Source: Pseudomonadota bacterium
GTDB taxonomy: Bacteria > Pseudomonadota > Alphaproteobacteria > UBA1280 > RI-95
DNA length: 36,953 nt
Direction: 5' to 3'
Assembly (NCBI GenBank): GCA_016125375.1
Contig: WGLU01000003.1
Location: 1 to 36,953, forward strand
In this document: piece after piece, positions 1 through 36,953 of the stretch
How positions within the stretch are numbered: the stretch's first letter is position 1
Layout: each line of letters opens with the position of its first letter
Position numbers and translations under genes: made by a program
The notes under the pieces: generated by a model
Told to the model about the DNA's origin: nothing
Seen by the model: the letters and a program-made list of their open reading frames with translations, nothing else
Databases searched by the model: none

Positions 1-751
1 CAAACGTCACCGCAATAATCGGCACCGGCGGCTTGGCACCGCACATGCCAACAACCTTGACCGTCGGCTCCTCCCACTTGAAACAGTCGTCCCAGTTCAT
101 CGTCTCCTTGAAATTCGCATCACTCTCGCTGCCCAGGCCATCGCCGGCACATTGGCCACTGCGCATGGCTTCAACCATTTGCGGGTCAACAGCGCCTGTA
201 CCATCAATGGCACCCTGGGCACCGCCGAGTAGTTGTTCGACGGAGTAAGGTTGGCGACCGTTTTCTTTTTGAATCATTGCACCCATGACAGAAGCAAGAA
301 CCTGCGGATTGTTAAAGTCCGGGCGGCTGTTTACCGGGATGCCGGTTTTGGAGCTTACGAAGTTCGCATAGGCCGAGGTGTTGTTCTCGCTCGGCGGAGC
401 CCAGGTGTAGATATAGCAGTACAGCGTTTGTTGTTGGCAGTTGCTGTTCAAACGGCCTGGCGAGTTCTGGTAGCGTCGCAGCAGGCCACCCATAGCGGCA
501 AGACCGGACTCGGGTGTGGCAAATGTTTTGAACCGGCTGTCGGCGCCGTTGATCTCCCCTGACCACAGGGAGTTGGTTTTAACAATGTTGCCGGGGTTGT
601 TGTTACGCAGGCCGCGCGGTGCACTGGGGTTGCCAAAATACTGACCGCTGCCGTTACCACCTACCTGACAGGATGGTGTTGTATCGGCGCGTGCCGGTGT
701 GACTGTGGCGGCCAAAAAAATAAGCGCGGACGTAAGGAGAGTGGTTTTCAT
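1..751 (-). CDS. Exported lysozyme-like protein with RNNNPGNI motif (3' end outside window)
   Basis: This frame stays open to the window edge, giving the first 250 residues of a longer protein. Residues 1-22 form a signal peptide ending in PARA, so the product is exported. Residues 46-95 carry RGLRNNNPGNIV, then W-S-G, an RFKTF segment and a GLAAM-x-x-LLRRY helix. This pattern is known from virion-associated and conjugation-associated peptidoglycan-active proteins of the PRD1 P5/lysozyme-like type. Family assignment is therefore from motif only. After residue 215 a Cys-rich stretch (C223, C237) with PPVPIIAVTF starts a second region that I cannot identify. The start codon lies 12 nt after the stop of the upstream gene on the same strand, so the two are probably co-transcribed. 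A role in local wall opening for a pilus or secretion machine is inference. Confidence 0.7.
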   Translation of the reverse strand, partial: MKTTLLTSALIFLAATVTPARADTTPSCQVGGNGSGQYFGNPSAPRGLRNNNPGNIVKTNSLWSGEINGADSRFKTFATPESGLAAMGGLLRRYQNSPGRLNSNCQQQTLYCYIYTWAPPSENNTSAYANFVSSKTGIPVNSRPDFNNPQVLASVMGAMIQKENGRQPYSVEQLLGGAQGAIDGTGAVDPQMVEAMRSGQCAGDGLGSESDANFKETMNWDDCFKWEEPTVKVVGMCGAKPPVPIIAVTF

Positions 752-763
752 AGCCATCCCCCC

Positions 764-1321
764 TTACTGTCCGCGCTGCAGGGCTGTGCCCTGCCAGTTG
801 TAATACGCGAAGTTGTCATCGTACAGCTGACGACCGGTCACGTTGTCGATGAGCGTGACGGTTTGCACGTAGATGACGTTCTTGCGCTGATCCGCGTCTG
901 TTGCGGCGGTCAGCACCTTGGTGCCGAAATCCGACGCCAGTTTGGTCAGCTCCTGGCCGTCCTGGCGGTAGATATCGATACGGCAACCGTGGTTGTTGCA
1001 GGCGGCATCGTCCTCGACCAGCACAAACAGCTCGGGCTGATCATCACCATCGATGTCGGCAGTGCCGGTCATCAGGTGTTCCGGTGCAACATCCCTGTAC
1101 AGAGGGGCCAGCAGATCGCGCAGGCTATTGTCCCGGACATAGTCGAACGTTATCGTATCGGTGATGGTGTGGGCGGTATTACCCGCCAGACCCAGTCCGG
1201 CACGTTCACGGTCGATTTGCTCGTTTGCGGCACAGGCGCTGGACATGCTGGCGACAGCAATCACGGCTGCTGCCAGAATCGTCCGCACACAAGTGCGAGG
1301 TTGAAGCGTAAACATGGTCAT
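764..1321 (-). CDS. Small exported protein with an FG-GAP-like acidic motif
   Basis: The 185-aa product begins with a basic and hydrophobic signal sequence ending near SSACAAN. A lipobox reading (SSAC) is possible but poor, because residue -3 is Ser. The mature part contains DIDGDDQPELFVLVEDD, which resembles the Ca-binding DxDGDxxxE loop of FG-GAP/VCBS repeats. A CNNHGC pair follows and could form a disulfide. Two ATGs compete: GGGGAG is only 2 nt before the first but 8 nt before the second, so translation may start at 1315 (MFTLQPR). It lies 12 nt upstream of the lysozyme-like gene, and a promoter candidate sits at 1456-1483. I do not recognise the family; a periplasmic partner of the downstream protein is inference. 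Confidence 0.7.
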   Translation of the reverse strand: MTMFTLQPRTCVRTILAAAVIAVASMSSACAANEQIDRERAGLGLAGNTAHTITDTITFDYVRDNSLRDLLAPLYRDVAPEHLMTGTADIDGDDQPELFVLVEDDAACNNHGCRIDIYRQDGQELTKLASDFGTKVLTAATDADQRKNVIYVQTVTLIDNVTGRQLYDDNFAYYNWQGTALQRGQ

Positions 1322-1455
1322 AACTCCCCAAAAGGTTTGGCAATGACTCCTAAAGAGTCGTGGTATGCCGAAGCAGATGGCTCATTTCCGTCCCAATCGG
1401 AAAAACATATTTTGATATGGGGTGGCGGCGCTGCCAGTTAAAGTGTTTTTGTGAT

Positions 1456-1483
1456 TTTATAGTAAAAACAATGGCTTTAACAA
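1456..1483 (-). promoter_or_regulatory. Candidate sigma70-type promoter for the 1321-1 unit
   Basis: On the minus strand TTGTTA and TATAAA are separated by 16 nt, about 135 nt upstream of the first ORF of the unit. A 5-bp inverted repeat (GACTC/GAGTC, 1345-1359) lies between this site and the gene. The rest of the 220-nt gap between 1322 and 1541 shows no ORF. Assigned from consensus similarity only. Confidence 0.35.
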
Positions 1484-1495
1484 CGCCCAATCCAT

Positions 1496-1522
1496 AAAAA
1501 AGCCCCACCGCAAGGGTGGGGC
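1496..1522 (-). terminator. Rho-independent terminator after the 134-aa gene
   Basis: An 8-bp GC stem (GCCCCACC/GGTGGGGC) with a short loop is followed on the minus strand by six T residues. It lies about 20 nt past the stop of the 1542-1946 gene and separates that gene from the unit below it. Confidence 0.85.
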
Positions 1523-1541
1523 AGGGGTCGGGAAGAAGGTC

Positions 1542-1946
1542 TTACCAGGGGGTTGTTTCCTGATAACGCTCGAACGGCGTAGGTTGCACCAGGTCGTCCA
1601 GCAGGCGCATCATGCGGTAATCCAACGCCTGAACAGCAACCTCTGCTTTACGTACGTTGGGGGCATTGCGCCAGGTTGCATTGCGTACATCATTCATAAA
1701 TTCGTTCATGCGGCCACACATGCGGTGTGTGTCGGGGCCGCCAACCAGCGGGATTTCCCATTTGGAGGCGAGCAGCGGGTCAACGCGGCGTAAATCTTCC
1801 AGTGTGCGGGCCAGGAACAGATTGATGCGGTTCTTGCGCAGCGCACGGGCAATCAGGCCACGCAATGTGCTGTTCATTGTAACCGCCGGACCATCGGCCG
1901 CGACGTCTTTTGTGGTGCTGCTGTAGAGTGTCACAACTTGCTGCAT
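1542..1946 (-). CDS. Unknown 134-aa soluble protein
   Basis: The frame can be extended to 2006, but a strong Shine-Dalgarno (GGAGGA, complement of 1954-1959) lies 8 nt before the ATG at 1946. I therefore start at MQQVVTLYSS. The product has no signal peptide or membrane helix. It is rich in Arg, Leu and Asp and looks helical, for example around ARALRKNRINLFLARTLEDL. A single Cys occurs in HRMCGRMNEF, and the C-terminus is acidic. I recognise no family. The gene is monocistronic: it has its own terminator downstream, and divergent dsbB begins about 175 nt upstream. Coding status rests on the ribosome-binding site, the terminator and the absence of a better frame opposite. Confidence 0.65.
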   Translation of the reverse strand: MQQVVTLYSSTTKDVAADGPAVTMNSTLRGLIARALRKNRINLFLARTLEDLRRVDPLLASKWEIPLVGGPDTHRMCGRMNEFMNDVRNATWRNAPNVRKAEVAVQALDYRMMRLLDDLVQPTPFERYQETTPW

Positions 1947-2045
1947 CAACCTATCCTCCATCAACCTGTTGCCAATCTTCTGCTTCCCTCTGCGTCTGTC
2001 TGGCATGTGGCGCGTTTAAGAAAAAGTGGGGTGGCATTGGCCCCA

Positions 2046-2074
2046 TTCAAGTGGGTAGATGTTTTTTTTATAAA
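2046..2074 (+). promoter_or_regulatory. Candidate promoter for dsbB
   Basis: TTCAAG and TATAAA are separated by 17 nt, with the -10 element about 49 nt before the dsbB start. The -10 is good and the -35 poor (3 of 6). It lies in the divergent gap between the 134-aa gene and dsbB. Confidence 0.35.
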
Positions 2075-2122
2075 AACCCTGCCAGACTTGGCCAAATCAG
2101 GGAAAAAGCGTAGGATAAAAGA

Positions 2123-2644
2123 ATGATGAGAAAATTGGTTTCGACATTTTTTGCATTGCCGCCCCGTGTCGTTATTGGGGTGTTTGCGGCGGGCTCTCTA
2201 GCACTGGTCGGCATGGCCTTTGTGCTGGAGTACGGATTTGGTGCACTACCCTGTCATATGTGCTGGTTACAGCGGTACGGGCATTGGGCCATGGCAGGTA
2301 TTGCTACGGTATCGTTTGTTCTGCCGCGTCTCGTTCCTCCTTTGTGGGGGTTGGCAGGTACGCTTGCCGCAGCGGGATATGGGTTGTATGTTGCGGTCTA
2401 TCAGATACTGGTTCAGAACAAGATTCTGCCTTTACCTGAGGGTTGTGCCAGTGCCGGTCTCAAAATCGAGGCCAATGTGCAGGATTTTCTGGCAGCGCTT
2501 CAACACCCCGTGGTTGCGCCGTCCTGTGACCGGGTGGATTTTACATTATTAGGGTTTAGTCTGGCGGAATGGAATACGATCACCATGCTGGGCGTACTTG
2601 TTGTCGGCGGTGTCTTCCTGTGCCGCTGGTATAAAAATAAATAG
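2123..2644 (+). CDS. dsbB: Disulfide bond formation protein DsbB
   Basis: An inner-membrane quinone reductase that reoxidises periplasmic DsbA. The 173-aa protein has four predicted membrane helices. The first periplasmic loop carries the redox pair PCHMC (Cys44, Cys47), followed by the family's W-L-Q-R-Y. The second loop carries the other pair, Cys108 and Cys135, and then LLGFSLAEWN, which matches the conserved (L/F)LG-S-AeWN signature. All four functional cysteines are present, so it should be active. Two adjacent ATGs are possible starts, preceded by AGGATAAAAGA. A MazG-like gene follows after 11 nt and is probably co-transcribed. No dsbA lies in the window. Disulfide formation fits the many Cys-containing exported proteins nearby. 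Confidence 0.93.
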   Translation: MMRKLVSTFFALPPRVVIGVFAAGSLALVGMAFVLEYGFGALPCHMCWLQRYGHWAMAGIATVSFVLPRLVPPLWGLAGTLAAAGYGLYVAVYQILVQNKILPLPEGCASAGLKIEANVQDFLAALQHPVVAPSCDRVDFTLLGFSLAEWNTITMLGVLVVGGVFLCRWYKNK

Positions 2645-2655
2645 AGGATATTCCC

Positions 2656-3021
2656 ATGACCATTGAAACACTGATGAAAGCAGACAGTGTCAGCCTGTCC
2701 GACTACCAGAAATGGACCCTGTCCACAGCAATTTATCCGGATGCTGGCAAAGGCACGCTGCCTGAACTGATGTACTGCGCGCTGGGCCTGAGCGGCGAGG
2801 CTGGTGAAGTTGCCAACTATGTCAAGAAACTCCAACGTGATGGTGATAGTGCCGAACTGCGCGCCGCTGTTGCCAAGGAGCTTGGGGACGTTATGTGGTA
2901 TGCAGCCCGTCTGGCATCTGCCCTTGGGGTGGATTTGCAGCAAACCATCAGCGAGAACAAGGCCAAGTTGGAAAGCCGCAAGGCGCGCGGCGCGATTGGT
3001 GGCAGCGGCGACAACCGCTAA
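2656..3021 (+). CDS. MazG-like nucleotide pyrophosphohydrolase
   Basis: The 121-aa product is a single all-alpha NTP pyrophosphatase domain of the MazG-like type, whose members hydrolyse (d)NTPs to (d)NMP and PPi. The metal-binding helices are visible: GLSGEAGEVANYVKK (an ExxE-type motif) and KELGDVMWYAARLA (an ExxD-type motif). The C-terminus, KLESRKARGAIGGSGDNR, closely matches the family's usual RG-x-x-x-G-x-GDNR ending. It lacks the tandem duplication of full-length E. coli-type MazG, so it belongs to the short single-domain branch. The start is preceded by AGAGGATATT. Cytosolic nucleotide-pool cleaning is the likely role; the substrate cannot be read from the sequence. No toxin-antitoxin partner is adjacent. 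Confidence 0.88.
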   Translation: MTIETLMKADSVSLSDYQKWTLSTAIYPDAGKGTLPELMYCALGLSGEAGEVANYVKKLQRDGDSAELRAAVAKELGDVMWYAARLASALGVDLQQTISENKAKLESRKARGAIGGSGDNR

Positions 3022-3039
3022 AGCCTGTACAACGCAAAA

Positions 3040-3064
3040 GAACCCCCGCCAATGGCGGGGGTTC
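3040..3064. terminator. Terminator hairpin between convergent genes
   Basis: A perfect 11-bp stem (GAACCCCCGCC/GGCGGGGGTTC) with an AAT loop lies between the convergent stops at 3021 and 3074. A T-rich tract follows only on the minus-strand side (TTTTGCGTT), so it should work best for the secreted-protein gene, and possibly in both directions. Confidence 0.75.
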
Positions 3065-3073
3065 AGTCGTTTG

Positions 3074-3706
3074 TCAGGGTTTGTAGACGCCACGTTCCTT
3101 CTGCAGCATCACAGACAGGGTGTACTTGATGTCAGCCCAGTTGTTGATGAACTGCGCGCGGATGTGGTCACGGCTGGCACCTGTCGGCAGAGGTACCTTT
3201 TCGGTGAACTCGTGCCCCAGGGACGTATAGCCCGTCAGCTTGTTCGACGAATAGGCGACCAGCTGGCAGGCTTCGCCGTGGACCGTCCCCTCGGCCGTGT
3301 TGGTCATGGCAGGGGCCGGGCGCGTGATGGCGCAGATCTGCGACAGGGTGACCAGTCGCAGCAGGTTGGTGATCTCGCGGCCGCTGGCCACCCAGTCCTG
3401 CATGGCGGGCAGGCCGTGGGCTTTCAGCACCGGATTGAGGGCCAACACCACCGGAACCGGCACGGTGCCTTCGAGGCCGCCATGCTGGAGCAGGATGTGC
3501 TCGCCGCCGGAACCGCTGCCCTGATTGGGCGCCGGTTGGGCGGGTTGCTTGTTGGGGGTGGTGGACCAGTCGGTGTTCGGGTCGACGCGATGCAGCGTGG
3601 TGCTGTCACCGGGCGAGGGCTGGTTCCAGTCGATCGACTGAGCGAGGGCAGGCTGGGCCAGCGAAAGCATGAGCGCGAATGCGCCCAAAGCGATCTTAAG
3701 GGTCAT
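3074..3706 (-). CDS. Secreted protein of unknown function
   Basis: The 210-aa product starts with a clear signal peptide (residues 1-22, cut after PALA). A low-complexity linker rich in Gln, Pro, Ser and Gly follows (about 35-70), then a globular part. That part contains two Cys (in SQICAIT and GEACQLV), likely a disulfide, and a basic C-terminal helix (SVMLQKERGVYKP). GGAGGT four nt before the ATG supports the start. No known domain is recognised. The gene is the last of a minus-strand series (lipoprotein, prolyl aminopeptidase, this gene) and ends in a terminator. It uses mostly G/C-ending codons, more so than its neighbours, which hints at high expression. The 80-nt gap upstream holds a perfect inverted repeat. 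Confidence 0.8.
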   Translation of the reverse strand: MTLKIALGAFALMLSLAQPALAQSIDWNQPSPGDSTTLHRVDPNTDWSTTPNKQPAQPAPNQGSGSGGEHILLQHGGLEGTVPVPVVLALNPVLKAHGLPAMQDWVASGREITNLLRLVTLSQICAITRPAPAMTNTAEGTVHGEACQLVAYSSNKLTGYTSLGHEFTEKVPLPTGASRDHIRAQFINNWADIKYTLSVMLQKERGVYKP

Positions 3707-3742
3707 AACGACCTCCGTGGGTAAGAGAAACGGGAAGAAGAT

Positions 3743-3757
3743 ACGTATAGAGTACGT
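3743..3757. promoter_or_regulatory. Inverted repeat upstream of the secreted-protein gene
   Basis: ACGTA and TACGT flank a 5-nt spacer in the only gap before the gene at 3706, about 37 nt upstream of its start. The position suits an operator or a promoter-overlapping site. No convincing -35/-10 pair could be fixed here. Confidence 0.3.
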
Positions 3758-3786
3758 GCTAGAGATATGGGATTTTTAGGCGTGTT

Positions 3787-4716
3787 TTACAAGATGTGCA
3801 GGATTTCCGTCATTTTAGAGATGATGCCTGGTTCCCACTGGCTGTGTCCTGCATCAGGGATGATATGCAACTGACTGGCAGGCCATGCTTTGTGCAGCTT
3901 CCAGGCCGCGCTCATGGGGCAAATCATGTCATAACGGCCATGGACGATATGACCGGGCAGGTGGGCTATTTTATCCATGTTGGCGATGATGGGCCTATCT
4001 GCCAGAAAGAAGTCATTCGCTGCATAATGGCAGAAAAGTCGCGCGACAGATAAAAGGGTGGCCGGATCTTTGCGAATCTCGGCAATGTCGTCCAAGGGTA
4101 GTCTGAGGGCAGAAATGGCCGTATCCCAAACATTGAATTGTTTTGCGGCTTCCAGCTCTACAGACGAATCGCCGCAGTTCAGGCGGTGGCTGTAGGCAGC
4201 CATCATGTCGTGCCGTTCGGCCGATGGAATAAACGCCTCATAATCCTCCCACCAGTCCGGGAACAGATGGTGCGTGCCTGCCTGCACAAACCAGTCGGCG
4301 CCTGAGCGTTCCGCAAGGGATACCCCCCTCAGGAGGAGGTGTGTCACCTGCTCCGGATAGGTCTGCGCGTAGGCGAGTGCCAGCGCCGAACCCCACGACA
4401 CGCCTGTCACAGCCCATTTGTTCAAACCGAAGTGCAGACGCAGGCGGTTGATGTCTTCCGCAAGATTGGGAGTGGTATTGTCCTTGAGCTCCGCATACGG
4501 CGTGCTACGTCCCGCACCGCGCTGGTCAAACAGGAAAGTGTGGAACTTGTCTGGTGGAAAGAGCTGGGTGTATTCCGCCTTGGCTATAAAGCCGGGCCCG
4601 CCATGGAGGAACACAACAGGGATACCGTCAGGATTGCCGCGGCGTTCCCAATACAGGGTGTGAATGTCTGATACGCTCAGGCGCCCGCTGTCCAGAAGAG
4701 GGGCGACAGGATACAT
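3787..4716 (-). CDS. pip: Prolyl aminopeptidase (proline iminopeptidase)
   Basis: An alpha/beta-hydrolase of peptidase family S33 that removes N-terminal proline from peptides. The 309-aa length is typical. The oxyanion-hole motif HGGPG (residues 38-42) and FDQRGAGRS (63-71) are characteristic. The nucleophile elbow is GVSWGS with Ser107, and the probable acid and base are Asp263 (HGRYDMICP) and His291 (DAGHSQWE). The lid segment contains NVWDTAISAL, where the family usually has Trp-Glu for binding the substrate amino group, so Asp replaces Glu. No signal peptide is seen, so it should be cytosolic. It begins 3 nt after the stop of the lipoprotein gene and is clearly co-transcribed with it. 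Confidence 0.9.
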   Translation of the reverse strand: MYPVAPLLDSGRLSVSDIHTLYWERRGNPDGIPVVFLHGGPGFIAKAEYTQLFPPDKFHTFLFDQRGAGRSTPYAELKDNTTPNLAEDINRLRLHFGLNKWAVTGVSWGSALALAYAQTYPEQVTHLLLRGVSLAERSGADWFVQAGTHHLFPDWWEDYEAFIPSAERHDMMAAYSHRLNCGDSSVELEAAKQFNVWDTAISALRLPLDDIAEIRKDPATLLSVARLFCHYAANDFFLADRPIIANMDKIAHLPGHIVHGRYDMICPMSAAWKLHKAWPASQLHIIPDAGHSQWEPGIISKMTEILHIL

Positions 4717-4719
4717 GGT

Positions 4720-5181
4720 TTATTCTGGGCCGATGTTCATATAAACAGTTGTGCCCGACTGCTGATTGCCATCAATGATGATAGCCGTGAACCGGCCTGG
4801 CTTGGCAAAGTACAGAGACGAAACATTAGACTGGAAGGCATTGACCATGGACCAGCCGTTAGAGGCCATCTGGCTTTCGAAAAAGCGGTAGAGGCTGTCC
4901 ACATCGCCGTTGCCTGTCAGCACAATCTTGCCCATGCTCTGGCTCGGGCTGGTGAAAATTACACTCTGCTCGAGGTCGATTTTGTGGCTGGCGGGGATCG
5001 GAATATCCGGGAACGCCTGCAGAATACCTTTTTCAAAGGTCTTGGCATCGGTGACCGTTTCCATCTTGCCGGTTTCGGTCACGCGTTGCGTATCGGGGCG
5101 TTTGTACACCCCGGTCAGGCTAGTGCAGCCTGCGAGGGCGACAGCAAGTACGGCAATAGAGAAAAGACGACCCAACACCAT
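4720..5181 (-). CDS. Small outer-membrane-type lipoprotein
   Basis: The 153-aa product has a lipoprotein signal peptide with a good lipobox (LAGC, Cys19), so it is lipid-anchored in the envelope. The mature part has a short linker and one compact domain. It includes PIPASHKI, SMGKIVLTGNGDVDSLYRFF and MASNGWSMVN, and it ends in a beta strand (TTVYMNIGPE). The pattern of a strand-forming G-x-GDVDSL segment, a helix ending in GW, and final strands resembles small lipoproteins seen in several Gram-negative groups, but I cannot name the family. A promoter with a perfect -35 lies at 5224-5252. It is followed directly by pip, so it heads a lipoprotein-peptidase unit. Confidence 0.8.
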   Translation of the reverse strand: MVLGRLFSIAVLAVALAGCTSLTGVYKRPDTQRVTETGKMETVTDAKTFEKGILQAFPDIPIPASHKIDLEQSVIFTSPSQSMGKIVLTGNGDVDSLYRFFESQMASNGWSMVNAFQSNVSSLYFAKPGRFTAIIIDGNQQSGTTVYMNIGPE

Positions 5182-5223
5182 GAATGTATCCGCTTGTTCT
5201 GGATGTTATTTTTGCTTTTCCCC

Positions 5224-5252
5224 ATTTTGGGCGAATTACCGCGGGCTGTCAA
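5224..5252 (-). promoter_or_regulatory. Promoter of the lipoprotein-pip unit
   Basis: The minus strand reads TTGACA, 17 nt, CAAAAT. The -35 is perfect and the -10 matches 4 of 6. Transcription would start about 35 nt before the lipoprotein ATG. The site occupies most of the 86-nt gap after the Hsp33 gene. Confidence 0.55.
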
Positions 5253-5267
5253 CGTTTTGCACGTGTA

Positions 5268-6203
5268 CTAGCGGTCTTGTTCGTCAGCATCCTCGTCAGT
5301 CTGTGCAAACAGGGCTTCGATATCGTCTTTCAGGAATATCTCGGTCTTGCCGGAGTACTCGTCTGTAACTTCGATTTTGCCATCGTCATCCAGCAGGTCG
5401 ATACAGGTCGCAAGGCCGAGGGATTTAAGGGCGCGGCCCATGCGCTTGCGGTTGGCTTCTTCTTTGAAGTAGAGCTTTTGCGGTTCGAACACACGGATGA
5501 TGTCATCCATACCGAAAAGGCGGATGAGCATGCCTTTCTCGCTTATGCGTTCGGAAAGGATTTCTTCTTCTGTAATGGTGTCCAGCAGCATGTTGAGGCG
5601 GTTCCAATCGTCCTCTTCCAACTCGCCACCACGTTCCGGCATGGCTTGCAGAAATACTGCGGCTGCCGATGTTTTACCTTCTGTCACATTGGTGTAGACG
5701 CGGAAGGATGTACGCAACTGGGCGGACTGCTCGAAGTACGACTCTACCGAGGCGCTGATAGAGGTGGATTTTATCGGCACGAAACTCTGGTAGTTTTCGT
5801 TCTCGCGGCCAAAGTCCACGGTAACGGCAAAAATGCTCTGGTCACCCGTCGCGCGCATAATGTCGTCTTTGGTGATGTCATCACTCTCTTTTTTCGCGTA
5901 GGCGCGCAGGGTGCCTTCCCAGTTGCATTTGGCAATAAGCAACGGCAGCGGGCCGGCACTGTGGACCTGCAGTGTGACATAGGCCTTGCCCTTGAGGTCG
6001 GTTGCAAAACAGACGGCGGATGTGACCAGTTCGGCCATGACGGTTGCCATGTCATTCTCGCCGACTTCAAGACTCGGTACATGGTCGGTAATGTTGTTCA
6101 GGCGCAGCAGCTTGCCGCGAACAGGCACGTTGTCGAACATGAACGGCTGCACAATGCCGTGGTGCGGGCGTTTAGGTTGGCCGGGGCGAATGCGGGTTTC
6201 CAT
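5268..6203 (-). CDS. hslO: Hsp33-family chaperone lacking all four redox-switch cysteines
   Basis: The 311-aa protein aligns by eye with Hsp33 along its length. The N-terminal core has IVQPFMFDNVPVRGKLLRL and LQVHSAGPLPLLIAKC, and the linker region ends in LIRLFGMDDIIRVFEPQ. The C-terminal redox domain normally has CxC and CxxC, which bind zinc and form disulfides under oxidative stress. Here FxCxCSR is replaced by YFKEEANR (Glu248 and Ala250 in the Cys positions) and CEFCG by DEYSG (Asp281 and Ser284). The fold around them is kept, including the final FLKDDIEALF. Zinc-dependent redox activation is therefore not possible in the usual way. An ATG (6203) follows an in-frame TTG (6206), and the ATG is preferred. 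It lies between an exported protein and a lipoprotein gene. Confidence 0.85.
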   Translation of the reverse strand: METRIRPGQPKRPHHGIVQPFMFDNVPVRGKLLRLNNITDHVPSLEVGENDMATVMAELVTSAVCFATDLKGKAYVTLQVHSAGPLPLLIAKCNWEGTLRAYAKKESDDITKDDIMRATGDQSIFAVTVDFGRENENYQSFVPIKSTSISASVESYFEQSAQLRTSFRVYTNVTEGKTSAAAVFLQAMPERGGELEEDDWNRLNMLLDTITEEEILSERISEKGMLIRLFGMDDIIRVFEPQKLYFKEEANRKRMGRALKSLGLATCIDLLDDDGKIEVTDEYSGKTEIFLKDDIEALFAQTDEDADEQDR

Positions 6204-6270
6204 CAAACAATATCTTTCACGTACTCAGGTGGCCGACATACTAGCAAAATTACGCCGCACGTAAAGGGGC

Positions 6271-7431
6271 TTACGGCCAGTCGGATGGTTTGACCCAGTT
6301 GCGGTAGGCATCACCCCGCTTGTCGAGGTAGGCGAGGCCCTTGTCGATCATGTCGAACGGGATGCGGTTGCCGCGTAGCCAGCTGTAGAAGGTGTCATAA
6401 TCCTCCTTGCTGATTTTGTGGCGCAAAGCATCCAGCAGTCCCTTGTACATGCCACGGTGTACGTCTTGCAGAATGTGCATGACATCTGTTTGGCGGCCCT
6501 CTTTTTCCAAAAGGCCATCCAGCCCGACCATGACCAGTGGGCACAGGTCGTAGTGAATATATTCGGATACGGCAAACGGCAGGTTCTCATCCGTCACCGG
6601 AATCTGGAACGGCTCTTTATAGTTTTTGAGCTGATTGAGGGGCTCGAAATCCGGTACGGTTGTGTTGTCGCCATCCGTGAGAAGCAAGTGTACTTTGTAG
6701 AGGAAACGCACGCGGTTATCGACCCACTTTGGATTATCGTGCATGACCAGATCCGACCATGAGGCGACGATTTCCAGATACTCGTCTTTTGTCAGGCCGT
6801 ATTCGTCGGGCTGTGTTTCCGGCCTTGGTCGGCGCTTGTTAAAAAGGTGCGATGTCGTATGCATGAAAGTTGCCAGCGAGCGCGGTACATCAAAGTTGCG
6901 GTACAGAGGCGTCATGAAAGGGCCCGGGTTCGGGAAAAGCCGTGTTTCCTTTGTGTCACCGTCACCGGCGCGCCCTGTCACGACGATGATGTAATGATCC
7001 TGTTTTTGTGTGGGCAGCAGGCCCAGTGGATACAGCTGCCGTACGCGGCGGTGGGCGTTCATAATCCAGACGTCAGCCGTCTGGAGCAGGCTAGGGTCGT
7101 ACCCTTTTGGTGACACGCGGTGCAAGGTGATACCTGCTTCCTCATGAGGGAATGTTTTCTCCTCCCAAGCGTCATTTTTCACCAAAACAACAGCTTGATC
7201 GCCGGGAAAAATAGCGCACCCGGGTTCGGTTGTTACACCACCGATGGCGCGCCATCCTTCCGGTACGGCTACGGCTTCACGCGGGTTGTCGGTAACCAGC
7301 AAGGTGTCGTCTTTCCAATTTGCGTGTCCGTGCTTGGTGACTCGGTCTGTTACTGCCGGAGGGGGCGGGCAAGCTTCTACAGAAAGAGCGCTAAACAGAC
7401 AGTATCCAATGATATATGGCAGCAATTTCAT
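6271..7431 (-). CDS. Exported protein, short member of the local three-paralogue family
   Basis: The frame extends to 7536, but the ATG at 7431 begins a proper signal peptide (MKLLPYIIGY..SVEA, cut before Cys21), giving 386 aa. The mature sequence follows the same plan as the N-terminal 370 or so residues of the two large genes next door. It shares a Cys at the mature N-terminus, a GCAIFP motif, RQLYPLGLLP, a RRPRP turn and a helix EYLEIVASWSDLV. It stops where those proteins enter their alpha/beta-hydrolase-like domain. Only this copy has an H-x-x-x-H (HTTSH, 191-195) in the helix before RRPRP. It is divergent from the other two across a 93-nt gap. The function is unknown; an exported binding or enzyme-like module is inference. 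Confidence 0.8.
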   Translation of the reverse strand: MKLLPYIIGYCLFSALSVEACPPPPAVTDRVTKHGHANWKDDTLLVTDNPREAVAVPEGWRAIGGVTTEPGCAIFPGDQAVVLVKNDAWEEKTFPHEEAGITLHRVSPKGYDPSLLQTADVWIMNAHRRVRQLYPLGLLPTQKQDHYIIVVTGRAGDGDTKETRLFPNPGPFMTPLYRNFDVPRSLATFMHTTSHLFNKRRPRPETQPDEYGLTKDEYLEIVASWSDLVMHDNPKWVDNRVRFLYKVHLLLTDGDNTTVPDFEPLNQLKNYKEPFQIPVTDENLPFAVSEYIHYDLCPLVMVGLDGLLEKEGRQTDVMHILQDVHRGMYKGLLDALRHKISKEDYDTFYSWLRGNRIPFDMIDKGLAYLDKRGDAYRNWVKPSDWP

Positions 7432-7462
7432 GTGATTAAGTGTACCTTTCAGCTCCCCATTC

Positions 7463-7490
7463 ATGATAGGGTCTTTATTATTTAATACAA
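7463..7490 (-). promoter_or_regulatory. Candidate promoter in the divergent paralogue gap
   Basis: The minus strand has TTGTAT, 16 nt, TATCAT, placing a start site about 25 nt before the ATG at 7431. The same 93-nt gap must also hold the promoter of the plus-strand gene at 7525. An AT-rich stretch at 7472-7490 is the likely shared region. Confidence 0.35.
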
Positions 7491-7524
7491 TGGTGCCCAC
7501 AAAAATACGAAGGAGAAAACAGAA

Positions 7525-9468
7525 ATGGGCCCCCATCTAGGGCTGGTTGCTGCTTTTTTGTCCATTCTGTTTTTTGGCCCTTTTTCACAAGGCTACGCTG
7601 TCGAGTGCTCCCCGATACCCCAACAACCCGCCCAACTGGGCCTGAGTGGCTATCAGGTATGGCATGGCGGCCAAACACAGGTCTTTAATCCCGTATCGGG
7701 CACAGCTTATAAAATCCCTATTGGTAGTATCGCTTTAGGGGCGGCGGTACATGATGGATGCGCTATTTATCCTGACGGTCAGGGGGGCGTTGTCGTTTCG
7801 GCTGCTACAAATAGCAGCCGTACGCTGGACCTGGGCACGCCCTTTCCCGTTCAGCTCGTGATGCCAGCCAATCTGGATGCCGCAGCACAGGCAGATGTTG
7901 CCACGCGTGTGCAGACTCTCTTCGACAAAATAAGAACGCTTTATCCGCTCGGTTTTGCTGCGGATGATCGCAGGTCCTACACCCTGTGGTTGAGCGCGGG
8001 CATGGCTGGCAGCGGCGAGCAGGCCGCTGACCTGTTGCATCCGCAAGAAGGCACTATGCTTGGCGTAATTGCCTTGCCGCCGGACCACCCCCGGTTCCAA
8101 CGAGAGGCGGTACAGGCCATTGTCAATTTGTTCACACGCCGCCCCCATCCGCAAATGGGGCCTCTCCAGCGTAAAGGCATTCCGGCACCGGATGGCATCG
8201 CTACAATGGCTGTCGACGACTACGATACCCTTGTTCAGGGGTATGCCCAGCTCGCCTTTGCTGAGACCGAGGAGGAGCTTCTGCTTCATCTGTATGATCT
8301 GATAACGGACTATGCAGGATACACAGACGGCCTTGATTGGACGCGTCCGTTGGATGTACTTTTGCGCTTCTTTGCAGGGAATCCGGATTACCTGACCACC
8401 TGGCAAGGCATGGGCACGGCAACACCGGAGGACAAACTGTTTTATAAGAATGTGGCAGCTCCGCTGGACGCATTACGGTTGGCTGTGTTGCTGCATCAGC
8501 AGGGACGGTCGCTGGAAGAGATATTCCGCTACGTCCATAGTGGAAAAGCAGATATTGTCGGCGCCGCTCTGGGGGCTGGGACGTATCCGACCTGGATGGC
8601 TGCACAGCGGCTGGATGATAGAACACACCTGTCGCCCCCCGATCCGCAAGAGAATGATTTTGGCCGAGAGTTTTATCTGGGTGCGGCACAGCTTGGCTGG
8701 CTGACATTACCGAAAATATCGGAGAACCAACGAATCCCGTCGCAAGGTGGGTTCCTTGATGGCAGGTACTACCGGCAGGCTGACGCAAAAATTGCATCGA
8801 AAGTCTTTCTGGTGACCAGTTTTACCGATGCGCTGAACGCCAGCTACAATGCCCAGCCGATGGAACTGATCAGCGCCAAGCTTATTCAGGCCTTGCTGGC
8901 ATATGGAGATGTGTTGTTCATCAACAGGTTCCGGCAGGGACAGTCGGTCAACGTGATGGACGAGTTTTATTATAACTGTGCCGAGCCAGACCTGCGCTGG
9001 GCTGTGAAAAAGGGCGGCATTCTGATGGAAGATGCCGTGCGTTGGCTTAAGTGGCAAGGCTATGAAGAAGTGTACGGCGTTGGCATCAGCCGCGGGGCGA
9101 CCGCATTGATTGCCGCTGCCGAGGATGTCCCTTTTGAGCAACTGTTTTTGATGAACCCCTGGCGTGGCAAGGATACAGAAGGGCTGAGCAAACAGGAACA
9201 GCTCAAACCCCAATGTGGCGGGGGCAATTTTATGAACGTGATGGAAGGTTTTGTCCGCCATACAAAGGCCAAGGCGATACATGCCGTATCCCATGACGAT
9301 CTGCTGGCGTATCTGGCGGCCAACAACTGGCTGGAACGGTACAAGGCGCTTTTTAATACCCACATATCATATATGCCTCCCCGCTGGATGCGGCAGTGGC
9401 TGTATGACACGACATACCCGCAGAAGTGGGTCAAAACAATTGAGCAAAAATTAGAACCGCAACAATAA
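7525..9468 (+). CDS. Large exported protein with C-terminal alpha/beta-hydrolase-like domain (intact GxSxG)
   Basis: The 647-aa product has a signal peptide (cut near QGYA/VEC). The N-terminal domain (about 28-370) has a Cys near the mature end, DGCAIYPDGQ, RTLYPLGFA, RRPHPQMGP and YDTLVQGYAQLAF. This is the plan shared with the short divergent gene and with the next gene. From about 425 the chain resembles an alpha/beta-hydrolase: KVFLVTSFTDA, then ALLAYGDVLFINRF, then WLKWQGYEEVYGVGISRGA with a GxSxG elbow (Ser522). His590 (AVSHDDLL) is a candidate catalytic base. A Cys pair (in NCAEPD and QCGGGN) is conserved in the paralogue. AGGAG lies 9 nt before the ATG. I do not recognise the family; substrate and reaction are unknown. 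Confidence 0.85.
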   Translation: MGPHLGLVAAFLSILFFGPFSQGYAVECSPIPQQPAQLGLSGYQVWHGGQTQVFNPVSGTAYKIPIGSIALGAAVHDGCAIYPDGQGGVVVSAATNSSRTLDLGTPFPVQLVMPANLDAAAQADVATRVQTLFDKIRTLYPLGFAADDRRSYTLWLSAGMAGSGEQAADLLHPQEGTMLGVIALPPDHPRFQREAVQAIVNLFTRRPHPQMGPLQRKGIPAPDGIATMAVDDYDTLVQGYAQLAFAETEEELLLHLYDLITDYAGYTDGLDWTRPLDVLLRFFAGNPDYLTTWQGMGTATPEDKLFYKNVAAPLDALRLAVLLHQQGRSLEEIFRYVHSGKADIVGAALGAGTYPTWMAAQRLDDRTHLSPPDPQENDFGREFYLGAAQLGWLTLPKISENQRIPSQGGFLDGRYYRQADAKIASKVFLVTSFTDALNASYNAQPMELISAKLIQALLAYGDVLFINRFRQGQSVNVMDEFYYNCAEPDLRWAVKKGGILMEDAVRWLKWQGYEEVYGVGISRGATALIAAAEDVPFEQLFLMNPWRGKDTEGLSKQEQLKPQCGGGNFMNVMEGFVRHTKAKAIHAVSHDDLLAYLAANNWLERYKALFNTHISYMPPRWMRQWLYDTTYPQKWVKTIEQKLEPQQ

Positions 9469-9478
9469 GGACGTGTCT

Positions 9479-11464
9479 ATGAAACCTTTCACCCTAGTTG
9501 TTACAGCAACAATCGCCAGCGGCATTGCCGTAAGCGCCAGTGCGCAATGTGCGTTGTTGCCCCAGTACACAGAGCACATTACCCTGCTGGGACACCAAAC
9601 ATGGAACAGTAACGGTCTGCGGATGTTCCCGGCAGATAAAGGAGCTGCCTATGCAGTGGACACCGGCTATAGAGTTGTCGGTGGCAAGGTTGACGAGGCA
9701 GGATGTGTAACCTATCCGGATGGCCAGACAGCTGTTCAGGTTGACAGCGACCAATTTATGACTGAACCCATTCGGTTCAACACCGACCGGTTTCAGGCGC
9801 ACCTTGTTTATCCAAAGAGCCTGCCCTCCCCAGATGTCACATTGATGCGCCAGACAATTCAGGCCGTCGCCGACAGGGTCAGCCGGATATATCCCCTCGG
9901 ATTTGCCCCCTCGAACAAGCAAGATTTTTATATTCTTTCAACCGCCGGCCTTGCCGGTGATGCGTACTTGAACACGCAACGGATTAAGGCACCCGCTGGT
10001 ACCAATCTGGCGGTTCTGGCACTGCCCCCCCGTCATCCGGACTTTGAGGCCGAGGTTATACGGGCAATGGTAGATGTTTATACGGTCTCGCGCCCCCATC
10101 CATTGATGGGCCCCAAAGAACGCTCCAACAAGCGTGACCGTAAAATCGACTTCGGCAAAACACTCTACACCCTCAATGTGGCTGACTATGATGCGCTCGT
10201 CGCATCCTGGGCAACCGTGGCGTTGGAAAGCAACAAAGACCGCAGACTGGAACGTCTTTATAACACGCTGGTAGACTACGCCGGATACATTGACACATCC
10301 AAGCGAACGGAAGCACAGGATCTTACCCTGTCACATATCCAGAACGACAAGTTTGCAGAGACATGGAAAAATCTGGATGCAGCTTCACCGGAGGATGCGT
10401 ATTTCTACCGCTACAACGCGTCCCTGGTGGACGCCATGCGTCTGACAGGTGAAGCGCTGAGCGCCGATGAAGATATTAAGGAAATTTTCACGGATATTAA
10501 CAAGGGTGAAGCGCTGTCATTGGCTGGAAAGCTTGGTGAGGATGCGGTAAAGCGTGCCATGGAAGGCTACCGCGCGACAGATGCCGATATGTTGCAAAGC
10601 CAGTCCATCACGCGTACGGCGGTCTTTGGGCAGGAGGTTTTTGATGCCGCGCAAAAAGCCGGCTATCTGGATGTACCGCCGTTACCTGAGAGTGAGGAGG
10701 TCTTTTCCCGTGGGGCACATCTGGATACGCGCCTCTACCAGCAGTCACAGGATAAGCTGGCCGACAAGGTGTTCTTGCTGACGACCTTCCAGCCTTCGGG
10801 TTTTGCCAATGGTAGCGTCCAGTCACTTGGGTACATTTTGGGCAATACCGTTCGCGCCCTGTTGACCAAAGGGGATGTTCTGGTTGTTGCGCGTGCCAAT
10901 GAAGGTCTGACCCGCGATGCCTTGCGCGATAGTCTGATGAGCTGCTCTGCGAATGAGTTTTCATGGAGTATGCGCAAAGCTGCCATCCACATGCAGGACA
11001 CGGTGAGCTGGCTCAGATGGCGCGGATATAAGCACGTTGAGGCTGTTGGTTTTGGTAAGGGTGCGCTGGCGCTTGTTGCTGATGCCGACGACAAAAACCT
11101 TGAGAAGATTTACGCATTCAACCCTTGGCGTGCCAGTGAGGATGCGCAGCTCAAGCCCTATGACACATGGCGTGGTCTGGACTATATCGCCACGCGTTAC
11201 CTGGTACCGGGTGTACCGAGTAAGCAATGTGGTGAGGATGCCATCCTGAAAGCGTTGGAGAGTCTGGTGCAGCCGGCTGACCGGGCAAAAATCACTGCCT
11301 TGTCAGGTGCCAATATGATGGCACACCTCAAGCAGTACGAGGGTTGGACACGACGTTACAACGCCATCTTCGGCAAAAACATCATCTACCCTGTTGGTAA
11401 ATGGAATTACCCATGGGCGGAGCCTGCCTTCTATCCGGACGAATGGATCGATAAGGTGGACTAA
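9479..11464 (+). CDS. Large exported paralogue with hydrolase-like domain, nucleophile Ser replaced by Gly
   Basis: The ATG at 9479 (AAGGA 7 nt before) gives 661 aa with a signal peptide cut after ASA/QC. It lies 10 nt after the preceding paralogue, so the two form an operon ended by a strong terminator. The same landmarks occur in the same order: GCVTYPDGQ, SRIYPLGFAPSNKQD, RPHPLMGP, YDALVASWATVAL, SPEDAYFYRYNASLVDAMRL, KVFLLTTFQ, and WLRWRGYKHVEAVGFGKGA. The elbow reads GFGKG, so Gly526 replaces the nucleophile Ser. The position matching His590 of the neighbour is Gly610 (ALSGANMM). Fold-specific residues such as NPWR and the two Cys are kept. It may be a non-catalytic partner or binding version of its neighbour (inference). 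Confidence 0.85.
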   Translation: MKPFTLVVTATIASGIAVSASAQCALLPQYTEHITLLGHQTWNSNGLRMFPADKGAAYAVDTGYRVVGGKVDEAGCVTYPDGQTAVQVDSDQFMTEPIRFNTDRFQAHLVYPKSLPSPDVTLMRQTIQAVADRVSRIYPLGFAPSNKQDFYILSTAGLAGDAYLNTQRIKAPAGTNLAVLALPPRHPDFEAEVIRAMVDVYTVSRPHPLMGPKERSNKRDRKIDFGKTLYTLNVADYDALVASWATVALESNKDRRLERLYNTLVDYAGYIDTSKRTEAQDLTLSHIQNDKFAETWKNLDAASPEDAYFYRYNASLVDAMRLTGEALSADEDIKEIFTDINKGEALSLAGKLGEDAVKRAMEGYRATDADMLQSQSITRTAVFGQEVFDAAQKAGYLDVPPLPESEEVFSRGAHLDTRLYQQSQDKLADKVFLLTTFQPSGFANGSVQSLGYILGNTVRALLTKGDVLVVARANEGLTRDALRDSLMSCSANEFSWSMRKAAIHMQDTVSWLRWRGYKHVEAVGFGKGALALVADADDKNLEKIYAFNPWRASEDAQLKPYDTWRGLDYIATRYLVPGVPSKQCGEDAILKALESLVQPADRAKITALSGANMMAHLKQYEGWTRRYNAIFGKNIIYPVGKWNYPWAEPAFYPDEWIDKVD

Positions 11465-11473
11465 CAACCAAAT

Positions 11474-11502
11474 AAAAAAGGCGGCCTTGTGGCCGCCTTT
11501 TT
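11474..11502. terminator. Strong bidirectional terminator
   Basis: A 7-bp GC stem (GGCGGCC/GGCCGCC) with a TTGT loop is flanked by six A on one side and a run of T on the other. It ends the paralogue operon from the left and the repeat-protein gene from the right. Confidence 0.92.
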
Positions 11503-11515
11503 AGTGCTCGGTCAC

Positions 11516-12514
11516 CTACCAGTCACCGCGGTCATCATCACTGTTGTAGGAGCAGTTTACACAGCTGCCGGAACAGTTGTATGTACCGCTACCACCGCAA
11601 CGGCTACCACAGCTGCAGGGGTTACCTGTATTTGACGAACAACCGCCTGTCGTGGTGGTGGTTGATCCTGACGGTGCGGCAGACGTACAGTTGACGCTGG
11701 AGCCGTCGGACGTACACCATTTGCCGCTTTGCAAGCTGCCAACCTGCGGGTCACTTTCGGCGGTCAGACCCTGGTCGGTTGCACATTCCCAGCCGCTCCC
11801 GTTCCAGCGCAGCTTTTGCGATGTGCCGCAAGCTGGCGGCAGGGTGTAGGCGTTGGATGTTGGCACAGTGGCATCACAAATCACCTGCACACCGTTAGAG
11901 CGGCAGAGTTTGCCGTTAGTCAGGCTGCCAACCTGCGGGTCGGTCTCGGTCGTGGCGGCGGTAGCACCCAATGCGTCGTTCACGCAGGTCCATGCTGTGC
12001 CGTTCCACTGAATTTTGTTATCACCGGTACAGGTCGGGATGTTACCCACGTTGCCGCTGCCCACATACAGCTGGCCGGCGGTGACGCGGTTGGTTACGTT
12101 CACGTTGCCCGACGGTACGCTCAGTCCGTTGTTCACGGTGGCGCCGTTGTTCATCGTGGCAGCACCATTCACAGTGGCGCCACCGCTTATTGTTGCGCCG
12201 CCGCTGTTTACGGTCAGGCCGTTGTTAACGGTGGCACCGTTAGTAAAGGTGAAATTGGGGACACACCCCTGCGCGTTAGCGCTGGCGTGCGTAGGTGCGT
12301 AAACCATACCGGCCGCCGTACAGGCGTTCATGCGGTCGTTTTCACCCTGAAGCGAAGTCACCTGCGCGTTCTGTTTTGCGCCTTCGCCGCCGCCGCGGGA
12401 GGAAGACGAGAAGAACTTGGTTTGTGCCTGTGTTGTTGTTGGCCAGGCGCCAAGCACGGCAGCCAGGACAAGAACGGCAACGGTCGTCAAAGTACCGGTT
12501 GCGCGAAACATCAT
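11516..12514 (-). CDS. Exported repeat-rich, Cys-containing surface protein
   Basis: The start is the ATG at 12514, with AAGGAG 6 nt before it; the frame itself extends further upstream. The 332-aa product has a signal peptide (cut after TQA). A short helical segment QNAQVTSLQGENDRMN may be a coiled coil. Residues 91-142 form a period-6 repeat built on NGATVN/NGLTVN/GGATIS. Two modules follow (about 162-218 and 226-279), each with a WNGxxWxC segment, then E(T/S)DPQVGSL, GKxCxSxGxxVxC. The C-terminus is Ser/Gly/Cys-rich (residues 291-321 hold eight Cys). Such architecture is typical of fibre, pilus-tip or tail-fibre-like surface proteins. Cell-surface attachment is inference; no membrane anchor or autotransporter barrel is seen. 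Confidence 0.8.
   Translation of the reverse strand: MMFRATGTLTTVAVLVLAAVLGAWPTTTQAQTKFFSSSSRGGGEGAKQNAQVTSLQGENDRMNACTAAGMVYAPTHASANAQGCVPNFTFTNGATVNNGLTVNSGGATISGGATVNGAATMNNGATVNNGLSVPSGNVNVTNRVTAGQLYVGSGNVGNIPTCTGDNKIQWNGTAWTCVNDALGATAATTETDPQVGSLTNGKLCRSNGVQVICDATVPTSNAYTLPPACGTSQKLRWNGSGWECATDQGLTAESDPQVGSLQSGKWCTSDGSSVNCTSAAPSGSTTTTTGGCSSNTGNPCSCGSRCGGSGTYNCSGSCVNCSYNSDDDRGDW
11678..12031 (-). repeat. Two WNG / DPQVGSL modules inside the surface-protein gene
   Basis: Residues 162-218 and 226-279 of the surface protein are two copies of one module: (K/L)xWNGxxWxC, a variable spacer, (T/S)DPQVGSLxxGKxC, then SxGxxVxC. The Cys positions are the same in both copies, implying the same disulfide pattern. 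Confidence 0.75.
12089..12244 (-). repeat. Hexapeptide repeat region in the surface-protein gene
   Basis: Residues 91-142 consist of about eight short units of the type N-G-A-T-V-N, mostly 6 residues with two 7-residue units. The regular Gly/Asn/Val pattern suggests a beta-helix or fibre shaft. The DNA copies differ at third positions, so it is not a recent tandem duplication. Confidence 0.7.
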
Positions 12515-12563
12515 AGCGGACTCCTTGTTTAGTTGTGCCAACTGCTGGCGCATTGTTGCACAC

Positions 12564-12592
12564 ATTCTAACCTTTATGAGTACCACTGGCAG
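12564..12592 (-). promoter_or_regulatory. Promoter of the surface-protein gene
   Basis: The minus strand reads CTGCCA, 17 nt, TAGAAT, with the -10 about 50 nt before the ATG at 12514. A small perfect hairpin (CAGTT/AACTG) sits just upstream of the -35, close to the end of corA. Confidence 0.45.
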
Positions 12593-12627
12593 TTGAAAAA
12601 CTGACAAATAGAGATATTAAGATGTTT

Positions 12628-13749
12628 TTATTTTTTATGGCCAATCCAGCCTTTGCGAAAAAAGTAATATGTAAACAGGATTGCGATGGAAAACATCATC
12701 GCCAGAGCAAAGGGATATCCCCACGCCCACTGGGTTTCCGGCATATTCCAGTGGGACACTTCAGGGTTGAAGTTCATCCCGTAGATGCCTGCTACAAACC
12801 CGAGCGGCATGAATATGGTTGCGATAATAGTTAGCACCTTCATCACTTCGTTCATCTTGTTACTGAGTGATGATAGATACAGTTCTGTCAGGCTGGCCGC
12901 TTGTTCGTGGTAGCTTTCCAGAATATCCAGAATACGGCTTACGTGGTCCTGGCAATCCCGCAGATAGAGGTCTGTCTGATCGCTGAATATCCTGTCGCCG
13001 TCACGCATCAGGGTACCCACAGCCTCTCGCAGGGGCCATGTGGCGCGACGCAGGGTCATGAGCTCACGCTTGAGGCCATGAATATGGCCCATGGTCGTAG
13101 ATTCCGGTTCGGCCAGAATGGTGTCCTCAATGCTGTCCAATAGCTGGCTGTACATGTCCAGTACTGGGAAATATCCGTCGATGATTGCATCTAGAATGGC
13201 ATAGGCCAGATAATCCGTACCGAACGTATGCAACCTGCTCTGGCCTTTGCGGATACGGTCCCGGACAGGGTCCAGACAATCGCCCGGCCGCTCTTGAAAG
13301 GTGAGCACATAACCTTTGCCCACAAAAAGGCTGACCTGCTCCATGTAAAGGCGTTGACCATTGGTGTGGACTTGAGCTTGACGGGTAACCACGTACATAT
13401 GGTCTTCAAAATCTTCGGTTTTGGGGCGCTGGTGGACGTTAACCACGTCTTCGAGTGCCAGCGGGTGAATATTAAAAAGGCGCCCTAGTTCTTCTAGGCG
13501 GGCAATGTCAGCCAATCCATCTACGTTGACCCAGACGTGCCCCCATTTTTTGCGGAGTGCAGGGATATCCGACAGGTCTTCGAGTGGATGTTCAATGACC
13601 TCGCCCTTATCAAAGGCCATGACGTACATCGCGGTTGGTTGGGCGTCCTGATGCGCTGCCAGCGTGCCGGGTGCGGTTCCCGGTTTATGGACGTGGTGCA
13701 GTTCGTGCGGTTTGCGGCGTACCAGTGCGGCAAGGGGGCTTTTGGCCAT
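12628..13749 (-). CDS. corA: CorA-type magnesium/cobalt transporter
   Basis: An inner-membrane pentameric divalent-cation channel. The 373-aa protein has the long cytoplasmic domain (WVNVDGLADI, LALEDVVNVHQRPKTEDF, YVVTRQAQ) and a long stalk helix. Two C-terminal membrane helices follow, separated by the signature YGMNFNPE, the GMN selectivity motif. The basic C-terminal tail (FRKGWIGHKK) is typical. All key elements are present and the length is slightly above average. The ATG at 13749 overlaps the TGA of the upstream mscS-type gene by one base, so the pair is translationally coupled. An in-frame TTG one codon earlier is unlikely. The Mg, Co or Zn preference cannot be decided from sequence. 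Confidence 0.93.
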   Translation of the reverse strand: MAKSPLAALVRRKPHELHHVHKPGTAPGTLAAHQDAQPTAMYVMAFDKGEVIEHPLEDLSDIPALRKKWGHVWVNVDGLADIARLEELGRLFNIHPLALEDVVNVHQRPKTEDFEDHMYVVTRQAQVHTNGQRLYMEQVSLFVGKGYVLTFQERPGDCLDPVRDRIRKGQSRLHTFGTDYLAYAILDAIIDGYFPVLDMYSQLLDSIEDTILAEPESTTMGHIHGLKRELMTLRRATWPLREAVGTLMRDGDRIFSDQTDLYLRDCQDHVSRILDILESYHEQAASLTELYLSSLSNKMNEVMKVLTIIATIFMPLGFVAGIYGMNFNPEVSHWNMPETQWAWGYPFALAMMFSIAILFTYYFFRKGWIGHKK

Positions 13750-15101
13750 CAAACTTTCTTCCGTTTGGTCTGTTCAGGTCTGGCGGCCGGCAATTCCTTG
13801 ACATGCACATCCATTTGCGGGAACGGGATCTCGATGCCTTCCTCATGAAAGCGCTGCCATACCTTGCGGAGGATGGCGCTTTTTACGTTCAGCGTGCCGT
13901 TTTTGGGGTCTTTTATCCAGAAGGTCAGCAGCAGGTCAACAGAGCTGGCACCGAAGCCGGACAAAAGGCAATTGGGACCGGGGGTGGGGAGGACGCGTTC
14001 AACTCCCTGCGCGCATTCAATGCAAATCTGGATGGCTTTCTCAACATCAGCATTGTACGAAATGCCAATAGGTATGCGCTGGCATACAAGGTCGTTACTG
14101 TACGACCAGTTGATGACACGAGTGGTGATAAACTCTTCGTTCGGAATCAGGTGTTCCCGCCCATCAGGTGTAACGACAGAAATATAGCGGGCGCCCAGAT
14201 AGGAAATGTGGCCATAGCTGTCACCAACTTCGATGACATCACCCGGTTTAATGGATTTGTCAGTCAGGATGATGATACCGCTGATGTAGTTACTCATGAC
14301 CTTTTGCAGACCAAAACCCAGCCCCACACCCAACGCACCGCCGAATACAGCGAGCGCCGTCAGGTCAATCCCAAGTAGCGTGAGGGTAACAAGGAAGGCC
14401 AGCGTAATCAGTCCAACACGGACGATCTTCATGATCAGGACGCTGGCAACGGCCTTGAGTTTGATGACTTTGGTGAGGTAATACTCCAGAAAGCGGCTGA
14501 CCAGGTTGGCAACCCAAACCAGAATGGCCAGCGTTACCGCACCCTGCATAATATCCAACAGCGAAATCCTGCCCGTGCCGAGCGGTAGTGCAAGGCTGTC
14601 CAGAAAGCGCAGGGACGGCTCCAGCACGCCAAGCAGGCTTGCCGCAACGGCAACCCATACGCTCAAGGCAATCAGGCGGCCGAGCGCACGGTTTTGGATC
14701 AGGTTCCCCAACAGGCTCAGGACAACCCATGCCGTCGTCAGTGTCACGGCAATATCGAACCAAGGGGTGGCGTGTTCACGGGCAAGGATGGCCCGGCCTG
14801 TGCCAAGGAAAACCAGGGCAATCAGAGGCAGCAGTACAGGGCTGAACAGCTCATATGCCTTTTTGCCGTGGGCATGTTTGGAAAGTGTTTTCTCAAGGTG
14901 CTGGCGGATAATCCAGTGCACAAAGGTCGCCAGTCCCCATGCCAGAATGAAGAAACCGGCTACATAGGCCAGGCGCTCCAAATGCTCGGGCTTTATCAGC
15001 GGTTCGATTTTCTGGTCCAGAAAAAGACGGAGTGATTGTGCGGGTTCCAGCAGGAAGGTCATGAACGTGCCATGTCTGTTTTGTTGTTGTGTAAACAACA
15101 T
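13749..15101 (-). CDS. MscS-family mechanosensitive ion channel
   Basis: The product releases ions and small solutes when membrane tension rises. The 450-aa protein has an N-terminal region with about four extra membrane helices. The MscS core follows: a Gly/Ala-rich pore helix (VFGGALGVGLGFGLQKVM), the beta domain starting with DKSIKPGDVIEVG, and GHISYLGARYISVVTPDGRE with IPNEEFITTRVINWSYS. The alpha/beta C-terminal domain ends with EEGIEIPFPQMDV, matching the conserved IPFPQ end. A charged tail follows. The start is uncertain: neither the ATG at 15101 nor the one at 15062 has a clear ribosome-binding site. It is coupled to corA downstream, giving an ion-homeostasis unit behind a tRNA gene. 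Confidence 0.92.
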   Translation of the reverse strand: MLFTQQQNRHGTFMTFLLEPAQSLRLFLDQKIEPLIKPEHLERLAYVAGFFILAWGLATFVHWIIRQHLEKTLSKHAHGKKAYELFSPVLLPLIALVFLGTGRAILAREHATPWFDIAVTLTTAWVVLSLLGNLIQNRALGRLIALSVWVAVAASLLGVLEPSLRFLDSLALPLGTGRISLLDIMQGAVTLAILVWVANLVSRFLEYYLTKVIKLKAVASVLIMKIVRVGLITLAFLVTLTLLGIDLTALAVFGGALGVGLGFGLQKVMSNYISGIIILTDKSIKPGDVIEVGDSYGHISYLGARYISVVTPDGREHLIPNEEFITTRVINWSYSNDLVCQRIPIGISYNADVEKAIQICIECAQGVERVLPTPGPNCLLSGFGASSVDLLLTFWIKDPKNGTLNVKSAILRKVWQRFHEEGIEIPFPQMDVHVKELPAARPEQTKRKKV

Positions 15102-15161
15102 GGTAGCAGCAAGTGCCCTGCGGGAAAACAGCCAATCTGGGTGAGGATATAGGGTGGCTTA

Positions 15162-15248
15162 TGGTGCCGGGAGAGGGAATCGAACCCACACATCCGCAAA
15201 GATACCAGATTTTGAGTCTGGCGCGTCTACCAGTTCCGCCATCCCGGC
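15162..15248 (-). tRNA. tRNA-Leu (anticodon CAA)
   Basis: The minus strand folds into an 87-nt class II tRNA. It has an acceptor stem GCCGGGA/TCCCGGC, a D arm with AACTGGTAGAC, an anticodon stem CCAGA/TCTGG with loop CTCAAAA (anticodon CAA), a long variable arm and GGTTCGATTCC in the T arm. CCA is encoded. The anticodon reads UUG codons. It lies 60 nt upstream of the mscS-type gene. Confidence 0.97.
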
Positions 15249-15312
15249 ACGGGAGGGACGGGGCAGAGATTGCGGTATTTTTGCGCATTTCGCAACAGGA
15301 AAATACATATGC

Positions 15313-15342
15313 AAAAAGCCCGCAGCGGATGCTGCGGGCTTT
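15313..15342 (-). terminator. Terminator of the membrane-protein gene
   Basis: A 12-bp stem (AAAGCCCGCAGC/GCTGCGGGCTTT) with a 4-nt loop ends in a T-tract on the minus strand. It lies just past the stop of the 15352-15903 gene and before the tRNA. Confidence 0.9.
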
Positions 15343-15351
15343 GTCGAACGG

Positions 15352-15903
15352 TTAGTTGGCGGTGTCGTTCCAGCCGGTCAGCTGGTTGCCGCGCTGCAGG
15401 GCCCACCAGCCCCAGAGGGCGAGGCCGACGGCGGTCGACAGGACCGGGCTGATCGCGCCCAGCAGGAAGAACGCGCCGAAGAACAGAAGGATGAACACCA
15501 GCATCGCGTACTGCGGGGCCAGGCCCAGCGAGGCGACGATCTGCTGCACGAGGCCGATGAACACGCCACCGATGACCTCGGCGAACATCAGGATGACGAA
15601 CGCCACGGCGAAGCCGGCCAGGATGCCGAACACGGCACCGAGGGTACCGGCGAGCATGGTGCCGACGAGGGCGGCCATCTGGATGGTGTAGGTACCGGCG
15701 ATGAAGGTCAGGCCCGCGAACTCGATGTTGCCCGGGATGAGCCGGTTGCCGGAATTGCGGGTGAAGGAGGCGAGCAGCACCATGATGAACACGGGCAGCT
15801 GGATCGCCATGAAGATGCCACCGAGGCCGAGGAACACGCCGAGCGCGCCAATGGCCGCAACAGCGGCGAAGAAGTCGTTCTTGAGCGAACCGGTGAGGGT
15901 CAT
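15352..15903 (-). CDS. Unknown polytopic membrane protein
   Basis: The 183-aa product is almost wholly hydrophobic, with about five membrane helices rich in Gly, Ala, Phe and Ile. A short polar loop (SFTRNSGNRLIPGN) follows the first helices, and the C-terminus is polar (RGNQLTGWNDTAN). No signal peptide, charged pore residues or known motif is recognised. GGGAG 7 nt before the ATG supports the start, and a strong terminator follows the stop. Codon choice is strongly biased to C/G endings (ATC, GGC, CTG, TTC), more than in adjacent genes, which suggests high expression. It is transcribed alone and divergently from ribF. Holin-like or phage-derived origins were considered but nothing supports them. 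Confidence 0.8.
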   Translation of the reverse strand: MTLTGSLKNDFFAAVAAIGALGVFLGLGGIFMAIQLPVFIMVLLASFTRNSGNRLIPGNIEFAGLTFIAGTYTIQMAALVGTMLAGTLGAVFGILAGFAVAFVILMFAEVIGGVFIGLVQQIVASLGLAPQYAMLVFILLFFGAFFLLGAISPVLSTAVGLALWGWWALQRGNQLTGWNDTAN

Positions 15904-15974
15904 AGTAGAACTCCCAGAGGTCTTAAGAAAAGATGCAGGGAATCAGGGGAAAAAGTGAAAGGTATTGCACAGAA

Positions 15975-15997
15975 CCCCCTTTATGCCGCAAGGGGGG
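15975..15997. other. Hairpin in the ribF upstream region
   Basis: CCCCCTT and AAGGGGG form a 7-bp stem around an 8-nt loop in the 189-nt divergent gap. No T-tract follows on either strand, so it is not a typical terminator. It could be a 5'-leader structure of the ribF transcript. Confidence 0.35.
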
Positions 15998-16092
15998 CAT
16001 TAAATCAAGTGGAATCGGTGTGCACCCTTGCATCGACGCTGGCAATGCAGTACCCTCCGCGCGGTATTTATCGCAGGAGAAACCAGCCAACC

Positions 16093-16674
16093 ATGTGGAT
16101 TGCCCGCCACCCCGATTGTCCCCCGCAAACCGCTGGCGGCAGCGTTGTGACCATCGGTAATTTTGACGGTGTGCACCGTGGCCATCAGGCTGTGCTGACT
16201 ACCGCCCGCATGCAAGCGGATGTGCTGGGCGTCCCCCTTGTCGCGCTCACGTTCGAGCCCCATCCCCGTGCGGTGCTCCGCCCCGAGCAGGCACCCGTCC
16301 GGCTGACCGAGTTTGCCACCAAAGCCACGTTGCTTGGCAAGTTTGGCGCCGATGGCGTGTACGTGATTGATTTTTCTAAGGATTACGCCAAAACCAGCCC
16401 GCAGGATTTTATCGCCGACACACTCGTAGGTGCGCTGCGTGCCAAGTGCGTGGTTGTAGGACATGATTTCTGTTTCGGCCGTGACCGCAGCGCGGGGCTT
16501 GCCCTGCTGCGCGAGATGGCGCCCGATAGCGGCTACACGGTTGAAGAAGTCACCCCCTTTGTGACAGATGGGGGTGTCTGTTCCTCGTCGCGCATCCGTG
16601 CGCTGTTGCAAGAGGGGCAAACCGACGCTGCTGAACGCCTTTTAGGCCATGCAATTATTGATTTTCGCCCGTAA
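16093..16674 (+). CDS. ribF: FAD synthetase domain protein, RibF lacking the riboflavin kinase domain
   Basis: The 193-aa product matches the N-terminal FMN adenylyltransferase half of bacterial RibF. It has the nucleotide-binding motif VVTIGNFDGVHRGHQ (HxGH type), the TFEPHPRAVLRP segment, VVGHDFCFGRDRSAG and the C-terminal CSSSRIRALLQEG with AERLLGHAI. The usual bifunctional protein is about 310 residues and continues into the kinase domain right after this point. Here a stop codon follows IIDFRP and only 45 nt separate it from ileS, so there is no room for a frameshifted kinase remnant. The frame is open well upstream, but the ATG at 16093 precedes the first conserved residues and is preceded by AGGAGA at about 12 nt. 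It heads the ileS-lspA operon, as in many proteobacteria. Confidence 0.9.
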   Translation: MWIARHPDCPPQTAGGSVVTIGNFDGVHRGHQAVLTTARMQADVLGVPLVALTFEPHPRAVLRPEQAPVRLTEFATKATLLGKFGADGVYVIDFSKDYAKTSPQDFIADTLVGALRAKCVVVGHDFCFGRDRSAGLALLREMAPDSGYTVEEVTPFVTDGGVCSSSRIRALLQEGQTDAAERLLGHAIIDFRP

Positions 16675-16719
16675 AACGCGTTAAATCTAAGTCCTGATTT
16701 TATTTGGAGAGTGCCACCC

Positions 16720-19566
16720 ATGACCGACCAGACCGCCACCGGCTACCGCGAGAGTCTGAACCTGCCGCAGACCGACTTCCCCATGCGGGCAGGTCTGCCA
16801 CAGCAGGAGCCGAAGTGGATTGAGCGCTGGAGCGAAGAGCAACTCTACACCACCATGCGTAAAAAGGCACAGGGACGGCCCAAGTTCATCCTGCATTGCG
16901 GTCCCCCGTACGCCAACGGCACGTTCCACATGGGGCACGCGCTGAGCTACATCCTCAAGGACTTCATCGTCCGTGCCCGCTTTATGGACGGCTACGACGC
17001 GCCGTTCGTCCCCGGGTGGGACTGTCACGGCCTGCCGATTGAATGGAAGGTGGAGCAGGACCTCATCAAAGCCGGTAAGAAAAAAGACGACCTGAGCAAG
17101 GCCGACATCATTGCCCTGTGCCGTAAAGAGGCCGACAAGTGGTTCAATATCCAGCGTAACGACTGGAAGCGCTTCGGCGTGATGGCCGACCTTGAACACC
17201 CCTACCGCACCATGGACTTTGCAAACGAAGCCGGTGAAGTGCGCGTGCTGGGCGAGATGGTGGCAAAGGGTTGCGTGTACAAAGGCGCCAAGTCGGTCAA
17301 CTGGTCAACGGTTGAGCAGACCGCGCTGGCCGAGGCTGAAATCGAATACAAAGACCATACCTCCACTGCCGTGTATGTACCATTCGAGGTTGTGGGTAAA
17401 GCAAACGAATTTGTAGTCATCTGGACGACCACCCCGTGGACGTTGCCCGCCAACCGGGCCGTGGCTTATGGCAAGGACATCGCTTACGTTAAGTTGACGG
17501 CCGTAGACGGTGACGACGCCCCCGAGTACTGGAACAAGGCCTATGTGGGTAAATCCTTCTGGGTGGCCGAGGAACTGGTTGAGCCGTTCAAGGAAAAAGC
17601 CGGTAAATGGTTTGCCAGCGGTGAGGTGAAAAAAGGCCCGTCGTTCGACGGCTGGCTTTGCCACCATCCGCTGTACAAAAACCGCCACGTCCCGATGGTC
17701 GAGGGCTTCCACGTCACTACCGACAGCGGTACGGGCTTTGTGCACACAGCACCCGCCCACGGTGCCGAGGACTTTGAAATCGGCAAGCAGTTTAATCTGG
17801 AGCTCAAATGCCCTGTAGCCGGTAACGGCACCTACGAGCCGTTTACGGATGAAGACGCCACAGAAGGCGAATTGCGTCTGGCCGGTAAGGACATCTGGCA
17901 GACACAGGACGAAATCGTCGCCTACCTGCGCGCCAATGGTCGCCTGCTCAAAGCCTATAAATACAAGCACAGCTATCCGGTGAGCTGGCGCTCCAAGGCG
18001 CCGCTCATCTTCCGCACCACGCCGCAGTGGTTTGTAAGTCTGGACAAAACCGGCCTGCGCGAAGCTGCCCTCAAGTCTATCGACAACGATGTGCAGTGGA
18101 TTCCCGCCTACGGCCGCAACCGCATTTACAGCATGATCGAAAACCGCCCCGACTGGTGCATCAGCCGCCAGCGCGCATGGGGGGTGCCGATTACTATTTT
18201 CCATGACAGTAAAACAGGTGAATACCTCACCGACCCGCAGGCCTTTGAATGCGTGGCCAAGCATATCGAAAAACACGGCGTTGAAGCGTGGGACACACTC
18301 AGTGTTGATGACCTGCTGGCCGGATATAATTACAAGGGCAACAAGGCCGATCTGGTCAAGGAGACGGATATTCTGGATGTGTGGTTCGACAGCGGCACCA
18401 CATGGTCGCACGTGTTGGGGCAGCGTCAGGACCTGATGCGTCCGTCAACGGAGAAGGACATGCCGCCTGCGGATATGTATCTGGAAGGCTCCGACCAGCA
18501 CCGCGGGTGGTTCCACACCAGCCTGCTGACCTCGTGTGCGCTGACCGGCCATGCCCCGTACCGCCAAGTGCTGACCCACGGTTTTGTGGTGGACGGCGAG
18601 GGGCGTAAAATGTCCAAATCCCTCGGCAACGGGGTGGAGCCGCAGGAAATTATGAACAAATACGGCGCGGATATTCTACGCCTGTGGATTGCCGCATCCG
18701 ACTACTCCGAGGATGTGCGCCTGTCCGACACCATCCTGCAGACGGTGGTGGATGCCTACCGCCGCTTCCGCAATACGTTCCGCTATCTGCTGTCCAACCT
18801 GGACGACTTTGACGTGAGCGCCGACATGATTGCCCACGACGAGCTGCCGGAGCTGGAAAAATGGGTGCTCAGCCGCCTTGCCGAAGAAGTGGAAAACGCG
18901 CGGAAGAACTACGACACCTACCAGTTCCACAAGGTGTACGAGCGCCTGTACAACTTCTGCAACATTGAGCTGTCCAGCCTGTATTTTGATATCCGCAAGG
19001 ATTGCCTGTACGCCGATGGCTGGAACACGCCGCGCCGCCGCGCCTGCCAGACCGTGCAAAAACACCTGCTGGACGCGCTGACCACGCTGCTTGCACCGTT
19101 GATGCCGTTCACCACGGACGAAGTCTGGCGCAGTGCCTACGGTCAGGATGCCGAGAGCGTGCACCTGCAACCGTTCTTTGCCCCACATGCCGACTGGCGC
19201 AACCACACACTGGAACTGCGTTTTACAACGGCTTTGAATGTGCGGGAAGAAGCCACAAAAGCCATTGAGGCGCTGCGGAGCGCCGGTGATGTGGGCTCCA
19301 GCCTTGAAGCGGGTGTGGATGTGGGTTTGGACGCAGAGCAAGCCGAGTTGCTGGCCGATTTTGACTGGATGGAGTTCCTGATCGTGTCCGAAGCCAAGGC
19401 AGCGGGTGCGACCAAAGCCTACAAGGTTGGTCACAGCAAATGCCCACGCTGCTGGCAGTTCCGCGCTGATATTGGCAAGCATGGCACGCACCCGGACGTG
19501 TGCATTCGCTGTGGTGACGCAATGGAAGCCAACGCTGCAAAACCGCAAAACGGTGCTGCTGCCTGA
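16720..19566 (+). CDS. ileS: Isoleucyl-tRNA synthetase
   Basis: The product charges tRNA-Ile with isoleucine in the cytosol. The 948-aa length is typical of the bacterial zinc-containing IleS. The class I motifs are HMGH (70-73) and KMSKS (630-634). The CP1 editing domain has VIWTTTPWTLPANRAV and DSGTGFVHTAPAHGAEDF, needed to clear Val-tRNA-Ile. The C-terminal zinc site is Cys908/911 and Cys928/931. The ATG at 16720 has GGAGAG 8 nt before it and is preferred over a GTG three codons earlier. Its stop overlaps the lspA start by one base. The short gap after ribF has no visible terminator, so ribF and ileS are probably co-transcribed. Confidence 0.97.
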   Translation: MTDQTATGYRESLNLPQTDFPMRAGLPQQEPKWIERWSEEQLYTTMRKKAQGRPKFILHCGPPYANGTFHMGHALSYILKDFIVRARFMDGYDAPFVPGWDCHGLPIEWKVEQDLIKAGKKKDDLSKADIIALCRKEADKWFNIQRNDWKRFGVMADLEHPYRTMDFANEAGEVRVLGEMVAKGCVYKGAKSVNWSTVEQTALAEAEIEYKDHTSTAVYVPFEVVGKANEFVVIWTTTPWTLPANRAVAYGKDIAYVKLTAVDGDDAPEYWNKAYVGKSFWVAEELVEPFKEKAGKWFASGEVKKGPSFDGWLCHHPLYKNRHVPMVEGFHVTTDSGTGFVHTAPAHGAEDFEIGKQFNLELKCPVAGNGTYEPFTDEDATEGELRLAGKDIWQTQDEIVAYLRANGRLLKAYKYKHSYPVSWRSKAPLIFRTTPQWFVSLDKTGLREAALKSIDNDVQWIPAYGRNRIYSMIENRPDWCISRQRAWGVPITIFHDSKTGEYLTDPQAFECVAKHIEKHGVEAWDTLSVDDLLAGYNYKGNKADLVKETDILDVWFDSGTTWSHVLGQRQDLMRPSTEKDMPPADMYLEGSDQHRGWFHTSLLTSCALTGHAPYRQVLTHGFVVDGEGRKMSKSLGNGVEPQEIMNKYGADILRLWIAASDYSEDVRLSDTILQTVVDAYRRFRNTFRYLLSNLDDFDVSADMIAHDELPELEKWVLSRLAEEVENARKNYDTYQFHKVYERLYNFCNIELSSLYFDIRKDCLYADGWNTPRRRACQTVQKHLLDALTTLLAPLMPFTTDEVWRSAYGQDAESVHLQPFFAPHADWRNHTLELRFTTALNVREEATKAIEALRSAGDVGSSLEAGVDVGLDAEQAELLADFDWMEFLIVSEAKAAGATKAYKVGHSKCPRCWQFRADIGKHGTHPDVCIRCGDAMEANAAKPQNGAAA

Positions 19567-20066
19567 TGACACATCAGCGCCCATACCGCTTGGCTGTGCC
19601 GCTGTTTGTGGCACTGCTGGTCGCAGACTTTGTAACCAAGCAGCTCATGCTGGGGTGGTTGCAAAACGCACCGATTCCTGTTCTGGATGGCCTCTTGGAA
19701 TGGCGGCTGGCGTTTAACCGTGGTGTATCGTTCAGCATGTTCGCGGGGACGGACGGCATGACGCAGCAGTACATTCTGGCAGGGCTTGCCGCTTTGGTTG
19801 CTGCAATTCTGCTGGTTGTTGTACGTAAATCCCATCATGTCTGCTACACAACAGGCCTTGCGTTTATTGCCGCAGGCGCCCTCGGCAACGCCCATGACAG
19901 ACTGGTTTACGGCGCTGTGATTGATTTTATTCATGTTTATTACGACAAATGGTCGTTTCCTATCTTTAACGTGGCCGATTCTGCGATTACAATAGGGGTC
20001 GGTTTTGTGTTGCTGGACATGCTTCTGGGCAACGAAGGCAAGAAAAAGGAAAAACACGTATCATGA
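19566..20066 (+). CDS. lspA: Lipoprotein signal peptidase (signal peptidase II)
   Basis: An inner-membrane aspartyl protease that removes the signal peptide of diacylglyceryl-modified prolipoproteins. The 166-aa protein has four membrane helices, VADFVTKQLML in the first, and FNRGVSFSMF in the periplasmic part. The two catalytic Asp motifs are GALGNAHDRL and FNVADSAI. In the first, His replaces the more usual Ile, Leu or Trp before the Asp. The C-terminus is strongly basic. The start overlaps the ileS stop (TGATG), and the end overlaps the next lipoprotein gene by four bases. Its substrates are encoded nearby, including the BamF-like lipoprotein. Confidence 0.96.
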   Translation: MTHQRPYRLAVPLFVALLVADFVTKQLMLGWLQNAPIPVLDGLLEWRLAFNRGVSFSMFAGTDGMTQQYILAGLAALVAAILLVVVRKSHHVCYTTGLAFIAAGALGNAHDRLVYGAVIDFIHVYYDKWSFPIFNVADSAITIGVGFVLLDMLLGNEGKKKEKHVS

Positions 20067-20491
20067 CAAAATCCGCTCTTCTGGTACTTGCGGCAACAAC
20101 GGTTCTGTTGGCGGCCTGCGGCAGCACACCGCTGCTTTCCAGCCATACGGCGCCGGACGAAATGGCCGTGGTCGAAGGCCCATCCTTGGCCCTGCCACCG
20201 GATTTTGAGCTGCGTCCGCCCTCCGGCACGTCGAAAACAGCAACGCCCATCAAGGATGAGCCAATTGATGCCCGTGCCATTTTGAACAAGGATGCGCAGG
20301 GCGTGTCGGCCACGGTTGCAAAACCGGATGCGGCTGACAGCTGGTTGATCAAGGCAGCAGGCGGCGACAAAGCCGACCCGGACATCCGTGAAAAACTGAC
20401 TGAAAAACCCAAGGAAGAAGAAAAGAAGGAAAAAGGGTTCTTCTCACGCCTGAATCCCTTCTCGGATGATGATGAGGATACCGCGGAATAA
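20063..20491 (+). CDS. BamF-like (DUF3035-type) lipoprotein
   Basis: The 142-aa product has a lipoprotein signal with LAAC (Cys19). It then carries PSLALPPDFELRPP, which is the recognisable core of the alphaproteobacterial DUF3035/BamF lipoproteins linked to the outer-membrane beta-barrel assembly machine. The rest is low-complexity: Ala, Asp and Lys rich, with a long charged stretch KPKEEEKKEKG and an acidic tail. It overlaps lspA by four bases (ATGA), and an M16 peptidase follows after 14 nt. The lspA-DUF3035-M16 order is a common alphaproteobacterial arrangement. Membership in the Bam complex is from family knowledge, not shown here. Confidence 0.8.
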   Translation: MTKSALLVLAATTVLLAACGSTPLLSSHTAPDEMAVVEGPSLALPPDFELRPPSGTSKTATPIKDEPIDARAILNKDAQGVSATVAKPDAADSWLIKAAGGDKADPDIREKLTEKPKEEEKKEKGFFSRLNPFSDDDEDTAE

Positions 20492-20505
20492 CGCGGGGGG
20501 TCCGG

Positions 20506-21924
20506 ATGCGGTTTTATAGCAGTTGGCTGGGCTTTCTTATACTGCTTCTGGCAGTAGCTACGCCATCTGCGCGGGCTGACGATACAGTCGGCATACCGGT
20601 ATTATTCAAGCTCTCCAATGGACTTAGGGTAGTTGTGGCGCCGGACCATCGGGCACCTGTTGTGGTGCAGATGGTCTGGTATAAAGCCGGTTCGATTGAT
20701 GATACTCCCGGCAAGACTGGTATTGCCCATATGCTCGAGCATATGATGTTCCGAGGCACAAAAGACGTTCCTGCAGGCCAGTTTGCCGACCGGGTAGCAG
20801 CTATGGGCGGGCGTCTGAATGCGAATACCAACCAGTCCGGCACCGACTATTACGAGGAAGTGGCCAAACAATACCTGCCGGATGTGATGAAACTTGAGGC
20901 GGACCGTATGGCAGGCCTTGATTTGTCCGACGCGTTGTTCAAGCCCGAGCGCGATGTCGTGATGGAAGAGCGGAATCTGCGTTATGACAGCATTCCGCAG
21001 AAACTTTTCTACGAGCAATTCTACCGTCGCTTCTACAGTGTTTCCCCTCAGGGGAACCCGACGATCGGCTGGCCGCAGGACATTCGTAATTTTACGGCAC
21101 AGGATGCGCGCGACTGGTATGCGAATTTCTATACGCCCAATAATGCTGTTCTCCTGCTCGCTGGCGATGTGACGCCCGAGGAGGGCAAAAAGCTGGCCGA
21201 GAAGTATTACGGCCAGATTGCACCACGTGCTGTTTTGCGCAAGCCTGCCCCATTGGAGCCTGTCCGGTATGAGGCGCGACGCGTGACTGTGCATAACCCC
21301 GATGCGCCGACACAAATACTAGCCCGCGCCTATCGTGGTCCGGGTTGGTTTGAGGGCATTGCCGGCGCGGCCGCGCCGGTGAACGATATTCCTGTTCTGG
21401 TGATTCTGGCACGCATTTTGGGCTACAGCCAGACAGGCCTTCTGCATCAGGAACTGGTTGTTAACCGCGGATTGGCAGATAGTGTTGCGGTTTACTACGA
21501 CCCTGCCGTACGCGGGGAGGTGCCCCTGTCCATCGAGGTGCTGCCCAAGGCAGGCGTTGATATGGCGAAAGTGGAAAAAGCACTGGACGAAGTATTGGCG
21601 TCTTTGCTGACAAGCGGCGTGGATGAGGCAACTGTTACCCGCCTGGTGACGGCGACAAAGTTTGATCAGGTCTATGTGCGTGATGACCCATACCTTTACG
21701 CCTACAATCTTGGGCGTTGGTTGATTAGTGGCGGCACGCTGGATGCCTATATAAATTGGCCGGATAAACTGCCTGCCATAACCCCTGCGGATGTTCTGCG
21801 GGTTGCACGGACTTACCTGCGGCTTGAACAAAGCGCAACCGGATACCTGATGACAACACCGGCACCGGACCAAACGACCCAGCCGGATAAAGGGACAAAC
21901 CAACCAAAAGAGGGAGGTTTGTAA
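20506..21924 (+). CDS. M16-family zinc metallopeptidase (active-type subunit)
   Basis: The 472-aa product has a signal peptide (cut after SARA), so it acts in the periplasm. The M16 inverted zinc motif HxxEH is present as HMLEH (His75, Glu78, His79). A further Glu ligand lies in VVMEERNLR (154/155), and the NTNQSGTDYY stretch is typical. The second homologous half follows from about residue 235 (PVRYEARRV onward), including NRGLADSVAVYY. The C-terminus is a polar, low-complexity tail. All catalytic residues are intact. It probably pairs with the non-catalytic M16 protein encoded after the intervening transporter gene. Substrates are probably peptides or misfolded envelope proteins (inference from family). 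Confidence 0.92.
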   Translation: MRFYSSWLGFLILLLAVATPSARADDTVGIPVLFKLSNGLRVVVAPDHRAPVVVQMVWYKAGSIDDTPGKTGIAHMLEHMMFRGTKDVPAGQFADRVAAMGGRLNANTNQSGTDYYEEVAKQYLPDVMKLEADRMAGLDLSDALFKPERDVVMEERNLRYDSIPQKLFYEQFYRRFYSVSPQGNPTIGWPQDIRNFTAQDARDWYANFYTPNNAVLLLAGDVTPEEGKKLAEKYYGQIAPRAVLRKPAPLEPVRYEARRVTVHNPDAPTQILARAYRGPGWFEGIAGAAAPVNDIPVLVILARILGYSQTGLLHQELVVNRGLADSVAVYYDPAVRGEVPLSIEVLPKAGVDMAKVEKALDEVLASLLTSGVDEATVTRLVTATKFDQVYVRDDPYLYAYNLGRWLISGGTLDAYINWPDKLPAITPADVLRVARTYLRLEQSATGYLMTTPAPDQTTQPDKGTNQPKEGGL

Positions 21925-21926
21925 CC

Positions 21927-22799
21927 ATGCCCGGATGGGAAGTTTTTGCACTTTTAGCCAGTTTGGCGAGTGCTGTGACGGTACAAATTAACCGCTATTA
22001 CCGTCTTGAAGGTGCCGCGTTGGTACTGCTACGGTCGATTTTTCTTGTAGCGATTGTGGCGCCGTTTGCAGCGGCAGTTCCCTGGCCCGACTATAATGAA
22101 TTTTACATTCTTGCCGTTGTTGTCGGCATGATGGGTTTGTTTGCCGATGTTGTTCTGTTCAATGCAGCTGCGACTTATGGCGGACGACTGACCAGCCTGT
22201 ATATGGCGATTAAGATTCTGGGCGGGTTTTTCCTGTGGTCGTTTATCGACAAGGGTTTTCTGCCGGCACTGATGGTGCATCCGGGGGTTTTTGCGGGGGT
22301 CATGGCCTGTTTGGCGCTGAGTGCATTGGCGATGATGGTCATGCGCCGTAATGACGTGAGTTGGGCGGCATTGTTAGCTATTCTGCCTGCCGGCCTGATG
22401 TTGACACTGGCGGACAGTGCCTCCAAGGTGGCCATGCAGGGTGCGGAAGTGCTTTCCGGCTCGATTGTTTACACATTCATGCTCGGGCTGGTGAGTCTGG
22501 TGGGTACATCGTTGTGGTATGCCCTGTTCCGCAGACGTGCCTTGCGTACAATGTTCACGCGCCGGTCACTGACGGCTGGTGCGGCGACGGGAGCTGCTTT
22601 TGCAGTCATGCTGGGTGCAATGACGGCAGCTGTTGCACAGAGTCCTAACCCCGCATACGTGAATGTGCTGGCACTGATGAGTATGGTGTGGCTGATGATT
22701 TACCTCCGCCTCAGAAAAGAAGAGGACGAGGCCAATCCGGTAGCCGGTCTGATGTTTGTAGCCAGTGCGGCCGGTATTATTTTGCTGGTGTCGTCATGA
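21927..22799 (+). CDS. DMT-superfamily (EamA-like) transporter
   Basis: The 290-aa product has about ten membrane helices and the two-fold layout of drug/metabolite transporters. Short hydrophobic segments are split by small loops, with RRNDVSW at the middle and RLRKEEDEANP before the last helix. Features in line with EamA proteins include LLRSIFLVAIVAPFA in the second helix and SLYMAIKILGGFFLW in the third to fourth. The substrate cannot be inferred. It sits between two M16 peptidase genes, 2 nt after the first and overlapping the second by four bases. A role in moving products or small effectors of that system is possible but unproven. Confidence 0.8.
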   Translation: MPGWEVFALLASLASAVTVQINRYYRLEGAALVLLRSIFLVAIVAPFAAAVPWPDYNEFYILAVVVGMMGLFADVVLFNAAATYGGRLTSLYMAIKILGGFFLWSFIDKGFLPALMVHPGVFAGVMACLALSALAMMVMRRNDVSWAALLAILPAGLMLTLADSASKVAMQGAEVLSGSIVYTFMLGLVSLVGTSLWYALFRRRALRTMFTRRSLTAGAATGAAFAVMLGAMTAAVAQSPNPAYVNVLALMSMVWLMIYLRLRKEEDEANPVAGLMFVASAAGIILLVSS

Positions 22800-24121
22800 G
22801 AGGCTTCTATGTATATGCCTGTCTGCTGGTGCTTGCAGTTCTTGCACCTCTGAACGGTTATTGCGACGTTAAGGTTCAGGCGCTGACAACACCCAAAGGT
22901 ATTCCTTTCTGGCTGGTAGAAAACAAAGGCCTGCCGTTGGTTGGGGTTCGGGTGGCCTTCCGCGCAGGGTCTGCGTACGACCCGGAGGGGCAGGAAGGTT
23001 TGTCAGCTCTGACAGTAAGCCTGCTGAACGAAAGTGCAGGCGGCATGGACGCCAAAACTTTTGCCGAGTATGTGCAGGGCCTTGGTGCCCATTTGGATAT
23101 TGCGACCGAAGACGATATTGTTGGCATAACACTTACCTCGCTGCGCGATAGCCGTGTTGAAGCAGCCAGAGCTTTACATGCCGCCATTGTAGAACCTGCC
23201 TTTACGCGCGACGATACGCGACGCATCCGTGATGCCATGGCCGTTGTTGTGCGCCAGAATCAGGTAGACCCTGCGGTCAGGGCATCGCGGGAACTGCGCA
23301 AACTTATCTACGCCAAGCATCCCTATGGCCACCCTGTAAATGGGTATCTAAACACGCTTGAAAAGCTTGATAGCGGTGACGTTAGACGCTTTTACAAAAC
23401 CTATTATACCCGTGCGAATATGTCGGTCAGCGTTGCTGGAGATATTACACCAGAGGAAGCGGCGGCGTTTGTGGATGCAGCGATTGATGGCCTGCCTGAA
23501 GGTAAAACCCCTGAGGATATTCCAGTATCCTACACCCCGCCTGCACAGTATTTGTTCGTCGAGCGGGATATCCCGCAGACCCATATCCGCATGGGGCATT
23601 TGGGGATAGACCGTAAAGACCCCGACTATCCCGCCGCACAGCTTTTGAACTATGCTCTGGGTGGGCCGGGATTCAGCTCCCGTCTGATTAAAAAGATCCG
23701 TGTTGAGGCGGGCCTTGCCTACAGTGTGGGGAGCTACATGAATCCGAATCATGTCGGTGGTACGTTCGAGGTATATGCACAAACCCGTAACGCCAATGCC
23801 GAGCGTGTGATTGCTATGATTAAGGACCAGATCAAGCGCATCCGTGCTTATGGTATTGAAGCGGATGAGTACCATATGGCGCAGGATTATATGTTGGGCT
23901 CTTTCCCCCGGAGTATTGCCGGCACACGTGATCTGCTGCGTCAGATGACGATTATGCAGATGGAAGATTTGGGTACGGATTATCTGAATACATGGCCCGA
24001 GCGTATCCGTAACGTCACGCGGGAGGATATATTCCGTGTAGCCAACCGGCTGCTTGACCCCGCGCGTCTGACTGTCGTGGCAGTTGGCGGCAAAGCCGCA
24101 GATAAGGCGGGTGACAAGTAA
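22796..24121 (+). CDS. M16-family protein, catalytically inactive subunit
   Basis: The start at 22796 overlaps the transporter stop (ATGA) and yields 441 aa with a signal peptide ending near GYCD; longer readings of the frame lack a signal. Where the active subunit has HxxEH, this one has GLSALTVSLLNE: Ala71, Val74 and Ser75 replace His, Glu and His. Zinc is therefore not bound. The C-terminal half keeps the substrate-binding R...Y segment typical of partner subunits (KIRVEAGLAYSVGSY) and FSSRLIKKIR. In M16B systems an active and an inactive chain form a heterodimer. That role is inferred for this pair. Its stop overlaps the xseA start. Confidence 0.9.
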   Translation: MRGFYVYACLLVLAVLAPLNGYCDVKVQALTTPKGIPFWLVENKGLPLVGVRVAFRAGSAYDPEGQEGLSALTVSLLNESAGGMDAKTFAEYVQGLGAHLDIATEDDIVGITLTSLRDSRVEAARALHAAIVEPAFTRDDTRRIRDAMAVVVRQNQVDPAVRASRELRKLIYAKHPYGHPVNGYLNTLEKLDSGDVRRFYKTYYTRANMSVSVAGDITPEEAAAFVDAAIDGLPEGKTPEDIPVSYTPPAQYLFVERDIPQTHIRMGHLGIDRKDPDYPAAQLLNYALGGPGFSSRLIKKIRVEAGLAYSVGSYMNPNHVGGTFEVYAQTRNANAERVIAMIKDQIKRIRAYGIEADEYHMAQDYMLGSFPRSIAGTRDLLRQMTIMQMEDLGTDYLNTWPERIRNVTREDIFRVANRLLDPARLTVVAVGGKAADKAGDK

Positions 24122-25557
24122 TGGATTTGTTTGAGGCTGCGACCCGCCAGACGACCCATGGCGGGGGCAATGAGCCCCTGAGCGTAAGCCAGATATCCAA
24201 CCAGTTACGCCTGATGGTGGAACGCTCGTTTGCACGGGTGGCTGTGCAGGGGGAGGTTTCAGGCCTTAAGGCTGCTGCGTCCGGTCATATTTATCTGAAC
24301 CTGAAAGACAGCGACGCTGTGCTGGCTGCGGTCATCTGGCGTTCGGCGGCCGATAAAATACGTATCGCCCTCGCAGACGGGCAGGAGGTTGTCGCCTACG
24401 GCAAGTTGACGACATACGGTGCGCGCAGCAGTTACCAACTGGTGATTGACAGGGTAGAGCTGGCAGGGCAAGGGGCGCTGATGGCCCGCTATGAAGAGTT
24501 GCGCCAGCAGTTCATCGCCGAAGGGCTGTTTGATGACGCGCGTAAGAAGTCTGTTCCCTATCTGCCCTCCGTGATTGGCGTTGTCACCAGCCCGACGGGG
24601 GATGTGATACGGGACATCCTGCACCGTCTGGCTGACCGCTGCCCGCGCCGGGTGCTTGTATGGCCAACGGCTGTACAGGGCGTCGGCGCCAAAGAGGGGA
24701 TTGCCGCAGCCATTGCAGGCTTTAACAACCTGCCAGCTGATGGCGATACACCGCGCCCGGATGTCATTATTGTTGCGCGCGGCGGCGGGTCGCTTGAAGA
24801 CCTTTGGGCGTTTAATGAAGAGATTGTTGTCCGTGCTGTCGCCGCATCGGCCATTCCGGTTATCAGTGGTGTCGGGCATGAACCGGATTACACCCTGACT
24901 GACTTTGCCGCGGACCTGCGCGCCCCCACACCTACCGCGGCAGCGGAGCTTGCTGTGCCTGTGCGTGGAGACCTGCTTTATATCCTTAGCAGCTGGCAGA
25001 CGCGCATGCAGGGGGTTATGCGCAAACGAATTGCCGATAGCCAGCGGCAGATTGCTCTGATGCGCCGCGCGCTCCCGGACCCCCAGCGCCTGATTTACGA
25101 CCGCAGCCAAAAGCTCGATGACCGTGCCGAACGGCTGCATCATGCCATGCGTAACCGATTGGCCGTGCGCCGCCAACGGTTGGAGAGTATTACACCACGT
25201 GTGAACCGCAGCCTCCTGCGGCGGTACTTTGATGCCCGGGGCGAGCAGCTCGGCTTTGCCCGCAAAACGATGCTGGCTGCGGTTGCGAAACGTTTAGAGC
25301 ATGCCCAACAGGTGTTTGCCCATACGGGTAAACGGCTGGACCGCCGTCTGATTGATGCACCGGTCAAAAAACATCAGGCGGAACTGGCGCGGCTGTTTCA
25401 ACTGCTGCATAGTTACTCACCCGAGGGGCCGCTTCAACGCGGGTACGTTTACCTGACCGATGGCCATAAAAATGTGATAAAGGATGCGGATACCTCTGCC
25501 GTTGATGTCGTGGTACACTTCAAAAATAACAAAACAAGAAACGCAAAACTGACATGA
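24121..25557 (+). CDS. xseA: Exodeoxyribonuclease VII large subunit
   Basis: The product is a single-strand-specific DNA exonuclease subunit. The 478-aa protein begins with the OB-fold domain (VQGEVSGLKAAASGHIYLNL, YGKLTTYGARSSYQL). The catalytic domain follows: IGVVTSPTGDVIRDILHRL, DVIIVARGGGSLEDLWAFNEE, PVISGVGHEPDYTLTDFAAD and RAPTPTAAAEL. All conserved segments are present. A long coiled-coil-like helical region (about 300-440) contains many Arg and Gln, and the C-terminal PLQRGYV matches the family. The start overlaps the upstream stop (TAATG). The small subunit gene xseB is not in the window, although both subunits are needed. A cytosolic DNA-repair gene among envelope genes is a chance operon partner. 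Confidence 0.96.
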   Translation: MDLFEAATRQTTHGGGNEPLSVSQISNQLRLMVERSFARVAVQGEVSGLKAAASGHIYLNLKDSDAVLAAVIWRSAADKIRIALADGQEVVAYGKLTTYGARSSYQLVIDRVELAGQGALMARYEELRQQFIAEGLFDDARKKSVPYLPSVIGVVTSPTGDVIRDILHRLADRCPRRVLVWPTAVQGVGAKEGIAAAIAGFNNLPADGDTPRPDVIIVARGGGSLEDLWAFNEEIVVRAVAASAIPVISGVGHEPDYTLTDFAADLRAPTPTAAAELAVPVRGDLLYILSSWQTRMQGVMRKRIADSQRQIALMRRALPDPQRLIYDRSQKLDDRAERLHHAMRNRLAVRRQRLESITPRVNRSLLRRYFDARGEQLGFARKTMLAAVAKRLEHAQQVFAHTGKRLDRRLIDAPVKKHQAELARLFQLLHSYSPEGPLQRGYVYLTDGHKNVIKDADTSAVDVVVHFKNNKTRNAKLT

Positions 25558-26369
25558 GATTGTTGATTTTTGTCTGGGCTGTCAGCTTTTTACCGCAGAC
25601 AGTACAGGCGATGGAAGTCGTCCGCGGGGTGTTCCGTCAGGGCGGCTTTATGGTAGGCCATACACAGCCAACCGATAAGGTTGCCTTCAATGGCGCACCT
25701 GTTCCCGTGGGGCGCAGCGGCTTGTTTGTTATTGGCTTCGAGCGTCACGAAAAAGCAGAGGCCGATGTTAAAATTACCCATGTGGACGGCACGTCGGAGT
25801 CCCAGAGCTGGATTATCGAACCGCGCACTTACGAGGTGCAACATGTGACAGGTGTAGCACCGAAGCATGTGAACCCAGACCCTAAAGAGATGAAATGGAT
25901 TGCGGCGGATACGAGAAAAATTGACGCTGCACGCGACGTTTTTGCCGACCTTCCCTACGTCAAGAGCACGTTTGCATGGCCTGTCAGCGCAACCATCAGC
26001 GGGGTTTATGGCAGTGCCCGTACCTTTAACGGCGAAGAGCGCAGTTGGCACAAGGGGCTGGATATCGCAGCACCCAAAGGTGCCGTTGTGCATGCCCCGG
26101 CGGATGGGGTTGTGCGCTTGGCCCTGCCCAATTCGTTCTTTAACGGGAACATGGTCATCCTTGATCATGGTCACCAGTTCTACACGTACTATGCCCACCT
26201 CGATAGCATTGCCGTTAAAAACGGGCAGCTCGTCCGGACGGGTGATGTGATGGGTAAGGTCGGCGCAACCGGCCGTGCAACCGGCCCTCACTTGCACTGG
26301 GGGGTCTACTGGCGTAAAATAGCATTAGATCCGATGCTGCTTATGACGGAAGGAGGGAAAACAGAATGA
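25554..26369 (+). CDS. M23-family (LytM-type) peptidoglycan endopeptidase
   Basis: The 271-aa product has a signal peptide (cut near VQA) and works in the periplasm. An N-terminal beta-rich domain (about 20-135) precedes the M23 fold. The zinc residues are His166 and Asp170 (WHKGLDIAAPKG) and His248 in the PHLHWG motif (246-248). His215 in YYAHLDS and His246 are the catalytic pair of the family. All are present, so activity on peptide cross-links is likely. The VYGSARTFNGEERSWHKG segment is typical of alphaproteobacterial M23 proteins. It overlaps xseA by four bases, and a small membrane gene follows with another ATGA overlap. Confidence 0.93.
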   Translation: MRLLIFVWAVSFLPQTVQAMEVVRGVFRQGGFMVGHTQPTDKVAFNGAPVPVGRSGLFVIGFERHEKAEADVKITHVDGTSESQSWIIEPRTYEVQHVTGVAPKHVNPDPKEMKWIAADTRKIDAARDVFADLPYVKSTFAWPVSATISGVYGSARTFNGEERSWHKGLDIAAPKGAVVHAPADGVVRLALPNSFFNGNMVILDHGHQFYTYYAHLDSIAVKNGQLVRTGDVMGKVGATGRATGPHLHWGVYWRKIALDPMLLMTEGGKTE

Positions 26370-26794
26370 AGTTCCTTCTTGCAGCTGTGCACTGGTTCCT
26401 CTACTGCGCCACGTTCGCGCTGGCGGTGCATCACTATCATCCCCTTAACGTAACCGTATACCCGTGGCTCTACTATGTGCTGGGGCTTGCCGTTGTGGGT
26501 ATCTCGCTGATGATTATGGTGTTTCACATTGTCGGTGGCGGCCTGATGGGCCTGTCCGCAGGCGGTGTGCTCTCGGGTATGAAATACGGCTTTATGGTAG
26601 GTATGACCATGGCCGTAGGCCGCTTGTGGCCATATCTGTTCGCCATTGCATTGGCGTCCGGCCTGTTCAATATCCCCTGGTATCACTGGCATACGTGGGG
26701 TTTTCTGATTCTGGCGATTCTGGCAGGCGGTCTGGATGTTCTGGGGCGGTTCTTCCGCCACGGTCACAACCCAGCATCTGGTACCAGTAGCTGA
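26366..26794 (+). CDS. Small membrane protein, unknown
   Basis: The 142-aa product has about four membrane helices. The second to third helices carry Gly-rich stretches (HIVGGGLMGLSAGGVLSGM). Aromatic and His residues cluster in short loops (HHYHPLN, WYHWHTWG), and the tail is RFFRHGHNPASGTSS. I do not recognise a family. It overlaps the M23 gene by four bases and is the last gene of the run that starts at ribF. Its stop codon abuts the stop of the convergent lipid A acyltransferase gene with no base between. His-rich loops could bind metal, but that is speculation. Confidence 0.75.
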   Translation: MKFLLAAVHWFLYCATFALAVHHYHPLNVTVYPWLYYVLGLAVVGISLMIMVFHIVGGGLMGLSAGGVLSGMKYGFMVGMTMAVGRLWPYLFAIALASGLFNIPWYHWHTWGFLILAILAGGLDVLGRFFRHGHNPASGTSS

Positions 26795-27664
26795 TTATCC
26801 TTCCTTAGGGAAGCGGCGGTGGAACCACATCCACTGTTCGGGGTTGCGGGTAATGGCATCTTCCAGCAGTTTGTTGAAAAGCGCTGTGTTCACCTGAACG
26901 TCGTGCTGGTGATCTCCCGTGCGGGTAAGTTGTACCGGCGGCCAGACTTCAGCGGTAAAACGCCCACCTGATGTACGCCAGCAAAAAGCCGGGATGACGG
27001 GCAGGTTCTTCTTGAGTGCCAGTTCCGCAAGGGCCGGTGCCGTCATGACCTGATGGCCAAAGAACGGTGCAGCAATGCCGTCATTCATTTTCTGGTCGAT
27101 CAGCATGCCGACGCTGTGTTTTTGCCCGAGCGTTTTCAGGATTTGCCGCGCCCCGTGCGCTCCTTTGGGGATTTGTATCGCGCCACTGAGCGCGCGGGTG
27201 CCAACCATGAGCCTGTCCACCAGCGGGTTGTTTGCCGCCCGGTAGACCGAGGCGCAGGGGATGCCCTGTGCGGCCAGCGCCATGCCCAGCATATCCCAGT
27301 TGCCGACGTGCCCGGTCATCATCAGGATGGGGCGTTCGGTGCCGATGTGCTCCAGACCGCGGATGTCCACCTTCTTGGCCAGTTGCGCAGGCGGCAGGCG
27401 GTAAACCTGAGGGAACTCAGCCATTGTACGGGCAAAATTGACCAGCGCCGCCTGCTGGGTACGGCGCATATCTGCCGCGGGCATGTCGGGGAAGGCTTTG
27501 CGCAGGTTTGCCCGTGCTGTCTGGTTAAAGCTGGCTGGCAGGGTGGCAATAAACCAGCCGAGCGTTCCGCCAAGTGCACTGGCTGCGCGGAAGGGCAGCA
27601 GGCGGCACAGGGTATAAAAAGCCCAGACAAAAGCAAACTCCAGCACGTGGGACAGGCGTTTCAT
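26795..27664 (-). CDS. lpxL: Lipid A biosynthesis acyltransferase (LpxL/HtrB-type)
   Basis: The product adds a secondary acyl chain to Kdo-lipid A precursor at the inner membrane. The 289-aa length is near normal. An N-terminal membrane helix is followed by the acyltransferase motif HVGNWD (HxxxxD; His119, Asp124). GMLIDQKMNDGIAAPFFG and the C-terminal PEQWMWFHRRFP are diagnostic for this family. LpxL versus LpxM function cannot be told apart by eye. The gene overlaps lpxK by four bases and is the last gene of the lipid A operon. A DUF374 acyltransferase in the same operon could supply a second acylation step. Confidence 0.9.
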   Translation of the reverse strand: MKRLSHVLEFAFVWAFYTLCRLLPFRAASALGGTLGWFIATLPASFNQTARANLRKAFPDMPAADMRRTQQAALVNFARTMAEFPQVYRLPPAQLAKKVDIRGLEHIGTERPILMMTGHVGNWDMLGMALAAQGIPCASVYRAANNPLVDRLMVGTRALSGAIQIPKGAHGARQILKTLGQKHSVGMLIDQKMNDGIAAPFFGHQVMTAPALAELALKKNLPVIPAFCWRTSGGRFTAEVWPPVQLTRTGDHQHDVQVNTALFNKLLEDAITRNPEQWMWFHRRFPKEG

Positions 27665-28641
27665 CGGGCTATTTTCCCTTCAATAAAAGTCAGCAGATCT
27701 TTCAGGCTTTCAGGCTCCACCCGCGGTGCCAATGCAATAACACCCGCACGTTGGGCGGCGCTCAGGCGGGCAGCATCTTTGGCGGTGGTCACCAGCACGG
27801 CACCCCGTGCCTGCGCCAGTGCACGCAACTTGGTGATTTCATCGTCCGTATAGGGGTGGTGGTCAGCAAACTTAATGCCCTCGACTACGCGCACGCCCTG
27901 CACTTCCAGACGTTTAAAAAACTTATCCGGCAGGCCAAGGCCGCAAAAAGCCACTACCGATTTATCCAGCAACGGCTGGATCTTTTCCGGCGCCATTTTG
28001 GGGTGGAACAGGGGCTTTGCCAGCAGGCGGGGCATGCTGTCGTTGCCGCTGGGGCGATCGCCCATCAGCACAACCGCATCCACGCGGGCGGCGGCTGTAA
28101 TAGGCTCGCGCAGGGGGCCTGCGGGTATCAGTTTGCCGTTGCCCAGACCGTGTGTAGCGCTGATGACCAGCAGGTCTGCGTCGCGGGCAAGTTTCCAATG
28201 TTGCAGGCCGTCATCCAGCAGCAGCAGGGTCGCGCCTTCTGCAACGGCTTGCTTTGCGCTGGCCACGCGGTCACGGCCAGCCCAAATGGCGACATTCGCG
28301 CTCAATGCCTGAAAAAGCTCAACAGCTTCATCACCAACCTGAGCTGCCGTATCATCGGTGTCAACGCGTTTGCTGCGCACAGTACTGCCGTAGCCACGGG
28401 TCAGGATGGCCACCTGATAGCCCTTAGCGGCCAGCGCAGTTGCCAGTCCCATCACCAGTGGTGTTTTGCCACTTCCCCCTGCCGTCAGATTACCGACCGA
28501 GATAACAGGAACGTCCGCCCTGTAGGGGGTATGGCGCAAGCGGTCGACGCACAGGCCAAGCCGATACAACCAACTGAGCGGGGCAAGCATCTGCGCCTGC
28601 CATGATGGTGTTTTGCTGTACCAGAAAGCGGGGGTGCGCAT
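27661..28641 (-). CDS. lpxK: Tetraacyldisaccharide 4'-kinase
   Basis: The product phosphorylates the 4' position of the lipid A disaccharide at the inner membrane. The 326-aa protein has an N-terminal amphipathic/membrane helix and then VISVGNLTAGGSGKTP, the P-loop. ILTRGYGS, QVGDEAVEL and LLLLDDGLQHWKL are all hallmarks of LpxK. DHHPYTDDEI and VTTAKDAARL near the end are also conserved. Nothing is missing. It overlaps waaA by one base and the acyltransferase gene by four, placing three lipid A steps in tight order. Confidence 0.96.
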   Translation of the reverse strand: MRTPAFWYSKTPSWQAQMLAPLSWLYRLGLCVDRLRHTPYRADVPVISVGNLTAGGSGKTPLVMGLATALAAKGYQVAILTRGYGSTVRSKRVDTDDTAAQVGDEAVELFQALSANVAIWAGRDRVASAKQAVAEGATLLLLDDGLQHWKLARDADLLVISATHGLGNGKLIPAGPLREPITAAARVDAVVLMGDRPSGNDSMPRLLAKPLFHPKMAPEKIQPLLDKSVVAFCGLGLPDKFFKRLEVQGVRVVEGIKFADHHPYTDDEITKLRALAQARGAVLVTTAKDAARLSAAQRAGVIALAPRVEPESLKDLLTFIEGKIAR

Positions 28642-29897
28642 CAGGCGGGCCCTCCTTGCAGGGCGGCCAGAATAACCTGTGCGGCGCGCGGTGTGGCACC
28701 TGCCAGATTCGCCAGTGCAGCGGCGCCTTTTTGTCGGGCAGCATCGCGGGCGTCAGCATCGGTCAGTAGCGGCAGGAGGACGGCTTGCAGGGCGGTGGTA
28801 TCTGCTACCTGTATGAGGGCACCGGTGCTTGTCAGCAAGGCCGTCATCTCGCGGAAGTTTTCCATATGCGGGCCACACAGGGGCACGGCACCGAGTTTGA
28901 GTCCCTCGATGGGGTTCTGCCCGCCGTGGGGGATAAAGCTGCCACCAATGACGACAGCATCGGCAAGGCGATACCACAGGCCCATCTCCCCGATAGTATC
29001 TGCCACATAAAAGCTGGTGGCGGCGTCTGGCAGTTCCTGCAGGGCGCGGCGGCGCACGGCGTGCCCCTGCGCACGCAGCGCGTCGGTAATCTGGGCGCCG
29101 CGGTGGGGGTGGCGCGGGGCAATCAGCGTCAACAGGTTGGGAACCTGCTCTGCCAACGCCGTGTGCACGTGGGCGAGCAACTCCTCCTCGTTATGGTGGG
29201 TACTGGCAGCCACCAGCACGGGGCGCTTGTCGATAATGGTGCGGAGCTGTTCCAGCAGCGCGGCATCGGCGGGCAGGGGGGCGGCGTCGTATTTGATATT
29301 GCCGTTGGTGACCACATTGGTGGCGCCTAGGTCGCGCAGGCGGCGGGTATCCTCGTCGCTTTGGGTCAGGCAGGCCAGAAAACGCGACAACAACGGCTGG
29401 ATCCACCAGCGCACCCAACGGTAGCGGCGATAGGAACGGTCGGACATGCGCGCGTTCAACAAAATGGGGTTCGGCGCGCGGGTCAGCAGTTCCGGCCAGA
29501 ACTCCGACTCCACAAAAATGCTCACATCCGGTTGCCAGTAATCCACGAACATCGCCACACTGAAGAGGTAATCCAGCGGTACATATTGGTGGAATGCCCG
29601 CTCTGGCAGGCGCTTTTCCGCCAGCGCCGCGGATGTGCGGGTGCCGGTGGTGACCAGAATGTGCAGGTCGTCACGCGCGGCCAGCAGGTGGTCAAGCAGC
29701 GGCAGCAGGCTTTGCAACTCGCCCACGCTGGCGCCGTGCATCCAGATCAGTTTACCTGGTGGGCGGGGCAGCTTTGGGCGCCCCAGCCGTTCGTTCATGC
29801 GCGACCAGTCTTCCTTGCCGCGCAGCAGGCGGATGAAGATGCTCACATCCACCAGCGGGCTGACCAGCAGGAGCAGAGTACGGTAAAGCCAAATCAT
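28641..29897 (-). CDS. waaA: 3-deoxy-D-manno-octulosonic acid (Kdo) transferase
   Basis: The product transfers Kdo from CMP-Kdo to lipid IVA. The 418-aa protein has an N-terminal membrane anchor (IWLYRTLLLLVSP). The GT-B fold follows: WMHGASVGELQSLLPLL, DLHILVTTGTRTSA, QPDVSIFVESEFWPELL and NARMSDRSYRRY, the typical KdtA motifs. The C-terminal half has VAASTHHNEE, IAPRHPHRG, GEMGLWYRLADAVVIGGSF and GGQNPIEGLKLG. Whether it adds one or more Kdo units cannot be read. It overlaps the DUF374 gene by four bases and lpxK by one, matching the usual alphaproteobacterial gene order. Confidence 0.96.
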   Translation of the reverse strand: MIWLYRTLLLLVSPLVDVSIFIRLLRGKEDWSRMNERLGRPKLPRPPGKLIWMHGASVGELQSLLPLLDHLLAARDDLHILVTTGTRTSAALAEKRLPERAFHQYVPLDYLFSVAMFVDYWQPDVSIFVESEFWPELLTRAPNPILLNARMSDRSYRRYRWVRWWIQPLLSRFLACLTQSDEDTRRLRDLGATNVVTNGNIKYDAAPLPADAALLEQLRTIIDKRPVLVAASTHHNEEELLAHVHTALAEQVPNLLTLIAPRHPHRGAQITDALRAQGHAVRRRALQELPDAATSFYVADTIGEMGLWYRLADAVVIGGSFIPHGGQNPIEGLKLGAVPLCGPHMENFREMTALLTSTGALIQVADTTALQAVLLPLLTDADARDAARQKGAAALANLAGATPRAAQVILAALQGGPA

Positions 29898-30589
29898 GCC
29901 GCAGGCTCCGTATGGGGGCGACCTGTGGCGTCGTCAGCCGCATTTTGAGCCGCGGTCATACGGGCTTCCAGTTCGGTGCGCAGGGCGTTTATATCGGTGC
30001 TGTCACGGGGGATGACCATGGGCTCACCCCAAACAATACGCACGCGTGAAAATGGGCGCGCAATCAGGAATCTGTCCCAGCTTTTAACCTGCTTACCCGC
30101 CGATGTGCTGATGCTGACAGGCAAAATGGGCAGGCCGCTCATGCGGGCAATTTCCAGCACACCGTCCTGCGCGTGCATGCGGGGGCCTTTGGGGCCATCC
30201 GGCGTGATGAACAGCGTCTCGCCCGCTTTTGCCAGCCGCAGAAGGGCTTTGACGGCGCCCGCGCCGCCTCTGGTGGAAGAGCCCTGCACGGTTTTAATCC
30301 CGTGCCACTGTGCTGCGTAGCTGACCAGCCGCCCGTCGCGGTGGGCGCTGATAAGGGCATGCACCGTGTGCGGGCAATGGGCGAAAAAGCAAGGCATCAG
30401 CAACAGGCGGCCATGCCAGACGGCGACGATGACTGGCTTGTCGGCGTCCCAGTAGGCTTTAGGGTAGTGGGCGTTTTCTTCGGTAACAGAGGCTGTCACC
30501 TGTGCGAGTGCCGTATACATGCCAATCAGTCGACCCGCCAGTATTTGTGCGGCGGTGGATTTGAACAGCTTTTTCAGCAGGCGTTTCAT
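29894..30589 (-). CDS. DUF374-family lysophospholipid-type acyltransferase (LpxJ-like)
   Basis: The 231-aa protein belongs to the DUF374 acyltransferases. WHGRLLLMP, SAHRDGRLVSYAA, the GSSTRGG motif, ITPDGPKGPRM and GLPILPVSISTSAGK are all recognisable. DUF374 members include LpxJ, a lipid A secondary acyltransferase known in Helicobacter and Campylobacter. The position between msbA and waaA supports a lipid A role, but phospholipid acylation is not excluded. The start ATG is 7 nt past the msbA stop, and the gene overlaps waaA by four bases. The C-terminus is a variable, Ala/Thr-rich tail of about 20 residues that is unlikely to be catalytic. Confidence 0.85.
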   Translation of the reverse strand: MKRLLKKLFKSTAAQILAGRLIGMYTALAQVTASVTEENAHYPKAYWDADKPVIVAVWHGRLLLMPCFFAHCPHTVHALISAHRDGRLVSYAAQWHGIKTVQGSSTRGGAGAVKALLRLAKAGETLFITPDGPKGPRMHAQDGVLEIARMSGLPILPVSISTSAGKQVKSWDRFLIARPFSRVRIVWGEPMVIPRDSTDINALRTELEARMTAAQNAADDATGRPHTEPAA

Positions 30590-30596
30590 GGGTTGA

Positions 30597-32336
30597 TTAC
30601 TCCCCGGCCTGAACCTTGTACAGTCCAGCGTAGATGCCGCCCTGTGCCATCAGCTCGGTGTGTGTACCGGTTTCGGCGATGCGGCCTTCCTGCATCACGA
30701 TAATACGGTCAGCGCCTACGACAGTAGACAGGCGGTGCGCGACAACCAGTGTTGTGCGGCCTTTCATCAGGCGCTCCAGTGCGGCTTGTACTTGTTGCTC
30801 CGATTGGGTGTCCAGCGCACTGGTGGCTTCGTCCAGCAACAGGATAGGTGCGTTTTTCAGCAACGCGCGGGCAATGGCGATGCGCTGGCGCTGGCCGCCG
30901 GAAAGGTTGGTCCCCGCCTCGCTTACCGGAGTGTCGTAGCCGTGTTCCAGCTTGCCGATAAAGTCGTGGGCGGCTGCGTCCTTCGCGGCGGCAATGACCT
31001 GCTCGCGGGTGGCGTTTGGGTTGCCGTAGGCAATGTTGTTGTAAATGGTGTCGGTGAACAGCGCCACCTCCTGCGTGACCAGCGCAATATGGCTGCGCAG
31101 GCTGGCCAGCGTCACGTCGCGGATGTTCTGACCATCAATAGCAATGGTGCCTCTGATGGGGTCAAAAAAGCGCGGTATAAGGTTGAGGAGGGTGGATTTG
31201 CCCGCGCCTGAGGGGCCTACAACCGCCACTGTTTCACCCGGTTTAATCGCCAGCGTGGTAGGGTGCAGGGCATGGGTGCCGTCACCGTAGGCAAAGCTGA
31301 CCGCATCAAACTGGATGGCGCCTTTTTTGACGGCAAGGGTATGGGTGCCGCTATCGACAACGGTCGGCGGAGTATCCATCAGGGTAAAGGCGCGCTCGGC
31401 GGCGGCCATACCGTCCTGCAGGACGGTGTTGATGTTACTGAGCCCTTTGAGCGGGCGGTAAATCAGCAGCAAGCTGACCAAAAATGACATGAACGCACCG
31501 GCGGTCAGGCTACCGCCGCGCACCTGAAGACCGGCGTAAACGATGACGACTGACAGAGAAACGGCACCCATGACTTCCACCAGCGGGGAGGAGATGGAGC
31601 GCACCCGCGCGGCCTTCATCATCAGCTTGAAGACCTGCCGGATGTTCTGCTCGGAGCGTGTAATCTCGCGCTCTTCCATCGTGTAGGTTTTGACCTGCCG
31701 GTTGTAGGCAAAGGTTTCGTTCAGCATTTGCGCCAGTTCGCCAGCGGCTTCCTGCGTGCCGGCAGAATATTTGCGCATCCGCTTACCGATTTTAACAATC
31801 GGCAGAATCACCATCGGGAAAACTGTCATGGAGAGCAACGCCAGCTTCCAGTCCTTGTCGAACAGGTTGACGGTCAGGCCCACAATCATGGTGGCGTCGC
31901 GCATGCTGCCGGTTATTGCCTGAGAGAAGGCGGAACGCAGGCGGTGCAGGTCGAACAGGAAGCGCGCGCTAAGGCCCGCTGTCGTGTGCTGCTGGAAGAA
32001 TCCAAGATCTTGATAAATAACGTGTTTATAGAGGTCACGCTGAAGGCTGGCAACAATGTCCTGGCCGATGTATTCCATCAGCACGTTCTGCCCGTACTCG
32101 GCAACGCCTTTGACGAGGTATACGGCGATGATAATGACGGGCAGGGTATACAGCAGCGGGCTGTCGGTATTGCTGAGCACATCGTCCACCAGCGGCATCA
32201 CAAGGTGGGCAAAAAACGCCGTGCTGCCTGCCACAATCAGCATACATACCACAGCAAAGCCCAAGCGGCCCACATGGGGCCGCAAGTAGCTTTTTGCCAG
32301 TCGCCTGAACAGGTCTATGCTGCGGGTTTCGGTCAC
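30597..32336 (-). CDS. msbA: Lipid A flippase MsbA (ABC exporter)
   Basis: The product flips core-lipid A across the inner membrane. The 579-aa half-transporter starts with six membrane helices. The ATPase domain has Walker A GPSGAGKST, the signature LSGGQRQRIAIARAL, Walker B ILLLDEATSALD and the H-loop VAHRLST. All motifs are intact, and the length equals E. coli MsbA. The start is a GTG at 32336, because no ATG precedes the conserved DLFRRLAKSYLRPH region. The first internal Met lies within the membrane part. It begins 13 nt after the 118-aa gene and is followed at once by the DUF374 acyltransferase. Substrate is assigned from operon context. Confidence 0.92.
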   Translation of the reverse strand: MTETRSIDLFRRLAKSYLRPHVGRLGFAVVCMLIVAGSTAFFAHLVMPLVDDVLSNTDSPLLYTLPVIIIAVYLVKGVAEYGQNVLMEYIGQDIVASLQRDLYKHVIYQDLGFFQQHTTAGLSARFLFDLHRLRSAFSQAITGSMRDATMIVGLTVNLFDKDWKLALLSMTVFPMVILPIVKIGKRMRKYSAGTQEAAGELAQMLNETFAYNRQVKTYTMEEREITRSEQNIRQVFKLMMKAARVRSISSPLVEVMGAVSLSVVIVYAGLQVRGGSLTAGAFMSFLVSLLLIYRPLKGLSNINTVLQDGMAAAERAFTLMDTPPTVVDSGTHTLAVKKGAIQFDAVSFAYGDGTHALHPTTLAIKPGETVAVVGPSGAGKSTLLNLIPRFFDPIRGTIAIDGQNIRDVTLASLRSHIALVTQEVALFTDTIYNNIAYGNPNATREQVIAAAKDAAAHDFIGKLEHGYDTPVSEAGTNLSGGQRQRIAIARALLKNAPILLLDEATSALDTQSEQQVQAALERLMKGRTTLVVAHRLSTVVGADRIIVMQEGRIAETGTHTELMAQGGIYAGLYKVQAGE

Positions 32337-32349
32337 GTTATCCGTGCCC

Positions 32350-32706
32350 TTACTTTTGCCCGATTGGCTCTTCGATTTTCAGGAACTCTTCCCAGTGGTG
32401 GAGGAGGGTATTGTCGGTGCGTACCGCCATCAGCAGATTCAGCAGACCTTCGTAGCTGAGGGTAATCAGGCTTTCTTCAGGACAATCAATAACGTCCATG
32501 CCGTCAATGGTAACCTTAAACACAGGGGCACCGGTAACGGGGCTAAAGCCTTTCTGGAACGCAGCCAGGCTCTCGCGCACGTTTTTACGAACGTTTTCTA
32601 CCGAGCCGTAGTGCTCGCGCAGTTTGCGCAGCTTTTCCTTGTCCTCTTTCAGGAAGTACTCTTCTTCCCGGACACGTTTCATTTCATCCCACGAGGAAGT
32701 GCTCAT
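32350..32706 (-). CDS. Unknown 118-aa charged protein heading the lipid A operon
   Basis: The soluble product has no signal peptide or membrane segment. The N-terminal half is a long charged helix (EEEYFLKEDKEKLRKLREHY). The C-terminal half is beta-rich (APVFKVTIDGMDVIDCPEE) and then helical (LSYEGLLNLLMAVRTDNTLL), ending KIEEPIGQK. AAAGGA 7 nt before the ATG supports the start. I recognise no family. The 13-nt spacing to msbA and the lack of a terminator make co-transcription very likely, so a link to lipopolysaccharide assembly or its control is suggested by position alone. Confidence 0.8.
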   Translation of the reverse strand: MSTSSWDEMKRVREEEYFLKEDKEKLRKLREHYGSVENVRKNVRESLAAFQKGFSPVTGAPVFKVTIDGMDVIDCPEESLITLSYEGLLNLLMAVRTDNTLLHHWEEFLKIEEPIGQK

Positions 32707-32747
32707 TCATTCATCCTTTCAACAAAACAGGCACAATTCTGCGCAAA

Positions 32748-32756
32748 GATATAGCA
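32748..32756 (-). promoter_or_regulatory. Candidate extended -10 of the lipid A operon
   Basis: The minus strand has TGC followed by TATATC, an extended -10 type element 42 nt before the ATG at 32706. No -35 with normal spacing is clear. It lies in the 143-nt divergent gap that also serves the PAP2 operon. Confidence 0.3.
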
Positions 32757-32805
32757 TAACTTTGGCCTGTCCACACAACACTAAAAGCATATTCTGCCAT
32801 GTTTG

Positions 32806-32828
32806 ACGGTGTTTGTGTAAAACACCGT
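32806..32828. promoter_or_regulatory. Perfect 9-bp inverted repeat upstream of the PAP2 operon
   Basis: ACGGTGTTT and AAACACCGT are separated by 5 nt and end 21 nt before the PAP2 start codon. No T-tract follows. It could be an operator or a leader-mRNA hairpin controlling the surface-lipid operon. A TTGACG overlaps its left edge, but no matching -10 is visible. Confidence 0.5.
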
Positions 32829-32849
32829 GCCTGTGGTACAACGGTGACG

Positions 32850-33455
32850 ATGAAAAACTGGATTTTCCCGCTCCTGCTGACCTGTACCGGCCTTGTTGCC
32901 GGCACGTTGCTGTATATGGGGAGTGCGGATGTTATGGCGCAAGCTTTTATCACAGATTATCAGCATCCCGCATGGTCGTGGCTGACTCTGCTGGGGGATG
33001 GCACCGTGCAGGTGCTGGGTTGTATCGGTATGGGTATTTTTACCTACTTGCGCGGCCAGTATGCCTTGTCACGGGCCTGGTACTGGGCTGCGCCGCTGTC
33101 CCTTGTGGCAGGAGTCGCAGGGCAGGTGGTGAAATGGTTCTTTGGTCGCCCGCGTCCCAAACTTTCACCCGAGCTGTATGATTTTCAGTGGTTTGAAACA
33201 ACGGCGAAACTGCACAGCTTCCCGTCAGGTCATACATTAACCAGCTTTGCCATTGTTGCCATGGTTGCGGCGTTTTATCCCAAGGGGAGGTGGGTTCTGC
33301 TTGTTCTTGCGGGTCTGGCGGGCCTGTCGCGCATCTTTGTTGGTGCCCACTGGCCGGGGGATGTGGTTTGCGGCGCATTTTTGGGTTATGCTTTGGGGCA
33401 CGTGCTCGCACGGCTTAAAAAACTGTCCACTTACAAGGATTTGACCGAACAATGA
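32850..33455 (+). CDS. PAP2-family membrane phosphatase
   Basis: The frame opens earlier, but the ATG at 32850 starts a proper membrane protein of 201 aa. The three PAP2 signatures are KWFFGRPRP (95-103), PSGHT with His128, and SRIFVGAHWPGDV with Arg161, His167 and Asp171. All catalytic residues are intact. About five to six membrane helices place the active site on the periplasmic side. Family members dephosphorylate undecaprenyl diphosphate, lipid A phosphates or phosphatidic acids. It is the first gene of an operon with two lipid-linked sugar transferases, overlapping the ArnT-like gene by four bases. Carrier recycling or lipid A dephosphorylation are therefore the likely roles. Confidence 0.92.
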   Translation: MKNWIFPLLLTCTGLVAGTLLYMGSADVMAQAFITDYQHPAWSWLTLLGDGTVQVLGCIGMGIFTYLRGQYALSRAWYWAAPLSLVAGVAGQVVKWFFGRPRPKLSPELYDFQWFETTAKLHSFPSGHTLTSFAIVAMVAAFYPKGRWVLLVLAGLAGLSRIFVGAHWPGDVVCGAFLGYALGHVLARLKKLSTYKDLTEQ

Positions 33456-35221
33456 GTTTTATTGAAACCCGTCTTGGCGCCAAGGTGCCGCAACCGGCAC
33501 AGGTGAAAAAGCAAAGTTTCTGGACGGGGATGAGCATGACGTTCGTGCTCCTCATTGCGGGTGTTATTTCGCTTTTTGTTGTCGGGCTGGGGAACACCGG
33601 CCTGTTTGATGTGGACGAGGCTATTTTTGCACAGGCCAGTGTGGAGATGATGGACAGTGGCGACTATGTAACCCCCACCTATAACGGGGAGCCACGCTAC
33701 CACAAGCCGCCCCTGATTTACTGGTTGCAGGCATTCAGTATGAGCATCTTCGGCATCGGTGCACTGGGCGCGCGGTTGCCGTCCGCCATTTGCGGTATTG
33801 TGACCGTTTTCATGTTCTACAACGTTGTCTCGCAGCTGAGCAGAAGTAACCGTTACGCCCTGATAGGTGCGTCCGTTCTGGGGTTCAACCTGTCATTCCT
33901 GATGGTGGCGCGGGCTGCCATTGCCGATATGGTGCTGAACATGTTCATGTTAGCCCTGACGTTGATGCTGGTCGGTAATGTGCTGACCTACCGGCGGCAT
34001 GCCTTTCCCCTCATTATTGCCGGTTTTGTCATGGGGTTGGGCCTGCTGGCCAAGGGACCTATTGCTGCTGTTGTGCCGGGCGTCATTGTGCTGATGGTCG
34101 TGCTGCTGCGCCCTCAGGTCGGATACAACTTCCGCTGCGCTGATCCTTTTGTGATTGTACCTGCCGCGTTTCTGGGGCTGATTCCCTGGGCGGTTCACCT
34201 GACAAAGGAAAAGGGGTTCGACTTCCTGCGCGAGTTCATCATGGTGCATAACATTGGACGCTATACCGAAACCATGGGTAACCATAGTGGTCACTGGCAC
34301 TACTATCTGGTGGTGCTGCTTATCGGATTCTTCCCGTGGGTCCTGTTTTTGCCGAGCGCTGTTACAGGCCGGTTGAGTACCTTCTGGAAGGACTTGCGTG
34401 GTGATAGTCCGCGGGATGCACTTCCGGTTATTGGCTTTTTGTGGATGGTTTTCGTGCTGGTGTTGTTCAGCTTCTCGGCGACGAAACTGCCGCACTACGT
34501 GCTCTTTGCCTTGCCGGGGGCTGCATTGCTGGTTGCTGACCGTCTGGACAAGCTGGCAGAAAAACCGTTGCTCGGGGTGAACTGGCTGTGGATGTGGCCA
34601 TACATGATGGCTTTTGCCCTGCTGTTCCTGCTACTGCCCTATCTGCCGGAGTTTGCGCTCCGCCGTGGTGACCTGTACATGGCCGTCGAGCCTTGGCTGG
34701 CGGCGCATGGCTGGACAGTACCTGCAATCACCGACGCACAGGTTCTGGTCGTGTTGCGTCAAAAAATCGACTGGGGTGTCGCGCCGGCCATGATTGGTGC
34801 CATCATGCTGATTGGCTTTAGTATGTCCATGATCATGATGACGCGCGGGATGCGCCAGGGGGCCATGGTCATGGCTGTGACAATGTGGATGAGCCTGATG
34901 CTGACAGTCATGGGCGTGGTCCCCACCGTTTATGCCTACATGCAGGAACCGCTGGCACGTATTGCGCAGGAAATTAAACAGGTTTATAACCCGGACACGG
35001 ACAAGGTTGTGTTTTACAGCCTGCACCAGCCAAGTGTGCGCTTTATCAGCGGCGTACCTTTTGTGCCTAAGGACAGCGCGGCATCTGCTGTGGATGTAAA
35101 AGCCAAGCGGCTGATGGTTGTCCTTGAGGAGGAGAAGCTCGACAGTCTGAATGCCCAGCTTGGTATGGGCAGCAAACGGGAATGCTTTGGCGGATATTGT
35201 TTGGTTAAAATTGGATTCTAG
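33452..35221 (+). CDS. ArnT-like lipid-linked glycosyltransferase
   Basis: The 589-aa membrane protein has about twelve helices and belongs to the PMT/ArnT superfamily (GT83-like). The first periplasmic loop has GLFDVDEAIFAQASVEM, with the acidic pair needed for catalysis, and then YHKPPLIYWLQ. The pattern GARLPSAICG, LLAKGPIAAVVPG and SFSATKLPHYVLFALPGAAL is characteristic. Such enzymes take a sugar from undecaprenyl phosphate and attach it to lipid A or another acceptor on the periplasmic face. The C-terminal soluble part (about 500-589) is variable. It overlaps the PAP2 gene by four bases and precedes an ArnC-like gene by 5 nt. The sugar is unknown. Confidence 0.88.
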   Translation: MSFIETRLGAKVPQPAQVKKQSFWTGMSMTFVLLIAGVISLFVVGLGNTGLFDVDEAIFAQASVEMMDSGDYVTPTYNGEPRYHKPPLIYWLQAFSMSIFGIGALGARLPSAICGIVTVFMFYNVVSQLSRSNRYALIGASVLGFNLSFLMVARAAIADMVLNMFMLALTLMLVGNVLTYRRHAFPLIIAGFVMGLGLLAKGPIAAVVPGVIVLMVVLLRPQVGYNFRCADPFVIVPAAFLGLIPWAVHLTKEKGFDFLREFIMVHNIGRYTETMGNHSGHWHYYLVVLLIGFFPWVLFLPSAVTGRLSTFWKDLRGDSPRDALPVIGFLWMVFVLVLFSFSATKLPHYVLFALPGAALLVADRLDKLAEKPLLGVNWLWMWPYMMAFALLFLLLPYLPEFALRRGDLYMAVEPWLAAHGWTVPAITDAQVLVVLRQKIDWGVAPAMIGAIMLIGFSMSMIMMTRGMRQGAMVMAVTMWMSLMLTVMGVVPTVYAYMQEPLARIAQEIKQVYNPDTDKVVFYSLHQPSVRFISGVPFVPKDSAASAVDVKAKRLMVVLEEEKLDSLNAQLGMGSKRECFGGYCLVKIGF

Positions 35222-35226
35222 AAAAC

Positions 35227-36231
35227 ATGGCGACAACAAAAAAAGCACCGGCTAAAAAGGCAGCGCCCAAGGCGGCTGTAACTGGTAAAATCGACGTATC
35301 CGTTATTGTGCCGTTGTATAACGAGGAAGAGTCGGTCCCCCACTTGCTCAAACGTATTGCCGATGTGATGCGCAAACACAAATGGACGTGGGAGCTGATT
35401 TGTGTGGATGACGGCTCCAAAGACACCACCGCACAGGTGCTGGACAAATCCCGTAAGGACTACCCCGAGCTGGTGCCGGTTTATTTCCGCCGCAACTACG
35501 GCCAGACAGCCGCCATGCAGGCCGGACTCGACCATGCCCGCGGGGACGTGATGGTGACCATGGATGGTGACCTGCAGAACGACCCGAACGATATTCCACG
35601 CCTGATGGAGCGCATCAAACATGTGGATGTGGTTTCCGGCTGGCGGAAGGACCGCAAGGACAATACATTCATGCGGACTATCCCTTCGCGGATTGCCAAC
35701 CGTCTGATTTCGTCGGTGACAGGGGTGGAGCTGCACGATTACGGGTGTTCGCTTAAGGCCTACCGCCGCGAGGTTATCGAGAACGTGCGCCTGTACGGTG
35801 AACTGCACCGGTTCATTCCGGCGCTGGTATCGCAATACGGTGCCACGATTGAAGAGATGGTGGTTACCCACCATGCCCGCGAGCATGGTGTGTCCAAATA
35901 CGGTATCAGCCGCACGTTCCGGGTGATTCTGGACCTGCTGGCCGTTAAGTTTTTCCTCAAGTACCTGCACCGTCCCATGCACGCTTTCGGTATGGTCGGC
36001 CTGTCGTGCCTGACGCCGGGTGTGCTGATTTGCCTGTACCTGACTTTGTTGAAGATTTTCACCGGAGCGGAAATCGGCTCCCGTCCGCTGCTGATGATGG
36101 GCGTCATGCTGATTCTGATAGGGGTGCAGCTGTTGGGAATGGGGATTCTGGGCGAGCTCTTGGTCCGTATCTACCATGAACCTCTGGGGCGCAAGCAATA
36201 CATCCTGCGCGATGGCCCCAAACGCCGCTGA
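35227..36231 (+). CDS. ArnC-like polyprenyl-phosphate glycosyltransferase (GT2)
   Basis: The 334-aa protein has a GT2 domain (VSVIVPLYNEEESVPHLL, ICVDDGSKDTT, RRNYGQTAAMQAGLDHA and the metal-binding TMDGDLQNDP). Two C-terminal membrane helices end in GMGILGELLVRIYHE. The DYGCSLKAYRREV and HHAREHGVSKYG segments match ArnC and related dolichol/undecaprenyl-phosphate transferases. The product loads a nucleotide sugar onto the lipid carrier at the cytosolic face for the ArnT-like partner upstream. The first 20 residues (ATTKKAPAKKAAPKAAV) form a Lys/Ala-rich tail not usual in this family. No arnA or arnB gene is present, so 4-amino-arabinose itself is not implied. It overlaps the next gene by one base. 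Confidence 0.92.
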   Translation: MATTKKAPAKKAAPKAAVTGKIDVSVIVPLYNEEESVPHLLKRIADVMRKHKWTWELICVDDGSKDTTAQVLDKSRKDYPELVPVYFRRNYGQTAAMQAGLDHARGDVMVTMDGDLQNDPNDIPRLMERIKHVDVVSGWRKDRKDNTFMRTIPSRIANRLISSVTGVELHDYGCSLKAYRREVIENVRLYGELHRFIPALVSQYGATIEEMVVTHHAREHGVSKYGISRTFRVILDLLAVKFFLKYLHRPMHAFGMVGLSCLTPGVLICLYLTLLKIFTGAEIGSRPLLMMGVMLILIGVQLLGMGILGELLVRIYHEPLGRKQYILRDGPKRR

Positions 36232-36953
36232 TGCTTAAACTCCTGCTCAAACTTGCGGTAACTGCCGGCCTGTTCTGGTGGCTTTTGTCGCAGGTTGACA
36301 GTGCGTCGCTCCGCACATTGCTGGCACAGGCCCAGGCGGGCTACCTGCTGCTGGCGGTTGCCATTTACAGCACGGGTGTTGTGGTGTCCGGCTGGCGGTG
36401 GCAGGCTGTTGCGCGTGCCCTGCGGCTCCGGCTTTCGCTCGCATTCTTTGTCCGCAAATACTATGAGGGTATGTGGTTCTCGCAGGCGTTGCCGAGCGGT
36501 ATCGGAGGCGATGTTGTGAAGGCTTATGCACTGACCAAAGCCTCGGGTAAAGCAAAACCGGCGGTGATGAGTGTGCTGTTGGAGCGTGCCTCCGGTCTTG
36601 GGGTTCTGGTGGGTTTGCTGGCGCTCAGTATGCCGCTTTTGTGGCAGTTCTTTCCCGGGCATCCTGTTTTCTGGCTGCTGCTTTTGTTGACGGGTTGCGG
36701 CCTTGCGGCTGTTCCTGTGCTCATGTTTGCTGTCCGGTGGGAAGGGTTGTATACCCGTAAGGCAACGCGGTTCTTCTGGCGCCTGTCGCGGGATGTCAAC
36801 CGCGTCTTTTTTGCCTCGTGGGGACGGTTGTTGGTGCAGGCCGGCAGTTCCCTGTATGTGCAATTGGCCAGTATCGGGGCTTTCTGGTGTGTGGCGCAGG
36901 CGCTCGGCCAGCAAGTCGACTTTATGGTGTGCGTTGCTCTGTGCCCGCCGCTG
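36231..36953 (+). CDS. Flippase-like membrane protein (LPG-synthase TM / AglD type), 3' end outside window
   Basis: The window holds the first 241 residues. The N-terminus (LKLLLKLAVTAGLFWWLLSQVD) and the motifs SGWRWQAVARAL, FFVRKYYEGMWFSQALPSGIGGDVVKAYAL and SVLLERASGLGVL are characteristic of the UPF0104/lysylphosphatidylglycerol-synthase transmembrane family. Its members include the flippase part of MprF. About six membrane helices are visible. The start ATG overlaps the TGA of the GT2 gene, so it belongs to the same operon. Moving the polyprenyl-linked sugar or a modified lipid across the membrane is the likely task, by context only. The aminoacyl-transfer domain of MprF cannot be assessed here. 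Confidence 0.85.
   Translation, partial: MLKLLLKLAVTAGLFWWLLSQVDSASLRTLLAQAQAGYLLLAVAIYSTGVVVSGWRWQAVARALRLRLSLAFFVRKYYEGMWFSQALPSGIGGDVVKAYALTKASGKAKPAVMSVLLERASGLGVLVGLLALSMPLLWQFFPGHPVFWLLLLLTGCGLAAVPVLMFAVRWEGLYTRKATRFFWRLSRDVNRVFFASWGRLLVQAGSSLYVQLASIGAFWCVAQALGQQVDFMVCVALCPPL

Follow-up and report, generated by a model that had tools for sequence, protein, structure and literature searches.

An expanded family of exported pseudoenzyme-like proteins, with a recurrent fibre-like gene beside its full-length members, in an alphaproteobacterium

Genes A, B and C, which lie in a 36,953-nucleotide stretch at the start of contig 4 of a nine-contig, 1.98-Mb alphaproteobacterial assembly (the whole stretch is called the window here), belong to an expanded family of exported proteins in which catalytic residues have been lost. 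The explanation that we favour, tentatively and at a little under an even chance, is that these proteins are pseudoenzymes serving as non-catalytic binding or assembly partners, and that the full-length type works together with a fibre-like secreted protein that ends in GDW and is encoded next to it.

The initial annotation had described a divergent cluster of one minus-strand and two plus-strand genes around a 93-nt gap, closed by a strong terminator, and the open reading frames and a terminal hairpin bear this layout out. Gene A (P0001, 386 aa) occupies 6271-7431 on the minus strand, with the ATG at 7431 as its best start (MKLLPYIIG...), and encodes a member of the short subfamily that consists of a signal peptide and the N-domain only. 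Across the gap (7432-7524) lies gene B (P0002, 647 aa; 7525-9468, plus strand), a full-length member in which the signal peptide and N-domain are followed by a hydrolase-like C-domain, and gene C (P0003, 661 aa; 9479-11464, plus strand), which has an ATG start and the same layout, follows after 10 nt. The hairpin at 11475-11502, AAAAAGGCGGCC-ACAA-GGCCGCCTTTTT, is the strongest terminator-like site in the region. Since it is nearly symmetric, it can serve not only gene C but also the gene facing it, which encodes the fibre-like secreted protein (P0005, 332 aa; 11516-12514, minus strand), with GATVNNG-type repeats and the C-terminal GDW.

The N-terminal motifs that had been said to unite A, B and C are real, and pairwise BLASTP places their mutual similarity well beyond chance (B versus C, 31% over 665 columns, E 3e-112; A versus C, E 2e-24; A versus B, E 2e-13). 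The description of the family as unrecognised proved correct in so far as the libraries searched supplied no name: hmmscan found no Pfam family for the three proteins at E<=1, and there was no meaningful NCBIfam match and no PHROG or PADLOC match. It does not hold for their domains, as B and C carry an alpha/beta hydrolase domain in their C-terminal half, for which the family profile finds matches in 14 further genomes among 385 of the same class (in the hydrolase domain only), and the N-terminal half is probably of M1/M61 type. An anti-phage defence reading was rejected with the PADLOC models unmatched, and a phage or plasmid origin found no match in IMG/VR, PLSDB or PHROGs.

Eleven family genes turned up in the source genome when it was searched with C and with an all-member profile, in agreement with the earlier suggestion of an exported, expanded family. 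B, C, D (contig 1) and E (contig 5) are full-length; A and four genes on contig 6 (H, I, J and K) are short and comprise the N-domain only; G (contig 7) combines a reduced N-domain with the C-domain, and F (contig 9) is a C-domain only. Among 40 relatives of the source genome, five of them from the same order, no family member was found, and among the 385 same-class genomes a full-length homologue occurs in one other (G381; E 9e-100). Hence the family is accessory and has expanded in one lineage. The 35 further genomes of the family to which G381 belongs hold no full-length homologue, and a GTDB species pattern scan with P0003, of a type that detects close relatives only, found no relative. 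In the tree, a short clade, (H,(J,(K,(A,I)))), stands apart from the full-length clade, and the nearest relative of A is I on contig 6; the divergent cluster thus joins two subfamilies and is not made up of three fresh duplicates. On these grounds, and because the A-B-C arrangement was seen only here, the three-gene layout was rejected as a conserved system. D and E, which are 72% identical, combine a dN of 0.20 with a saturated dS of about 2.6 and are thus constrained genes under purifying selection; their decay as pseudogenes was rejected on the same values.

Sequence comparison shows homology between the C-terminal halves of B and C and S9/S15-like alpha/beta hydrolases, a relationship found for the core domain with S9, S15 and Hydrolase_4 proteins. 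The same-class hydrolase relatives that we tested match the S15, S9 and Hydrolase_4 models, and in the alignment they retain GQSAGG, the acid in ND, and DGH. No two-domain protein (B, C, D, E, G or the G381 protein) has an intact Ser-Asp-His triad, and the extent of the loss varies. The C-domain of B (residues ~404-640; 8734-9444, plus strand) keeps the nucleophile Ser within a GISRG elbow (residues 520-524; 9082-9096, plus strand) and the acid, and its catalytic His is gone. The C-domain of C (residues ~410-661; 10706-11461, plus strand) has lost Ser, acid and His, with GFGKG at the position of the elbow (residues 524-528; 11048-11062, plus strand). D and E have neither triad nor elbow; G reads GTAAGG and lacks only the Ser, its acid and His being present; and the G381 protein has a Gly at the nucleophile position in an ungapped alignment. 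The only complete triad of the family (GQSSGG, an aspartate and a His) belongs to F, a lipoprotein encoded at L012:4542-5537, which would be its sole likely active hydrolase and which scores 1e-4 against Abhydrolase_1, under the curated cut-off. Two cysteines are common to all seven C-domains.

With moderate confidence, we take the N-domain to be a decayed M1/M61-type gluzincin domain that has lost its catalytic Glu. In place of the gluzincin HExxH, the second helix of A, I, H and J carries HTTSH, HTTTH, HTLVH or HAVAH in a context near LLxHxxxHL(F/Y)N, and HExxH is found in no family member. In gene A the motif is H191-TTS-H195 (6847-6861, minus strand), where Thr replaces the catalytic Glu, and E220 in YLEIVASW (6772-6774, minus strand) is a candidate third metal ligand, separated from the second His by 24 intervening residues. 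A Glu about 25 residues past HxxxH, in YxE followed by A(S/T)W, is common to A, H, I and J, the only members to keep both elements; neither survives in any full-length member or in K, although K groups with A and I in the tree. The short members with this H-x3-H-x24-E pattern may still hold a metal ion. The structural side of the assignment comes from AlphaFold models of the window proteins, which have a low mean pLDDT of 44-47 and were built on alignments of three rows only; within the model of C, much of residues 40-200 reaches 65-89 and shows strands, a long helix, more strands and a second helix. In Foldseek searches against the PDB, this low-confidence C model gave M1 aminopeptidases as top matches (6a8z, E 1.3e-3; probability 0.93-0.97) and M61 lower down, and the likewise low-confidence A model gave M1 matches with a probability of up to 0.91 (8cgw) amid low-probability Tdp2 matches; none of the N-domain matches reaches E 0.001. 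Comparison of the N-domain with M61 and M1 sets by hhalign was not significant, and the best M61 alignment sets motif on motif; an M61-type relative reads LLPHEMVHSWNGKYRR. The source genome contains no M1 or M61 match and none to Peptidase_MA_2, which was tried as a model of the N-domain, and our literature search on M61 or gluzincin pseudopeptidases found nothing.

All three window proteins carry export signals. The initial annotation had placed a Cys at their mature N-terminus; the residue is present, and a reading of A, B and C as lipoproteins was rejected because they have no lipobox, which is clear in F, G and I. Given the missing lipobox and the membership of this Cys in an invariant pair of N-domain cysteines (C24 and C76 in C), a disulphide is more likely than a lipid anchor. 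There are exactly four cysteines in each of B, C, D and E, two per domain, which fits a location in the periplasm or outside the cell.

The neighbour that recurs with full-length members is not gene A but the fibre-like gene at 11516-12514, which lies outside the interval originally singled out. It is arranged tail-to-tail with C at a distance of 51 nt; a second copy, 77% identical, faces D at 65 nt; and a third, which is split across the ends of contigs 5 and 6 (L011:1-340 and L091:1-324), faces E at 61 nt, so that all three GDW fibre genes of the source genome face a full-length gene 51-65 nt away. The split third gene suggests that contigs 5 and 6 adjoin and that the assembly was broken by copies of the fibre gene. 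The two genes of the G381 pair share a strand, the stop of the fibre gene overlapping the start of the full-length gene as TAATG; a relaxase and a TraG/VirD4-type coupling protein are encoded nearby, and the pair therefore probably lies on a conjugative element. In separate searches of the 385 class genomes, the fibre protein and the two-domain members were found in the same two genomes. Close fibre proteins also occur in Stappia albiluteola and Telmatospirillum sp. J64-1, both Alphaproteobacteria; neither has a family member anywhere in its genome, so the fibre does not require the partner. The short members, F and G are not beside GDW fibre genes, with the exception of A, which is two genes away.

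Further members of the fibre family occur in the source genome (L042, L046, L047, L048, L049 and L050) and combine a constant N-terminus, KFFSTxxRGGxxGAK, with variable C-termini, two of which bear Hint domains. Short tyrosine recombinases of about 200 aa are encoded near fibre-family genes in two genomes (L047:690-1358, L048:441-1034 and L039:10982-11566), those in L047 and L039 matching Phage_integrase, and a role in the movement of cassettes is possible. The Stappia fibre gene has next to it the genes of two small secreted proteins (L038:6096-7657) that contain collagen-like repeats, GPKGPVG and GDPGDSGPQG. Four DUF1513 proteins (PF07433) with RR-type signal sequences are encoded near family members (L091:432-1766, L012:3247-4545, L009:6331-7650 and L009:8321-9832), two of them lying between H and I, another adjoining F and the remaining one located upstream of the third fibre gene; DUF1513 is possibly a second functional link to the family.

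The favoured reading can be set out as follows. Full-length proteins such as B and C would combine an M1/M61-derived N-domain with an S9/S15-like-derived C-domain, in both of which the active site has been lost, whereas the fold and the paired cysteines are retained; the short proteins, such as A, would represent the N-domain alone, its catalytic Glu gone. The family proteins would most likely act non-catalytically in the periplasm or at the cell surface, where the full-length protein could be, for example, an assembly factor or a ligand-binding companion of the adjacent GDW fibre. The export signals, the homology, the pairing of the genes, their overlap in G381, the catalytic losses and the constraint on D and E are observed directly; the N-domain fold, at moderate confidence, the physical partnership with the fibre protein and the surface function are what we infer. 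A bolder version, which we consider possible and rather doubtful, is that fibre and double pseudoenzyme (a dead gluzincin plus a dead alpha/beta hydrolase) constitute a new two-part surface system that travels on conjugative elements and has multiplied in a single alphaproteobacterium with a small genome, the dead folds serving recognition or fibre assembly.

The co-occurrence of fibre and family comes from two genomes, a small sample, and joint horizontal transfer of the two genes could account for it. The pseudoenzymes would then be independent of the fibre, perhaps periplasmic peptide- or metal-binding proteins multiplied for nutrient capture. In favour of this are the eleven copies, the majority of them away from GDW fibre genes, several near DUF1513 genes and one (I) following a TRAP-type transporter, and the fibre genes that occur without the family. 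However, that each of the three GDW fibre genes of the source genome adjoins a full-length member is harder to reconcile with independence, and the G381 pair overlaps in a different orientation, unlike one copied segment. We regard independent binding proteins as unlikely. That some members are still enzymes with altered sites (B using its Ser and acid with another base, and A, H, I and J acting as metal-dependent hydrolases without the usual Glu) is improbable: the GISRG and acid of B, the HxxxH and Glu of the four short proteins and the full triad of the paralogue F all speak for it, but the Glu of HExxH is missing throughout the family, the catalytic His is absent from B to E, and C, in tandem with B, has none of the three triad residues. 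The constant N-terminus and variable C-termini of the fibre family, together with its two Hint domains, could also mark its members as polymorphic toxins or contact-dependent effectors, with the full-length proteins providing immunity or acting as adaptors. Yet no family member is among the nearest open reading frames of the Hint-bearing copies, the GDW copies have a highly conserved C-terminus and no toxin domain, and a PADLOC match is absent, which leaves this a very improbable reading.

If non-catalytic partners of the fibre are indeed what these proteins are, the fibre partner in an overlapping gene suggests concretely what dead enzyme folds might do on the cell surface. An eleven-copy pseudoenzyme family is unusual in a genome of 2 Mb, and, as far as our searches show, no protein that combines decayed enzymes from two classes has been described, a literature search on dead-enzyme fusions having found nothing.

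Among known systems, the fibre gene resembles, by eye only, PilV-type pilus-tip or tail-fibre adhesins in being secreted and repetitive, in its constant N-terminus and variable C-termini, and in its conjugative-element surroundings, whereas the fibre protein has no Pfam or PDB match. With the M1/M61 gluzincins (PF01433, PF05299) the N-domain probably shares the fold and, in the short members, LLxHxxxHx(W/F/Y)N and a Glu on the next helix, but the catalytic Glu is absent from all members and the sequence or profile match is not significant. Finally, the secreted S9/S15-like alphaproteobacterial hydrolases (PF02129, PF00326, PF12146) differ from the two-domain proteins in their intact triad and in having no such N-domain fused to them, and are like them in the homologous C-domain, with its RRGYG...C...GQSAGG core and the same two cysteines.
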